From Opitutia bacterium (GTDB taxonomy: Bacteria; Verrucomicrobiota; Verrucomicrobiia; Opitutales; Opitutaceae): a DNA stretch of 64,000 nucleotides. The notes beneath the pieces are model-generated. The model saw only the letters and a list, made by a program, of their open reading frames with translations, ran no database searches and had not been told where the DNA came from. Both the position numbers and the translations under genes were made by a program. The stretch spans positions 94,710 to 158,709 of the forward strand of contig JACPPI010000005.1 in assembly GCA_016190985.1 (NCBI GenBank), written 5' to 3'. Positions 1 to 64,000 of the stretch are shown here, one piece after another. The first letter of the stretch is position 1. The number at the start of each line of letters is the position of its first letter.

Positions 1-2
1 GC

Positions 3-929
3 GACCGGCCCGTGGTGGTCTTCGACGAGATCCACCAATTGCGCGACCCGAGCCGGGTGCTGAAGATCGCCGCCGACGAGTTTCCCAAGCTGCGGGTGCT
101 GGCCACGGGCTCGTCCACGCTCGCGGCCAGCAGGAAATTCCGCGACACGCTGACCGGGCGGAAACGCCTCGTGCATCTCGTGCCGGCGTTGGCGGGCGAA
201 CTCGCCGCGTTCGGGGCGAACCTCGAGCGGCGCCTCTACCACGGCGGCCTGCCCCCGGCGCTGCTGGCCGCGGCCAAGCCGCCGGCGTTCTACCGTGAGT
301 GGCTCGACTCGTTTTTCGCGCGCGACATCCAGCGGCTGTTCGCGTTTCGCGACATCAACCGGTTCAACGCGCTGTTCGAGTATGTCCTGCGGCAAAGCGG
401 CGGGCAGTTGGAGGTCGCGAAAACCGCCTCGGCGCTGGGCATATCCCGGGCGACGGTGGAGAGCCATTTTCAGGCGCTGGAGATCACGCAGGCGCTCACA
501 CTCGTGCGGCCCTTCCACGGCGGCGGACAGGGGGAGATCGTCCGCCAGGCCAAGGCCTATGCCTTCGACACGGGCTTTGTGAGTTTCGCGCACGGCTGGG
601 ATCCGCTGCGGCCGGCCGACCGCGGTTTGTTGTGGGAGCATCTCGCGCTGGAGGCGTTCCAGGCGCACTGGCCCGGCGAAGCCGTGCGCTACTGGCGCGA
701 CAAGGCCGGACGCGAGGTGGACTTCGTGCGCCCGCGCGGCCGCGATGCGGTCGATGCCTACGAGTGCAAGTGGAACGCGGCCGCGTTTGACCCCGCCGCG
801 CTCAAAGTATTCCGCGGATATTATCCCAAGGGCCGCAACCACCTGCTCTCCCCTGGCACCGGCCGATCTTTTGTGAAGAAAGTCCAGGGTCTGGAGCTGA
901 CGGTCTGCGGGCTGGAGGACTTGGAGTAA
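3..929 (+). CDS. AAA-family ATPase with DUF4143-like C-terminal region (5' truncated by window edge)
   Basis: ORF open to window start; VVFDEIHQLRDPSRVLK...VLATGSS, then nuclease-like C-terminus YWRDKAGREVDFV..YECKW. Confidence 0.8.
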   Translation, partial: DRPVVVFDEIHQLRDPSRVLKIAADEFPKLRVLATGSSTLAASRKFRDTLTGRKRLVHLVPALAGELAAFGANLERRLYHGGLPPALLAAAKPPAFYREWLDSFFARDIQRLFAFRDINRFNALFEYVLRQSGGQLEVAKTASALGISRATVESHFQALEITQALTLVRPFHGGGQGEIVRQAKAYAFDTGFVSFAHGWDPLRPADRGLLWEHLALEAFQAHWPGEAVRYWRDKAGREVDFVRPRGRDAVDAYECKWNAAAFDPAALKVFRGYYPKGRNHLLSPGTGRSFVKKVQGLELTVCGLEDLE

Positions 930-1030
930 CCCATGAGCGACGGACACAACGCCGTCTTCCTCAGTTACGCCTCGCCGGCCTTCGCCGAGGCTACGGCCCG
1001 GCAAGCAGGACGCCATGCCAGACCGGAGAA

Positions 1031-4000
1031 TTGCGCATGAGTGAATCGAGCAAGGCGGTTTTCCTTTCGTATGCCTCGCAGGATGCGGAGGCGGCGAAGC
1101 GCATTGCGGACGCGCTGCGCTCGGCCGGCGTCGAGGTGTGGTTCGACCAAAGCGAGCTGCGTGGTGGCGACGCGTGGGATGCCATGATCCGGAAGCGCAT
1201 CAAGGAATGCGCTTTGTTCGTGCCCATCATCACGCCGAACACCAACGCCCGGGCCGAGGGATACTTCCGGCTCGAATGGAAGCTCGCCGTGGACCGTTCG
1301 CACCTGATGGCGGACGACGCGCCGTTCCTGTTTCCGATCGTCATTGGCGACGTGGCCGACGCCACCGCGCGCGTGCCGGATAAATTCCGTGACGTGCAGT
1401 GGACGCGTCTGCGGCTCGACGAGACGCCGGCCGAGCTGGCGGCGCGAGTGGCGCGGCTGCTGAGCGGCGTATCGGGGGTGGGAGGGGCTTTACGCCCCGA
1501 CTCATCCAAGCCGTCGGGGCATAAAGCCCCTCCCACCGGCCATCCCGGCCGCTGGCAGTGGTGGATGATTTTTCCGATCCTCGGCATGATCGTGGGGCTC
1601 AAGTTCGCCGCGGTGCCGCTGTGGCGAAGCTTCCGCGGACCGGCCCCGAAACCGGTGGTCACCGCACAGGCACCGGACCATGTCTCCGAAGCCCGCCAGC
1701 TCGCGCAGAAGGCGGCGGCCATGAGCGTGGACAAATACAGCTCGACGGCCGACGACTACGCCGCCGCCGAGGGCCTGCTCAAGCGGGCGCTCGAGCTCGA
1801 GCAAAACGATGCTGAGATCTGGGCGATTTCGTCGATGTTGCACACCAACATCCGCACCCGTGGTTTCGACCATAACCGGGCCCGGCGTGAGTGGGCCCGG
1901 CGCGACGCGGAGCGGGCGGTAAAGCTGGACCCGAATTCACAGAACGCCTTGTTCGCCCTCGGCCGCGCGCAGCGCGACACCGATCCGGTGACCGCGGAAG
2001 CCACCTTCCAGAAGCTCCTTTCTGTGAATCCCCAAAATGCGGACGCCATGGGCCAATTGGCCTGGCTCTACGACGGCGACGGGCGCGTCGAGGAGGCGAT
2101 CAAGCTCTACGACCGGGTGCTGACGCTCGATCCGGCTGACGCCCCGCTGAACCAGTATGTCCGGTTCCTGCTGTTCTTTCACTACAGCCGCTTTGCCGAG
2201 GCGGAGCAGGCGATCCGGCGCTCGGTCGAGATGGAACCCTCCGCCAACTCCTGCGCCGGCCTCGTGATGCTGTTGCTCACGGCCAAGGGCGACGCGGAGG
2301 AATCGGCCCGGGTGTTGGCCACCGTGCCCGCGGCGTTTCGGAACGAGCCACGCATCGTGTGGGTCGAGGCCATGGCGCAGCTCTGCCGTCGCGATCCGGA
2401 GGCGGTGCTGCGGACCTTGCAGCGGCTGCAGTCCGATTACATCCAGGATAACTGGTTTGCCGGCCCAAAGGCGTATTTCGCGGGGCTGGCCCACGCGATG
2501 GCCGGGCGGGCCGAGGCGGCGCGCGTCGCCTGGCAATCAGCGTTGGCCATTGTGGACACCCGGCTGAAGGAGACGCCCGACAACCCGACCTTGCACTTGT
2601 GCCGGGGGCAGTTGCTGGCCTGGTTGGGGCAGACCGACGAGGCGAGGCGCGAGGCCCGACTGCTTGACGAAATGCGCGCGGGCCGACCAACGCGCAGTTG
2701 GTTTGACTCCATCGCCCTGATCCATGCCGCCGTGGGCGACGCCGACAAGGCCATGCCGTTGCTGGAGCAGCTCATGTCGGCCGACAACAGCACCAACGTC
2801 GGCTGGCCGCTCACGCGAGCGCTCCTCCGATTCGATCCGCGTTGGGACAAGCTGCGCGCCGACTCGCGATTCCAAAAGCTTTGTGCCGAGCCGGCCCCGT
2901 CCACCGAGAGCGACTCCTCCTTCGCCAAGGCTACGGAGGATTGGTCCGGCAAGTCATCTTTGCCGGACCAAAAATCCGTCGCCGTGCTGGCGTTCGCCAA
3001 CCTTTCCGACGACAAGGCCAACGAGTATTTCTCCGACGGCATCAGCGAGGAGCTGCTCAATGTGCTGGCGAAGATCCCCAACCTGAAGGTCTCGGCGCGG
3101 ACGTCGGCGTTTTATTTCAAGGGCAAGGAAGTGCCGGTGCCCGAGATCGCAAAGCAGCTCGGCGTGGCCTATGTGGTCGAGGGCAGCGTGCGCAAGGCCG
3201 GCGACAAGGTCCGCATCACGGCGCAGCTCATCAAGGCCGCCGACGGCTTCCACGTGTGGAGCGACACCTTCACGCGCGACCTGAAGGACATTTTCGCCGT
3301 GCAGGACGAGATCGCCGGGCTCATCGCCCGGCAGCTCCAACTCAAGCTGGGCGAGGGTGGTGCCCGCGTGGCGGTGGATCCGGCACTCTACGAACTGCTG
3401 CTCCAAGCGCGAGCTTTGACGCTGCGCGAGAGCAATGAGGACTGGCGGCAGGCGATTGCGCTTTACCGCCGCGCGCTGGAGCGGGAGTCCCGCCTAGCCC
3501 TGGCGTGGGCGGAAATGGCCCGGACCTACGTGCAGCTGGGTCGTTTTGGCGGGATGCCGACCCCCCTGGCCATGCGGGAGGCGCGCCCGGCCGCGCAACG
3601 GGCGCTGGAATTGGAACCGGATCTCGCGAGCGGCCTCGTGGCCCTGGGCTGGGTGCAACGCACAGCCGACTGGGACTGGCGAGGCGCGCGGCGATCCTTC
3701 CAGCGCGCCCTGGAGCTGGCCCCGGGAAACAGTTCCATCATGGGTGATCTGGCGGTCTTTTATTTTAATACCGGCCGCGTGGCCGAGGCGAAGACGCTGG
3801 CCCGCCAAGCCGTGGAGCGCGATCCGCTCAATGCCCGGGCCCAGGCCAGCTTGGGTTTCATTCTGAACCTGAATGGCGATTGGGAGCAAGCCTTGGCGCC
3901 GCTGGAGCAGGCGGTCGCGCTCGCCCCCGCCATCGAGGAAGTCCGTTCGCATAAGGCGCGGGCCCTGTCGATCCTGGGCAGACAGGACGAGGCCGCCGCC

Positions 4001-4327
4001 GCTGCGGAGCAGGAGCCGAACGAGGCCTACCGTCTGGCCGCGCGCGCCTTCCTGATGGGACGACCAGACCAGGCGGCAGCCAGCAACCGGGCCTTGAGCG
4101 AGTTCATCGCCAAGTATGGTGATGATATGCCAGGCTATGTGGCCAACATTTATGCGATTCGTGGCGAGGTGGACCCGGCCTTTGTCTGGCTGGAGCGCGC
4201 CTATGGCCGGCGCGACGCGGCGGTGGTCTGGGTCAAGACCAACGCTAATTGCCGTTCCCTGCACTCCGATCCCCGCTGGCCGGGATTCCTGCGCAAGGTC
4301 GGCCTGGCCGATGACCAGTTGAATTAG
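1031..4327 (+). CDS. TIR domain - TM - TPR - TolB/FlgO-like domain - TPR protein
   Basis: N-term AVFLSYASQDAEAAKRIADALRSAGVEVWFDQSELRGGDAW (TIR); TM at WWMIFPILGMIVGLKFAAV; TPR repeats; SVAVLAFANLSDDKANEYFSDGISEELLNVLAKIPNLKVSARTSAF block. Confidence 0.85.
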   Translation: MRMSESSKAVFLSYASQDAEAAKRIADALRSAGVEVWFDQSELRGGDAWDAMIRKRIKECALFVPIITPNTNARAEGYFRLEWKLAVDRSHLMADDAPFLFPIVIGDVADATARVPDKFRDVQWTRLRLDETPAELAARVARLLSGVSGVGGALRPDSSKPSGHKAPPTGHPGRWQWWMIFPILGMIVGLKFAAVPLWRSFRGPAPKPVVTAQAPDHVSEARQLAQKAAAMSVDKYSSTADDYAAAEGLLKRALELEQNDAEIWAISSMLHTNIRTRGFDHNRARREWARRDAERAVKLDPNSQNALFALGRAQRDTDPVTAEATFQKLLSVNPQNADAMGQLAWLYDGDGRVEEAIKLYDRVLTLDPADAPLNQYVRFLLFFHYSRFAEAEQAIRRSVEMEPSANSCAGLVMLLLTAKGDAEESARVLATVPAAFRNEPRIVWVEAMAQLCRRDPEAVLRTLQRLQSDYIQDNWFAGPKAYFAGLAHAMAGRAEAARVAWQSALAIVDTRLKETPDNPTLHLCRGQLLAWLGQTDEARREARLLDEMRAGRPTRSWFDSIALIHAAVGDADKAMPLLEQLMSADNSTNVGWPLTRALLRFDPRWDKLRADSRFQKLCAEPAPSTESDSSFAKATEDWSGKSSLPDQKSVAVLAFANLSDDKANEYFSDGISEELLNVLAKIPNLKVSARTSAFYFKGKEVPVPEIAKQLGVAYVVEGSVRKAGDKVRITAQLIKAADGFHVWSDTFTRDLKDIFAVQDEIAGLIARQLQLKLGEGGARVAVDPALYELLLQARALTLRESNEDWRQAIALYRRALERESRLALAWAEMARTYVQLGRFGGMPTPLAMREARPAAQRALELEPDLASGLVALGWVQRTADWDWRGARRSFQRALELAPGNSSIMGDLAVFYFNTGRVAEAKTLARQAVERDPLNARAQASLGFILNLNGDWEQALAPLEQAVALAPAIEEVRSHKARALSILGRQDEAAAAAEQEPNEAYRLAARAFLMGRPDQAAASNRALSEFIAKYGDDMPGYVANIYAIRGEVDPAFVWLERAYGRRDAAVVWVKTNANCRSLHSDPRWPGFLRKVGLADDQLN
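1478..1536. repeat. REP pair (GTGG type) inside TIR-TPR CDS
   Basis: GTGGGAGGGGCTTTACGCCCCGAC...GTCGGGGCATAAAGCCCCTCCCAC. Confidence 0.85.
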
Positions 4328-4440
4328 TCGTCGAGGAAACGCTCAATGCTGAACGTTTAACTATTAACGCCCAATTATTGAACCAGATTTCGAACACCGG
4401 AGGTTAAGACCTTGGGCGACGAACCTAATTTCAGCAGTTC

Positions 4441-4592
4441 CATTTAACCACAGATTTCACCGATCGCACGGATACAGGAATTTGCCCGGAAATAACTGTT
4501 TCAAATTCATTCACCCAACGGGTGAGAGGGCATAGAATCCGAATGGATTGAGAATCCGTGTCATCCGCGAAATCCGTGGTTTCAACGGCTTT
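4441..4592. repeat. AACCACAGATTTCACCGATCGCACGGAT inverted element
   Basis: AACCACAGATTTCACCGAT / ATCCGCGAAATCCGTGGTT. Confidence 0.8.
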
Positions 4593-4665
4593 TTCTAAGT
4601 GAATGTTGAAGGTTTAACATTCTGGCGCGACCGGGTTGCACGTGATCAGCATCGAGCTGAAAGGC

Positions 4666-4712
4666 GTCGCCCCAGGTAATTTGTCAATTAATACGTTACA
4701 AATTATCGGGGC
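4666..4712. repeat. Imperfect palindrome with TAATA centre, overlapping 3' end of membrane protein gene
   Basis: GCCCCAGGTAATTTGTCAATTAATACGTTACAAATTATCGGGGC. Confidence 0.7.
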
Positions 4713-6301
4713 AGCCGATCAGGGTTCGGCGGTGGGCCCAGCCGGGTCCATTGGAAATCCTTGAGCGCCCAGAAGCAGGGGTGGAGCAGCGGACTGGTGA
4801 AGATGATCCGGCCCCCGGCATCGCGGAAAAAGGCGCGGCCCTGCTCGATGCCGGTGAACTGGACGCGGCCGATCAGCTCGTGGTTGAGCCAACCCGGTTC
4901 GTGGTCGGAGGTGAATTGCCCGGCCCAGGAACGATAGCTGTCGTCGGGCTGACGTTGGGCTTCCAGCGCGGCGACCGGGCCGGCGGCAGCGGGCACGAAC
5001 CGGCCGCCGCCGACTTCGAGCACCGGACCCCAATAGGGGATATCCGCCGGGATGTAGAGGCTGGCCGGCTGGCCGTCGCGTGCATATTGTGCCACCATGC
5101 GTTTGATGGCGGGCACGGCATCACGCAGACGGTAGCGTTCAACCGGCCTGGACCAGTGGGTCGCCGTGGGCAGAGCCATTGCAAGCAGGACGACGGTGAC
5201 GGCAAAGCCTCCGAGGGCCACTCGCCGGGCCCGCGCGCCGAGGCTGGCGACGACGACCGCCAGCGCCACATAGAGCAGGAGGGTGGGCGCCGTGAGGTAG
5301 CGATCGTGTTCGGGCAAAGGGCTTGCGGCGAGCTGCGCCACGTAGGCCGTCCGCGTGAGGCTCAGCAGGGCCATCATCAGGCCGGCGGATAAAAGGACGG
5401 CGACGGTCCGGGCGGCGGGTAGCGCGCGCTGGCGCCAGAGCCATGCGCCCAGAGTGATGAGCAGGGTGGCGCCAAAGACATCAGCCAGCCCGGGGGCGTG
5501 AGTCGCGAGCCACGCCGTGAGCGGCGGACCAAGCAGCGCGGTGGTCAGCCAGCCGCGCAGCAGAAGCGGCGGGAGCGCCGCCGCGAGATCAAGGGGTTGA
5601 AAGTCACCCGTTTTCCCGAGTTCAAGCGGTCAGGCCGCCACGGCGATGACGGCGGCGGCCAGCAGGGTCAGCAGCACGGTGACAAAACGGAAGCCATCCG
5701 CCGGGTTCCGGTCGCGCCGCCAGAGCCAGAGCACAAGGGGCGCGAGCACGAAGGTGGAGGGTGACGAGGTCGCGCCCAGGGTCGCGAACGCCGCCCAGGC
5801 GAGCTTGCCGCGCAGAGTGGCGGGCCCGGGCGCGAGGAGACACAGCGTGAGCCCAAAGGCCAGATACCAGTGCAACCCGAGGGGCAGTCCCAGGTTGGAG
5901 GCGTTGGGCGCGACAGCCAGCAACGCCACGACGCCCAGCCGCGCGAGATCGGAGGCGAGCAGGCGGCGGAAGGCCGGCAGATAAAAAATGGCGAGCAGGC
6001 CGGCGTTGAGGACGAGACCGCCGAGCGCACAGGCGTAAGGTTGCTGCGGGAGGGGAAGAGGCGACCACAGCTCCGCGAGCAGACGCGGCAGCACCTGGAG
6101 GTAGCCGCCGGAAGGAATCAGCAATGAACCCGGGAAACGATGGTTCCAGGCGGTGGCAAAGAACGACCAGCCGTCCTCGGCGACGAATTCACCGGCCAGC
6201 CAGAGATGGGGCACCCGGGCGGCGAGCAGGGCGAAAACCGCCGCCGTCAGGAGCGCCTGCTTCCATCCCCGATGTGCGGCGAGTTGCTCCAGGCGGTGCA
6301 C
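4703..6301 (-). pseudogene. Polytopic membrane protein gene interrupted by one in-frame TGA (5630-5632)
   Basis: ORFs 5630..6301 and 4703..5377 are in the same frame; translation of 5378-5629 in that frame is open and hydrophobic (QPLDLAAALPPLLLRGWLTTALLGPPLTAWLATHAPG...). Confidence 0.75.
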
Positions 6302-6307
6302 GGTGGC

Positions 6308-6712
6308 TCAAAGTTCCGCGGCGATCTCGGCGACCTGACGCTCGTAGGTGACGCCGCTCCCGGGCGGGAAGTGCTTCAGGCCGTCGGCGCGCAGCGCGGG
6401 GGCGTGGAGGCGGACGTAGTCGTCAAAGACCTTGCGGGAGGGGAAGACGTATTGGGTCTCGACGACGGCCGGCGCTGCGGCGGATTCGACAGGCTCAGGG
6501 CCGGCGGGCGGCGTTTCGTTCGCGCGGTCGGCGGATTCGACAGGCTCACCGCGGACCGGATCATGGATCTGGTCCGGCAGGACGATGCGGGCGGAGGTGG
6601 CGCCGGCCTTCATCACCTCGACGATGTGGTTGGGCGAGAGCCAGGATAAGAACCGGCCGCGGACCTGGACGGACGGGCACGTGGCGCGGACAGTGTAGAG
6701 GATTGCGGGCAT
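6308..6712 (-). CDS. DUF4286-like protein with repeat-derived insertion
   Basis: MPAILYTVRATCPSVQVRGRFLSWLSPNHIVEVMKAGATSARIV...FDDYVRLHAPALRADGLKHFP resembles DUF4286; middle segment GEPVESADR..GPEPVESAA is encoded by a dispersed repeat. Confidence 0.6.
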   Translation of the reverse strand: MPAILYTVRATCPSVQVRGRFLSWLSPNHIVEVMKAGATSARIVLPDQIHDPVRGEPVESADRANETPPAGPEPVESAAAPAVVETQYVFPSRKVFDDYVRLHAPALRADGLKHFPPGSGVTYERQVAEIAAEL

Positions 6713-6868
6713 TGTTTCTTTGTAGGAGCGGGTTTATCCCGCGACCAGAATTAATCGCAATAAGGCAGGGAGCCGCGGCTCATCCTGAGGATTCGCCCTA
6801 CCAAGAAAAACGCCCGCCGTATGGCGGGCGTGGCTTGTCGCGAGCAAGTTCGCCCCCACAAGGATCAC

Positions 6869-8194
6869 TTATTTGGCCGTGGCACCGGGGACCGTGCCGG
6901 CCTTGATGAGGACCATTTTGGCGGGATCGAGGTGCTGCTTGATCGCGCCGTTGACCTGCGCCGGGGTGAGCGCGGCGATCTCCGTCGCGTAGGTGTCGAG
7001 CCACGAAAGGGGCAGGCCGCGGTTGACGGTGGCGAGGAGCTGGTTGGCCATGCCGTCAGTCGTGGCGAGGTTGACCTTGAAGCTGCCGATCAGGTTGGTC
7101 TTGCGGTCGGCGACCTCCTTGTCGGTCACGCCCTGTTCGTGCCAGAGGTTGAGCTGGCGCAGGGTCGAGGCGATGCCCTGGTCGAGAAGGTTGGGGGCGA
7201 AGGTGCCGGCGATGCGGAAGTCGCCGTCGGCGAAGGTGTCGTTGGCGAGGCGCGCGCCGATGCCGTAGGTGAGGCCCTCCTTGTCGCGGACGTTGCCCAT
7301 GAGGCGGCCGGTGAAGCCGCTGCCGAGGATGGCGGTGCCAAGGCGCAGGGCCTGATAATCGGACTGGCCGTAGCGCAGGCGGGAAGGTTGCGCAAAAATC
7401 ACGCTGACGCTGGTTTTCTCGGCCATGAAGACGGTCTGCTCCTTCGGCGCGTCGCCGGGCGAGGCGGGGAGGGTGGCGGGCAGGGCCACGCCGCCGGTCC
7501 AGCCCGCGAAGCCTTTCGCGAGCTCGGCCTGGATCTGCGGCAGATCGAGGTCGCCCACAGCGGTGATGGTCAGGTGCGCCGGACCGTAGTGCGCCTGGTG
7601 GAAGGCCTTCACCTCGGCCAGCGTCGCGCGCTCGATGGCGGCGAGCAGCTCGGCGTGCGGCGTCGGGCGGTTGGGATGGCCCGCGGGGTAGAGGGCGAGT
7701 GCGGCCGCCTCGGCCGCCTGGTTGTCGGTGCTTTCCAGCGCCCGCTGGAGCGTGCCGGCGAACTGCTTTTTCGCCTTGTCGAATTCCTCGGCGGAAAGGG
7801 CGGGCGAACGCAGCTGCTCGGCGAGGAGCGAGAGCACGAGCGGCACGTCCTTCTTCAGGCACTTGGCGCTGAACTCGACGAGCTCGTTGCCGACGGAGAA
7901 ATCCAGCGTGGCGCCGACGGCGTCGAGCCGGGCGGCGATGGCGAACTTGTCCTGCCGGGTTGTGCCCTGGTCGAGCAACATGCCCGTGAGGGTGGCGACG
8001 GCGGGGTTGGCGGTGGCGAAGACATCGCCGGCCGGCAGCGAGCCCTTGAGGTTGACGACGTTTTTCACGCCAGTCGGGTAGAGCAGGACATCCAGGCCGG
8101 CGATGCGGGTGCGGGTGACCTTCGGCGCGATCTGGGCGAGGAGACCAGAGGACAGAAGACAGAGGACAGAGAACAGAAGAGTGAAGCGCTTCAT
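6869..8194 (-). CDS. M16 family peptidase-like protein (secreted)
   Basis: MKRFTLLFSVLCLLSSGLLAQIAPK signal peptide; M16 fold signatures (AHYGPAHLTITAVGDLD); adjacent to a second M16 gene. Confidence 0.85.
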   Translation of the reverse strand: MKRFTLLFSVLCLLSSGLLAQIAPKVTRTRIAGLDVLLYPTGVKNVVNLKGSLPAGDVFATANPAVATLTGMLLDQGTTRQDKFAIAARLDAVGATLDFSVGNELVEFSAKCLKKDVPLVLSLLAEQLRSPALSAEEFDKAKKQFAGTLQRALESTDNQAAEAAALALYPAGHPNRPTPHAELLAAIERATLAEVKAFHQAHYGPAHLTITAVGDLDLPQIQAELAKGFAGWTGGVALPATLPASPGDAPKEQTVFMAEKTSVSVIFAQPSRLRYGQSDYQALRLGTAILGSGFTGRLMGNVRDKEGLTYGIGARLANDTFADGDFRIAGTFAPNLLDQGIASTLRQLNLWHEQGVTDKEVADRKTNLIGSFKVNLATTDGMANQLLATVNRGLPLSWLDTYATEIAALTPAQVNGAIKQHLDPAKMVLIKAGTVPGATAK

Positions 8195-8210
8195 GGGAGT
8201 ATTTCGGTTT

Positions 8211-8304
8211 GTCATTCTGAGCCGAGCGAAGAATCCAGCGGAAGCTGCGTGACAGTTCAGGTGCGGGAGTTCAGCTGGATCCTTCGTTGCACTCAGGATG
8301 ACAG
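8211..8304. repeat. GTCATTCTGAGC..GAAGAATCCAG inverted element (copy 1)
   Basis: Ends GTCATTCTGAGCCGAGCGAAGAATCCAGC / GCTGGATCCTTCGTTGCACTCAGGATGACA. Confidence 0.88.
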
Positions 8305-8331
8305 GTGGTGGGTATGATATTTGAAGGGGGA

Positions 8332-9711
8332 CTACTTGGCGGGCGGGGCCTTGGGCGCCTCGGGGGTGAGCGCGATGAACCAGCCGGTCGTGCTCTGGTC
8401 CTCGTTGAAGTAGAGGTTGGCGACGCGCTTGACGTCGGCGGCCGTGACCTTGGCGGTGGCCTGGTCGAGGGTCTCGTAGAGCGTCCAGTCGCCGACGGCG
8501 ATGCACTCGTTGATCTGGGCCGCGATGGCGAAGGTGCCGTCGCGCTGGAAGGCGGAGTCGGCCACGAGCTGGTTGATGGCGCTCTGCACCTCGGCGTCGG
8601 TGACGCCGTCCTGCTTGACCTTCTCGATGTCGGCCAGGGCGATTTTCTCGACCTGGTCGTGGGGCACGCCCGGCGCGAGCGGCACGAAGGTGTAGTGCAG
8701 CATGGGGTCGTGCGTGAAGCGGGCGAAGGTGAACACGCCGGTCGAGAGGCTCCGGTCGGTGATGGACTTGTAGAGGCGGCTGTTCTTGCCGCTGCCGAGG
8801 ATGGAGGCGAGGACCTGGATGGCGGGGAAGTCGGGGTGCGTGCCGGCGGGGATCTTGTGGCCGATGGCGACGGCGCCGAGCTGGCCGGCGCGCTTGATCA
8901 CGAAGCGGCGGGGGCCGCTCTGCGCGGGCTCCTCGGTGTAGAGCTGCGGGATGGGCTTCGGGGCCCGGGGGATGGCGCCGTAGGATTTTTTGATCAGGCC
9001 GAGGGCGTTGGCCGAGTCGAAGTCGCCGATGACGGTGACGGTGGCGTTGTCGGGCCAGTAGAAGGTGTCGTAGAACTCGCGGAGCTTTTCGATGGAGACC
9101 TTCTCGATGTCGGAGCGCCAGCCGATGGTGCTGTGGTGGTAGGGATGGGCGATGTAGGCGTAGGAGCCGAGCTCGAGGAAGAGCGCCTGGATGGGGTTGT
9201 TCTGGCCGCGCTCAAACTCGTTGCGGACGACGGTCATCTCGGGGCGGCGGTCGTCCTCGCGGAGGAGGAGGCCGCGCATGCGGTCGGCCTCCATCTCGAC
9301 GACCATGGGCAGGTGCTCGCTGCCGAAGGTCTCGTAGTAGTTGGTGCGGTCGACGGAGGTGGTGGCGTTGTTGGTGGCGCCGATCGGGTCGAGGATCTGG
9401 TCGACCTTGTTGCCCTTCTCCTTGTTGAAGTTGGCCGAGCCCTTGAACATCAGGTGCTCGAGCAGGTGGGTGGCGCCGGTGGTGCCGGTGACCTCGTTGC
9501 GGGAGCCGACGCGGTAGGTCACCATGAAGGTGATGACCGGGGCGGAGCGGTCGGGCAGGAGCAGGACCTGGAGGCCGTTGGCCTCGAGGCGGTATTCATC
9601 GAAACCGCCGAGGGACTTGACGTGGCTGAAGCCCTCGACCGACACGGGCGCGGCGGACAGCGCGGCGGTCGAAACGAGAAGCACAAGGAACGCGAGGGAA
9701 CGTTTCATCAT
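8332..9711 (-). CDS. M16 family zinc metallopeptidase (secreted)
   Basis: HLLEHLMFKG inverted zinc motif; signal peptide MMKRSLAFLVLLVSTAALSA. Confidence 0.92.
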   Translation of the reverse strand: MMKRSLAFLVLLVSTAALSAAPVSVEGFSHVKSLGGFDEYRLEANGLQVLLLPDRSAPVITFMVTYRVGSRNEVTGTTGATHLLEHLMFKGSANFNKEKGNKVDQILDPIGATNNATTSVDRTNYYETFGSEHLPMVVEMEADRMRGLLLREDDRRPEMTVVRNEFERGQNNPIQALFLELGSYAYIAHPYHHSTIGWRSDIEKVSIEKLREFYDTFYWPDNATVTVIGDFDSANALGLIKKSYGAIPRAPKPIPQLYTEEPAQSGPRRFVIKRAGQLGAVAIGHKIPAGTHPDFPAIQVLASILGSGKNSRLYKSITDRSLSTGVFTFARFTHDPMLHYTFVPLAPGVPHDQVEKIALADIEKVKQDGVTDAEVQSAINQLVADSAFQRDGTFAIAAQINECIAVGDWTLYETLDQATAKVTAADVKRVANLYFNEDQSTTGWFIALTPEAPKAPPAK

Positions 9712-9881
9712 AAGCATCGGGGGAGGAAGCCGCCAAGCTACCACAGCGCGCCGTTTCTGCCAATAGGGCAAAAGGTGCAAGCGACCGGCACCCCAATGAC
9801 GAAGTCGGGCAGCTTCACAGCCATGACCAGTTGCACAACGCAGCAGTTCACGAACTCCGGCAGCACGCAACCGAGCTCACT

Positions 9882-12125
9882 TCAGCCGGCCAGAATCTTT
9901 TCACGCAGGTGGGTGCACCTTAATTTCGACTCGGCGTTGCGCACGGCCATGCCGTAGGCGGCGGGCTCGCCGACGATAAAGACCTTCTTCCGGCCGCGGG
10001 TGATGGCGGTGTAGATGAGGTTGCGCTGGAGCATGACGAAGTGCGCCTTCAGCAGCGGCACGATGACCACGGGATACTCGCTGCCCTGCGACTTGTGGAT
10101 GCTGATGGCGTAGGCGAGCGCGAGGTCGCCGAACTCGCCGCGCTCGAAGGTGTGCCTCGCGCCGTCGAAGTCGGCCGTGAGCGTGCCCTTCACGCCGTCG
10201 ATCGCGAGCACCTGGCCGATGTCGCCGTTGAAGAGGTCCTTGTCGTAGTTGTTGCGGAGCTGGATGAGCTTGTCGCCCGGGCGGAACTCGCCGCTGAGGG
10301 TCTTGAGGCCCGGGCGGCGGCCGTTGAGCGCGGCCTGGAGCGCGGCGTTGAGATTGCCGACGCCGGCGACGCCCTTGTGCATCGGGGCCAGCACCTGCAC
10401 GTCGTTGACGGGATCAAACCACTTGTAATGCGCCGGGATGAACTTCGTGCACAGCTCGGTGATCTTCGCGAGGCAGTCCTCGGGCGACGACGCGGCGATG
10501 AAGTTGAGGTCGCTCCACGCCTGCGCCTGGGCGACCTCGCTGACGACGGGCGGCGGGGAATTGTCGCCGCCGTTGATGGCGTGGGCCACGCTGACGATGA
10601 GGCTCTGGTCCTTCTGACGGTAGACCACGGCGAGGCGCGTCACGGGAATCTTCTCGGTGGCGATGAGATCCTTGAGCACGTTGCCCGCGCCGACGCTCGG
10701 CAACTGGTCGGTGTCGCCGACGAGCACGAGGTGCGCGCGCACCGGCACGGCCGCCAGCAACGCGGCGGCGAGGCGGGAGTCGAGCATCGAGGCCTCGTCG
10801 ACGATGAGGAAGTCGGTGGCGAGCGGCGCCGACTCGTTGACGGTGAAGCCCATCTTCGCGCCCTCGAACTTGAGCAGGCGGTGGATGGTCGAGGCGTAGC
10901 CGCCGGTCGTCTCGGCGAGGCGCTGGGCGGCACGACCGGTCGGCGCGGCGAGGTGCACGCGGGCCTTCTTGGCCTTCAGGATTTCGACCAGGGCGCGCAA
11001 AATCGTGGTTTTGCCTACCCCCGGCCCGCCGGTCAAAATGCTCAATTTCCGGCTGAGGGCGTTGGCGAGCGCCTCGGACTGAAGCGGGTGGAAGGCAAAA
11101 CCGGATTTCGCCTGCGCCCACTTGATGGCGGCGTCGACCTTGATGGCGGGCAGGCCGGAGGGCGCGGCGGTGAGGCGCTTGACCACCTCGGCGATCTTCT
11201 GCTCGGCGCGGTCGTTGGCGGGCAATTGCAGAAAGACGGAGTCGGATGCGGTAGGGCGAGTCGTCCCGACGAGCCGCGGCTCATCCGGAGGATTCGCCCT
11301 GCCTGTATGTTGCACCATTGACTTGTCCTTGAGCAGCGCGTCGATGCGGGCCTGCAGCAGCTCGGAGGAAGTCTCGAGGAGCGCGGCGGAGTAGTCGACC
11401 AGTTCGCCGCGCGGGTAGGCGGTGTGGCCCTCCTCCTGCAGGGTCTCGAGGGCGAAGATGAGGCCGGCATCGAGGCGGGGCGGGGCGTCGTTGGCGTAGC
11501 CGAGGTTGATGGCGATGCGGTCGGCGGTCTTGAAGCCGATGCCGTCGATCTCGCGGGCGACGCGGTAGGGCTCGGCGGTGATGACGCGCCGCGCCTCGGG
11601 GCCGTATCGGTTGACGAGCTTCACGCACTGGGAGGTGGTGACGCCGTAGGTCTGGAGAAAAATGTGCACCTCGCGCAGGGTCTTCTGCTCCTCCCAGGCC
11701 GTCTTGATGGCGGTGGCGCGGACCTTGCCGATGCCTCCGACCCGGCGGAGCTTGCCCGACTCCTCGCTCAGCACGCGGAAGGTGTCGGTGCCGAACTGGT
11801 CCACGATCTTGTTGGCGTAGACCTTGCCGATGCCCGGCACGAGGCCGCTGCCGAGGTATTTGCGGATGCCGTAGACGGAGGAGGGGAGCTCGGACTTGTG
11901 CGTGGCGATCTTGAACTGCGCGCCATGTTGCGCGTGTTTGGTCCACTCGCCGGTGAGCCGGAGCGTCTCCCCGCATTGCACGCCCGGCAGCGGGCCGGTG
12001 ATGGTGACGGTGCCGTCGCCGTTTTCGGGCTTCAGTTCCGCGATGGTGTAGTGGTTCTCCTCGTTGAAGAAGATGATGCGCTCGAGGACGCCGGTGAGGG
12101 AGACTGCGGGGGAGGAAGACGCCAC
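9882..12125 (-). CDS. recD2: RecD2-type ATP-dependent DNA helicase
   Basis: GIGKVYANKIVDQFG helix-hairpin-helix, LTGGPGVGKTT Walker A, DEASMLD, ISIHKSQGSEYP motifs. Confidence 0.92.
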   Translation of the reverse strand: MASSSPAVSLTGVLERIIFFNEENHYTIAELKPENGDGTVTITGPLPGVQCGETLRLTGEWTKHAQHGAQFKIATHKSELPSSVYGIRKYLGSGLVPGIGKVYANKIVDQFGTDTFRVLSEESGKLRRVGGIGKVRATAIKTAWEEQKTLREVHIFLQTYGVTTSQCVKLVNRYGPEARRVITAEPYRVAREIDGIGFKTADRIAINLGYANDAPPRLDAGLIFALETLQEEGHTAYPRGELVDYSAALLETSSELLQARIDALLKDKSMVQHTGRANPPDEPRLVGTTRPTASDSVFLQLPANDRAEQKIAEVVKRLTAAPSGLPAIKVDAAIKWAQAKSGFAFHPLQSEALANALSRKLSILTGGPGVGKTTILRALVEILKAKKARVHLAAPTGRAAQRLAETTGGYASTIHRLLKFEGAKMGFTVNESAPLATDFLIVDEASMLDSRLAAALLAAVPVRAHLVLVGDTDQLPSVGAGNVLKDLIATEKIPVTRLAVVYRQKDQSLIVSVAHAINGGDNSPPPVVSEVAQAQAWSDLNFIAASSPEDCLAKITELCTKFIPAHYKWFDPVNDVQVLAPMHKGVAGVGNLNAALQAALNGRRPGLKTLSGEFRPGDKLIQLRNNYDKDLFNGDIGQVLAIDGVKGTLTADFDGARHTFERGEFGDLALAYAISIHKSQGSEYPVVIVPLLKAHFVMLQRNLIYTAITRGRKKVFIVGEPAAYGMAVRNAESKLRCTHLREKILAG

Positions 12126-12208
12126 GGAGTCCTACAAATGCACATAGATGCGGTTCGAGGCAACACCCGCGGAATCGACTTCGCCACAAAATCGCGTATC
12201 CCTCGGTC

Positions 12209-12682
12209 ATGCGCTATTTCGAGAACCTCATGGTCGGCGACAAATTCAACACGGGCGAACACGTGATGACGGCGGCGGAGATCATCGCCTTCGGCAAAAA
12301 ATTCGACCCGCAGGCGTTTCACACCGACCCGGTCGCGGCGACGGGCACGCCGTTCGGCCGGCTGGTGGCCAGCGGCTGGCACACCGCCGCCGTGAGCATG
12401 CGGCTGATGGTGCTCGGCGAAATGGCGCTGGAAGGCGGCGTGATCGGGCAGGGGGTGGAGTCGCTGCGCTGGCCGCGCCCCGTGCTCCCCGGTGATCGGT
12501 TGCGGGTGGTGTCCGAGATCGGCGAACTGCGCGCCGCGCCGGCCCGGCCCGACCGCGGGCTGATCAAGCTCCGTTGCCGCACCTCCAACCAGGACGGCAA
12601 GGTCGTGCAGGACATGACGGCGACGCTGTTGGTGGCACGGCGGCCCTCTTTCGCCAAGGCTGCCGAGGGCCAGCCGGCGTGA
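12209..12682 (+). CDS. MaoC-like dehydratase domain protein
   Basis: FGKKFDPQAFHTDP...FGRLVASGWHTAA motif. Confidence 0.85.
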   Translation: MRYFENLMVGDKFNTGEHVMTAAEIIAFGKKFDPQAFHTDPVAATGTPFGRLVASGWHTAAVSMRLMVLGEMALEGGVIGQGVESLRWPRPVLPGDRLRVVSEIGELRAAPARPDRGLIKLRCRTSNQDGKVVQDMTATLLVARRPSFAKAAEGQPA

Positions 12683-12724
12683 AATCGCCGCTTCAGGCAC
12701 GAGTCCACCACTGGTCGTGCCAAT

Positions 12725-12773
12725 CAGCCTCCCGAAATTTGTAATCTATTAGATTACAAATTTCGGGAGGCTG
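12725..12773. repeat. Perfect 22-bp-stem hairpin, TATTA loop
   Basis: CAGCCTCCCGAAATTTGTAATC-TATTA-GATTACAAATTTCGGGAGGCTG. Confidence 0.95.
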
Positions 12774-12868
12774 CCGGTTGCTTGGCGGAGGATGCACGTG
12801 GGCGGGCGGGGCGGGGACGCCCGGATTGCGGCGTTGCCTCGGGTGGAGTGGCGCGGTTTGTTGAAGGC

Positions 12869-13231
12869 ATGAACTCCGCCGCCAATGCCCTGACCGCACT
12901 CGTCGCGCTGCTGCATGCCTACTTCCTCGTGCTGGAGATGTTCCTGTGGACGAAGCCGTATGGCCGGCGCGTCTTCCAGCTCACGCCGGAGAAGGCCGAG
13001 ATGACCAGGTCGCTCGCGCTGAACCAGGGTCTCTACAACGGCTTCCTCGCCGCCGGGCTGGCCTGGGGGCTCCTGGCCGGCGCCGACGGCCACGCGATCA
13101 AGGTTTTCTTCCTCTCCTGCGTGATCATCGCGGGCATCGTCGGCGCGGCGACGGCCCACCGGAAAATACTCTGGGTGCAGGCCGTGCCCGGCGCGCTGGC
13201 GCTGGCCTTGGTGTGCGCGGCGAACGGGTAG
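12869..13231 (+). CDS. DUF1304 family membrane protein
   Basis: MNSAANALTALVALLHAYFLVLEMFLWTKPYGRRVFQ..., NQGLYNGFLAAGL. Confidence 0.85.
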   Translation: MNSAANALTALVALLHAYFLVLEMFLWTKPYGRRVFQLTPEKAEMTRSLALNQGLYNGFLAAGLAWGLLAGADGHAIKVFFLSCVIIAGIVGAATAHRKILWVQAVPGALALALVCAANG

Positions 13232-13251
13232 GGCGCGCAGATGCGCGCCAC

Positions 13252-13890
13252 CTACAGGATGGCCGCGCCCGCCGCAGTCAGGTCGGCAAAGATCTCGGTC
13301 GCGCCTGCCGCGCGCAATTCCTCCGCCGTGTGCGTGCCGGTGGTGACGCCGTAGAACGCGAGCCCGGCGTTTTGCGCCGTGGCCATGTCGTAGGGCGAGT
13401 CGCCGATCAGCGCGGTTGTGGCGGCCTCGCTCCCAAGCAGAGCAAGCGCGTGCTGCGTGAACCGCGCGTCGGGTTTGATCCAGGGCGTGTCCGTGACACC
13501 GAAGACACCGGCGAGCAGCGGGTCGAGGCCGAGGTGCGTGCAGACCTGGCGGGCGGCCGGGCCGCGCTTGTTGGTCAGCACGGCGCAGCGCACGCCGGCA
13601 CCGGCCAGTTGGACCAGAAGCTCGCGGGCACCGGGCAGCAGCGTGACATCGTCGAGGTTGGTGGCGTTCCAATGCTCGGTGAAGTGTGGCAATACCGCCG
13701 CCACGTGCTCCGGGCCGGCCAGCCGGGCGATGGCCTCGTCCAGGCCGCCGCCGACGGCCGCGCGCACTGCGGCCAGGGTCGGCTCGGGCAGGCCGAGCCG
13801 GCGCAGGGCGTGGACATGGCAGCGATGGATGGCCGAGAAATGGTCGATGAGCGTGCCATCGAGATCAAAGAGGACGGTGCGGAAGCGCAT
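13252..13890 (-). CDS. HAD hydrolase, phosphoglycolate phosphatase-like
   Basis: VLFDLDGTLIDHF, VLTNKRG, KPDARF, LIGDSPYDMATAQNAG. Confidence 0.88.
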   Translation of the reverse strand: MRFRTVLFDLDGTLIDHFSAIHRCHVHALRRLGLPEPTLAAVRAAVGGGLDEAIARLAGPEHVAAVLPHFTEHWNATNLDDVTLLPGARELLVQLAGAGVRCAVLTNKRGPAARQVCTHLGLDPLLAGVFGVTDTPWIKPDARFTQHALALLGSEAATTALIGDSPYDMATAQNAGLAFYGVTTGTHTAEELRAAGATEIFADLTAAGAAIL

Positions 13891-13987
13891 CGGACCGGGA
13901 GCGAAGCCGCGAAACCCGGCAAAGACACGAAAAATATGGGCGCAGAAATTTCTCGTGCCGGTTGCCGGTGGAGTTGAGAATCGAATC

Positions 13988-15115
13988 ATGAGTCCACCCC
14001 GAGCCCCCGCCAGCGCCGCCGCCCGACTGGAAGGCGGCACGCTGCTGGTGCGGGTGGGGGGCGACTGGCGGATCACGGAAAAGCATCCCGGCTGGACGGA
14101 GATGCCGACGCAGGATGCGCCCCAGCGGGTCGTGCTGGACGGCGCGGCCCTGGGCAGCTGGGACAGTTCGCTGGCGCTGTTCATCCGCGCCGCGCGCTCG
14201 TGGTGCGAGACCCAGGGCAGCGCGTTTGTGCTGGAGCGGATGCCGGAGGGGGCGGGCAAACTCGCCGGTCTGCTGGCGCAAAAAACCGCCTTGCCCGCCA
14301 CCCGGCCGCTCGGCATCCCCGGGCTCGCCGCGGCCGTGGGCACCGAGACGGTGCGGCTGTGGCGGGAGACCAAGGATCTGTCGCAACTGGTGGGCGAGTG
14401 CGCGTTCAGCGTGGGCCGGTTTTTCCGCGGGCAGGCGCAGTTCCGCTGGCGCGACTGCCTCGTGGAGATGCAGCAATGCGGCGCGATGGCGCTGCCCATC
14501 GTGGGGCTGATCAGCTTTCTGGTCGGCGTGACGCTCGCCTACACCGGTTCGCTGGTCGTGCGCCAATACGGCGGCGACATCTGGATCGCCGACATGGTCG
14601 GCCTCGCCGTTGTGCGCGAGATGGGGCCGATGATGGCGGCCATCGTGCTCGCCGGCCGCACCGGGGCCGCCTACGCCGCCACGCTCGGCAACATGAAGGC
14701 CAACGAGGAGATCGACGCCCTCGCCACGCTCGGCGTCTCGCCCATCGACTTCCTCGTCATGCCGCGGATCGTGGCGCTGTTCTGCATGATGCCGTTCCTC
14801 GCGCTCTATTCCGACGGCGTGGGCATCCTCGGCGGCATGGCGATCGCCGCCGCCCCGCCGCTCAACATCCCGGCGACTCTCTATTGGGCGGAGATGCAGA
14901 CGATCGTGGACCTGTCGGACATCAACACCGGCGTGCTCAAGGCCGGGGCCTTCGGCCTGCTCATCGGGCTGGCCGGCTGCTGGCGCGGCCTGCAGGCGGA
15001 CCGCAGCGCGGCGGGCGTGGGCCAGGCGGCGACCGCCGCCGTGGTCACGGCCATCCTGCTCATCATCGTGGCGGACTCCATCTTCGCCGTGGCCTTCAAC
15101 ATCCTCGGCTGGTGA
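13988..15115 (+). CDS. mlaE: MlaE-type ABC transporter permease with N-terminal STAS-like region
   Basis: Permease block MALPIVGLISFLVGVTLAYTGSLVVRQYGGDIWIADMVGLAVVREMGPMMAAIVLAGRTGAAYAA. Confidence 0.88.
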   Translation: MSPPRAPASAAARLEGGTLLVRVGGDWRITEKHPGWTEMPTQDAPQRVVLDGAALGSWDSSLALFIRAARSWCETQGSAFVLERMPEGAGKLAGLLAQKTALPATRPLGIPGLAAAVGTETVRLWRETKDLSQLVGECAFSVGRFFRGQAQFRWRDCLVEMQQCGAMALPIVGLISFLVGVTLAYTGSLVVRQYGGDIWIADMVGLAVVREMGPMMAAIVLAGRTGAAYAATLGNMKANEEIDALATLGVSPIDFLVMPRIVALFCMMPFLALYSDGVGILGGMAIAAAPPLNIPATLYWAEMQTIVDLSDINTGVLKAGAFGLLIGLAGCWRGLQADRSAAGVGQAATAAVVTAILLIIVADSIFAVAFNILGW

Positions 15116-15120
15116 ACCCC

Positions 15121-15915
15121 ATGACGGCCACGGACAGCACCCCGCCCGCCATCGCCCTCACGGACCTGACCTGCGGCTATGGCGAGCAGGTGGTCCTCGA
15201 AAAAGTGTCGTTCGCCGTGCGGCGCGCGGAGATTTTCTTCATCATCGGCGGCAGCGGCTGCGGCAAGAGCACGCTGCTCCGCCACATGATCGGGCTGCAG
15301 CCGCCGTTGCGCGGCAGCGTGAGATACTTCGGCCGCGACTTCACCGCCGCCACGGCGGCGGCGCGCAAGGACCTGCTCCGCACCTTCGGCGTGCTCTACC
15401 AGGGCGGCGCGCTGTGGAGCTCGATGACCCTGCGCGAGAACGTCGCCCTGCCGCTCGAGCTGCTGACCGACCTCGACCGCCGCGAGCGCGAGGAGGTCGT
15501 GGCCCTGAAACTCGCGCAGGTCGGCCTCGCCGGCTACGAGGATTATTTCCCGGCCGAGATCAGCGGCGGCATGAAAAAACGCGCCGGCCTGGCGCGCGCG
15601 CTGGCCCTCGACCCGGCCGTCGTGTTTTTCGACGAGCCCTCGGCCGGCCTCGACCCCATCACCTCCCGCAAGCTCGATGATTTGGTGCGGGAGATCCGCG
15701 ACACGCTCGGCACCACCATCGTCATCGTCTCGCACGAGCTGGCCAGCATCTTCGACCTCGCGGACCGCGTGGTGATGCTCGACCGCGCCGCGAAGGGGAT
15801 CATCGCCGAGGGCGACCCGCGCCGGCTGCGGGACGGCAGCGACGACGCCCGGGTGCGGGAGTTTTTGAATAGACGCGGCGAACCGCATCGGCAACAAGAG
15901 GGGCCGCTGTCGTGA
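15121..15915 (+). CDS. mlaF: MlaF-type ABC transporter ATP-binding protein
   Basis: IGGSGCGKSTLLRHMIGL Walker A, ISGGMKKRAGLARALALDPAVVFFDEPSAGLDP. Confidence 0.92.
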   Translation: MTATDSTPPAIALTDLTCGYGEQVVLEKVSFAVRRAEIFFIIGGSGCGKSTLLRHMIGLQPPLRGSVRYFGRDFTAATAAARKDLLRTFGVLYQGGALWSSMTLRENVALPLELLTDLDRREREEVVALKLAQVGLAGYEDYFPAEISGGMKKRAGLARALALDPAVVFFDEPSAGLDPITSRKLDDLVREIRDTLGTTIVIVSHELASIFDLADRVVMLDRAAKGIIAEGDPRRLRDGSDDARVREFLNRRGEPHRQQEGPLS

Positions 15916-16916
15916 AAACCAAACTGAGTCCCGCCGCCGTCGGCATGTTCATCCTGGGCGCCCTGGCGCTCTTTGTGGTGGGCTTTCTCTCGTTCGGCGG
16001 CAGCAACATCTTCGTCAAGCCCGCCCGTTTCCTCATCTACTTCGGCGAGTCGGTCAGCGGCCTCGACCCCGGCGCGCCGGTGAAGCTCAACGGCGTCCGC
16101 GTCGGCCGCGTCGCGGGCATCAACGTCCGCTACGACGCGGTCAGCAAGGAATCCCTCGTGCAGGTGACCTGCGAGGTGAACCGCAACATCCTCACCGACA
16201 GCACCGGCGCCCCGATCGACCTGACCAACCCGGCCAGCCTGCAGGAGCTGATCGACCGCGGCTTGCGCGCGCGGCTCAACCTCACCGGCATCACCGGCCT
16301 GCTGTTCGTCGAGATGGATTTTGAGGACATCCGCAAATATCCCGCCAACCCCCGGTTCATGCGCGAGCCCCTGCCGGCCGTGCCCGCCATCCCCTCGCCC
16401 ATCTCGGAGGTGCAGCAGAGCATCGTCGAGATCGTGGCCAACCTCAAGCAGGTGGACTTTGCCGGCCTCTCCCGGCAGGTGAAGTCGCTGCTCACCGTCA
16501 CCAACGACAAGGTGTCCGCGCTCGACGTGAAGCAGCTCGGCGAGAAGGTCGGCGCGGCCGCCGACGCCGTCACCACCTTCGTCAACTCTCCCGAGGCCCG
16601 GCAGACCTTCCTCAACCTCAACGCCGCGCTCACCGACCTCCGCGTCGTGCTGGCCCGCATCGACGGCAACGTCGGCCCGGTCAGCGACGAGCTGAAGAAG
16701 ACGCTCGCCGACGCGCAGGTGGCGCTGAAGGCGCTCGAGTCCACTGCCGCCACCACGCAGCGCTTCGTCGCCGCGCAGGGCCACGTGGGCGACGAGGTCA
16801 CGGCGGCGCTCCGCCAGTTGTCCGACGCCGCGGCGGCGCTCGAGCGGCTGTCCGACTCCCTCACGCGCAACCCCACCGCCCTCATCGTCGGCAAAAAGAA
16901 ACCCGGCACGCCATGA
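15912..16916 (+). CDS. mlaD: MlaD family (MCE domain) substrate-binding protein
   Basis: FGESVSGLDPGAPVKLNGVRVGRVAGI MCE motif; overlaps mlaF by 4 nt. Confidence 0.9.
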   Translation: MKTKLSPAAVGMFILGALALFVVGFLSFGGSNIFVKPARFLIYFGESVSGLDPGAPVKLNGVRVGRVAGINVRYDAVSKESLVQVTCEVNRNILTDSTGAPIDLTNPASLQELIDRGLRARLNLTGITGLLFVEMDFEDIRKYPANPRFMREPLPAVPAIPSPISEVQQSIVEIVANLKQVDFAGLSRQVKSLLTVTNDKVSALDVKQLGEKVGAAADAVTTFVNSPEARQTFLNLNAALTDLRVVLARIDGNVGPVSDELKKTLADAQVALKALESTAATTQRFVAAQGHVGDEVTAALRQLSDAAAALERLSDSLTRNPTALIVGKKKPGTP

Positions 16917-17467
16917 AGAAACTCGCCCTCTGTCTTCAGCTTTCAGCCCTCTGTGCTCTGTCCTCGGTCCTCGGTCTTCTGTCTGCCTGCAACCTCCCCC
17001 AGCCGCAGGCCGACACCGTGCGCCATTTCACGCTCAGCACCCCGGCCGCGACGCCGGCCGACGGCGCCGTCGTGCGCCCGGTGCAGCTCGCCGGCCACCT
17101 GCGCGGCCGCCCGATGGCGGTCCGCGTCGCGCCCAACGAGGTCATCTACAACGAGGACGTGCGCTGGGCCGAGCCGCTCGACGACGCCATCACCCAGCTG
17201 CTCCGCGCGCGCGTCGGCTCCGCCGGCGCCGGCCGGACCATCACCGTGCAGCTCTCGCGCTGCGAACTGGTCCGCGCCGAGGGCAACAACGTGCAACTCG
17301 CCGCGACCTGGACGATCACGGCGGCCGACGGGACCGCGCAGCGCGGCGCCTTCACCGCCGGCCCGCGCACCTGGGACGGCAAGGACCAGGGCGCGCTCGT
17401 CGGCCTGATCCGCGACGCCGTCAACGAGCTCGGCGACACGCTGGCCGCGGCGGTCGCCGTCAAATAG
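16913..17467 (+). CDS. PqiC-like ABC transport auxiliary lipoprotein
   Basis: Lipobox LLSAC; DTVRHFTLSTPA..., follows mlaD in operon. Confidence 0.75.
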   Translation: MKKLALCLQLSALCALSSVLGLLSACNLPQPQADTVRHFTLSTPAATPADGAVVRPVQLAGHLRGRPMAVRVAPNEVIYNEDVRWAEPLDDAITQLLRARVGSAGAGRTITVQLSRCELVRAEGNNVQLAATWTITAADGTAQRGAFTAGPRTWDGKDQGALVGLIRDAVNELGDTLAAAVAVK

Positions 17468-17484
17468 TTCCCGGCTTTGCCCGC

Positions 17485-18099
17485 ATGACGCCCGTCGAAT
17501 CCAAGCTCCGCGATCTGCTGGAACTGGCGCAGGTGGTCCTCGACGACCTGCCCATCGGGCTCCTGATTCTCTCGGCCCACGGCACGCCGCTCTGGTTCAA
17601 CCGCGAAGCCGAGGTGGTCTGCGCCGTCTGGAACCGCACCCCGCTGCGGCGCGACGCCCTCCCGCTCAAGCGCGCGGAATTCTCCGTGCCGCCCGTCCTC
17701 TGGTCGGCCTGCTCGGCGCTGCTCGCGGCGGACAACCCGGACGGCCCCGTCCCCGAGCCCGCCATCATCAACGAACCCGAGCGCGGCCTGCACGCCGTCG
17801 TCCGGCTCCAGCGCCGCTCCGCGCGGACGGGCCCGCCGGCCTGTTTTCTCCAGCTCGACTACCGCCGGCCCCGTGGCGACCGCGAACGCCCCATCTCCCC
17901 CGGCGCCCTCAGCCTGATGTCCCGCCTGACCTTCCGGGAGCGCGAGGTGGCCCTGCGCGTGCGCGACGGCCTCACCACCGAGGAGATCGCCCGCGAGCTG
18001 CGCCGCAGCAAACTCACGATCAAGACGCAGCTCGCCGGCATCTTCAAGAAGCTCGGCGTCGCCAACCGCTCCCGCGTCACGGCGATGCTGAACCGGTGA
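17485..18099 (+). CDS. LuxR-family HTH transcriptional regulator
   Basis: LTFREREVALRVRDGLTTEEIARELRRSKLTIKTQLAGIFKKLGVANRSRVTAML. Confidence 0.85.
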   Translation: MTPVESKLRDLLELAQVVLDDLPIGLLILSAHGTPLWFNREAEVVCAVWNRTPLRRDALPLKRAEFSVPPVLWSACSALLAADNPDGPVPEPAIINEPERGLHAVVRLQRRSARTGPPACFLQLDYRRPRGDRERPISPGALSLMSRLTFREREVALRVRDGLTTEEIARELRRSKLTIKTQLAGIFKKLGVANRSRVTAMLNR

Positions 18100-18153
18100 G
18101 CCGGGATGGTTTTCTCGGGAAAACTCAGCGTCAAAGGCCGTCGCCGGCCATGA

Positions 18154-18182
18154 GCTGATGTCAACTATTAGTTGACATCAGC
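18154..18182. repeat. Hairpin, TATTA loop
   Basis: GCTGATGTCAAC-TATTA-GTTGACATCAGC. Confidence 0.95.
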
Positions 18183-18211
18183 CGGAGCGCGCTTCCGGGA
18201 CGCGGCTTCGC

Positions 18212-18290
18212 TCATTTCAGGGCGGCGGCGAGGCGGGCGAGGGCGGTCCCGACGTTCTCACGGGAGTTGAACGTGCTGATCCGGGCATGG
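18212..18290 (-). pseudogene. Remnant of dapL-like 3' end
   Basis: Minus translation [25 protein letters not shown] versus intact dap[26 protein letters not shown] (19019..). Confidence 0.85.
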
Positions 18291-18319
18291 CGTCCGCTTT
18301 GATGCTTGCGGCCAGGCAT

Positions 18320-18336
18320 AGTATCGTTTTGATACT
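18320..18336 (+). promoter_or_regulatory. Inverted repeat AGTATC-GTTTT-GATACT upstream of hicA, putative operator
   Basis: Perfect 6-bp arms a few nt before hicA start. Confidence 0.5.
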
Positions 18337-18339
18337 GGC

Positions 18340-18534
18340 ATGCCCAGAAAGCTCCGCGAGCTGATTGCCGATCTCGAACGGGCCGGCTTCGTCAACCGGG
18401 GTGGCAAGGGCAGCCATCGCAATTTCGTCCACCCGCGCGGCCTGCGCGTCACCCTTTCCGGCCAGGCAGGAGCAGACGCGCGACACTATCAGGAGAAGGA
18501 AGTCCGTCAGAAGATAAACCTCACCCGCTCATGA
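18340..18534 (+). CDS. hicA: HicA-family mRNA interferase toxin
   Basis: MPRKLRELIADLERAGFVNRGGKGSHRNFVHPRGLRVTLSG; overlaps hicB by 4 nt. Confidence 0.88.
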   Translation: MPRKLRELIADLERAGFVNRGGKGSHRNFVHPRGLRVTLSGQAGADARHYQEKEVRQKINLTRS

Positions 18535-18893
18535 AAACTCCCGCCCGTAAAAACCAAACCCCGGCGCAGCTCGCCCGCCGTTATCTCAAGCTCGTGGAAT
18601 GGTCCGAGGCCGACGGCTGCTTCGTGGGCAGTGCTCCGCCCATCATCGGTCCCTGCTGTCACGGTCGCACCGAGGCGGAGGTCATGGCCCAGCTGAGCGC
18701 CATCGTCGAGGAATGGGTGGAGATCATGCTCGGCGACGGCCATCCGCTGCCGACGGGCACGGCGGGGAAAAAATACAGCGGACAGTTTGTCGTCCGGGTC
18801 GCGCCCGAGCTGCACAAAAAGGCCTCGCTCAAGGCGCTGGCGCGCGGCGAAAGCCTGAATCAGTTTGTCGCCTCCGCCCTGGCTGAGGCTTGA
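18531..18893 (+). CDS. hicB: HicB-family antitoxin
   Basis: VEWSEADGCFVGSAPPIIGPCCHGRTEAEV...FVVRVAPELHKKASLKALARGESLNQFVASAL. Confidence 0.88.
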   Translation: MKTPARKNQTPAQLARRYLKLVEWSEADGCFVGSAPPIIGPCCHGRTEAEVMAQLSAIVEEWVEIMLGDGHPLPTGTAGKKYSGQFVVRVAPELHKKASLKALARGESLNQFVASALAEA

Positions 18894-18931
18894 AGCTGCG
18901 GGCTGCATGTTTATCAGTCCAGGAATTGGAG

Positions 18932-18966
18932 CGGGCTGATGTCAACTAATAGTTGACATCAGCCCG
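18932..18966. repeat. Hairpin, TAATA loop
   Basis: CGGGCTGATGTCAAC-TAATA-GTTGACATCAGCCCG. Confidence 0.95.
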
Positions 18967-19018
18967 GGAGATCGGGGCCTGGATGCGCATTGGCCGGGAG
19001 GGCACCAGAAGAACGGGG

Positions 19019-20242
19019 TTATTTCAGCGCGGCGGCGAGGCGGGCAAGGGCGGTCTCGACGTTCTCGCGGGAGTTGAAGGCGCTGATGCGCACGTGGCCT
19101 TCGCCGCACTTGCCGAAGCCGGCGCCGGGCGTGCAGACGACCTGCGCCTTGGTCAGCAGCAGGTCGAAGAACTCCCAGGAGGCGCGGCCGGTGTTGACCC
19201 AGAGGTAGGGCGCGTCGTCGCCGCCGATGCAGGCCAGGCCGAGTTTGGTCACCGCGTCGCGGATGAGCTTGGCGTTGCCGAGGTAGAAGTCGGTGAGCGC
19301 GCGCGTCTGCTTCTGCCCCTCGGGCGAGTAGGCGGCGAGGGCGGCTTTCTGCACGGGGTAGGCCACGCCGTTGAACTTCGTCGTGTGGCGGCGATACCAG
19401 AGCGCGTGCACGGAGTGTTCCTTCCCGGCGGCGTCGCGGGCCTTGAGGTTTTTCGGCACGACCGTGTAGGCGCAGCGCAGGCCGGTGAAGCCGGCGAGCT
19501 TGGAGTAGCTGCGGAACTCGATGGCGACGTCGCGCGCGCCCTCGATTTCGTAGATGGAGCGCGGGATGCCCGGGGTGCGGACGTAGGCTTCGTAGGCGGC
19601 GTCGAAGAGGATGATCGCGCGGTGCTGCCTGGCGTAGGCGACCCACGCGGCGAGCTGGGCCCGGGTGGCGACCGCGCCGGTCGGGTTGTTGGGGAAGCAA
19701 AGATAGATGAGGTCGGCGGGCGTCGGGGGCGGCGCGGGCACGTAGCCGTTGGCCGCGGTCGAATCGAGGTAGGTGATGCCGGCGTAGCGGCCGTCCACGT
19801 TGGCGCCGGTGCGACCGGCCATGACGTTGGTGTCGACGTAGACGGGATAAACCGGGTCGGGGATCGCGAGCTTGGTGTCGGGGGCGAAGATTTCCTGGAT
19901 GTTGGCGATGTCGCACTTCGAGCCGTCGCTGATGAACACCTCGTCGGGGTCGACCTTGGCGCCGTGGGCGGCGTAGTCGTGCTGCGCGACGGCCTCCCGC
20001 AGGAAGGCATAGCCTTCGCCGGGGCCGTAACCCTTGAACGTGGCACGGTGCGCCAGCTCGTCGGTCGCGGCGTGCAGCGCCGCGATGCACACCGGCGGCA
20101 GCGGCTCGGTGACATCGCCGATGCCGAGGCGGATGACCGGCTTGCCCGGGTTGGCGGCGACGTAGGCGTTCACGCGCTTGGCGATGTCGGCGAAAAGATA
20201 GGAGGCCTTGAGTTTCGAGTAGTGTTCGTTGAGGCGGAGCAT
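19019..20242 (-). CDS. dapL: LL-diaminopimelate aminotransferase
   Basis: [41 protein letters not shown]...FPNNPTGAV...[16 protein letters not shown]. Confidence 0.93.
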
Positions 20243-20251
20243 GGGAAGGAA

Positions 20252-20335
20252 AGCAGTGAGCAGCGGGCAGTGAGTAGCGAGTAGATGGGGGTGATTCGTA
20301 TGCTCACTACCCGCTACTCGATGCTCGCTACTGCC
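20252..20335. repeat. GCAGTGAG..GAGTAGCGAGTAG inverted element upstream of dapL
   Basis: AGCAGTGAGCAGCGGGCAGTGAGTAGCGAGTA...GCTCACTACCCGCTACTCGATGCTCGCTACTGC. Confidence 0.8.
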
Positions 20336-20396
20336 GAGCCAATGCAAGGCTTGATAAAGCGAACGGCCTCTGGATAGTTCAAGCCCGTTCCCGGTC

Positions 20397-21239
20397 ATGC
20401 AGAAACTCGACAAAATCAACGCCATGCAGGAAGCGGCGGCGGCGTTGCGCCGGGACGGCCGGCGCATCGCGCTGGTGCCGACCGCCGGGGCCCTGCACGC
20501 CGGCCACGCCAGCCTCATCCGGCTGGCGCGGGACTCCGGGGCCGCAGTGGTGGTGTCGGCCTTCGTCAACCCGTTGCAGTTCGGCCCGAGCGAGGATTTC
20601 GCCAAATATCCCCGCAGCCCGTCGGCGGACGCGTTGCTGTGCGAGAAGGAAAACGCCGACGTGCTGTTCGCCCCGCCGGTCGAGGAGATGTTTCCGAAAG
20701 GATTTTCCACCCACTTGCAGGAGGAGCTCATCAGCAGGCACCTGTGCGGCGTGTCGCGCCCGGCACTTTTTCGGGGAATGCTCACCTGCTGGCTCAAGCT
20801 CTGCAACATCGTGCGGCCCGACACGGTCGTGATGGGGGAGCGGGACGCCCAGCAGATCGCGGTGGTCCGCAAGGCCGTGGCCGATCTGCTCCTGCCGTTC
20901 AATCTCCTCACCGGCCCGGCCGTGCGCGATGCCGACGGCCTGGTGTTGAGTGCGCGCAACAGTTACCTGACCCCGTCGCAGCGCGAGGAGGCGCTCGCGG
21001 TCTGCACGACCCTGCGCCGCGTGAAGGAGATGGTGGATGCGGGCGTGAAAAGCGCCGACCGGCTCGTGGCGGAGGCCACGCACCTGATTGCGGCCAAGCG
21101 GCGGCTCCGCGTCATCTACATTGCGGTCGTCGACCGGCACACGATGGAGCAATTGCGCGAGGCCACACCCGGCCAAGGCCTCCTCGCGATCTCGTTCTGG
21201 GTGGATGAAGTGCGGCTGACCGACAGCATGTCCTTGTGA
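20397..21239 (+). CDS. panC: Pantoate--beta-alanine ligase
   Basis: [61 protein letters not shown]. Confidence 0.92.
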
Positions 21240-21694
21240 GTCATCTGAGGGGCTGTGAATAACTTGTCAGCCGCCGCCGATTCGCCCTCGGAGAAAATCT
21301 GCCGCCGGTTTTTGTGAACAGAGTGTGGACCGAACGGGAGTGGCGTATTTCGGTTCGCAGCGTCCGGCGCAACACCTGCAGGCAGGCGCGATCACGCCTT
21401 GGGGACTGTTGTCAGGCACTGGCGCAAGACGCTGGTGCCGATGCGATAAGGCAGGCCTGTTTTTCAAGCTGAACACATAATATCCAGCCGCCTCACTAGC
21501 GGAGCGGAGACCCATAGCCGGCAGATCCCCGGCTGCTCGTCGCGGCACTGGGCGGCCGAGGGATGAAATTCCCGAGTGACGGACGGGCGACAGGCGAGTG
21601 TGAATGAATGTAAGGAAGGCAGGAGGGCCGGTCCCACGGTCCACGCGACTGCGGAGTTGTGTTCTTTGCGCAAGTTTGTGAGGACTGAGGCGTT

Positions 21695-22651
21695 GTGAGC
21701 GCCCATCTCCCCGCCAAACCTCGCATCGCCATCGTCGGCGCCGGCGCGCTCGGCTGTTACTACGGCGCGCGCCTGGCGAAGGCCGGCAATGACGTGCATT
21801 TCCTCGTGCGCAGCGGCCGGGCGGCCATCATGGCGCGCGGCATCCGCGTCAAGACGCCGGTCGAGCGCTTTCAGCTGAAGAAAGTGCAGGCCCACGCCGC
21901 CGCCGAGGATCTCGGCCCGTGCGACCTGGTCATCGTCAGCGTCAAGGCCACCGCCAACACCGCGCTGGCCAAACTGCTGCCGCCGCTCATCGGCCCGAAC
22001 ACGCTCGTGCTCACCCTGCAGAACGGCCTCGGGGTCGAGGAACCCGTGGCCGAGGTCGTGGGCGCCGACCGCGTGCTCGGCGCGATCTGCTTCGTCGGGG
22101 TCATGCGCTCGGCGCCCGGCGTGGTGGAGTGCCTTTTCCCTGGTCTCGTGCTGCTCGGCGAGTTCGGCCGCCCCGCGCAGGCGCGCACGCGCGAGCTCGC
22201 CGCGCTGTTCGAGGCCGCCGGCGTGAAGTGCGAGGCGCAGGACAACCTGGAGGAGATGCGCTGGAAGAAACTCGTCTGGAACGTGCCCTTCAACGGCCTC
22301 GCCATCGTGGCGGGCGGCGTCACCACCGACGTCCTGATGGCCGACGAGGGCCTGCGCACGCTCGCGCGGCGCCTGATGGAGGAGATCCTGGAGGCCGCGG
22401 CCAAATTCGGCCACGCCATCCCGCGCTCGTTCATGGACCTGCAGTTCGAACGCACGGCGAAGCTCGGCCAATACGAGCCGTCCAGCCTGATCGATTTCCG
22501 CGAGGGCCGCGCGATCGAGCTGGAGGAAATCTGGGGCGAGCCGGTGCGCCGCGCCAAATCGGTCGGCGTGCCCGTGCCGCGCCTGGAGATGCTCTACTGG
22601 CTGATCAAGCGGTCGCTGGCGGCGCGCGACAAGGCGCCGAGGAAGCGGTGA
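21695..22651 (+). CDS. panE: 2-dehydropantoate 2-reductase (ketopantoate reductase)
   Basis: IAIVGAGALGCYYGARLAKAGNDVHFLVR; LVLTLQNGLG; KKLVWNVPFNGLA. Confidence 0.88.
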   Translation: MSAHLPAKPRIAIVGAGALGCYYGARLAKAGNDVHFLVRSGRAAIMARGIRVKTPVERFQLKKVQAHAAAEDLGPCDLVIVSVKATANTALAKLLPPLIGPNTLVLTLQNGLGVEEPVAEVVGADRVLGAICFVGVMRSAPGVVECLFPGLVLLGEFGRPAQARTRELAALFEAAGVKCEAQDNLEEMRWKKLVWNVPFNGLAIVAGGVTTDVLMADEGLRTLARRLMEEILEAAAKFGHAIPRSFMDLQFERTAKLGQYEPSSLIDFREGRAIELEEIWGEPVRRAKSVGVPVPRLEMLYWLIKRSLAARDKAPRKR

Positions 22652-22679
22652 ATTTTGGGTATATTTCCAAAACCCGTCT

Positions 22680-22765
22680 TGTCATCGCGAACCCGGTGTA
22701 ACCGGGCGTGGCGATCCGGTCAGATGGATCGCTTCGTCTGCCCATCGGGCCTCCTCGCAATGACA
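22680..22765. repeat. GTCATCGCGAAC...CCTCGCAATGACA dispersed element
   Basis: Inverted ends TGTCATCGCGA / CTCGCAATGACA; minus translation CHCEEARWADEAI. Confidence 0.75.
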
Positions 22766-22787
22766 GGTTTTGAAAATAGGCTCATGG

Positions 22788-22861
22788 GTGGAGCGCCTTG
22801 ACCCCAAGGCGCTGAGGATGTCCACCGACAGAGAAAGCGCGTTGGGGGCAACGCGCTCCAC
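22788..22861. repeat. REP pair (GTGGAGCGC type)
   Basis: GTGGAGCGCCTTGACCCCAAGGCGCT...AAAGCGCGTTGGGGGCAACGCGCTCCAC. Confidence 0.85.
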
Positions 22862-22917
22862 CTTGATGGTCCCCACCCGAGGCTTGCCGCGCGCCGCGCC
22901 CGCGCCCAAGGTGGGTC

Positions 22918-24900
22918 ATGCAAAAAGACCACGCGATTCGCGAGCTGACGGTTCGGAGCGTCATCCTCGGCGGCGTCATCACGCTGCTGTTCACCGCCGC
23001 CAATGTGTATCTGGGGCTGAAGGTCGGCCTGACCTTCGCCACCTCGATCCCGGCGGCCGTCATCTCGATGGCGCTGCTGCGCCTCGTCGGGAATTCCAAC
23101 ATCCTGGAAAATAACATCGTCCAGACGATCGCCTCGGCCGCGGGCACGCTGTCCGCGATCATCTTCGTGCTGCCCGGCCTCATCATGGTCGGCTGGTGGC
23201 AGGGATTTCCCTATTGGACCACGGTGGCCGTCTGCGCGATCGGCGGCACGCTGGGGGTGATGTTCTCCGTGCCGCTGCGCCGGGCGCTGGTCACGGGTTC
23301 CGACCTGCCTTACCCCGAGGGTGTCGCCGCCGCCGAGGTGCTGCGGGTCGGCTTCGGCTCCGCCGAGGGCAAGGAGGAGAACGCCAAGGGCCTGCGCATG
23401 ATCGTCGTCGGTTCGCTGATTTCGGCCGGTTACGCGCTGCTGGCGGCGATGCGCCTCGCGGCCGGCGAAGTCGCGAAGAATTTCAAGATCGGTTCGGCCG
23501 CCACGGGCGTCTCGACCAGCCTGTCGATGGCGCTCATCGGCGTCGGTCATCTCGTCGGCCTTTCGGTCGGCCTCGCGATGCTGGTCGGCATGCTCATCTC
23601 GTGGGCCGGCCTCGTGCCGCTGCTCACGGCCATGCACGGCGTCGCGGGCGACAATGTCGACAAGATCGTCAGCACCACCTTCCGCAGCGAGGTGCGCTTC
23701 ATCGGCGCGGGCGTGATCGGCGTGGCGGCGCTCTGGAGCCTGTTCCGCATCATCGGGCCGATCACCAGGGGCATCGGCGCCGCCCTGGCGGCCTCGCAGG
23801 CGCGCTCGGCCGGCGCCGAGCTGGCGCTCACCGAGCGCGACCTGCCCATCGGCATCGTCGGCGGTGTGATTATCGCCATGCTGGTGCCGATCGCGGGCCT
23901 CCTTTGGTATTTCAGCTCGGGCACGGCCATCGCCTCCGGCATCGCCCCGGTCATCCTCGGCTCGCTGGTCTATGTGGTCGTCATCGGCGCTGTCATCGCC
24001 TGCGTCTGCGGCTACATGGCGGGCCTGATCGGGGCCTCCAACAGCCCGGTGTCGGGCGTGGGCATCCTTGCCGTGATCGGCGCCTCGGTGCTGCTGGTGC
24101 TGTTCTACGGCCACGGCGGCAGCCCGGAGCAGACCCGCGCGCTCGTGGCCTACGCGCTCTTCACCACCGGCATCGTGTTTTCCATCGCGACGATCTCGAA
24201 CGACAACCTGCAGGACCTGAAGACCGGGCAGCTCGTCGGTGCGACGCCGTGGCGGCAGCAGCTCGCGCTGGTCTACGGCGTGATCTTCGGCTCGCTGGTG
24301 ATTCCGCCCGTGCTTGACCTGCTCAACAAGGCCTTCGGCTTCGCCGGCGCGCCCGGCGCAGGCGAACACGCGCTCGCCGCGCCGCAGGCGGCGCTGATCT
24401 CCGCCCTGGCCAAGGGTGTGCTTGGCGGCGACATCAGCTGGAACCTGATCGGCTGGGGCGCGCTGCTCGGGGTGGGCACGATCATCCTCGACGAGGTGCT
24501 GCGCAAGACGGGGAAAATGCGGATGCCGCCGCTTTGTGTCGGCATGGGCATCTACCTGCCGATGGCGCTGACGCTGCTCATTCCTGTCGGCGCCGTGATC
24601 GGGCACTATTACGACAAGTGGGCGGACCGGCAGAAGAGCCCGGATTTCGCCAAGCGCATGGGCGTGCTGGCGGCGACCGGGCTCATCGTGGGCGAGAGCC
24701 TCTTCGGCGTGGCCTTCGCCGGCGTCGTGGCGTTCGCTCAAACCGAGCACGGACGCACAATCTTCAAAGATCCGGACTCTCCGCTCGCGGTCGTCGGCGA
24801 CAGCTTCGAGAAACCCGGCATCATCATCGGCTTGGTCGCTTTTGCCGGCGCCATCGCCGCGCTCTACCGCTACTCCCGCCGGACCTGCCAGACCGCCTGA
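22918..24900 (+). CDS. OPT family oligopeptide transporter
   Basis: Polytopic; AANVYLGLKVGLTFATSIPAAVISMALLR, YPEGVAAAEVLR. Confidence 0.9.
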   Translation: MQKDHAIRELTVRSVILGGVITLLFTAANVYLGLKVGLTFATSIPAAVISMALLRLVGNSNILENNIVQTIASAAGTLSAIIFVLPGLIMVGWWQGFPYWTTVAVCAIGGTLGVMFSVPLRRALVTGSDLPYPEGVAAAEVLRVGFGSAEGKEENAKGLRMIVVGSLISAGYALLAAMRLAAGEVAKNFKIGSAATGVSTSLSMALIGVGHLVGLSVGLAMLVGMLISWAGLVPLLTAMHGVAGDNVDKIVSTTFRSEVRFIGAGVIGVAALWSLFRIIGPITRGIGAALAASQARSAGAELALTERDLPIGIVGGVIIAMLVPIAGLLWYFSSGTAIASGIAPVILGSLVYVVVIGAVIACVCGYMAGLIGASNSPVSGVGILAVIGASVLLVLFYGHGGSPEQTRALVAYALFTTGIVFSIATISNDNLQDLKTGQLVGATPWRQQLALVYGVIFGSLVIPPVLDLLNKAFGFAGAPGAGEHALAAPQAALISALAKGVLGGDISWNLIGWGALLGVGTIILDEVLRKTGKMRMPPLCVGMGIYLPMALTLLIPVGAVIGHYYDKWADRQKSPDFAKRMGVLAATGLIVGESLFGVAFAGVVAFAQTEHGRTIFKDPDSPLAVVGDSFEKPGIIIGLVAFAGAIAALYRYSRRTCQTA

Positions 24901-24942
24901 AGCCGGGCTTGCAGCCGGGCCGGTGCCGCGTAGTGTGGCGGC

Positions 24943-25161
24943 ATGAGCACATGGGAAACCATCGTCGAGGAATTGCGCACTTTGCCCGCGCCAAAACTGG
25001 CGGAGGCTGCCGCTTTGATCCATGGCTTGCGTGAGCGCGCGCGCGCCGATCGGCTGGCGGCGCTGGAGCGAAGCGCGGGAATCCTGACCGACGAGGAAGG
25101 CGCGGAGCTGGAGCGTGTGATCGAGGAAGGCTGCGAAAAGATCGATGCCCGCGACTGGTAA
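24943..25161 (+). CDS. Small antitoxin-like protein (VapB position)
   Basis: 72 aa ORF overlapping downstream PIN toxin by 17 nt. Confidence 0.65.
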   Translation: MSTWETIVEELRTLPAPKLAEAAALIHGLRERARADRLAALERSAGILTDEEGAELERVIEEGCEKIDARDW

Positions 25162-25543
25162 AGTCGTGGTTGATACCTCGGTGGTCGTGGCCGTATTGCG
25201 CCGCGTGCCCGGCTTGAGAGAGCGGCTGCACCACGCGGAGGAACTGCTGGTGCCGCTCGTGGCGCCGGGTGAGTTGGAATATGGAGTGAATCTGGCCACG
25301 CCGCCGGAACGGCAGCGCGAAGCGGTGCGGACGTTCATGGAAAGTGCGACGCTGCTTTTGCCGACGGCACGCACCGCCGCGGAATACGGGCGAATGAAAG
25401 CCGGGTTGAAAGCGGCGGGCACGCCCCTGCCGGAAAACGACATCTGGATCGCCGCCTTTGCCGTCGAACACGGCCTGCCTCTGGCCACGCGCGACACACA
25501 CTTTGCCCGTGTGGCCGGCCTGACCGTGCTGGACTGGCGCTGA
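25145..25543 (+). CDS. PIN domain toxin, VapC-like
   Basis: VVVDTSVVVAVLRR...LPENDIWIAAFAVEHGLPLATRDTHFARVAGLTVLDW. Confidence 0.88.
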   Translation: MPATGKVVVDTSVVVAVLRRVPGLRERLHHAEELLVPLVAPGELEYGVNLATPPERQREAVRTFMESATLLLPTARTAAEYGRMKAGLKAAGTPLPENDIWIAAFAVEHGLPLATRDTHFARVAGLTVLDWR

Positions 25544-25641
25544 ACTGAAAAGAGCGGCCCTGCCCGCCGGACTGCTCCCGATGCTCCTCCTTCACGACGC
25601 TGTGCAGGTTTCTCCACCTCGGGGCGCGGGAAGAAATGTTC

Positions 25642-25684
25642 AAGCCGGTCCGACAAATATAGGATCGTCCGGCTTCGGTTTTAT
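25642..25684 (+). terminator. Hairpin AAGCCGG...CCGGCTT followed by T-rich tract
   Basis: 7-bp arms plus TTCGGTTTT. Confidence 0.45.
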
Positions 25685-25886
25685 ACCCATTGCGGGATAA
25701 TTTGAGACTATGGCGTGGTCGCGCCGGTAGGCCGCACCGGCCAAGGCGCCTGAGATCCGCGCCGAAACGCCCGCTTTACCCGGTGGGATTTTACAGTGTC
25801 GGCCGGGCGCCAGGGCCGGTTGGCCGGGAGGAAATTCGCGAAAAAAGGGTCGCCTTTTGGGCGCATCAGGGATTTTCTACCGGCCT

Positions 25887-26828
25887 ATGAAAACGACGCG
25901 CGCCCTGCTTGTCTTATTCTCAGCGATGGCGGCGACCATCGCTTCGGCCCAAGTCCAATTCGTATTCGTGGAGAAGCAGGTGCAATATACGCAAAACAGT
26001 GCGTCTGCTCCTTCGGTTGCCTCAGGCAGTCCTTATGTTTTCAAATTCGCCATTAACGGAGCTGGCGCAAACAGTCTTGCTGGATATACGACGGTTCAAA
26101 TATTTACTACGGCATTCGGAAGTGGCGTTTCTGGTCCACTCAACGCGACAACATATAATCCTACTGAGGATAATTGGGAAATGACTCCATTAACATATGG
26201 ATCACTTGGGGCACTAGATACCGCCTTTGCCAATGGACTTTACGCGGTAAAATTAAATACAACCACGCAAGATGTTACTTTGGGTGGCGGACTAGGGCCT
26301 AGTTATACTGATGTCTTTCCCGCTGCTGCACCAATGGTGACTGGATTGTCGGCAGGAAACTTTGATGGACTCGGGCAGTTGAAGATCAATTTGGCGCTCA
26401 ATAGTTACACATTTAATTTGAACGGGCTCGCGGGCTATCCGTCAGGGGGCCATGTCGGGATTTTTCTCAATGGCGTCAATGAGCCTTCTTTTGTCAGTGG
26501 CAACAATCCGGGTGGTGAAGTGCGAGCTGAGTCGATAAAGCTTGGCACAAACAATGACCCTGAAGTGACGTTCCTGACCTTTAATCCGAGTGCAAGCAAC
26601 ATGGTGCTTGGGCAAACCTACACTCTCGAAATTGAATACAATCTCGCGCTTAATACGGCCTCGAACCTCTTTGGAGGAGGAGCCGGGGAGCTTGACCTCG
26701 GATTATTCACGTATCGCACACAACTGACCCTGATCGCCGTCCCCGAGCCCTCGACCTATGCGGCGATCTTTGGCGGCGTGGCCTTGGCGGGCGTGATGCT
26801 CCATCGCCGCCGGCGTGCGTCGGCCTGA
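25887..26828 (+). CDS. PEP-CTERM sorting domain protein
   Basis: Signal peptide; C-terminus VPEPSTYAAIFGGVALAGVMLHRRRRASA. Confidence 0.92.
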   Translation: MKTTRALLVLFSAMAATIASAQVQFVFVEKQVQYTQNSASAPSVASGSPYVFKFAINGAGANSLAGYTTVQIFTTAFGSGVSGPLNATTYNPTEDNWEMTPLTYGSLGALDTAFANGLYAVKLNTTTQDVTLGGGLGPSYTDVFPAAAPMVTGLSAGNFDGLGQLKINLALNSYTFNLNGLAGYPSGGHVGIFLNGVNEPSFVSGNNPGGEVRAESIKLGTNNDPEVTFLTFNPSASNMVLGQTYTLEIEYNLALNTASNLFGGGAGELDLGLFTYRTQLTLIAVPEPSTYAAIFGGVALAGVMLHRRRRASA

Positions 26829-26852
26829 GAATTTTCCTGCGCGGCGTTTCCA

Positions 26853-26879
26853 AGCCGGGCCGAGGGGTCCGGCTTTTTG
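26853..26879 (+). terminator. Terminator-like hairpin, copy 1 (AGCCGGGCCGAGGGGTCCGGCTTTTTG)
   Basis: Stem GCCGG/CCGGC plus T5; 27-nt identical copy at 27751. Confidence 0.8.
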
Positions 26880-26970
26880 CTTCTCTTTCCGCGAATGGCA
26901 CGGATAGACGCGGATGGTTTGGGCTCCATCCGTTTTATCCGCGTGATCCGCGGTTGAAGTATTTTCTTAA

Positions 26971-27072
26971 TCACTCTTTACCGTCGTTGTAATCCACCTT
27001 GGTGATGCGGAAGAATTTTCCGTGAGGCCGCAGGTCCCGCTTGCCCGAGCCGGGATAGTAAAAAATGTCGAC
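26971..27072 (-). pseudogene. Remnant of cupin gene 3' end
   Basis: Minus translation VDIFYYPGSGKRDLRPHGKFFRITKVDYNDGKE*, ungapped 16/33 identity by hand to C-terminus of intact cupin at 27872. Confidence 0.8.
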
Positions 27073-27074
27073 TG

Positions 27075-27578
27075 GTGGGAGCGGTCGCGGCATGCATCCG
27101 ACGATGCACGCGCTTTCGCTCTATCTTGGATACATCGGTGATCGGCGGCTATTTCGACGCCGAATTCCTGGCCGATACCCGTGCCCTGTGGCGATTGAAG
27201 GAAGCGGGTCGGTTCCGGTTCATCTTGTCCGTGTTGGTGGACCAGGAAATTGCGCGAGCACCGGAGCTGGTGCGGACACTCCTGCGCGACACCTTTGATC
27301 CGGCCGACATACTGCCCATGACCACAGAGGCGTTGGAGTTGGCGGGGTATTATCTCGCCCACCGGGTTGTGCCGGCGACTTACACCGATGATGCCCGCCA
27401 TGTGGCGGTATGCACGGTGGCGCGCCTCGATTACCTTGTAAGCTGGAACTTCAAGCACCTGGCCAATGTCCGGCGGGAGTCGGGCTTCAATGCGGTAAAC
27501 CTCTTGCAAGGCTACCCGCCGGTGCGCATTGTAGCCCCAACCTTTCTCATCCATGGCCACGAAGAAAAAGACCTTTGA
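27075..27578 (+). CDS. PIN-domain protein (start uncertain)
   Basis: ILDTSVIGGYFD...YTDDARHVAVCTVARLDYLVSWNFKHLANV. Confidence 0.8.
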   Translation: MGAVAACIRRCTRFRSILDTSVIGGYFDAEFLADTRALWRLKEAGRFRFILSVLVDQEIARAPELVRTLLRDTFDPADILPMTTEALELAGYYLAHRVVPATYTDDARHVAVCTVARLDYLVSWNFKHLANVRRESGFNAVNLLQGYPPVRIVAPTFLIHGHEEKDL

Positions 27579-27735
27579 CGCCGTTGCCTCGTCCCGCCGC
27601 TGGCGGCAGGCGACCAGCAAGCTCTTGAACAAGATGACTCCGGAGGAGCAGATGGCTTTCTTGAACCGTCGGCTCGCCCACTGGCCCGCTGCGACCAAAC
27701 CCCGGCGCGCCCGCAGGCTGGTGGCAGCCCACTAA
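27553..27735 (+). CDS. Small basic protein, candidate partner of upstream PIN protein
   Basis: MATKKKTFDAVASSRRWRQATSKLLNKMTPEEQMAFLNRRL; overlaps PIN ORF. Confidence 0.6.
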   Translation: MATKKKTFDAVASSRRWRQATSKLLNKMTPEEQMAFLNRRLAHWPAATKPRRARRLVAAH

Positions 27736-27750
27736 GCGCGCTTCATTTCC

Positions 27751-27777
27751 AGCCGGGCCGAGGGGTCCGGCTTTTTG
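27751..27777 (+). terminator. Terminator-like hairpin, copy 2 (identical 27 nt)
   Basis: AGCCGGGCCGAGGGGTCCGGCTTTTTG. Confidence 0.8.
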
Positions 27778-27793
27778 TTTGGGCGGATTGGCG

Positions 27794-27862
27794 GTAGGAG
27801 CGGCTTTATGCCGCGATAAAACTCACACCGGAGAGCCAATCACGGCGTAAAGCCGCTCCTAC
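27794..27862. repeat. REP pair (GTAG type)
   Basis: GTAGGAGCGGCTTTATGCCGCGAT...ATCACGGCGTAAAGCCGCTCCTAC. Confidence 0.9.
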
Positions 27863-27871
27863 CCAGAGCGA

Positions 27872-28345
27872 TCACTCCTCGCCGTCGAAGTAATCGACCT
27901 CGCTGATCCGGAAGAAGCGCCGCGGACGGGGTGTGCCCCATTTCTTGGAGTCGGGATAATGAAAGCTGTCGTGCGGCGGATTGTCGGCGATGAGATAGAA
28001 CACGAGGTCGCGCCGGCCCGTGTTGATGATCTGGTGCGCCTCGCCGGGCGGATGCATGAAGACATCGCCGGCCTTCACCCGGTGGCGCTGCTTGCCGGCG
28101 CGGACCGTCGCGGTGCCGCTGACGATGAGGAACAGCTCCCATTGCGCCGTGTGGCTGTGGAAGGGACACGACGCCTTGCCGGGCGGGATTTTCTCGATCT
28201 CCAGGTTGAACGGGTGGCCCTTCTTCGGCCAGCCGCCGCGCACGTCGCCGAGGGCGGCGGAGATGTCCTTGTAGGATTGGGCGTATTTGCCTTTGGGCGA
28301 TTTCCAGTGCGACCACTTAAGTTGGGCGAGGTTGGTCTTTTTCAT
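27872..28345 (-). CDS. Cupin domain protein
   Basis: PFHSHTAQWELFLIVSGTATVRAGKQRHRVKAGDVFMHPPGEAHQIIN. Confidence 0.88.
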   Translation of the reverse strand: MKKTNLAQLKWSHWKSPKGKYAQSYKDISAALGDVRGGWPKKGHPFNLEIEKIPPGKASCPFHSHTAQWELFLIVSGTATVRAGKQRHRVKAGDVFMHPPGEAHQIINTGRRDLVFYLIADNPPHDSFHYPDSKKWGTPRPRRFFRISEVDYFDGEE

Positions 28346-28435
28346 GGGGAGTTTTTGACCACTGATTTCACGGATGATCACGGATAGATGCCATCGAGTC
28401 AGTTGAATGGGATCTCCAGCCAAGGGACTAAAGCA

Positions 28436-28528
28436 GTTAACCGCTAATTGGCGCTTATCCTCGCTAATAAACCCCAAGGCCTGTCAGTGCATCCTTTATT
28501 AGCGACAATTAGCGCAGATTAGCGGTTA
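28436..28528. repeat. GTTAACCGCTAATTGGCGC...GCGCAGATTAGCGGTTAA inverted element
   Basis: Long inverted repeat in cupin/FAH hydrolase intergenic region. Confidence 0.85.
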
Positions 28529-28531
28529 AAT

Positions 28532-29323
28532 TCAAAACACCGGGTTGCTGAGTGTGCCGATACCCTCGATCTCGACGGCGATGGTGTCGCCGGCCTTGAG
28601 CCAGACCGGCGGCGTGCGGGCGAAGCCCACGCCCTCCGGCGTGCCGGTGAGGATGAGCGTGCCGGCGGGCAGGGTTTTGTCGGCGCTCAGGAACTCGATG
28701 ATCGCCGGCACGTCGAAGATCATGTCGGCGGTGTTCGAGTCCTGCATGACGGCGCCGTTGAGGATGGAGCGGATGCGGAGGGCGTTGGGCCGCGGAACCT
28801 CGTCCTTGGTCACGAGCACGGGGCCGAGCGGGCAGAAGGTATCGAAGCTTTTCGCGTGGTTCCACTGGCCGCCGCCGAAGTCGCGCTGCCAGTCGCGGGC
28901 GCTGACATCGTTGGCGCAGGTGTAGCCGAGCACGAAGTCGAGGGCGTTGGCGCGGGTGGCGTTGCGGCATTCTTTGCCCAGCACGATGGCCAGCTCGGCC
29001 TCGTAGTCGACCTTGGCGCTGGGCTGCTTCGCCGGGAGGCGGATCGGTTCTCCCGAGGGCACGACGGCGCCGGGCAGTTTCATGAACCACATGGGGCGCT
29101 CCGGCGGGGGTTTGCCGCCCTCGGCCGCGTGCTTGGCGTAGTTGAGGCCGATGCAGATGATCGTGGCGGGCGTGATCGGCGCGAGCCGCTGGCCGGGTTG
29201 GACGACGCGGTCCGTGACGCGGTGAGCGCCGAAAATGTCGCCCTCGACGGCGCGGGCCGAGCCGTCGGGCTGGAGGGCGGCGTAGGCCGGGCCGGCCGGG
29301 GTGAGATGGCGGATCAGTTTCAC
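28532..29323 (-). CDS. Fumarylacetoacetate hydrolase family protein (GTG start)
   Basis: IGLNYAKHAAE...KVDYEAELAIVLGKECRN...GYTCANDVSARDWQ...LTGTPEGVGFAR. Confidence 0.9.
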   Translation of the reverse strand: MKLIRHLTPAGPAYAALQPDGSARAVEGDIFGAHRVTDRVVQPGQRLAPITPATIICIGLNYAKHAAEGGKPPPERPMWFMKLPGAVVPSGEPIRLPAKQPSAKVDYEAELAIVLGKECRNATRANALDFVLGYTCANDVSARDWQRDFGGGQWNHAKSFDTFCPLGPVLVTKDEVPRPNALRIRSILNGAVMQDSNTADMIFDVPAIIEFLSADKTLPAGTLILTGTPEGVGFARTPPVWLKAGDTIAVEIEGIGTLSNPVF

Positions 29324-29350
29324 GGGAAAATGATTGAGGCTGATCGAGGT

Positions 29351-29374
29351 GTAGCCACGAGCGTGAGCGAGTGG
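29351..29374 (+). repeat. REP element flanking RAYT, left copy
   Basis: GTAGCCACGAGCGTGAGCGAGTGG, identical to reverse complement of 29907-29930. Confidence 0.85.
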
Positions 29375-29376
29375 AT

Positions 29377-29949
29377 TCAGTGAGATTGAATCAGGCGATG
29401 ATGAATTCGCCAGAATAACTCCCAATAGTCTTCACGGCAGAGGTCGAGATCGGGATAGCCTGCGACACAGGCCCCAGTGAAAGGATAATCCTGCCAGCGG
29501 GCGACTAACTTGGCTCGGACGGGATTTTCGAGGATGTAGTTTGCCACCGCAAGAAATGCCCCGGGCAAGGTCTCGCTGCCACGCAGAACCCGGTCATGCA
29601 CCTGGTGCTGCCATTGGGCCGGCGCCAATTCCGGCCGAAGATGTTTGCGGGCGAATTCGATAGCAACCCGCTGGTCTGACTCAGGGCCGAGCCCCAGCCA
29701 GAGCAGGTGCATGTGATCCGGCATGAGCACATAGGCGGGGCACGCCAGACCGTAACGGGCGCAGGCATGGAGAAGGGTCTCGCGAAAGTGAGAGAGGAAG
29801 CCGGGCGTCAACCAGCCGGTAGCACGATCCTCCAGGGTGAGCGTCCAGTGAACGGCCACCAAGCCGCGATAGGTTTCGGGTGCCAGTCGCGGCAGGTGCG
29901 ATTTGTCCACTCGCTCACGCTCGTGGCTACTTTCGGAGATCGGATTCAT
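29377..29949 (-). mobile_element. REP-associated tyrosine transposase (RAYT/Y1_Tnp-like HUH protein)
   Basis: VLMPDHMHLLWLG (HUH), FLAVANYILENPVRAKLVARWQDYPFTG. Confidence 0.85.
29907..29930 (-). repeat. REP element flanking RAYT, right inverted copy
   Basis: CCACTCGCTCACGCTCGTGGCTAC. Confidence 0.85.
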
Positions 29950-29979
29950 TGGGCGCGCAGGATGGTGCGACTGGTGGCT

Positions 29980-30465
29980 TCACAAAGCCAAGCGAGAGCG
30001 AAACATTCTGGCGAGGCCCGTTTTGTCCATGCGCTTCTCGGCGATGGCGATCATGGCGTCGTAGAGCTGGGCGTTTGTGACGGCCGAGGTTGAAACACAG
30101 TTGAGTTCCAAAAAGGCCAGCGCGGTGGTGATGGCAGTGCGCTTGTTGCCATCGATGAAAGGCTGGTTTTCAGCGATGTGATAGGCGTAGGCGGCTGCGA
30201 GGTCGAACAGGTCACCTTGCGCGTAGAAGAACGCGTTCATCGGCTGGGCGAGGGCTGACTCCAGGCCGTGTTCATTCCTGATGCCATCCTGACCGCCGTG
30301 TTGTTCGAGGGAGAGTCGGTGTAGCGCATCAACCCTGGTCCGGGTGATGAAACAGGCTCGTTCACTGGGCCAGTTTTCGCAGCAACTCTTTGCGCTCGGC
30401 AAAAATCTTCTCGGTGACGCGCTGGAAGGCGGCATCATCCGACGGGCGGGGCTGGGCCGGTGCAA
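29980..30465 (-). CDS. Fic/Doc family toxin (start uncertain)
   Basis: LESALAQPMN...AYHIAENQPFIDGNKRTAITTALAFLELN. Confidence 0.85.
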   Translation of the reverse strand: MHRPSPARRMMPPSSASPRRFLPSAKSCCENWPSERACFITRTRVDALHRLSLEQHGGQDGIRNEHGLESALAQPMNAFFYAQGDLFDLAAAYAYHIAENQPFIDGNKRTAITTALAFLELNCVSTSAVTNAQLYDAMIAIAEKRMDKTGLARMFRSRLAL

Positions 30466-30538
30466 GCGCCGCCTGCACCGGTTTCTTGGCGGTGTAGGGG
30501 GTGGCGGCTTCCTCGACCTTGTGCGGCTTCTTGCTCAC
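30362..30538 (-). CDS. Candidate antitoxin upstream of Doc (GTG start, not in ORF track)
   Basis: VSKKPHKVEEAATPYTAKKPVQAALAPAQPRPSDDAAFQRVTEKIFAERKELLRKLAQ*; overlaps doc. Confidence 0.55.
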   Translation of the reverse strand: MSKKPHKVEEAATPYTAKKPVQAALAPAQPRPSDDAAFQRVTEKIFAERKELLRKLAQ

Positions 30539-30579
30539 GGCGGCACAGTGGTCCGGGCTGCGCCGGTTGTCAACCGGGT

Positions 30580-30647
30580 GTAGGAGCGGCTTGATGCCGC
30601 GATTCGAAGGGAGCTGGCGGTCAATCGCGGCCTAAAGCCGCTCCTGC
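30580..30647. repeat. REP pair (GTAG type) at gcvP 3' end
   Basis: GTAGGAGCGGCTTGATGCCGCGATT...AATCGCGGCCTAAAGCCGCTCCTGC. Confidence 0.88.
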
Positions 30648-30650
30648 TGT

Positions 30651-33542
<2,892 letters not shown>

Positions 33543-33645
33543 GCGCGGACGGTAGGCGAGGGCGGAAGTGGCGCAACTGAGATTTGGGCGCGGCGCGGTG
33601 CAATTAAGCGTTGTTTCAGACCGGAAAGCCGTGCTGCTTTCGCCC

Positions 33646-34317
33646 ATGTCTCCGGCCACAGCTTTCGGTTCCAGGCAGGCCCGCGCCGCCTTTGTGGCGC
33701 GCCGGCTGACGGAGCTTTATCCGGAGACGCCGATCCCGCTGGATCACAAGGACCCCTACACGCTGCTGGTGGCGGTGCTGCTCTCGGCGCAGTGCACGGA
33801 CAAACGCGTGAACCTCGTCACGCCGCAGCTCTGGGCCTTGGCGGACAACCCGGCCGGCATGGCGCGCGTGCCGGTGGCGGAGATCCAGGCGATCATCCGG
33901 CCCTGCGGATTGTCGCCGCAGAAAGCGAGGGCCATCAGCGGGCTCTCGCGGCTCATCCTGGAACGCCACGGCGGCGCCGTGCCCCGGACTTTCGCGGAAC
34001 TGGAGGCGTTGCCCGGGGTGGGGCACAAGACGGCGTCGGTCGTCATGAGCCAGGCCTTCGGCGTGCCGGCGTTTCCGGTCGACACACACATCCACCGCCT
34101 CGCGCAGCGCTGGAAACTGACGGCCGGCAAAAACGTCGAGCAGACCGAGCGCGACCTGAAGCGGCTTTTCCCGGAGGAAAGCTGGAACCAACTGCACCTG
34201 CGGATGATTTTCTACGGCCGGGAGCACTGCACGGCGCGCGGCTGCGACGGCACGGCCTGCGGGATCTGCCGGACGTTGTTTCCGGGCCGGAGACGCGCGG
34301 CAAAGATGCGCAAATAA
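33646..34317 (+). CDS. nth: Endonuclease III
   Basis: [37 protein letters not shown]. Confidence 0.92.
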
Positions 34318-34367
34318 AACAAGGTTGATTCGCATCCGGCGGCGGTTAACCGTCTGCCCCTCGTTTC

Positions 34368-34444
34368 GGACGCTTAGCTCAGTTGGTTAGAGCACGTGCT
34401 TCACACGCACGGGGTCACTGGTTCGAGTCCAGTAGCGTCCACCA
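34368..34444 (+). tRNA. tRNA-Val (CAC)
   Basis: GGACGCT/AGCGTCC acceptor, loop TTCACAC, GGTTCGAGTCC T-arm, encoded CCA. Confidence 0.95.
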
Positions 34445-34502
34445 TCCTTCGCCGAGCTTTGCGAGCACGGAGGCTGCCGTCCGTAGGCTTGGCGAAGGAC
34501 GG
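34445..34502. repeat. TCCTTCGCC..GGCGAAGGA inverted element abutting tRNA-Val
   Basis: CCTTCGCCGAGC...GGCTTGGCGAAGG. Confidence 0.75.
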
Positions 34503-34600
34503 CATTTCATGCCCGATGCCGACCCCAAGTGGCTACGGCTGGCAGGCCATCCTTCTCAGGTTGCCAAACCGGATGAGATTGCTGAGATGGCTTCAGCCCT

Positions 34601-36277
34601 ATGAAACGCCTGCTGTCGGTCTTTTTGTTGCCGTTGAGCGCGCTGGCCGCGTCGCCCGGCAACCTGGTGCTCGTTAACGGCAACATCCACACCGGCGACG
34701 AGAAGTCGCCGAAGGCCGAGATGGTCATGGTGCGCGACGGACGCATCACCCATGTCGGCACCAGGGAGGAAATGCAGCGGATGCTGCCGGTCGGGTCGCC
34801 GCGCGTGATCGACCTGCACGGGGCCACCGTGGTGCCCGGCCTCAACGACGCGCACCTGCACCTCGCCGGCATCGGTTTCCGCGAACTGAGCTTTGATCTG
34901 GAAGGCACCAAGAGCGTGGCCGAGCTGAGGGAAAAACTCCGGGCGCGGATCGCGCAGGAGGGGACGAAGAAGTGGATCGTGGGCCGCGGCTGGATCGAGA
35001 CACACTGGTCACCGGCGGAATTTCCCACCGCGCGCGAGCTGGACGAGGTTTCGCCCGGCAATCCGGTGGCGTTGACGCGGGCCGACGGGCACGCGCTGGT
35101 GGCGAACAGCCAGGCGCTGAAACTGGCCCGCATCGACCGGAGCACGCCGGACCCGACGGGAGGGAAAATCCTGCGTTATCCCGATTCGGGCGAGGCAACC
35201 GGCATGTTGATCGATGAGGCCCAGAGCCTCGTGGAGCGGCTGCTGCCCCAGCCGACGGCAGCGGAGACAGAACGCGCGCTGATCGTCGGCGCGCAGCGGG
35301 AAATTTCCTTGGGCTGGACGGCGGTGCAGATCGCGGGGCACAGCTACGACGAAGCCGAGCTGGTGCGGCGGTTGGTGAAGGAGGGGAAAATCAAGCTGCG
35401 CATCCACGACGCGGTGAGCGCGCCGGGGGCCGACGCCGAGCAACTGATGGCCCGCGGCCCGGTGCTCGGCGAAAGCGACGGCCGCTACACGCGCCGCGGC
35501 GTGAAGCTCTACATCGACGGCGCGCTTGGGTCGCGCGGGGCGGCCCTGCTCGCGCCCTATGCCGATGCGCCGGACAACACCGGCCTGCTCATGAAGCGAG
35601 CCGATGAGCTGCGCCCGTTTCTGGAGGACGCCCTGCGGCGGGGCATCCAGGTGCAGACCCACGCCATCGGCGACCGGGGCAACCGGATGATGCTCGATCT
35701 GTATGAAAAAGCCTTCGCCGCCGTGCCGGCCAAGGAGCGCCAGGTCGCCGAGCCGCGCTGGCGGATCGAGCACGCGCAGATCATCGCCCCGGCCGACATA
35801 CCGCGCTTTGGCCGGCTGGGTGTGATCGCCTCGATGCAGCCGTCGCACGCGATCGGGGATTTGTATTTTGCGCCGAAGCGGCTCGGGTCGGCGCGGCTGG
35901 CGGGTGCCTACGCCTGGCAGTCGCTGTTGCAATCGGGCGCGGTCATCGCCGCCGGCTCGGATGCGCCCGTGGAGCGTGGCGAACCTATGATCGAGTTTTA
36001 TGCGGCGGTGGCGCGGCGTTCGCTGGATGGTTTTGCCAACCCCGACTGGCATCACGAACAACGCATGACCCGGGCCCAGGCCTTGCGGGCCATGACCAGG
36101 GACGCAGCCTATGCCGCTTTTGAGGAAAACGAGCGCGGGACCATCGCGGTGGGCCAGCGGGCGGATTTTACGGTTCTCTCCGCCGACATCATGCAGATAC
36201 CGGAAGCCGAGATTCTTCAGGCCAAGTGCCTGATGACCATCGTGGGCGGCGAGGTGGTCTACGAGGCCGGGCGTTAA
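34601..36277 (+). CDS. Amidohydrolase family protein (YtcJ-like), signal peptide
   Basis: DLHGATVVPGLNDAHLHLAGIG; RIEHAQIIAPAD; AAGSDAPVE. Confidence 0.9.
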   Translation: MKRLLSVFLLPLSALAASPGNLVLVNGNIHTGDEKSPKAEMVMVRDGRITHVGTREEMQRMLPVGSPRVIDLHGATVVPGLNDAHLHLAGIGFRELSFDLEGTKSVAELREKLRARIAQEGTKKWIVGRGWIETHWSPAEFPTARELDEVSPGNPVALTRADGHALVANSQALKLARIDRSTPDPTGGKILRYPDSGEATGMLIDEAQSLVERLLPQPTAAETERALIVGAQREISLGWTAVQIAGHSYDEAELVRRLVKEGKIKLRIHDAVSAPGADAEQLMARGPVLGESDGRYTRRGVKLYIDGALGSRGAALLAPYADAPDNTGLLMKRADELRPFLEDALRRGIQVQTHAIGDRGNRMMLDLYEKAFAAVPAKERQVAEPRWRIEHAQIIAPADIPRFGRLGVIASMQPSHAIGDLYFAPKRLGSARLAGAYAWQSLLQSGAVIAAGSDAPVERGEPMIEFYAAVARRSLDGFANPDWHHEQRMTRAQALRAMTRDAAYAAFEENERGTIAVGQRADFTVLSADIMQIPEAEILQAKCLMTIVGGEVVYEAGR

Positions 36278-36313
36278 ATGGCGAAGCCCGCGGCGGTTAG
36301 GCGCACGGGCTTC

Positions 36314-36379
36314 ATTGGGTGCAGGGGTTGGATCCCGCGGTCGCGGGACCAACGATCCCGCTTCGCGGGATTATGAGCC
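36314..36379 (-). pseudogene. tRNA-fMet-derived fragment with hairpin insertions
   Basis: 20 nt ATTGGGTGCAGGGGTTGGAT identical to 36663-36682, then collinear ACCAACGA and TTATGAGCC; intervening segments replaced by CCCGCGGTCGCGGG and TCCCGCTTCGCGGGA. Confidence 0.6.
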
Positions 36380-36628
36380 GGAGGGCAGGCCGGTGAGCTT
36401 GTAGAAGCCGCTGCCGCCTTTTTGGCGCTTGAGTAGATTCTCAAGTTTGCGCGCATCCGCGAGTGTGAGTGGGCCGCTTTGCCACAGCATCGTCCAGGGG
36501 CCCTTGCCTCTGGTCCATTGACTGACACCCGTATTGTGCTGCCCCAACCGCTTCACGACGTCCTCGCTCAAGCCGATGTATTTGCGGCCAGCGGCGTTGC
36601 GGAGGACGCAAACGCGGCATTTTGACAT
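36371..36628 (-). CDS. GIY-YIG nuclease-like protein
   Basis: CRVCVLRNAAGRKYIGLSEDVVKRLGQHNTGVSQWTRGKGPWTM. Confidence 0.8.
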   Translation of the reverse strand: MSKCRVCVLRNAAGRKYIGLSEDVVKRLGQHNTGVSQWTRGKGPWTMLWQSGPLTLADARKLENLLKRQKGGSGFYKLTGLPSGS

Positions 36629-36664
36629 AAAAAACGCTCGGGTATAGCCCAAGGGTTTTGAAAT

Positions 36665-36741
<77 letters not shown>

Positions 36742-36940
36742 TCAAGGGAAGCGGCAACGTGCAAACGGTCCGCAGGCCTGTCAACGGCGATTTTCACCCG
36801 CGGGGAGAAAGGGCTTGCCAAGGGGTGGGGCGGTCACTCTTTTCGGCCTTTCCCGTTCCTTAAACCCTCAACCGTCAACCTCAGATACGATCGCAAGGCG
36901 GCCCAGTTGGCCGACCTGTGTCTCGTCCCGACATAGATCC

Positions 36941-37819
36941 ATGAACCTAACTCCCAAAGACCTCCTCGACGCCGGCGTCCACCTCGGTCACCAGACCAAG
37001 CGCTGGAACCCGCGCTCCAAGCCCTACATTTTTGACCACCGGCAGGGCATCACCATCATCGACCTGGAAAAGACGCACGCGGCGCTGGCCAAGGCCTGCG
37101 CGTTCGTCGAACAGCTCGTGGCCGGCGGCGGCGACGTCCTCCTCGTCGGCACCAAGCGCCAGGCGCAGGACATGATCAAGGAGGCGGCCACCGCCACCGG
37201 CATGCCCTACGTCACCAACCGCTGGATGGGCGGCACGCTCACCAACTTCGAGACGATCAAGAAGTCCCTCGCCAAGTTCAAAAAATACCAGGCGATGGAC
37301 GCCAGCGGCGAACTGGCCAAATTCTCCTCCAAGGAGGAGTCCGCCATCCGCCGCGAGATGGCCCGCATGACCCGCAACTTCGACGGCATCATCACCCTCA
37401 CCGGCCTGCCCGCCGCGATGTTCGTCATCGACACCAACTATGAGGCGATCGCGGTGGCCGAGGCCAGGCGCATGAACATCCCCTCGATCGGCCTCGTCGA
37501 CACCAACTCCGACCCGACCCAGCTCACGCACCCGATCCCCGGCAATGACGACGCGGCGAAATCCGTCCGCATCATCATCGACGCCGTGGTCGAGGCGATC
37601 ACGCAGGGCCTGGCCCACCGCGAGACCCGCCGCAACGCCCACGCCGAGGCCAAGGCCGCGAGCACCGGCGTCAGCGCCACGGGCGAGGTCGACCTCGACA
37701 AGATCGCGCTGCCCGCGAACCTGAAGGGCCTCGTCGAGGACGAGAAGCCCGTCGTCAAGAAGCGCACCAGCCGCACCACCGGCGCCAAGAAGTCCGCGGT
37801 CACCACCGACGAGGTCTGA
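36941..37819 (+). CDS. rpsB: 30S ribosomal protein S2
   Basis: LLDAGVHLGHQTKRWNPRSKPYIF; VTNRWMGGTLTNF. Confidence 0.96.
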   Translation: MNLTPKDLLDAGVHLGHQTKRWNPRSKPYIFDHRQGITIIDLEKTHAALAKACAFVEQLVAGGGDVLLVGTKRQAQDMIKEAATATGMPYVTNRWMGGTLTNFETIKKSLAKFKKYQAMDASGELAKFSSKEESAIRREMARMTRNFDGIITLTGLPAAMFVIDTNYEAIAVAEARRMNIPSIGLVDTNSDPTQLTHPIPGNDDAAKSVRIIIDAVVEAITQGLAHRETRRNAHAEAKAASTGVSATGEVDLDKIALPANLKGLVEDEKPVVKKRTSRTTGAKKSAVTTDEV

Positions 37820-37837
37820 GTTCCAAGCATCAATCAC

Positions 37838-38428
37838 ATGGCTACTGTCACCACCTCCATGATCAGCGAGCTCCGGGAAAAAACCGGCGCCGGTCTGCTC
37901 GACGTCAAGAAGGCCCTCGACGAGGCCCAGGGCAATATTGAGGAGGCCACCACGATCCTCCGCAAGAAGCTCGGCGGCAAGATCGACAAGCTCGCCAGCC
38001 GTGCCACGAAGGAAGGGCTCATCGAGTCCTACATCCACGTCGGCGGCAAGGTGGGTGTGCTCATCGAGATCAACTGTGAGACGGACTTCGTCGCCAAGAC
38101 CGACGAGTTCAAGGCGTTCTGCCGCGATGTCTGCCTCCAGATTGCCGCCACCAGCCCGACCTGCGTCCGCCGCGAGGACGTGCCCGAGGCCGACCTGGCC
38201 AAGGAGCGCGACATCGCCATGGCGCAGCTCGAGGGCAAACCCGCCGCCGCCGTGCAGAAAATCGTCGAGGGCAAGCTCGAGAAATATTACTCGCAGGTGT
38301 GCCTGCTGGAGCAACCCTTCGTCAAGGACAACGCCAAGACGATCAAGGATGTGCTGGCCGAGAAGGTCGGCAAGCTCGGCGAGAACATGCAGATCCGCCG
38401 CTTCGTCCGCTACCAGCTCGGCGCCTGA
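37838..38428 (+). CDS. tsf: Elongation factor Ts
   Basis: ISELREKTGAGLLDVKKALDEAQGN...CETDFVAKTDEFK. Confidence 0.95.
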   Translation: MATVTTSMISELREKTGAGLLDVKKALDEAQGNIEEATTILRKKLGGKIDKLASRATKEGLIESYIHVGGKVGVLIEINCETDFVAKTDEFKAFCRDVCLQIAATSPTCVRREDVPEADLAKERDIAMAQLEGKPAAAVQKIVEGKLEKYYSQVCLLEQPFVKDNAKTIKDVLAEKVGKLGENMQIRRFVRYQLGA

Positions 38429-38450
38429 GCAGGCATCGCAGCCGTCTTTC

Positions 38451-38483
38451 AAGGCGCTCCCGCAAGGAGCGCCTTTTGTTTTT
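38451..38483 (+). terminator. Intrinsic terminator after tsf
   Basis: AAGGCGCTCC-CGCAA-GGAGCGCCTT followed by TTTTGTTTTT. Confidence 0.85.
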
Positions 38484-38497
38484 CACGGAGGCGACTT

Positions 38498-38579
38498 GTC
38501 ATTCTGAGCGCAGCGAAGAATCCAGCAGCGCGGCCGCAGCGCATGACCATCTGGATCCATCGCTGCGCTCAGGATGACA
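38498..38579. repeat. GTCATTCTGAGC..GAAGAATCCAG inverted element (copy 2)
   Basis: GTCATTCTGAGCGCAGCGAAGAATCCAGC...CTGGATCCATCGCTGCGCTCAGGATGACA. Confidence 0.9.
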
Positions 38580-38648
38580 TGCCAAGGAATGGATTTCCTC
38601 GGATTTTATCCGTGTGCATCCGTGCGATCCGTGGCTAACTTTCTCCCC

Positions 38649-39056
38649 ATGCAAGTCACCCGCGGACAGATCATCGCCCGAGGCCTGGCCCACCGCTGCC
38701 CGAACTGCGGCGGCCGCACGCTGTTCAAGGCCGGCGCGCTTTTCGAGCTCGACGAGGGCTGTCCGGCCTGTGGCCTGAAGTTCGAGAAGGACGAGGGGTT
38801 TTATCTCGGGGCGATGTCGCTCAATTACGGCGTCACCCTTGTCGGTCTTCTGCTGCCGGTGGCGCTGCTCTGGTATGGCGGCGTGCTCAGCGGCCGGTGG
38901 GCGGTGGGCCTGGCGGTCGTCGGCTCCATCCTCGGCCCGGTCCTGCTCTACCGCTCCTCCCGCAGCTGGCAGCTCATGCTGTATTATTTTTTCCTGCCCC
39001 AGCACCTGCCCGCCAACCGGCGGGAACTCAGCGGAGCGGAAGACGAAAACGTCTGA
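38649..39056 (+). CDS. DUF983 family protein
   Basis: HRCPNCGGRTLFKAGALFELDEGCPACGLKFEKDEGFYLGAM. Confidence 0.85.
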   Translation: MQVTRGQIIARGLAHRCPNCGGRTLFKAGALFELDEGCPACGLKFEKDEGFYLGAMSLNYGVTLVGLLLPVALLWYGGVLSGRWAVGLAVVGSILGPVLLYRSSRSWQLMLYYFFLPQHLPANRRELSGAEDENV

Positions 39057-39158
39057 AACCCCGCCTGCGGCGCGCAAGTTTCGGCTTCCGTTTTCACCCC
39101 GGGGGCCTACGTTCCGCACCCTGTGTCCTCCGTCGCCTGGGTGAAGGAGGGTTGTCAC

Positions 39159-39246
39159 GGAGAGGTGGCAGAGTGGTCGATCGCGCCTGACTCGAAATCA
39201 GGTGGGCCGCAAGGTCCCGGGGGTTCGAATCCCTCCCTCTCCGCCA
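39159..39246 (+). tRNA. tRNA-Ser (CGA)
   Basis: GGAGAGG/CCTCTCC acceptor, loop CTCGAAA, long variable arm, GCCA end. Confidence 0.95.
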
Positions 39247-39457
39247 TTCCGGCGCAGCCGGGATGGCGGCGGGTCGTAACGCGGCCCGGCAGACACGGAG
39301 TGGGTGCAGGAGGAGGGATATGGGCAAAGCCATAGGCTTTGGGGCGAAGCCCTGGCGGAGGAGCGCGTGTTATTGAACCCCGCTCACCCGCGCTTGGTCG
39401 TTTAGGGGTTGAGCCGCGGAGCGCGGCGGGCGTAGTTTTCCGACAATCATTCCCCCT

Positions 39458-41572
39458 ATGCCAAACCCCTCCCGACTCCTCCGTCCGGCCCTGAGCCTGC
39501 TGTTCACCGTCACCCTCCTCACCCAAAGCTGGGCCAAACCCGCCGACATCGCGGGCTTTCAGGCCCAGGCCGCCCAAGCCAACGCCTCGCTCGTGCTGCC
39601 GGTCTACCCGCTTACCGCAGGCGAGATCAAGGCCCAGGCGGACAACGCCATCAAGGCCGCCGACGCGGCCCTCAACGCACTCGCGGCGCAGGACCACGCC
39701 AAGCTCACCTTCGCCAACACCTTCGGCGCCTACGACGCCATTACCGCCCGGGTCACCGACGTCTACCTGGTCATCAGCACCGTGGCCGAGTCCGCGCTCG
39801 ACAAGACCATGCGCGACACCGCCAACGAGATGTCGGTCAAGCTCCAGGAATGGAGCGTGGGCCTCGATTACCGCGCCGAGCTTTACCAGACGCTGAAGGC
39901 CTTCGCCGACGGCAAGCCCGCGCTCGACCGCGAGCAGCAGCGGCTGGTGGACGAACAGATGCGCGGTTACCGCCGCGCCGGCTTGGACCTGCCGGCCGCC
40001 GAGCGGAAGGAGGTCGAGCGCCTGCGCAAGGACCTGGCGGGGCTGGAGACCCAGTTCGCCATCAACATCAACGCCGCCCGCGCCCCCGTCGATTTCACCG
40101 CCGACGAGCTGGCCGGCGTGCCGGAGAGTTTCCTCAACGCCCCCGGCGTGAAGCAGGCCGACGGCCGCTACCGTGTCATGGCTAACATCACGTGGCACCG
40201 GGACGCCATCCTCGAGAACGCTCGCAGCGAGGCGACGCGCGTGAAGCTCAACCAGGCGCGGCTGAGCCTCGCGACGGCCAAGAACATCCCGGTGCTGGCC
40301 AAGCTCGTGGTCCTGCGCGCGGACATCGCGCACCGGCTGGGTTACGCCAACTGGGCGGATTACCAGACGGAGACCCGCATGGCCAAAACCGGCGCCACCG
40401 CGCTGAAGTTCGAGGCCGATCTCGTGGCCGGCCTGCAGCCCAAGTTCGACGCCGAGCTGAAGGTCCTGCAGGGGCTCAAGGCAGCGGAAACCGGCCGGGC
40501 CGACGCCGTGGTGGGCCTCGCCGACGTGCCCTATTACCAGAACCGCCTGAAGAAGGAGCGCTACGCGGTCGATACGGAGGCGCTGCGCGTCTATTTCCCC
40601 TACCAGGCGACCCTCGAGGGCATGTTTGCGATCTACCAGAAGATCTTTGGCCTGAAGTTCACCGAGGTGGCCGCGCCCTACGTCTGGGCGCCCGGCGTGC
40701 AGCTTTATGTCGTGCAGGACGCCGCGACCGGCGCGCCGATGGGCGCGTTCTACCTCGACATGTTTCCGCGCGAGGGGAAATTCAACCACTTTGCCTGCTT
40801 CCCCCAGAAATCCGGCGGGGTGATGGCCGACGGCCGCTACGACCTGCCGGTCGCGGCCCTGATGTGCAATTTCCCCGAGCCGACGGAGGGCAAGCCCTCG
40901 CTGCTCAAGCACAGCGACGTGGAGACGCTTTTCCACGAGTTCGGCCACGTGATGCACGGCATGCTCAGCCGCTCGCGTTTTGTCGCGCAGTCCGGCTTCT
41001 CCGTGCCGCGTGACTTCGTCGAGGCGCCCTCGCAGATGCTGGAGAACTGGGTGTGGGACAAGGCCGTGCTCGACACCTTCGCCGCCGACTACCGCGATGC
41101 GTCCAAGAAAATTCCCGCCGACACGATCGCCGCCCTCACCGCGGCGCGCCAGGCCACGGACGGTTATTTCAACCGCCGCCAGCTGGCCATCGGTTCGCTC
41201 GATCTCAAGATCCACACGCTCTCGGCGGATGACGCCTGGCTGGCCGACGTGGCGGAACTGACCAACGGCGTGACGGGCGCGATCACGATCGCCCCGCCGG
41301 CGGACACCGCGTGGGCGGCCTACATCGGGCATCTCGCCGGCTACGACGCCGGGTATTACGGTTACCTTTGGGCGAAGGTCATGGCCATCGACATGGCCAG
41401 TGTCTTCCAGACGGCGCCCGGCGGCTTTCTCGACGAGAAGGTCGGCCGCCGCCTGCGGGACGAGATTTACGGGGCCGGGCACACGCGCGACGTCGCCGAG
41501 TCGGTCGAGAAGTTCCTCGGCCGCCCCCGCTCGCAGGAACCCTTCCTCGAATACATCGGGATCAAGAAATAG
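39458..41572 (+). CDS. M3 family oligopeptidase (thimet-like), signal peptide
   Basis: DVETLFHEFGHVMHGMLS zinc motif. Confidence 0.92.
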   Translation: MPNPSRLLRPALSLLFTVTLLTQSWAKPADIAGFQAQAAQANASLVLPVYPLTAGEIKAQADNAIKAADAALNALAAQDHAKLTFANTFGAYDAITARVTDVYLVISTVAESALDKTMRDTANEMSVKLQEWSVGLDYRAELYQTLKAFADGKPALDREQQRLVDEQMRGYRRAGLDLPAAERKEVERLRKDLAGLETQFAININAARAPVDFTADELAGVPESFLNAPGVKQADGRYRVMANITWHRDAILENARSEATRVKLNQARLSLATAKNIPVLAKLVVLRADIAHRLGYANWADYQTETRMAKTGATALKFEADLVAGLQPKFDAELKVLQGLKAAETGRADAVVGLADVPYYQNRLKKERYAVDTEALRVYFPYQATLEGMFAIYQKIFGLKFTEVAAPYVWAPGVQLYVVQDAATGAPMGAFYLDMFPREGKFNHFACFPQKSGGVMADGRYDLPVAALMCNFPEPTEGKPSLLKHSDVETLFHEFGHVMHGMLSRSRFVAQSGFSVPRDFVEAPSQMLENWVWDKAVLDTFAADYRDASKKIPADTIAALTAARQATDGYFNRRQLAIGSLDLKIHTLSADDAWLADVAELTNGVTGAITIAPPADTAWAAYIGHLAGYDAGYYGYLWAKVMAIDMASVFQTAPGGFLDEKVGRRLRDEIYGAGHTRDVAESVEKFLGRPRSQEPFLEYIGIKK

Positions 41573-41597
41573 TCCACGCCCGCCCGTCGCGACCAGA

Positions 41598-41624
41598 CTG
41601 ATGTCAACTATTGGTTGACATCAG
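41598..41624. repeat. Hairpin, TATTG loop
   Basis: CTGATGTCAAC-TATTG-GTTGACATCAG. Confidence 0.95.
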
Positions 41625-41736
41625 CCCCCGGGGCCTGGGCGGTTGCAGTGCAAGCCAGCGGGCGGGGTCGGTCCCGCCTCAGGTGCTCGCAAACAGCTTG
41701 CCCGGAGGGCCGTTTCCATCTGCGAAGCCTCGGCAA

Positions 41737-41767
41737 TCAATTTGTAACGTATTGCGTTACAAATTGA
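41737..41767. repeat. Hairpin, TATTG loop
   Basis: TCAATTTGTAACG-TATTG-CGTTACAAATTGA. Confidence 0.95.
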
Positions 41768-41773
41768 CCGGGC

Positions 41774-41812
41774 TCAGACTGTCTTGAGCAGCTTGTAGAG
41801 ACGGGCGACCAT
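41774..41812 (-). pseudogene. Remnant of htpG 3' end
   Basis: Minus translation MVARLYKLLKTV* versus intact htpG end MVARLYKLLESV*. Confidence 0.8.
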
Positions 41813-41847
41813 CCGCCTTCGCAAGGCTACGGCGGACACGGTCGTGT

Positions 41848-43686
<1,839 letters not shown>

Positions 43687-43832
43687 GGGTGGGAGTGAGG
43701 TGTGAGAGGGTGGTTGAGAATGTCCCGTTGCTGGCTGCTGCCAGCCCGGGATTTGTCCCGGCCGTCGCCGGGCAAACGAAAAGGGCGGCCAACTTACCGG
43801 CCACCCGGTAAAAATCAAGGGGGAGGACCGGT

Positions 43833-44543
43833 CTATTTTATCCGGATTTCGACGATCTCGGGCTTCCTATTCTCGTAGGTTTGGATCAGAATTTCGAACT
43901 CCCGGCGGCCCCGGCCGAAGCCGCTCGCCTGGTTGTTGATGTATTGGCGGTAGGCGACGCCCTCGACCCGGTAGCGGCCTCCCCAGCCGGGCACGGGCTC
44001 GGGGTTTTGGAGGAAAATGTCGGAGCTGACCACGGCGCCGATGTTGGAATGGGGAGCGTCCTGATATTTGAAGTGCGCCTTGGCGCGTTCTTCCGCGAAC
44101 CTGGCCACCGCGTCCACCACGCGGTCGGCCCGGGCGGCGGTTTCGGCGGCGGCCTTGACGTTCAGGCTCCGGCTGGCGGCGCGCACAGCCTGAGCCTCCT
44201 CCTCCGCGAGCCGTTGGCGGCGTTCGGCGGTTTCGGCGGCCTTTTTCCGGTCGGCGGCCTCCTGCAGCTTCTCAGCTTCCGCTTCCTCCTTGGTCTGCGC
44301 GGGGCTCATTTCCCGCAGCCGCGCGGCGACGTCGTCGGGCAGCAGGATGGTGCGCACGCTGACCAGGTCCTTGTTGGCCATCAGCAGGGTCGTGCCCGAG
44401 GCGGTGTTGAAGCTTCGCACGGCGACATCGGTGAACAGCATGCCATCCTTCAGCCGGAGTTCCTTGAGCGGCAGATTGACCTCGACCACCACGGCGGCGG
44501 CCGGGACGGCCAACGCGAAGAGGAGCAGCAGGCGCGGGTTCAT
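43833..44543 (-). CDS. Exported hypothetical protein, coiled-coil
   Basis: Signal peptide MNPRLLLLFALAVPAAAVVV; Ala/Glu-rich middle region. Confidence 0.7.
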   Translation of the reverse strand: MNPRLLLLFALAVPAAAVVVEVNLPLKELRLKDGMLFTDVAVRSFNTASGTTLLMANKDLVSVRTILLPDDVAARLREMSPAQTKEEAEAEKLQEAADRKKAAETAERRQRLAEEEAQAVRAASRSLNVKAAAETAARADRVVDAVARFAEERAKAHFKYQDAPHSNIGAVVSSDIFLQNPEPVPGWGGRYRVEGVAYRQYINNQASGFGRGRREFEILIQTYENRKPEIVEIRIK

Positions 44544-44593
44544 GACCTCACCATAGGGCAACGGGCCCGTTCCGCAAGTCCGCCCCGGCCGCA

Positions 44594-45301
<708 letters not shown>

Positions 45302-45354
45302 TTTATTTGGCCACGGATGGAACGGATGGAAACGGATGCAAACCACCGAAACCC

Positions 45355-45437
45355 GTCATTCTGAGCGCAGCGAAGAATCCAGGATGATTCACGCTAGCGG
45401 TCGTCCCGCTGGATTCTTCGCTGCGCTCAGAATGACG
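45355..45437. repeat. GTCATTCTGAGC..GAAGAATCCAG inverted element (copy 3)
   Basis: GTCATTCTGAGCGCAGCGAAGAATCCAG...CTGGATTCTTCGCTGCGCTCAGAATGAC. Confidence 0.92.
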
Positions 45438-45448
45438 GGGAAAGTGCA

Positions 45449-46237
45449 TCAGTGGTGGGACAAAGACTTCTGGTGGTCTTCGCCGAGGTAGGCCTCGATG
45501 ACCTTGGGGTCGGATTGGATGTCGGCGGGCGAGCCCTCGGCGATCTTCACGCCGTAGTCGAGGACGGCGATGCGCGAACAGACACCCATGACGACCTTCA
45601 TCGAGTGCTCGACGAGCAGGACGGAGAGACCGAACTGTTTCTGGACCTGCTGGATCAGGCGGATGAGTTCCACTTTCTCCGACGGGTTCATGCCGGCGGC
45701 GGGTTCGTCGAGCAGCAGGAGCTTCGGCTTGGTGGCGAGGCAGCGGACGATCTCGAGGCGCCGTTGTTCGCCATAGGGCAGGCTCTTCGCCGGAGAGTCG
45801 CGGAAACGGAGGAGGTTGAAAATCTCCAACAGTTCCTCGGCGCGCTTGGTGACGGCGGCCTCGTCGGCGCGGAAGGCGCCCATGCGGATCAGCGAGTGGA
45901 TGGCGGCGGTGCCGCGGTGCAGGTTGCAGGCGACGCGGACGTTGTCGAAGACCGAGAGCGAGCCGAAGAGCCGGATGTTCTGAAAGGTGCGGGCGATGCC
46001 GCACTCGACGATCTCGTTGACGCGCAGCCCGGCCAGGGGCTTCCCGTCGAACATCACGTTGCCGGAGGTGGGCTGGTAAACGCCGGTGATGAGGTTGAAG
46101 ACGGTGGTCTTGCCCGCGCCGTTGGGGCCGATGAGGCCGCACAGCTCGCCGTCGTTGACGGTGAAATCGACCGCGTTGACGGCGGTGAGGCCGCCAAACT
46201 TGATGGTCGCCGAGTTGAGCTGGAGGACCGGGGCCAT
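45449..46237 (-). CDS. livG: Branched-chain amino acid ABC transporter ATPase
   Basis: LIGPNGAGKTTVFNLITGVYQPTSG, GIARTFQNIRLF, LLVEHSMKVVMG. Confidence 0.93.
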   Translation of the reverse strand: MAPVLQLNSATIKFGGLTAVNAVDFTVNDGELCGLIGPNGAGKTTVFNLITGVYQPTSGNVMFDGKPLAGLRVNEIVECGIARTFQNIRLFGSLSVFDNVRVACNLHRGTAAIHSLIRMGAFRADEAAVTKRAEELLEIFNLLRFRDSPAKSLPYGEQRRLEIVRCLATKPKLLLLDEPAAGMNPSEKVELIRLIQQVQKQFGLSVLLVEHSMKVVMGVCSRIAVLDYGVKIAEGSPADIQSDPKVIEAYLGEDHQKSLSHH

Positions 46238-47178
46238 CAGAGTTTCGCCTTGCCGAGCCGAAAGTTGAAGAGCCCCTGCGGCCGCACGATCATCAGCACG
46301 ATCAGGAGCAGGGAGTAGATGATCATGCGGTATTCGGCGATCGGGCGCAGCACCTCGGGCAGGAGGGTGAGCAGGATGGCGGCGAGGATGACGCCGAGGG
46401 TGTTGCCCATGCCGCCGAGGATGACCATGACGACGATCTCGATGCTTTTCGTGAAGTCGAAGCCGGTCGGCGTGATGGTCATCTTGAAGTGGCCGTAGAG
46501 CCCGCCTGCCGCGCCGGCGAAAAACGCACCGACCACGAAGGCCACGATCTTGTAGCGCGTGGTGTTGAGGCCGACGGCCTCGGAAGCGACCTCGTCGTCC
46601 TTGGTGGCGAGGAACCCCCGCCCGTAGGTCGAGTGGACGAGGCAGGTGACGGTGAAGACGGCCAGCGCGACGAAGGCGAGGACCCAGAAGATGGAGGTGT
46701 AGGCCGGGATGCCGTTGAGGCCGAGCGCGCCGCCGAGGTCTTCCACATTCTGGAAAATGACGCGGATAATCTCGCCGAAGCCGAGGGTGACGAGGGCGAG
46801 GTAGTCGCCCTTGAGGCGGAGCGAGGGGATGCCCACGCCCAACCCGGCCAGCGCGGCGCCGAGGCCGCCGGCGGTGAGCGCGGCGAGGAACATCAGGCCC
46901 TGTTGCAGGACGGTGCCGCCCTCCTCGCCCAGAATCCTGGGCCCGAGGAACAGCGAGACGGCGGCGGCGGCGTAGGCGCCGACCGACATGAAACCGGCGT
47001 GGCCGAGCGAGAACTGGCCAGTGTAGCCGTTCACGAGGTTGAGCGAAACGGCGAGGATGATGTTGATCCCGATGCCGATGATGACGTCGAGGTAGTAGGG
47101 ATCAATCCGGTCGGAAAAATACGAAATGCCGGCGGCGGCCAACAGCGCGAGCAGGAGGTAGAGGTGCGGGCGCGGCAT
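46237..47178 (-). CDS. livM: Branched-chain amino acid ABC transporter permease
   Basis: NLVNGYTGQFSLGHAGFMSVGAYAAA. Confidence 0.92.
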   Translation of the reverse strand: MPRPHLYLLLALLAAAGISYFSDRIDPYYLDVIIGIGINIILAVSLNLVNGYTGQFSLGHAGFMSVGAYAAAAVSLFLGPRILGEEGGTVLQQGLMFLAALTAGGLGAALAGLGVGIPSLRLKGDYLALVTLGFGEIIRVIFQNVEDLGGALGLNGIPAYTSIFWVLAFVALAVFTVTCLVHSTYGRGFLATKDDEVASEAVGLNTTRYKIVAFVVGAFFAGAAGGLYGHFKMTITPTGFDFTKSIEIVVMVILGGMGNTLGVILAAILLTLLPEVLRPIAEYRMIIYSLLLIVLMIVRPQGLFNFRLGKAKL

Positions 47179-47182
47179 GGTT

Positions 47183-48073
47183 TCAGACCTTCTCGACGGT
47201 GGACTTGCCCAGCAGGCCGGCGGGCCGGAAGAGCAGGATGATGATGAGGATCGCGAACGCGATGGCGTCCTTGTAGGTGGACCATTGGCTGCCGTTCACG
47301 AAGGTCTCGACCGTGCCCAGCAGCAGGCCGCCGAGCGCGGCGCCGGGGATGTTGCCGATGCCGCCGAGCACGGCGGCGACGAAGGCCTTGAGGCCGGGCA
47401 TGACGCCCATCAGCGGGTCGATCGACGGGTAGTTGAGCGCGTAGAGGATGCCGCCGGCGGCGGCGAGGGCGGAGCCGAGGCCGAAGGTGAAGGAAATGAC
47501 GACGTCGTTGTTGATGCCGACGAGCTGCGCGGCCTTGGGGTTGAGGGACACGGCGCGCATGGCGGTGCCGATCTTCGTGCGGTGCACGATGAACTCCAGC
47601 GCCACCATGAGGAAGGCGGCCACCGCGATGACGACGACCTGGTTGGAGGAGATGACCAGGCTGCCGAAGGTGAAATTGACGGAGGGGAACACGGCGGGGA
47701 AGGTGCGCGGGGTGGCGCCGAAGAAGACCTGGCCGGAATACTCCAGCAGCAGCGACACGCCGATGGCGGTGATGAGGACGTTGAGCGTGGCCGCGCCGCG
47801 CAGCGGCCGGTAGGCGAGCTTCTCGATGAGCATACCCAGCACGGCGCACCCGAGCATGGCGACGAGCAGCACGACGAGTCCACCCCACACGGTGTTTTCC
47901 GGCACGAGCCTGCCGAGGTAATAGCCGATGAAGGCGCCGACCATGAAAACGTCGGAATGCGCGAAGTTGATGAAGCGCAGGACGCCGTAGACCATCGTGT
48001 AGCCGAGCGCGATGAGCGCATAGATGGCCCCGAGGGACAGGCCGTTGAGGAGTTGCTGCAGGAATTCGGACAA
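47183..48073 (-). CDS. livH: Branched-chain amino acid ABC transporter permease
   Basis: LQQLLNGLSLGAIYALIALGYTMVYGVLRFINFAHSDVFMVGAF. Confidence 0.93.
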   Translation of the reverse strand: MSEFLQQLLNGLSLGAIYALIALGYTMVYGVLRFINFAHSDVFMVGAFIGYYLGRLVPENTVWGGLVVLLVAMLGCAVLGMLIEKLAYRPLRGAATLNVLITAIGVSLLLEYSGQVFFGATPRTFPAVFPSVNFTFGSLVISSNQVVVIAVAAFLMVALEFIVHRTKIGTAMRAVSLNPKAAQLVGINNDVVISFTFGLGSALAAAGGILYALNYPSIDPLMGVMPGLKAFVAAVLGGIGNIPGAALGGLLLGTVETFVNGSQWSTYKDAIAFAILIIILLFRPAGLLGKSTVEKV

Positions 48074-48165
48074 GCGTGGAACGGGAAAGTTACCCCGAAA
48101 GCTAGGGGCGCTGCGGGCCGCGGGTCAATGGTCGCGTTTCGGCCCGCCTGATCCTTCCGGGCTAA

Positions 48166-49281
48166 TCAGGGATCAATGGTCTCGACGAACTCGGTGCGGC
48201 CGTCCTTGACCCGCATCATGACGGCGGACTTGGTCGCATTGCGCTCCCGGTCGATGGTGATGCGGCCGGTGACGCCGGGGAAATCGGTGGTGGCGGCGAG
48301 GGCGGCGCGCACCGCGGGGCCGTCGGTCGTGCCGGCGCGGCGCATGGCATCGGCGCAGAGCATCATGGCGTCGTAGCCGAGGGCGGCGGTGCTGTCGGGG
48401 GTCTCGTTGTCCCAGCGCGCGCGGAACCGGCGGACAAAGTCCCGGACGTGGGGCGCGGAGTTGTCCGCCGAGAAGCCGGTGGAGTAATAGGTCTCCTCGA
48501 CGGCCTTGCCGCCGATCTCGACCAGTTGCGGGGCCTCCCAGCCGTCGCCGCCGATGACGGTGCTGGCGAGGCCCAGTTCGCGCGCCTGCCGGCAGATCAG
48601 CGCGGCCTCGGTGTAATAGCCGGGCACGGCGATCACGTCGGGCTGGAAGGTGCGCATGGCGGTGAGCTGGGCCTTGAAGTCCTTGTCGCCCTCGGCGTAT
48701 TTCTGCTCGGCGACGATCTCGCCGCCGAGCGCGGTGAATTTCTTGCGCAGCTCGGTTGACAGCCCGACGCCGTAGGGGGTCACGGGCGTCAGCAGCGCGA
48801 GGCGCCGGGCGTGCAGGCTTTCGCGGGCGAACTTCGCCAGCACGGCGCCTTGGAACGGGTCGATGAAGCAGACGCGGAAGATGTAATCCCCGATGGTCGT
48901 CACCTTCGGGTTGGTCGAGGAGATCGCCATCATCGGGATGCGGGCGTTCTGGCAGAGCGGGGCGGCCTCGAGGGAATTGCTGGAGGGATTGCCGCCGAGG
49001 ACGGCAACGACCTTGTCGCGGGAGAGGAGCTTTTTGACGGCGGTGGCCGACTCGCCGGCCCGGGACTGGATGTCCTCGACGCGGTATTCGACCGGGCGGC
49101 CGAGCAGGCCGCCGGCCGCGTTGAGCTCCTCGATCGCCAGCATGATGCCCTTGCGGCTGACGATGCCGAAGGAGGCGTCCTTGCCCGTGAGCGAACCGTA
49201 ATGGCCGATCTTGATCGGCTCGGCGGCGGGGGCGCCAACTGCCAGGGCCAAAGCGAGGAAAAACATCCGCACACCCGTCAT
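48166..49281 (-). CDS. LivK-type substrate-binding protein (copy 1)
   Basis: IKIGHYGSLTGKDASFGIVSRKGIMLAIEELNAAGGLLGRPVE. Confidence 0.92.
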   Translation of the reverse strand: MTGVRMFFLALALAVGAPAAEPIKIGHYGSLTGKDASFGIVSRKGIMLAIEELNAAGGLLGRPVEYRVEDIQSRAGESATAVKKLLSRDKVVAVLGGNPSSNSLEAAPLCQNARIPMMAISSTNPKVTTIGDYIFRVCFIDPFQGAVLAKFARESLHARRLALLTPVTPYGVGLSTELRKKFTALGGEIVAEQKYAEGDKDFKAQLTAMRTFQPDVIAVPGYYTEAALICRQARELGLASTVIGGDGWEAPQLVEIGGKAVEETYYSTGFSADNSAPHVRDFVRRFRARWDNETPDSTAALGYDAMMLCADAMRRAGTTDGPAVRAALAATTDFPGVTGRITIDRERNATKSAVMMRVKDGRTEFVETIDP

Positions 49282-49284
49282 CCT

Positions 49285-49387
49285 GCCTGTCCGCCATAGC
49301 CTTGGCGACGGCGGAAGCGAAGCGAAGGATCCAGCGGGATGGACGCCGATGGTCATGCTGCTGGATTCTTCACTGCGTTCAGAATGA
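49285..49387. repeat. Composite: CTTGGCGACGGCGGA fragment plus GTCATTCTGAGC element (copy 4)
   Basis: CCGCCATAGCCTTGGCGACGGCGGAAGCGAAGCGAAGGATCCAGC...GCTGGATTCTTCACTGCGTTCAGAATGAC. Confidence 0.8.
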
Positions 49388-49423
49388 CGGATCGGGGAAA
49401 TACATTGGCCGGAATGGGCGGCA

Positions 49424-50539
49424 TCACGGCGCGACGGTCTTGTGGAATTTCAGTTTGCCGTCGGTGATCGTGATGATGGTCGCGGGTTTGGAGGCGTTGC
49501 GGTCCTTGTCGATCGTCGTCGAGCCGCTGGCGCCGGAGAAATTTCTGGTGGCGGCAAGGGCCTCGCGGAGCTTGGGGCCGTCGGTGCCGCCGGCGCGCTT
49601 GATGGCATCGACGAGGATGTAGAGGGCGTCATAGCCAAGGGCGGCGTAGGCGTCCGGCGTTTCCCCGTTCCAGCGGGCCTTGAATTTCTTCACGAATTCG
49701 GCGACTCCCGGCTCCTTGTTTTCCGGGGTGAAATGCGTGGAATAGTAGCTGTTGTTGAGCGCGTCCCCGCCGATCTCGAGCAGCTTTTCCGATTCCCAGC
49801 CGTCGCCGCCGAAGAGCGGCATGGGCAGCCCGAGACTGCGGGCCTGCCGGGCGATGAGCGCGGCTTCGGTGTAGTAGCCGGGCACGAAGACGGCGTCGAC
49901 GTTGGCGGCCTTGATGGCGGTGAGCTGGGCGCGGAAGTCCTTGTCGCCCTCGCTGAACTTCTGCTCGGCCACCACCGTGCCGCCGGCGGCGGTGAACGTC
50001 TCCTTGAAGAACTTCGCGAGGCCCACGCTGTAGGCGCTCGAAACGCTGGTGAGGGTGGCGACCTTCCTTGCCTTGAGATCGGTCAGGGCGAACTTGGCCA
50101 TCACGGTGCCCTGGAAGTCGTCGATGAAGCACACCCGGAAGATGTAGTTGCCCTTCTGGGTGACGGCGGGGTTGGTCGCGCCGGTGGCGATCATGGGGAT
50201 CCTGGCCCCCTGGGCGAGCGGGGCGACCTCAAGCGAACGGCCGGAAGTCACTTCGCCCAGCACGGCGATCACCTTGTCGCGGGAGATGAGCTTCTTGGCG
50301 ATGGTGGCCGATTCACCGGGTTTGGATTGGTTGTCTTCGGTGATCAGCTCGATCGGGCGGCCGAGGACGCCGCCGGCCGCATTGAGCTCCTCCAGGGCGA
50401 GCTGGATGCCCTTGTGCTGTGACTGGCCGAACGTGGCGTCCTTGCCGGTCAGGCAGGCGAATTCGCCGACCTTGATGGGGTCGGCGGCGGTGAGCGCGGC
50501 GGCGGTGAGGAGGGCGAGCAGGAGGGCGGGAGTTTTCAT
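49424..50539 (-). CDS. LivK-type substrate-binding protein (copy 2)
   Basis: IKVGEFACLTGKDATFGQSQHKGIQLALEELNAAGGVLGRPIE. Confidence 0.92.
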   Translation of the reverse strand: MKTPALLLALLTAAALTAADPIKVGEFACLTGKDATFGQSQHKGIQLALEELNAAGGVLGRPIELITEDNQSKPGESATIAKKLISRDKVIAVLGEVTSGRSLEVAPLAQGARIPMIATGATNPAVTQKGNYIFRVCFIDDFQGTVMAKFALTDLKARKVATLTSVSSAYSVGLAKFFKETFTAAGGTVVAEQKFSEGDKDFRAQLTAIKAANVDAVFVPGYYTEAALIARQARSLGLPMPLFGGDGWESEKLLEIGGDALNNSYYSTHFTPENKEPGVAEFVKKFKARWNGETPDAYAALGYDALYILVDAIKRAGGTDGPKLREALAATRNFSGASGSTTIDKDRNASKPATIITITDGKLKFHKTVAP

Positions 50540-50549
50540 GGGGAAAGGG

Positions 50550-51683
50550 TCAGGGGTGGACAGCCTGGACAAAGCGGTAGGCGCCGTTCTTCACCGTGAG
50601 GACGACGGCGGACTTGGTCGGGTTGCGCTGGGCGTCAAACGTGATGCGGCCGGTGACCCCGGGGAAGTTCGTGGTGGCGGCGAGGGCGTCGCGGAGCTTG
50701 GGGCCGTCGGTGGTGCCGGCGCGGCGGATGGCGTCGATGGCGAGCATGACGTTGTCGTAGCCGAGGGCGGAGATGGCGTTGGAGTCGACGCCCCAGCGTT
50801 GCCGGAAGCGCTGGTTGAACGCGACGACGGCGGGCGCCTGGTTCTCCGCCGAGTAGTGGGTGGAGAAATAGGAGCCCTCCACGGCCGCGCCGCCGATCTG
50901 GATCAGCTCGGGCGATTCCCAGGCGTCGATGCCGAGCAGCGGCACGGCGAGGCCGAGTTCGCGCGCCTGCTTGCAGATGAGCGCGGCTTCCGCGTAATAG
51001 CCCGGCACGAAGACGCCCTCCACGCCGGCCGCCTTGATGGCGGTGAGCTGGGCGCGGAAGTCCTTGTCGCCCTCGCCATATTTCTGCTCGAGCGCCACGG
51101 CGCCGCCGCCGCCGGTGAATTTTTCGCGGAAGTATTTGGCGAGGCCGACGCTCTGCGCGGAGGACACCGAGGACAACACGGCCACGCGCCGCAGCTTCAG
51201 GGCCTCCAGGGCGAACTGCGCCATGACCGTGCCCTGGAAATCATCGATGAAGCAGAGGCGGAAAATGTAGTCGCCCTTGGTCGTGACCGAGACGTTGGTC
51301 GCGCCGGGCGAGAGGAGGGGGATGCGGGCGTTCTGGCAGATGGGGGCGGCCTCGAGCGTGCGCCCGGAGGTGAGGTCGCCCAGGACGATGACGACCTTCT
51401 CGCGGGAAATGAGCTTCTTCACGACGGTGGCGGACTCGCCCGGCTTGGACTGGTTGTCCTCGGTGATCAGCGCAAGTTTCCGGCCGAGAACGCCGCCGCC
51501 GGCGTTGGCCTCCTCGAGGGCGAGGACGGCGCCCTGGTGGACGCTCTGGCCATAGGAGGCCTCCTTGCCGGTGAGCGAGGCGAACTCGCCGAGCCGGATG
51601 GCCTCCCGGGCGTTCAGGCTGGCGGCCAGCACACCGGCGCCAAGGGCGAGCCAAACGCGGGGGGACAGATGACGGATGAGCAT
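50550..51683 (-). CDS. LivK-type substrate-binding protein (copy 3)
   Basis: IRLGEFASLTGKEASYGQSVHQGAVLALEEANAGGGVLGRKLA. Confidence 0.92.
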   Translation of the reverse strand: MLIRHLSPRVWLALGAGVLAASLNAREAIRLGEFASLTGKEASYGQSVHQGAVLALEEANAGGGVLGRKLALITEDNQSKPGESATVVKKLISREKVVIVLGDLTSGRTLEAAPICQNARIPLLSPGATNVSVTTKGDYIFRLCFIDDFQGTVMAQFALEALKLRRVAVLSSVSSAQSVGLAKYFREKFTGGGGAVALEQKYGEGDKDFRAQLTAIKAAGVEGVFVPGYYAEAALICKQARELGLAVPLLGIDAWESPELIQIGGAAVEGSYFSTHYSAENQAPAVVAFNQRFRQRWGVDSNAISALGYDNVMLAIDAIRRAGTTDGPKLRDALAATTNFPGVTGRITFDAQRNPTKSAVVLTVKNGAYRFVQAVHP

Positions 51684-51843
51684 AGGGGGAAAACCGACGC
51701 CGACCTAAAGGCAGCCGGGCGGGGCTTTCAACCCGCAACTGCCGGAACATGAGAGTATCGGCGCCGGCGCTTGTTCCCGCCCCGGGCGGCACCGGGCGCG
51801 ATTGGCTTTGCCCCGCCCCGGGCGGCTGTTTGACTGCCGGGGC

Positions 51844-52956
51844 TTGAATCTCCTCGACCGCTACCTCCTCGGCGAATGGCTGAAAATGCTCGGGCTGCTG
51901 CTCGCGGCGACGATGGGCCTGCTCCTCATGGCGGCGCTCTACGACAATTTCCGCGACCTCATCCAGGTCGGCGCCGGGGCGGGGGACATGCTGCTCTATT
52001 ACTCGACCCTGATGCCGAGTTACCTCTCCATCGTGCTCCCGCTGTCGCTGCTGCTGTCGCTTCTCTTTGTGCTGGGCAAGCTCCACCGCAACAACGAGCT
52101 CACGGCGGTGCGCGCGGCCGGGCTGAACATCTTCGCCACCACCCGCGCGCTCTGGGTGGCCGGCGCCGCGCTCTGCGGCGTGTCGCTCCTGCTCAACGCC
52201 CGGGTCGTGCCGTGGTCGGTCGAGGCCTCGCGCAGCCTGCTCGAGAGCTTCGAATTCCGCGCCGAGGCCAAGGCCGTGCCCGGCGGCACGCTCGGCGTGG
52301 TGTCGGGCGTGACCTTCGACAACCAGCGGCAGAACCGCATGTGGTTCATCAACCGCTACAGCCGTTTCTCGGGCACGGCCTACGGCGTCACCGTGTCGGA
52401 GCTGGACCAGGCCCGCCGCGAAAGGTCCCGCCTGATGGCGCGCGAGGGCGTCTACGATCTCCTCCGCCACGAATGGACCTTCAAGGACGGGCGCGAGATG
52501 GCGTTCGATGTGGAGCAGGGCGAACTGGTGCGCACGGTCCCGTTCGCGAGCAAGACCTTCCCGGATTTCAACGAGGATCCCGGGCTCATGCTGCTGATCG
52601 ACCGCCGGCCCGGCCTGCTCTCCTTCAACGAGCTGGGCCGCATCGTCGCTTACTTCTCGGCCGAGAACAACCCGAAGCTCATCCCCTACGAGGTGCGCTA
52701 TTACAGCCTGCTCTGCGACACGATCGGGCCGCTCATCATCATCGCCATCGCCATCCCCTTCGCCGCCTCGGGCACGCGGGTGAGCCCCGCGGTCGGCGTC
52801 TCGAAGTCCATCGGGCTTTTCTTCCTGTATTATGTCCTCACCAGCCTGGCCACGATGCTGGGCGGCCGCGGCTACCTCGAGCCGATGTGGGCGGCGCTGA
52901 TGCCCAACCTCGCGATGATCGGCCTCGCGGCCTGGTTCTTCGGCCGGATGCGCTAG
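51844..52956 (+). CDS. LptF/LptG family permease (TTG start)
   Basis: LNLLDRYLLGEWLKMLGLLLAATMGLLLMAALYDNFRDL...NELTAVRAAGLN. Confidence 0.85.
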   Translation: MNLLDRYLLGEWLKMLGLLLAATMGLLLMAALYDNFRDLIQVGAGAGDMLLYYSTLMPSYLSIVLPLSLLLSLLFVLGKLHRNNELTAVRAAGLNIFATTRALWVAGAALCGVSLLLNARVVPWSVEASRSLLESFEFRAEAKAVPGGTLGVVSGVTFDNQRQNRMWFINRYSRFSGTAYGVTVSELDQARRERSRLMAREGVYDLLRHEWTFKDGREMAFDVEQGELVRTVPFASKTFPDFNEDPGLMLLIDRRPGLLSFNELGRIVAYFSAENNPKLIPYEVRYYSLLCDTIGPLIIIAIAIPFAASGTRVSPAVGVSKSIGLFFLYYVLTSLATMLGGRGYLEPMWAALMPNLAMIGLAAWFFGRMR

Positions 52957-52960
52957 CCGT

Positions 52961-53398
52961 TCACGGCAGGAACGGCGGCGGCCACTTGAGAAACTCCAGC
53001 GTGGCGATCCGGTGCCAGTTGGAGAACAGGATGACGCCCCACACGACGATGCAGTTGAGGTAGGCGAGGAAGACCGCCGCGCTGCCCATGTCCTTCGCGC
53101 GCTTCGCGAACGGCCGCTTCTCGAGCGAGATGTCGTCGATCGTCCATTCGACGGCGGAGTTCAGCAGCTCGGCGATGACGATGAGGAAGAGCGACGCGAT
53201 CATCACCGCGGTCGACACGGCGTTGACCGGCAGGATGACGGCGAAGGGCGTGAGGATGGCGACGAAGATGAGGTCCTCGCGGAAGGAGGGCTCATGCCGC
53301 ACCGCCGCCCAGAAGCCCTCGACGGCATAGCGCACCGAGGCGAAGAAATTCCGGAAATCGCGGCGCTTGGATTCGGGCGGAGGGATGGGATCGCTCAC
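52961..53398 (-). CDS. dgkA: Diacylglycerol kinase (DgkA-like), GTG start
   Basis: SVRYAVEGFWAAVRHEPSFREDLIF; IAELLNSAVEWTIDDIS. Confidence 0.88.
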   Translation of the reverse strand: MSDPIPPPESKRRDFRNFFASVRYAVEGFWAAVRHEPSFREDLIFVAILTPFAVILPVNAVSTAVMIASLFLIVIAELLNSAVEWTIDDISLEKRPFAKRAKDMGSAAVFLAYLNCIVVWGVILFSNWHRIATLEFLKWPPPFLP

Positions 53399-53445
53399 GT
53401 CGGCAGTCTCCCAGCCGGCCGGCCGGCGGACAAACCAAATTCGCG

Positions 53446-53949
53446 TCAGGCGTTCAGCAGCCGGAAGCCAGTCGTCTCGGGCAGGCCGAGCGACCGGCAG
53501 GCCTGCAACACGGTCTCGTCGTGGCAGCCGATGAATTCCAGCAGCCGGCAGACAAAGCGGCGCTTGGTCGTGTCGTCGATCGTCATCACGGCCCAGAACT
53601 GGGTGCCGGCGATCTGGCGGGCGTGGTGGCGGGCGCGCACCTCGTTGATCTCGTCGCGGTTGAACATCAGGTAGCGCAGCCCGCTTTCCTGGTGTGCAAT
53701 GAAGCCGGCGAAATCCGCCGCGCAGTTTGTCGCGCACCACGCCAGCAGGGCGAGGTAGCGTTCGCCCGGGTCGGCGTGGGCCGGAAACTCCGCGCTGGTG
53801 AGGTGGAACAAAAGGCTGTCGCCGCCGAGCGGGGGCCGGCCGTCGCCGACCATGGCGGCGATCAGCTCGGCGGGGGAAAGGTTCTTGGCCACCGCCAGCC
53901 GCTGGAGGGCCGCGTAAGTCTCATCACTCAGTTCGACGAGCTTTTTCAT
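53446..53949 (-). CDS. SeqA-like replication-initiation modulator homolog
   Basis: N-term LVELSDETYAALQRLAVAKNLSPAELI; C-term RYLMFNRDEINEVRARHHARQIAGTQFWAVMTIDDTTKRRFVCRLLEFIG resembles SeqA block [29 protein letters not shown]. Confidence 0.65.
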   Translation of the reverse strand: MKKLVELSDETYAALQRLAVAKNLSPAELIAAMVGDGRPPLGGDSLLFHLTSAEFPAHADPGERYLALLAWCATNCAADFAGFIAHQESGLRYLMFNRDEINEVRARHHARQIAGTQFWAVMTIDDTTKRRFVCRLLEFIGCHDETVLQACRSLGLPETTGFRLLNA

Positions 53950-54074
53950 GGGGCAATTTACCCGCAGCGCGCGGGTGTGCAACTCCGGACCGATGAAGCG
54001 CGCGAAGTCTGGGATGCAGAAGTGAATCCCTGCGTTCATCCCCCTTTTCCCGGGAAAAGGACGGGATGTTTGCC

Positions 54075-54129
54075 GTGGGAGCGAGCCTGCTCGCGACCTG
54101 GCGTGTGTCGCGAGCAAGCTTGCGCCCAC
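54075..54129. repeat. REP pair (GTGG type)
   Basis: GTGGGAGCGAGCCTGCTCGCGACC...GTCGCGAGCAAGCTTGCGCCCAC. Confidence 0.88.
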
Positions 54130-54171
54130 AAAGGATTGCCCCGGCCTTTTGATTGCCGATGCTGCTTCCGC

Positions 54172-54864
54172 ATGGGCACGGCATTGATCGCGGGGGCGAG
54201 CGGACTGGTCGGCGGAGAGCTGCTGCAGCAGTTGCTCCGGGCCCACGAGTATGAGCGCGTCGTCGCGGTGGGCCGCCGGCGCCTGGATGTGAGCCATCCC
54301 AAACTGACACAGGTGGCCGCGGATTTTGCGGCATTGGAGCAGGTGGCCGCCGACCTGCGTTGCACCGACGCCTTTTGCTGCCTCGGCACCACGATCAAGG
54401 CGGCGGGTTCGACAAGCTCAGGGCGGGCGGGCGCGCGCGCGGCCTTCCGCGCGGTGGACCACGCCGCCGTGCTGGCTTTCGCGTGGGCGGCGCAACGTGC
54501 CGGCGCGCAGCGGTTCTTCGTCGTGTCGGCGCTCGGGGCGGATGCCGGCTCGCGGGTCTTCTACAACCGCGTGAAAGGCGAGACGGAGGATGCGCTGCCG
54601 GTGCTCGGGTTCTCCACGCTGGCGATCTTCCGGCCGAGCCTGCTGCTCGGACGGCGCGCCGAAGCGCGGCTCGGGGAACGCGTGCTGGCCGCCGTGCTCT
54701 GGCTGGCGGAGCCGCTGTTGGTCGGACGCCTCCGGAAATACCGGGCGATTCAGGCCGAGGTGGTGGCGCGGGCGATGGTGCGCACCTCGTTCGGCCGCGC
54801 GGGGCAGGGCCTGCTGGTCTATCCGTCCGACCAGATCCAGGATCTGGGCGGCTTCGGCGCCTGA
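54172..54864 (+). CDS. NAD(P)H-binding oxidoreductase
   Basis: MGTALIAGASGLVGGELLQQLL; FFVVSALGADAGSRVFYNRVKGETEDAL. Confidence 0.88.
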   Translation: MGTALIAGASGLVGGELLQQLLRAHEYERVVAVGRRRLDVSHPKLTQVAADFAALEQVAADLRCTDAFCCLGTTIKAAGSTSSGRAGARAAFRAVDHAAVLAFAWAAQRAGAQRFFVVSALGADAGSRVFYNRVKGETEDALPVLGFSTLAIFRPSLLLGRRAEARLGERVLAAVLWLAEPLLVGRLRKYRAIQAEVVARAMVRTSFGRAGQGLLVYPSDQIQDLGGFGA

Positions 54865-54874
54865 GACGTCGCCT

Positions 54875-55492
54875 TCAGCTCCAGTTATAATTGAAGCTCA
54901 CGCTAATTCGCTCCGCCTTTGTCCGGTTGGCCGCGACTTCGTGGCGGAGCCAGCTTTCGAAGAGGATGACATGGCCGGCCTTGGCGGCGTAGGTGATGTG
55001 CAGCCGGTTGGCCGGACGCGCGCCGGCGGTCTTCGGCGGAGCGGCCATGAACTTGCTCAGGCGCGGATCCTCGAACTTCAGGCCCGGGCAGCCGCGCGGG
55101 GTCACGACGTAATACGTGCCGCTGATGAACGAGAGCGGGTGCAGGTGCAGGCTGTGCGCGGCGTGCTCGGGCATGATGTTCACCCAGAAATCCGTCATCA
55201 CGATCGTCCGGCCGCGCAGATCCATGTCGAGCTGCGCGGCGAACTTCCGCGCATGCGCCGTCAGCTTGCGCTCCAGGCCGGCGAAGGTGGAGGAGAACTT
55301 GTGCAGCTGGTTCAGCGAGGCGTAGGAGGTGTAGCCGCCAGGGTAGTTTTTCGCCGACCAGCGCCGTCCGGCGGTGTCGTGATCGCAGAGGCTGCGGCAC
55401 TCCTCGGCCAGCTCCGCGTTGAAGCGGTCGAGCCCGGCCTTTTTCAACGGCTCGTGATAGATGAAAGTGGGAAACCAGGCGCGGGTCGGCAT
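54875..55492 (-). CDS. Putative 2OG-Fe(II) oxygenase (TIGR02466-like)
   Basis: HLHPLSFISGTYYVVTPRGCPGLKFEDPR...HVILFESWLRHEVAANRTKAERISVSFNY. Confidence 0.78.
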   Translation of the reverse strand: MPTRAWFPTFIYHEPLKKAGLDRFNAELAEECRSLCDHDTAGRRWSAKNYPGGYTSYASLNQLHKFSSTFAGLERKLTAHARKFAAQLDMDLRGRTIVMTDFWVNIMPEHAAHSLHLHPLSFISGTYYVVTPRGCPGLKFEDPRLSKFMAAPPKTAGARPANRLHITYAAKAGHVILFESWLRHEVAANRTKAERISVSFNYNWS

Positions 55493-55843
55493 GCGGACAG
55501 GCAACGGATCGGGCGCCCAAGCGCAACCCGGAAGCCGGGCGGCGCCGGCCCAACAGCCGCGTTGATGGTGGCCTCCGCCGGGGCTTGACCCCCGGCATCC
55601 CCCTGAAAGACATGCCCCTGAAAAACATGCCCGGAGCCGCGCTGCCGCGGGGTTGCGCCGCCGTGGCCGCCGACCGCGGCGAACCGGCGGGCGGTTCCGT
55701 CGTCCGCGGCAAGGGCTTTCCGCCGGGGGCGGCAGATTCAAAGTCGAGACGGCGTTCGCCGGCGCGGCGCGCCTTGACGCGGCCTGCTTCACCAGCCTGA
55801 TTCTCCATTGGCAGCAGCTCAAACAACCCAACCGTAAAACAAC

Positions 55844-56518
55844 ATGAAACCCCGCCAGAGTATCCTCGCTTTCACAACCGTGCTTATCCTGTCGCTGGGC
55901 GCGCCCGTCGGCGCGACCGTCCCCCCGGTCGCCGCGGAAGTCAGCCCGGCCGACGCGCTCACCCGCCTCAAGGACGGCAACCGGCGTTTTGTGGCCGAGA
56001 AGCTCCAGCACCCGCACCAGGGCGCCGGGCGCCGCACGGAACTGGCGGCCAGCCAGGCCCCCTACGCCATCGTCCTCGGTTGCGCCGATTCGCGCACCGG
56101 CCCGGAAGTCATCTTCGACCAGGGCATCGGGGATCTCTTCGTCCTCCGCGTCGCCGGCAATGTGCTGAACCCCGAGATCGTCGGCAGCATGGAGTATGCG
56201 GTCGAGCACCTCGGCTCGCGGCTCATTGTCGTGCTCGGCCATGAGCGCTGCGGCGCCGTCAAGGCCGCCAAGGAAACCGTCGCCGCCAACGGCACGGCCC
56301 CCGGCAGCATCCAGTCGCTGGTCCTGGCCATCAAGCCCGCCGTCGATTCCACCGTCGGGCAGGACGCCGAAGCCACCTGCAAGGCCAACGTGCTGCACGT
56401 GGCCGCCGCCCTCCGCGCCTCGGCCCCGATCCTCGCCGGGAAAATCGCCTCCGGCGCGGTGAAGGTCGTCGGCGGCCGCTACGACCTCGACACCGGGGCC
56501 GTCGAGTTCTTCGACTAG
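55844..56518 (+). CDS. Beta-carbonic anhydrase with signal peptide
   Basis: VLGCADSRTGPEVIFDQGIGDLFVLRVAGN; LGHERCGAV. Confidence 0.92.
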   Translation: MKPRQSILAFTTVLILSLGAPVGATVPPVAAEVSPADALTRLKDGNRRFVAEKLQHPHQGAGRRTELAASQAPYAIVLGCADSRTGPEVIFDQGIGDLFVLRVAGNVLNPEIVGSMEYAVEHLGSRLIVVLGHERCGAVKAAKETVAANGTAPGSIQSLVLAIKPAVDSTVGQDAEATCKANVLHVAAALRASAPILAGKIASGAVKVVGGRYDLDTGAVEFFD

Positions 56519-56665
56519 GGGCATCTGGCAAAACAAGCCAGGCGCCTGCATGGTCAGGTGCTCCAAGCGCCTCCCCTAGCCGCCGGGTTCCCCGCCACCG
56601 GCGGTTTGCTTTTGGCCGGAAAAAAAGCGATGGCGCCGGAAGCGCCGGGCGTATATCCCTGCGGC

Positions 56666-57217
56666 ATGAAACAATTCCGTCTCCTCGGCCTCGGCCTCGC
56701 CCTCGTCGGCGCCGCGCCCGCGGCGGACAAATTCTGGCAGCAGCTTACGGCGGAAGAGCGGGCCCGGGCCGGGCTCGACCAATTGACGCCCGGGCAACAG
56801 GCCGCCCTCGACGAGCTGGCCGGGCGTTTTGCCAGGGAGGGTGCGCGCCATCAGGTGGCGGCCGCTCAGGCCCAAGCCAAGGCGGAGGCGATCGCCGCCG
56901 TCCAGCAGGCGCGCGAGCAGGCCCGCGCGGATGCCAAGTCCGAGGCCCGCAGGCAGAAGGTCGAGAACGCGGGGCTCGCCGCGCGCGATGACGACGAGAC
57001 CATCCGCACGCGCATCAGCGGGGATTTCCGCGGCTGGACCGGCCACACCGCCTTCCCCTTGGAAAACGGCCAGGTCTGGCAGCAGACCGACAAGGAGAGT
57101 CGCTTCTTTCCCAAGATGGTCAACCCGGAGGTCGAGCTGGTCCCTTCAAAATGGGGCGGTTGGAAGCTGACGGTCGTGAAGGAAGGCCTCTGGGTGAAGG
57201 TGAAGCGCATCAAGTGA
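56666..57217 (+). CDS. Exported hypothetical protein
   Basis: Signal peptide MKQFRLLGLGLALVGAAPA; Ala/Gln/Arg-rich coil. Confidence 0.7.
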   Translation: MKQFRLLGLGLALVGAAPAADKFWQQLTAEERARAGLDQLTPGQQAALDELAGRFAREGARHQVAAAQAQAKAEAIAAVQQAREQARADAKSEARRQKVENAGLAARDDDETIRTRISGDFRGWTGHTAFPLENGQVWQQTDKESRFFPKMVNPEVELVPSKWGGWKLTVVKEGLWVKVKRIK

Positions 57218-57242
57218 GCCGCGCCATCATGCGGCCCCTCCC

Positions 57243-58676
57243 TCACGGCGCGCGCCGGCGCAGCGCCCCGGAGAAGGCCAGGGCCGGACCCCACCAGCCG
57301 CGCCGCCGCAACGCCTCCGCCCAGCGCGCCGGCCGCAGCAGGGAGACCAGCGCGACCAGCACGCAGCCGACCGCGAAAAAGCGCAGCACCAGCCACGCCA
57401 CCCCTTCCCACGGCCGGCCGCTGCCCAGCAGGATGGCCGCGACGATCAGCAGCGGCAGCCAGAATTGCCACCGGCCAAACTCCCGCAGGCGCTGCGCCCA
57501 TCCCGGGTGTTCCGCCACGGGCCCGGGGCGGGAGATGCCATCGCCGGATTCCCGCTCGATGAGGCCCTGCAGCCCGGCCGGGGGCCGGCGCAGACACCAC
57601 GCCGTCAGCGCCGCGCCGCCGGCCGCCAGCGCATGCAGCGCCGCCCACGCGCCCAGCAGCGAGGGCAGGCCCGGCGCGGCGAGGTGCCAGCGGTGGGCGA
57701 GCCAGAGCACCAGGGCGTCGTAGGCGCGCACGAGGTCGGTCCCCATCAGCAGGTATTGCAGGACGAAGCCCTGCAGCGCCGCCCACGCGCCCACGAGCGC
57801 TCCGCCCAGGCCGATGGAGAAAAGATTCCAGCCCAGGGCCTGCACCGCCCCGCCGAAGAGAAGGCCTTGGACGATGATGGCGATCATGGGCCGCACGCGG
57901 TCGCCCGCCGGCGACAGCGCCTTCAGGCCGCCGGAGATGAACGGCACCCAGACGACGCGGCCCGGCTGGCTGAGCCCGGTGCCGGCGAACACCATCATCG
58001 CCGCCTGCAGCGAGGACAGGACCAGCCCGCGCAGCGGGATCTTGGTGGCGTGCAAGGCCGCCCCGACCGTCATCTCCAGCCCGCCGGCCCCCCCGCCGAA
58101 CAAGCCGATGCGCGTCCACTCGCCGTAGTCCCGGCACGCCAGCTCCAAGCGGGCCCGGGCGTCGGGCGCCTCGGCCGGGATGCGCAGGTCGAACTTCCGG
58201 CCGATGAGCCGTTCCACGGTTTCCCGCAGATCGTCGCGCACGCTGATGACGACAATGCGCGGGGCGGACTCCATGAGCAGGGGCCAGACCGGCATCAGGC
58301 CCAGGCCGCGCGCCTCGAACTTGCCGAATTCATCCAGCACGAGCAGCGGCGGGGGCGGCAGGCTGCGCAGCCGCTCCGCCCAGGCCTGCACTTTTTTCAC
58401 CGCGCCCGGCTCGAAAAGATACGGCGGGTCGAGCTTCTCGTCCCGCGTCGCCCACGGGTGCTCGCTGTCCGACCCCAGGATGCGCAGCCAGTAGTCGCTG
58501 GCGCCCGCTCGGGGTGCGGCACGGTGGCCCGCGATGGACAGCACGCCCTCCACCCGCTGGCCGGCGGCGATCTGGGCGGCGGCCAGTTCCGCCAGCAGCC
58601 GGGTCTTGCTGGAGCCGAGGCCGCCGGTGACGGCGATCAACAGGCTGGGAGCGGGCAGGGCGGCGGGTGCGGGCAT
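57243..58676 (-). CDS. THEP1-like P-loop NTPase domain fused to polytopic membrane domain
   Basis: LLIAVTGGLGSSKTRLLAEL (Walker A), LLVLDEFGKFEARGLG, then several TM helices. Confidence 0.65.
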   Translation of the reverse strand: MPAPAALPAPSLLIAVTGGLGSSKTRLLAELAAAQIAAGQRVEGVLSIAGHRAAPRAGASDYWLRILGSDSEHPWATRDEKLDPPYLFEPGAVKKVQAWAERLRSLPPPPLLVLDEFGKFEARGLGLMPVWPLLMESAPRIVVISVRDDLRETVERLIGRKFDLRIPAEAPDARARLELACRDYGEWTRIGLFGGGAGGLEMTVGAALHATKIPLRGLVLSSLQAAMMVFAGTGLSQPGRVVWVPFISGGLKALSPAGDRVRPMIAIIVQGLLFGGAVQALGWNLFSIGLGGALVGAWAALQGFVLQYLLMGTDLVRAYDALVLWLAHRWHLAAPGLPSLLGAWAALHALAAGGAALTAWCLRRPPAGLQGLIERESGDGISRPGPVAEHPGWAQRLREFGRWQFWLPLLIVAAILLGSGRPWEGVAWLVLRFFAVGCVLVALVSLLRPARWAEALRRRGWWGPALAFSGALRRRAP

Positions 58677-58757
58677 GATGTGGCGACAGCTTGAACAATA
58701 GTGATCGCGCGGCGCTTGCAAGCGCGCGTCATCCGTTTGGGCCGTCTGGCCGGGTGC

Positions 58758-59963
58758 TCAATTCAGCTCCACCAGCAGCGTGCGGAGCTGCGATGGCTCG
58801 CCGTCCACCGTGCCCGTGAGGAGCAGTTGCCGGCCGCCGCGCAGGACCATCCGGGGGAAGCCGCTCATCCGCGAGGTGCTGCTGGGCGCGACCAGTTGCG
58901 GCTCGGACAACCGGCCCGCGAGGGAAAGCGTGCGGAGGTAGATGCCGCCCTGCCTGCCGGTGTCCTTCCCGGTCATCTCGAGCCAGCTCATCACGAGCGT
59001 GCCGTCGGCCAGCATCACGCTGTCCACGCGGCCCTGCGGGCGGCCGAGGTCCACGCGCACGAGCGGGCCGAACGAGTCGCCGGCGTTGTCCGACACACGG
59101 GCCAGCACCCGCGCCTGGTTGTCCGCCGCGGTGAACCACACCGCGCCGATCCGGTCGCCACATTCGGCCAGTTGCGGGCCGTTGACCGGGCAGCCGGCGA
59201 TCCTCCAGCCGTCGGCGTGCAGGGCCGTCGGGGCGCGCCAATTTTTGCCATCGAAACGGGCGACCCGCATGTCGCGCACCTCGTCGTTCGTGCGGCCGCG
59301 GTAGGCGAGCAGCGCGCCGCCGTCGGTCGTGGGCACGAAGGACAACTGGCAGCAGTCGCACACGGAGCCGTCCACCAGCACGTCCGGTCCCGGTGCGCCG
59401 AGCATGCGCGCGTAAAGCTGTTGGCGGCCGCTGCCGGCCGCATGGGCCCGGCCGTCGAGCCAGGCGGCCAGCAGGCGGCCGTCGCGCAAGGGCTGGAGCG
59501 CGACGAATTCGACGGAGCCGGACGCGCCCGTGACCGGCTGCGGGGCGGACCAGTGTTCGCCGCCGTCGGTCGAGACACTGTGCAGGGCGCGGTAGGTCGC
59601 CCCCTGGCGGCCGGGGCCGCCGCCGGGATTGTTGACGAACCAGACGGCCGTCAGCCGGTCCGCCTGCACGGCGAGCACGGGGAAATCGGCCCAGTTGACA
59701 AAGAAGTCGGCGCCCTGCGCGATGAGGCGCGCGTCGCCCCAGCGCTGGCGGGCGGCATCGTAGCGGCTGAACTTCAGCGCCCAGTTCGCGTTGTCCGCCG
59801 GCTCAAGCCACGAGAGATAGGCGGCGCCGTCGGGGCCCGGCGCGAGGGACGAGCCCATCGCGCCGGGCGCGGAGGGCGCCGGGATGGAAGCGGGTGCGGT
59901 TGTTTCGGCCGCAGCGGCCTGGGACAGCATTCCGGCGGCGAAGAGGATGGGGAAAAGGCGCAT
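58758..59963 (-). CDS. Exported sialidase/BNR-like beta-propeller protein
   Basis: STDGGEHWSAP, SDNAGDSFGP Asp-box-like motifs; signal peptide. Confidence 0.75.
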   Translation of the reverse strand: MRLFPILFAAGMLSQAAAAETTAPASIPAPSAPGAMGSSLAPGPDGAAYLSWLEPADNANWALKFSRYDAARQRWGDARLIAQGADFFVNWADFPVLAVQADRLTAVWFVNNPGGGPGRQGATYRALHSVSTDGGEHWSAPQPVTGASGSVEFVALQPLRDGRLLAAWLDGRAHAAGSGRQQLYARMLGAPGPDVLVDGSVCDCCQLSFVPTTDGGALLAYRGRTNDEVRDMRVARFDGKNWRAPTALHADGWRIAGCPVNGPQLAECGDRIGAVWFTAADNQARVLARVSDNAGDSFGPLVRVDLGRPQGRVDSVMLADGTLVMSWLEMTGKDTGRQGGIYLRTLSLAGRLSEPQLVAPSSTSRMSGFPRMVLRGGRQLLLTGTVDGEPSQLRTLLVELN

Positions 59964-61267
59964 CAGGGTTCCTTGGGGATGGATGCGATCCGCTGCTTGG
60001 CCTCGAGGGTCAGCCGCTGGGCCGCAGTCGCGGCGTCAACCGTGGCGCGGTCGTAGTTTTCCGTCCAGATGAATTGACGCCGCTCCACATCATAGAGCCG
60101 GGCGGCAAGAACCGGCGGCTGGCCGGCGGCGGCGCGGGCAAAGCCGGTCAGCACGAACCGGCTCTTGAGGCGGAGGCCGCGTTCGAGGCAGTCGCTGTCG
60201 GTCGCCTCCGCCGGGAGCGGAATCGGGCTGAGCCCGGTGCTTTTCCCCGGCAGGAGGAGTTGGGTGATTTCGCCAAACACCTCGCCGGCGTATTCGTTGG
60301 CCGCCTCGCCTGCGCCGCTGAACGCGACGAGGGCCAGCGGCCGGCCGGCCTGCGCGGCCTCGGTGGCCGCGCCCACGATGGAGGCGATGGTCGTGGCCAG
60401 CTCATTGTCCTTTGGCACGCCGGATTTGCCGGCGGCCCCGAGGGCCTTGGAAACCCCGAGCAGTTCATCGGCCTGCTTGGCCCGTTTTGGGTCGGCGTTG
60501 GTGTTGCTGCTGCGGAAGACCCAGGAGATCAGGTTGAAGATGATGACCATCGCGGCGATGACGCGGGCAAAGCGCGGCAGGTGGCCCCACAGCGCATGGA
60601 CCAGGTGGCCGAACCAGAGCACGAGGTCGTAGATGAACCGCGCCCGGTGGCCCGGCTCGGGGAACGCGGGAAACTTGGGGAAGGGCGGCGGCTCGGCGGT
60701 GCGCCAGGATTTGCGGGCTTTGCCGGCCGTGGGCGGGGCCAGCGGCGTGACGGGCGCGGCGTGGGTGTCGCCCGTGGCGAGTTTTTGCGCCAGCTCCTTC
60801 AGGGCCGGGGTCTCCTTGCCGCCGGGCGCGCGCAGCCACTGGACGGTGAAGAATTTTTCCGGCACGCGGGCGCCGGCGTCGCGGGTGTCGTCGATCACGA
60901 CCGGGACCAGGAACATCACGTCGTCGGCGAGATCCAAAGTGCGCTCCACGGCGAGGCGCCACTCGCGGCGGAAGTAGCCCTCGCGCCGGACCTCGGTCGT
61001 GGCCGAGATCAGCGGCATGAAATAGGTGCAGGTGCGGATCTGGTTGCGGATCTTCGCGTCCCAGGCCTCGCCGCCCGCGAGTTCCTCCTCGTCGAGCCAG
61101 ACCTCGAGCCCCGCCGCCGCCAGGGTGTCGCGCAGGGCCCGCGCCGGCGCCCGGTCCTCGGAGGCATAGCTCAAAAAAACCGACGGGCGCGGCAACGGTG
61201 GCGGGGCGGCCTGGGCATCAGCGGACATCGTGCCGGGGAAAATCGCCCCCCGCCGCAGACCGGTCAA
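59963..61267 (-). CDS. TIR domain - TM - C-terminal FlgO/TolB-like domain protein
   Basis: VFLSYASEDRAPARALRDTLAAAGLEVWLDEEELAGGEAWDAKIRNQIRTCTYFMPLIS; TM FARVIAAMVIIFNLISWVF. Confidence 0.82.
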   Translation of the reverse strand: MTGLRRGAIFPGTMSADAQAAPPPLPRPSVFLSYASEDRAPARALRDTLAAAGLEVWLDEEELAGGEAWDAKIRNQIRTCTYFMPLISATTEVRREGYFRREWRLAVERTLDLADDVMFLVPVVIDDTRDAGARVPEKFFTVQWLRAPGGKETPALKELAQKLATGDTHAAPVTPLAPPTAGKARKSWRTAEPPPFPKFPAFPEPGHRARFIYDLVLWFGHLVHALWGHLPRFARVIAAMVIIFNLISWVFRSSNTNADPKRAKQADELLGVSKALGAAGKSGVPKDNELATTIASIVGAATEAAQAGRPLALVAFSGAGEAANEYAGEVFGEITQLLLPGKSTGLSPIPLPAEATDSDCLERGLRLKSRFVLTGFARAAAGQPPVLAARLYDVERRQFIWTENYDRATVDAATAAQRLTLEAKQRIASIPKEP

Positions 61268-61285
61268 GCCGGGACCCAGCCCGGC

Positions 61286-61312
61286 CGTTGGTAGTTTAAT
61301 AGACTACCAACG
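61286..61312. repeat. Hairpin with TAATA centre downstream of WD40 gene
   Basis: CGTTGGTAGT-TTAATAG-ACTACCAACG. Confidence 0.85.
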
Positions 61313-61315
61313 AGC

Positions 61316-62476
61316 CTAGGCCGTCTTGAAGACGTAGACCGCGCCTTTCTCGGTGCCGACGGCGAGGAGAGTGTCGTCGGCGTTCCAGGCGAACTTGGTC
61401 GCGGCGGAGGGCATCTTCACCTCGGCGACCAGCGGGTTCTTGCGCGTCGGAGCCCAGAGGGTGAAGGCGCCGCTCGCGTCGCCGGTGGCGAGTAGGCTGT
61501 GCTGGTTTTGAAACGCCAGCGCCGTGGTGCGGGCGGTCTGAGGCAGTTGCAAAGGCTCGCGACCCTCCGGCCCGGCCCCGGCGCAATCCCACACGCACAC
61601 GTCGCGGCCGCCGCCGGTGGCCAGCCACCTGGAGTCGGGGCTGAAGGAGAGTTCCTTGAGTCGTGTCTCGTAGCCGCTCATGTGCAGCTCAAGATCCTCG
61701 GCGGGCGCCCAGAGGTGGACGGCGTTGTCGTGGCAGCCCGCCACGAGCCAGCGGCCGTCGGGCGACCAGGTCAGCGCATAGATGGCGTTGCCGTAGGGAA
61801 ATTCCTTCTGCGCCGTGAAAGTGGCCGCGTCCCAGATAACCACGTGGCCGAAGCACGCGGTGGCGAGGCGGGGTTGAGGGTTGAGAGTTGAGGGTTGAGA
61901 GAAAGCCAAGGCGGAGATCGTCTTCGGCGCGTCGGGAAAGGGGTGGGCGAGCGAGCCGTCCGGTTTGAGCGCGACGAGTTTCTTGCCCGCGGCGGCAAAG
62001 AGGTAGGGCGGATTATCCTTAATCCGCCGCTCCGCGTTTGTGGCGGAAGACGGCGCGTCAGGGATAACGCGCCCTACCTGCCAGGCCAGGTGCTCGACCC
62101 ACGCGGTGCCAAGCTTCGCCTCGGCGGTTTGCTGCCCGGTCGCCGCGTCCCAGAAGCGCACGCAGCCGTCCTGGCCGCCCGTGGCCAGAATATCTGTCCT
62201 CGGTCCTTCGTCCTCTGTCTTCTGAAGCGCCGCCGACCACGCCAGGCAATTCGCCCCGTCGGCATGGCCGGGCAACGCGTGTTTCACCGCGCCGGTGGCG
62301 GCGTCGTGGAGCGTGATACCGCCGGCGGCCGAGGCGGCGGCGAGGAGCGAGCCATCACACCGGTGCTGGCTGCTGCCAGCCCGGTGTTGGTCCTGGCCGT
62401 CGCCAGGCAAGGGCGACCAGGCGAGGTCGATGGCGTAGTCGTCGAGGGTCGCGGCCCAGTGCTTGGCGAATTGCAT
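61316..62476 (-). CDS. WD40 repeat protein
   Basis: Repeated ALTWSPDGRWLVAGCHDNAVHLW / LSFSPDSRWLATGGGRDVCVW blades. Confidence 0.88.
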   Translation of the reverse strand: MQFAKHWAATLDDYAIDLAWSPLPGDGQDQHRAGSSQHRCDGSLLAAASAAGGITLHDAATGAVKHALPGHADGANCLAWSAALQKTEDEGPRTDILATGGQDGCVRFWDAATGQQTAEAKLGTAWVEHLAWQVGRVIPDAPSSATNAERRIKDNPPYLFAAAGKKLVALKPDGSLAHPFPDAPKTISALAFSQPSTLNPQPRLATACFGHVVIWDAATFTAQKEFPYGNAIYALTWSPDGRWLVAGCHDNAVHLWAPAEDLELHMSGYETRLKELSFSPDSRWLATGGGRDVCVWDCAGAGPEGREPLQLPQTARTTALAFQNQHSLLATGDASGAFTLWAPTRKNPLVAEVKMPSAATKFAWNADDTLLAVGTEKGAVYVFKTA

Positions 62477-62559
62477 GTGAGGGCAGAGGGTAGCGGTCGC
62501 GGCTGGCGAGTGGAGCAGAAAAAAGCCCGGCGGTCAGGCCGGGCCGGGGCGCGAGCCAG

Positions 62560-63815
62560 CGCGCTGACCTACGCGGCGAGGTGGCGGCGGACATGGCGGC
62601 GCAGGTCGAGGGTTCCGGGATGGCGGAGACACCGAGCACGCCGGTGGTGTAGAGCGCGGACGTGTCCCACTCCAGGCCGGCGGTGAGCGCGGGGAGGTTG
62701 AGCGTGGCGAAGGCGCCCGACACGCCGCCCCAGTTGAAGAGGTCAAAGCTCTCTCCGCCGCCGACGTTGAAGCCGTTATAAAAGGAGATTTCCAGCGTGC
62801 CGCCGAAGGTCGCGACGCCGGTGATGTCGAGGGCGTCGTAGCCCGTGCCGCGGGCGAGGCCGGCGATTTCCAGGACGAGCGTGCCGGTGGAGCCCTGGTT
62901 GAAGGAGGAGAGGGTGGCGAGGGTGGGGCTGTTGCCTGGGGCGTAGGTGCCGTTGTTCTGGAGGGCTCCGCTGAAGAGGCCGGCGCCGGTGAGCGTGGCG
63001 CCGCTGGCGAGGGTGACGGCGCCGGTGCCGAAGGCGGAACCGGTGGAGTTGCTGATGCGCGTGGTGCCCTCGGCGAGGAGCGTGCCGCCGGTGTAGGTGC
63101 TGGCCCCGGCGAGCACGAGTTCGCCGGCGCCGTATCGGTTGAGGCTGCGCGGGCCGCCGCTCTCGCCGATGCTGCCGGAAATCGTGGTGAGGGCGGTGTT
63201 GGCGACGGTGAGGTCGCGGTTGCGGGTGAGCGTGAGCGGGCCGGCGAAAGTGAGGGCGGTCGAGCCGGAGACCGTGGTGTCGGCGTTGAGCGAGACGGCG
63301 TTGGCGAGGGTGCGGGGACCGCCGGTGGCCTGGAGCGTGCCGCCGTCGAACTGGAGGGTGCCGGTGCCGAGGGCGGTGTCGTCGCCGAGCGCGAGGGTGC
63401 CGGCGGCGAGGCGGGTGTCGCCGCTGAGAGTGCCGACGGCGGCGAGGGTGAGGGTGCCGGAACCAAGTTTGGTCAAGGCGCCCATGCCGGTGAGGCCGCC
63501 GGTCTGCGTGACGTTGAAGCCTTGGGTGTCGAGCGTGCCGCCGTTGGCGCCGACGGCGAGGGCGCGGAGATCGGCGATGGCGGCGTTGGTGCGGAGGGTG
63601 CCGCCGTCGAGGGTGAGCGTGGAGAGGGCGTTGCCGAGGCGGGCGTCGGTGTCGATGGCGACGGCCCCGCCGGTGATGTTGAACGGGGCGTTGAAGGTGT
63701 TGTTACCCGTGAGGGTCCAGGTGCCGGCGCCGGCTTTGGTGATCGAGGCGGCCTCGCCGAAGATGCTGCCGGAGAAGGTGGCGTCGCGGTTGTTCGCGCC
63801 GACGGAGAGACTAGG
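62560..63815 (-). pseudogene. Autotransporter-associated beta-strand repeat gene with damaged PEP-CTERM, 5' side interrupted by IS
   Basis: GAGTWTLTGNNTFNAPFNITGGAV, GAGELVLAGASTYTGGTLLAEGTTRISN repeats; AIPEPST followed by frame disruption. Confidence 0.75.
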
Positions 63816-64000
63816 GCGTGTATTCAAACCTCGTGGAACCGGATAAAGCGAGTCGGGTCGAAGGCGCGACTATGATGTATCCGAGTCGATGGGAACTGGC
63901 GCAGCCGCTGTGGAAGCGGCTAAAAAAATTAACCTGAGCCGGCGCAAAACCCGGCGAGGGCAGATTGGCACACGTGGGGGGCGTCCTCCGCACGATGATC
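63813..64000 (+). mobile_element. Left end of an IS (IS5-like transposase N-terminus), truncated by window edge
   Basis: MMYPSRWELAQPLWKRLKK then, after -1 shift at A AAA AAA, INLSRRKTRRGQIGTRGGRPPHDD; interrupts beta-strand coding sequence. Confidence 0.6.

Follow-up and report, generated by a model that had tools for sequence, protein, structure and literature searches.

The analysed window comprises 64,000 nucleotides of the Opitutia bacterium assembly GCA_016190985.1 (contig JACPPI010000005.1, positions 94,710 to 158,709), a genome of 2.95 Mb. Genomes of relatives are designated by G numbers, and DNA stretches taken from this or other genomes by L numbers.

The cupin and dapL loci

The cupin locus contains, from left to right, a PEP-CTERM protein gene, a 27-nt terminator, a REP-like palindrome, the 3′ remnant of a cupin gene, a gene for a PIN-domain toxin-like protein, an overlapping small basic ORF, a second identical copy of the terminator, another palindrome, and the intact cupin gene (Table 1). 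The terminator sequence AGCCGGGCCGAGGGGTCCGGCTTTTTG is present in both copies without mismatches. No third copy with up to 3 mismatches was found in the window, where none is expected after shuffling, or in the whole genome. Only two other hairpins with the same outer stem exist in the genome, and they differ inside. The arrangement described in the initial annotation, a PIN module between a cupin remnant and the intact cupin with the same terminator on both sides, is therefore confirmed, and so is the corresponding layout of the dapL/hicAB locus. At the latter, the two hairpins are identical at 29 of 30 positions, and the dapL 3′ end in the remnant is 86% identical over 84 nt. The remnant of the cupin, initially placed at 26971–27072, can be read on to about 27078 (PPVDI...).

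Table 1. Features of the cupin and dapL loci and neighbouring elements (window coordinates)
Position	Strand	Feature	Basis
25890–26828	+	PEP-CTERM protein gene, left native neighbour	PF07589 match; 66% identical to the gene at the same place in G037
26853–26879	+	Terminator copy 1	Native single copy, in variant form, in relatives
26971–27078	-	Cupin 3′ remnant, class-B tail	Tail comparison
27068–27072		TCGAC, possible microhomology at the left junction	Shared by cupin codons V-D and the box upstream of PIN modules
27104–27578	+	PIN-domain toxin-like gene, frameshifted at 27128/27129	Alignment with relatives, predicted structure
27553–27735	+	Small basic ORF, presumed partner	Conserved with PIN in relatives; no family match
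27751–27777	+	Terminator copy 2	Identical to copy 1
27793–27863		REP-like palindrome next to the intact cupin	Same class as in G037
27872–28345	-	Intact cupin, class-A tail	PF07883 match
18154–18183		dapL locus hairpin copy 1	Single in the G200 empty site
18217–18297	-	dapL 3′ remnant	Comparison with dapL
18340–18893	+	hicAB	PF07927 and PF05534 matches
18935–18964		dapL locus hairpin copy 2	Comparison with copy 1
19024–20247	-	Intact dapL	Orthologues 79–91% in 19 genomes of the genus
26891–26956, 27793–27863, 28437–28529 and 29377–29949		Several different REP-like palindromes in the intergenic regions, with a gene nearby that looks like a REP-associated transposase (RAYT)	
24943–25543 and 29980–30538		Two further TA-like modules: a vapBC-like pair and a Fic/Doc-like gene with a small upstream ORF	The vapBC-like one showed no strong flanking repeat

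The assignment of the PIN protein is weak on the sequence level. The Pfam match has an E value of 0.045 in this genome, which is below the cut-off, and the best value in the family is 5e-4. A sequence-profile search of the PDB with the PIN family gave no result. The predicted structure, however, shows a PIN fold (pLDDT 87), and a fold search of the PDB returned VapC and FitB among the top hits. The acidic residues D9, E48 and D96 are invariant or nearly invariant. The PIN gene contains one extra G at 27128/27129, 8 codons after the ATG at 27104 and just before the first catalytic Asp, which is absent from all 12 aligned relatives. The toxin is thus probably broken, unless a weak GTG (27075) or TTG start is used or the additional base is an assembly error. 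The small ORF, which recurs together with the PIN gene in relatives, is presumed to be its partner.

The order OPT transporter – PEP-CTERM – cupin – FAH hydrolase – gcvP is conserved in much of the genus. When the cupin locus was aligned to G037, a relative with an empty site, the left and right flanks of the PIN insertion overlapped by about 222 nt, showing that the terminator, the spacer and the cupin 3′ end are duplicated. The same comparison of dapL/hicAB with G200, which has one hairpin and no hicAB, gave a duplication of about 164 nt. The terminator was initially regarded as being supplied with the inserted module. This is not supported, since it is the native terminator of the PEP-CTERM/cupin junction and occurs there once, in variant form, in G037, G071, G147 and G204.

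The cupin remnant is not a recent copy of the present cupin tail. The two tails are 48% identical in protein and 64% in DNA. The remnant carries a class-B tail, with DNA identities of 0.75–0.76 to G071, G170 and G047, and the intact gene carries a class-A tail, with 0.79–0.81 to G037 and G147, while the identity between the two is only 0.61–0.64. The palindrome beside the remnant is not of the class found in G037. The cupin of this genome and that of G200 agree at 0.83 in the body but at 0.52 in the last 26 codons (Fisher p=3e-8), although either genome could be the recombinant. Tails thus appear to be exchanged between species at this gene.

Flanking repeats at toxin-antitoxin loci

The initial annotation would have been contradicted if no other TA module in the genome were flanked by duplicated ends of adjacent genes. 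To clarify this, 19 PIN and HicA loci of the genome were examined, and 4 of them showed strong direct repeats on both sides. These repeats are the dapL 3′ end (hicAB), the transaldolase 3′ end (vapBC), the ArsR-methyltransferase 3′ end (vapBC), and the mmsA 5′ end (DUF433/DUF5615). The cupin locus is a fifth case, which was not counted because its PIN gene is below the Pfam cut-off. Across the genus, 33 of 106 testable PIN/HicA loci have same-strand repeats of at least 70% identity and 40 nt within 1.5 kb on both sides. Such repeats were found at 3 of 98 conserved-gene loci (odds ratio 14, p=3e-8) and in 30 of 421 sliding windows, which are mostly tandem paralogues. The main weakness of this comparison is that the conserved-gene control is not matched to accessory genes and that the loci are not fully independent.

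Most of the assignable repeats are 3′ ends of the adjacent gene (tgt, gltX, dciA, spoU, creD, tal, dapL), and a few are 5′ ends (mmsA, hrpB, an epimerase). An EamA transporter and an HlyD protein are also among the target genes, while some flanking repeats of the survey have no clear gene. In 15 of 17 scored 3′ cases the similarity stops within 20 nt of the stop codon. The differences between remnant and intact end are biased to synonymous sites, with pN/pS of 0.31 overall and 0.26–0.28 at four loci of this genome and no stop codons, although individual pairs range widely. Much of the divergence therefore arose while both copies were functional. The transaldolase remnant is slightly closer to G071 (126/146) than to its own gene (122/146), but this difference is too small to rely on.

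Several gene ends have been used in two species. dapL carries HicAB here and a DUF433/PIN-like pair in G037, with breakpoints within a few codons of each other. The mmsA 5′ end carries a ParE-like toxin with an addiction-module antitoxin in G187 (L358, 2633–3166) and DUF433/DUF5615 in the present genome, where the tail of the G187-type antitoxin is still found (contig C24, L176, 1777–1894; 75% DNA identity over 88 nt). One TA has apparently replaced another inside an old scar. At ArsR-methyltransferase the remnant and the TA together are shared by this genome and G200 (76% over 753 nt, against 89% for the gene), which indicates an inherited scar. The spoU gene (G037, G207) and hrpB (G037, G203) are also hit in two species.

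Around relatives of this PIN protein in other genomes and phyla, 16 of 55 testable loci also have such repeats, a few of which are of low complexity. Clear gene-end cases are L137 (Ignavibacteria), L143 (Spirochaetes), L104 (Treponema) and L110 (Cyclobacteriaceae). In L110, a 250-nt repeat of 99.2% identity (3183–3433 and 4270–4520) spans the 3′ ends of two convergent genes around a PIN module, each intact on its own side, and is apparently a very recent insertion.

Origin of the duplicated gene ends

The interpretation given in the initial annotation, a common integration route by which selfish modules insert beyond the stop codon of a conserved gene with a replacement 3′ end and terminator supplied, is supported in part. 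An integration footprint shared by unrelated TA modules and a replacement gene end, as seen in the two cupin tail alleles, are supported. Restriction to positions beyond a stop codon is not, since 5′ ends are also hit, and neither is a fixed orientation, since the vapBC at the ArsR-methyltransferase locus lies on the gene's own strand. No dedicated integration machinery was seen, and ordinary one-sided recombination plus addiction would explain the pattern.

We propose, with a probability of roughly 0.58, that chromosomal TA modules in this genus, and probably more widely, are acquired on donor DNA carrying the module plus the end of the gene beside it. The conserved gene end would supply homology for one crossover, while the other end would join illegitimately, or the fragment would first circularise and enter by one crossover. 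The product would keep a full-length gene whose end comes from the donor, followed by the intergenic DNA of the donor and the TA module, and then the displaced gene end of the recipient as a remnant with the recipient's own intergenic DNA. In the cupin case, the remnant with the class-B tail and the left palindrome would be of recipient origin, and the PIN gene, small ORF, terminator, right palindrome and class-A tail would represent the donor side. The direct repeats would normally let the insert loop out again, but loss of an addiction module would harm the cell, so that TA insertions would persist as scarred loci and could later swap one TA for another. The duplicated gene ends, the empty sites, the enrichment around TA genes, the allele difference of the cupin tails, the tail mosaic between this cupin and that of G200, and the reuse of gene ends with different TAs have been shown. 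The recombination route, the polarity of donor and recipient and the role of addiction in retention are inferred, as are the toxicity of the PIN protein and its neutralization by the small ORF product.

The end of similarity near stop codons is expected if two orthologous ends with unrelated intergenic DNA were joined. The 5-nt TCGAC at the left junction of the cupin locus would agree with a non-homologous junction, which often lies at microhomology, but it is a single case and could be due to chance. Some observations fit less well. The two terminators of the cupin locus are identical (27/27) although the cupin tails differ strongly, which requires a donor of the same species with another tail, gene conversion, or a separate duplication of the terminator. 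The PEP-CTERM gene next to the class-B remnant resembles that of the class-A genome G037, so that the polarity is not clean. No donor genome with the TA plus the same tail was found. Neutral decay alone is disfavoured by the pN/pS values, but it also contributes, as is evident from the inherited scar at ArsR-methyltransferase.

An insertion with long target duplication, in which an unknown transposition-like or break-repair event copies 50–250 nt of the target in situ and the remnant later decays by mutation, is unlikely as the general explanation but remains possible, above all for repeats of high identity, and both routes may operate. It is in agreement with the empty-site comparisons and with cases of high identity such as G161 (97% over 116 nt), G037 (93–94%) and L110, and very similar cases (G037 dapL, L110) fit it equally well. 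A DNA methylase-like gene with a small HTH-like ORF in G037 (L061, 9710–12160), flanked by a 119-nt repeat of 98% identity, also looks like this footprint. However, simple decay of an in-situ copy predicts neither that similarity respects stop codons and synonymous sites nor that the cupin remnant belongs to another allele class than the intact tail.

For the cupin locus only, the remnant could be the end of a second tandem cupin that was partly replaced by the PIN module. Two-domain cupin genes of 340–424 aa occur at this locus in the genus (G093, G161) and across the family, each domain with its own DYFDGEE-type tail in several relatives (L067, 6601–7620; L068, 7070–8149; L072, 2158–3174). 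This is considered improbable, since G037, G147, G071 and G204 have one cupin and one terminator here, the duplicated terminator and the other TA loci are left unexplained, and the remnant resembles single-cupin class-B tails (0.74–0.76 for G071, G047, G170 and G059) better than second-domain tails (0.63–0.69). Still less probable is a dedicated site-specific route, such as an attachment site in gene ends used by a recombinase acting in trans, which would be the strong form of the idea in the initial annotation. The targeting of gene ends, the genes hit in two species (dapL, mmsA, ArsR-methyltransferase, spoU, hrpB) and the close dapL breakpoints would agree with it. However, no shared core sequence was apparent among the targets, repeat lengths vary from about 40 to 530 nt, both 5′ and 3′ ends are used, the TA families are unrelated, at least one shared site is an inherited scar, and no recombinase gene lies in the cupin or dapL inserts, the cupin interval 26880–27750 encoding only PIN and the small ORF. 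Chance similarity is very unlikely despite the families of REP-like palindromes in the genome, given that no match to the terminator is expected after shuffling, and given the enrichment over two controls and the empty sites in relatives.

A broader possibility, which we regard as tentative, is that single-crossover insertions beside conserved genes are a general entry route for small DNA that is normally lost again through its own direct repeats. Addiction modules would then be the inserts that survive, duplicated gene ends would be a legible fossil record of TA acquisition across phyla, and TA modules would travel between species on the ends of housekeeping genes. How chromosomal TA modules without any mobile element enter genomes and stay there is a long-standing question. 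A scar found at about a third of the sampled PIN/HicA loci in this genus, with similar scars at related PIN loci in other phyla, would let acquisition, donor and age be read from sequence, and would link TA modules and restriction-modification (RM) genes under the idea that single-crossover inserts survive when they are addictive.

Comparison with known systems

The predicted PIN fold and acidic active site are shared with VapC toxins. In contrast to the DNA-binding antitoxin encoded upstream in VapBC systems, the presumed partner is a small basic ORF downstream of the toxin gene with no known antitoxin domain.

One homologous and one non-homologous end are characteristic of homology-facilitated illegitimate recombination (HFIR). 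In an E. coli study of HFIR, most events were in fact single crossovers of circularised fragments, which produced 109–950 bp duplications of a gene end (PMC3240628, and the transformation papers it cites). These were laboratory events without a TA module, and they have not been shown in this phylum. HFIR-like displacement has also been proposed for T6SS effector-immunity modules in Vibrio (PMC5361080), where toxin-immunity modules enter next to a conserved anchor, replace one another successively and leave displaced remnants. There the remnants are immunity genes within T6SS clusters and not ends of unrelated housekeeping genes. A literature search for TA together with HFIR gave no papers, and searches for TA insertions with duplicated gene ends, limited to open-access literature, gave no matching description.

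The closest known footprint is the insertion with long target duplication reported for RM systems (Nobusato et al. 2000; Furuta et al. 2010; reviewed in PMC3874152). In both cases an addiction-type module without a linked mobile element is flanked by a variable direct repeat of the order of 100 bp, and relatives hold an empty site with one copy of the target. The footprint itself is thus already known. What differs here is that the inserted units are type II TA systems (PIN, HicAB, DUF433/DUF5615, ParE-like) and not RM systems, that the two repeat copies at the cupin locus do not derive from one target allele, although a single allele is not excluded for high-identity cases elsewhere, and that the repeats are ends of conserved genes, often divergent alleles, and are seen genus-wide.
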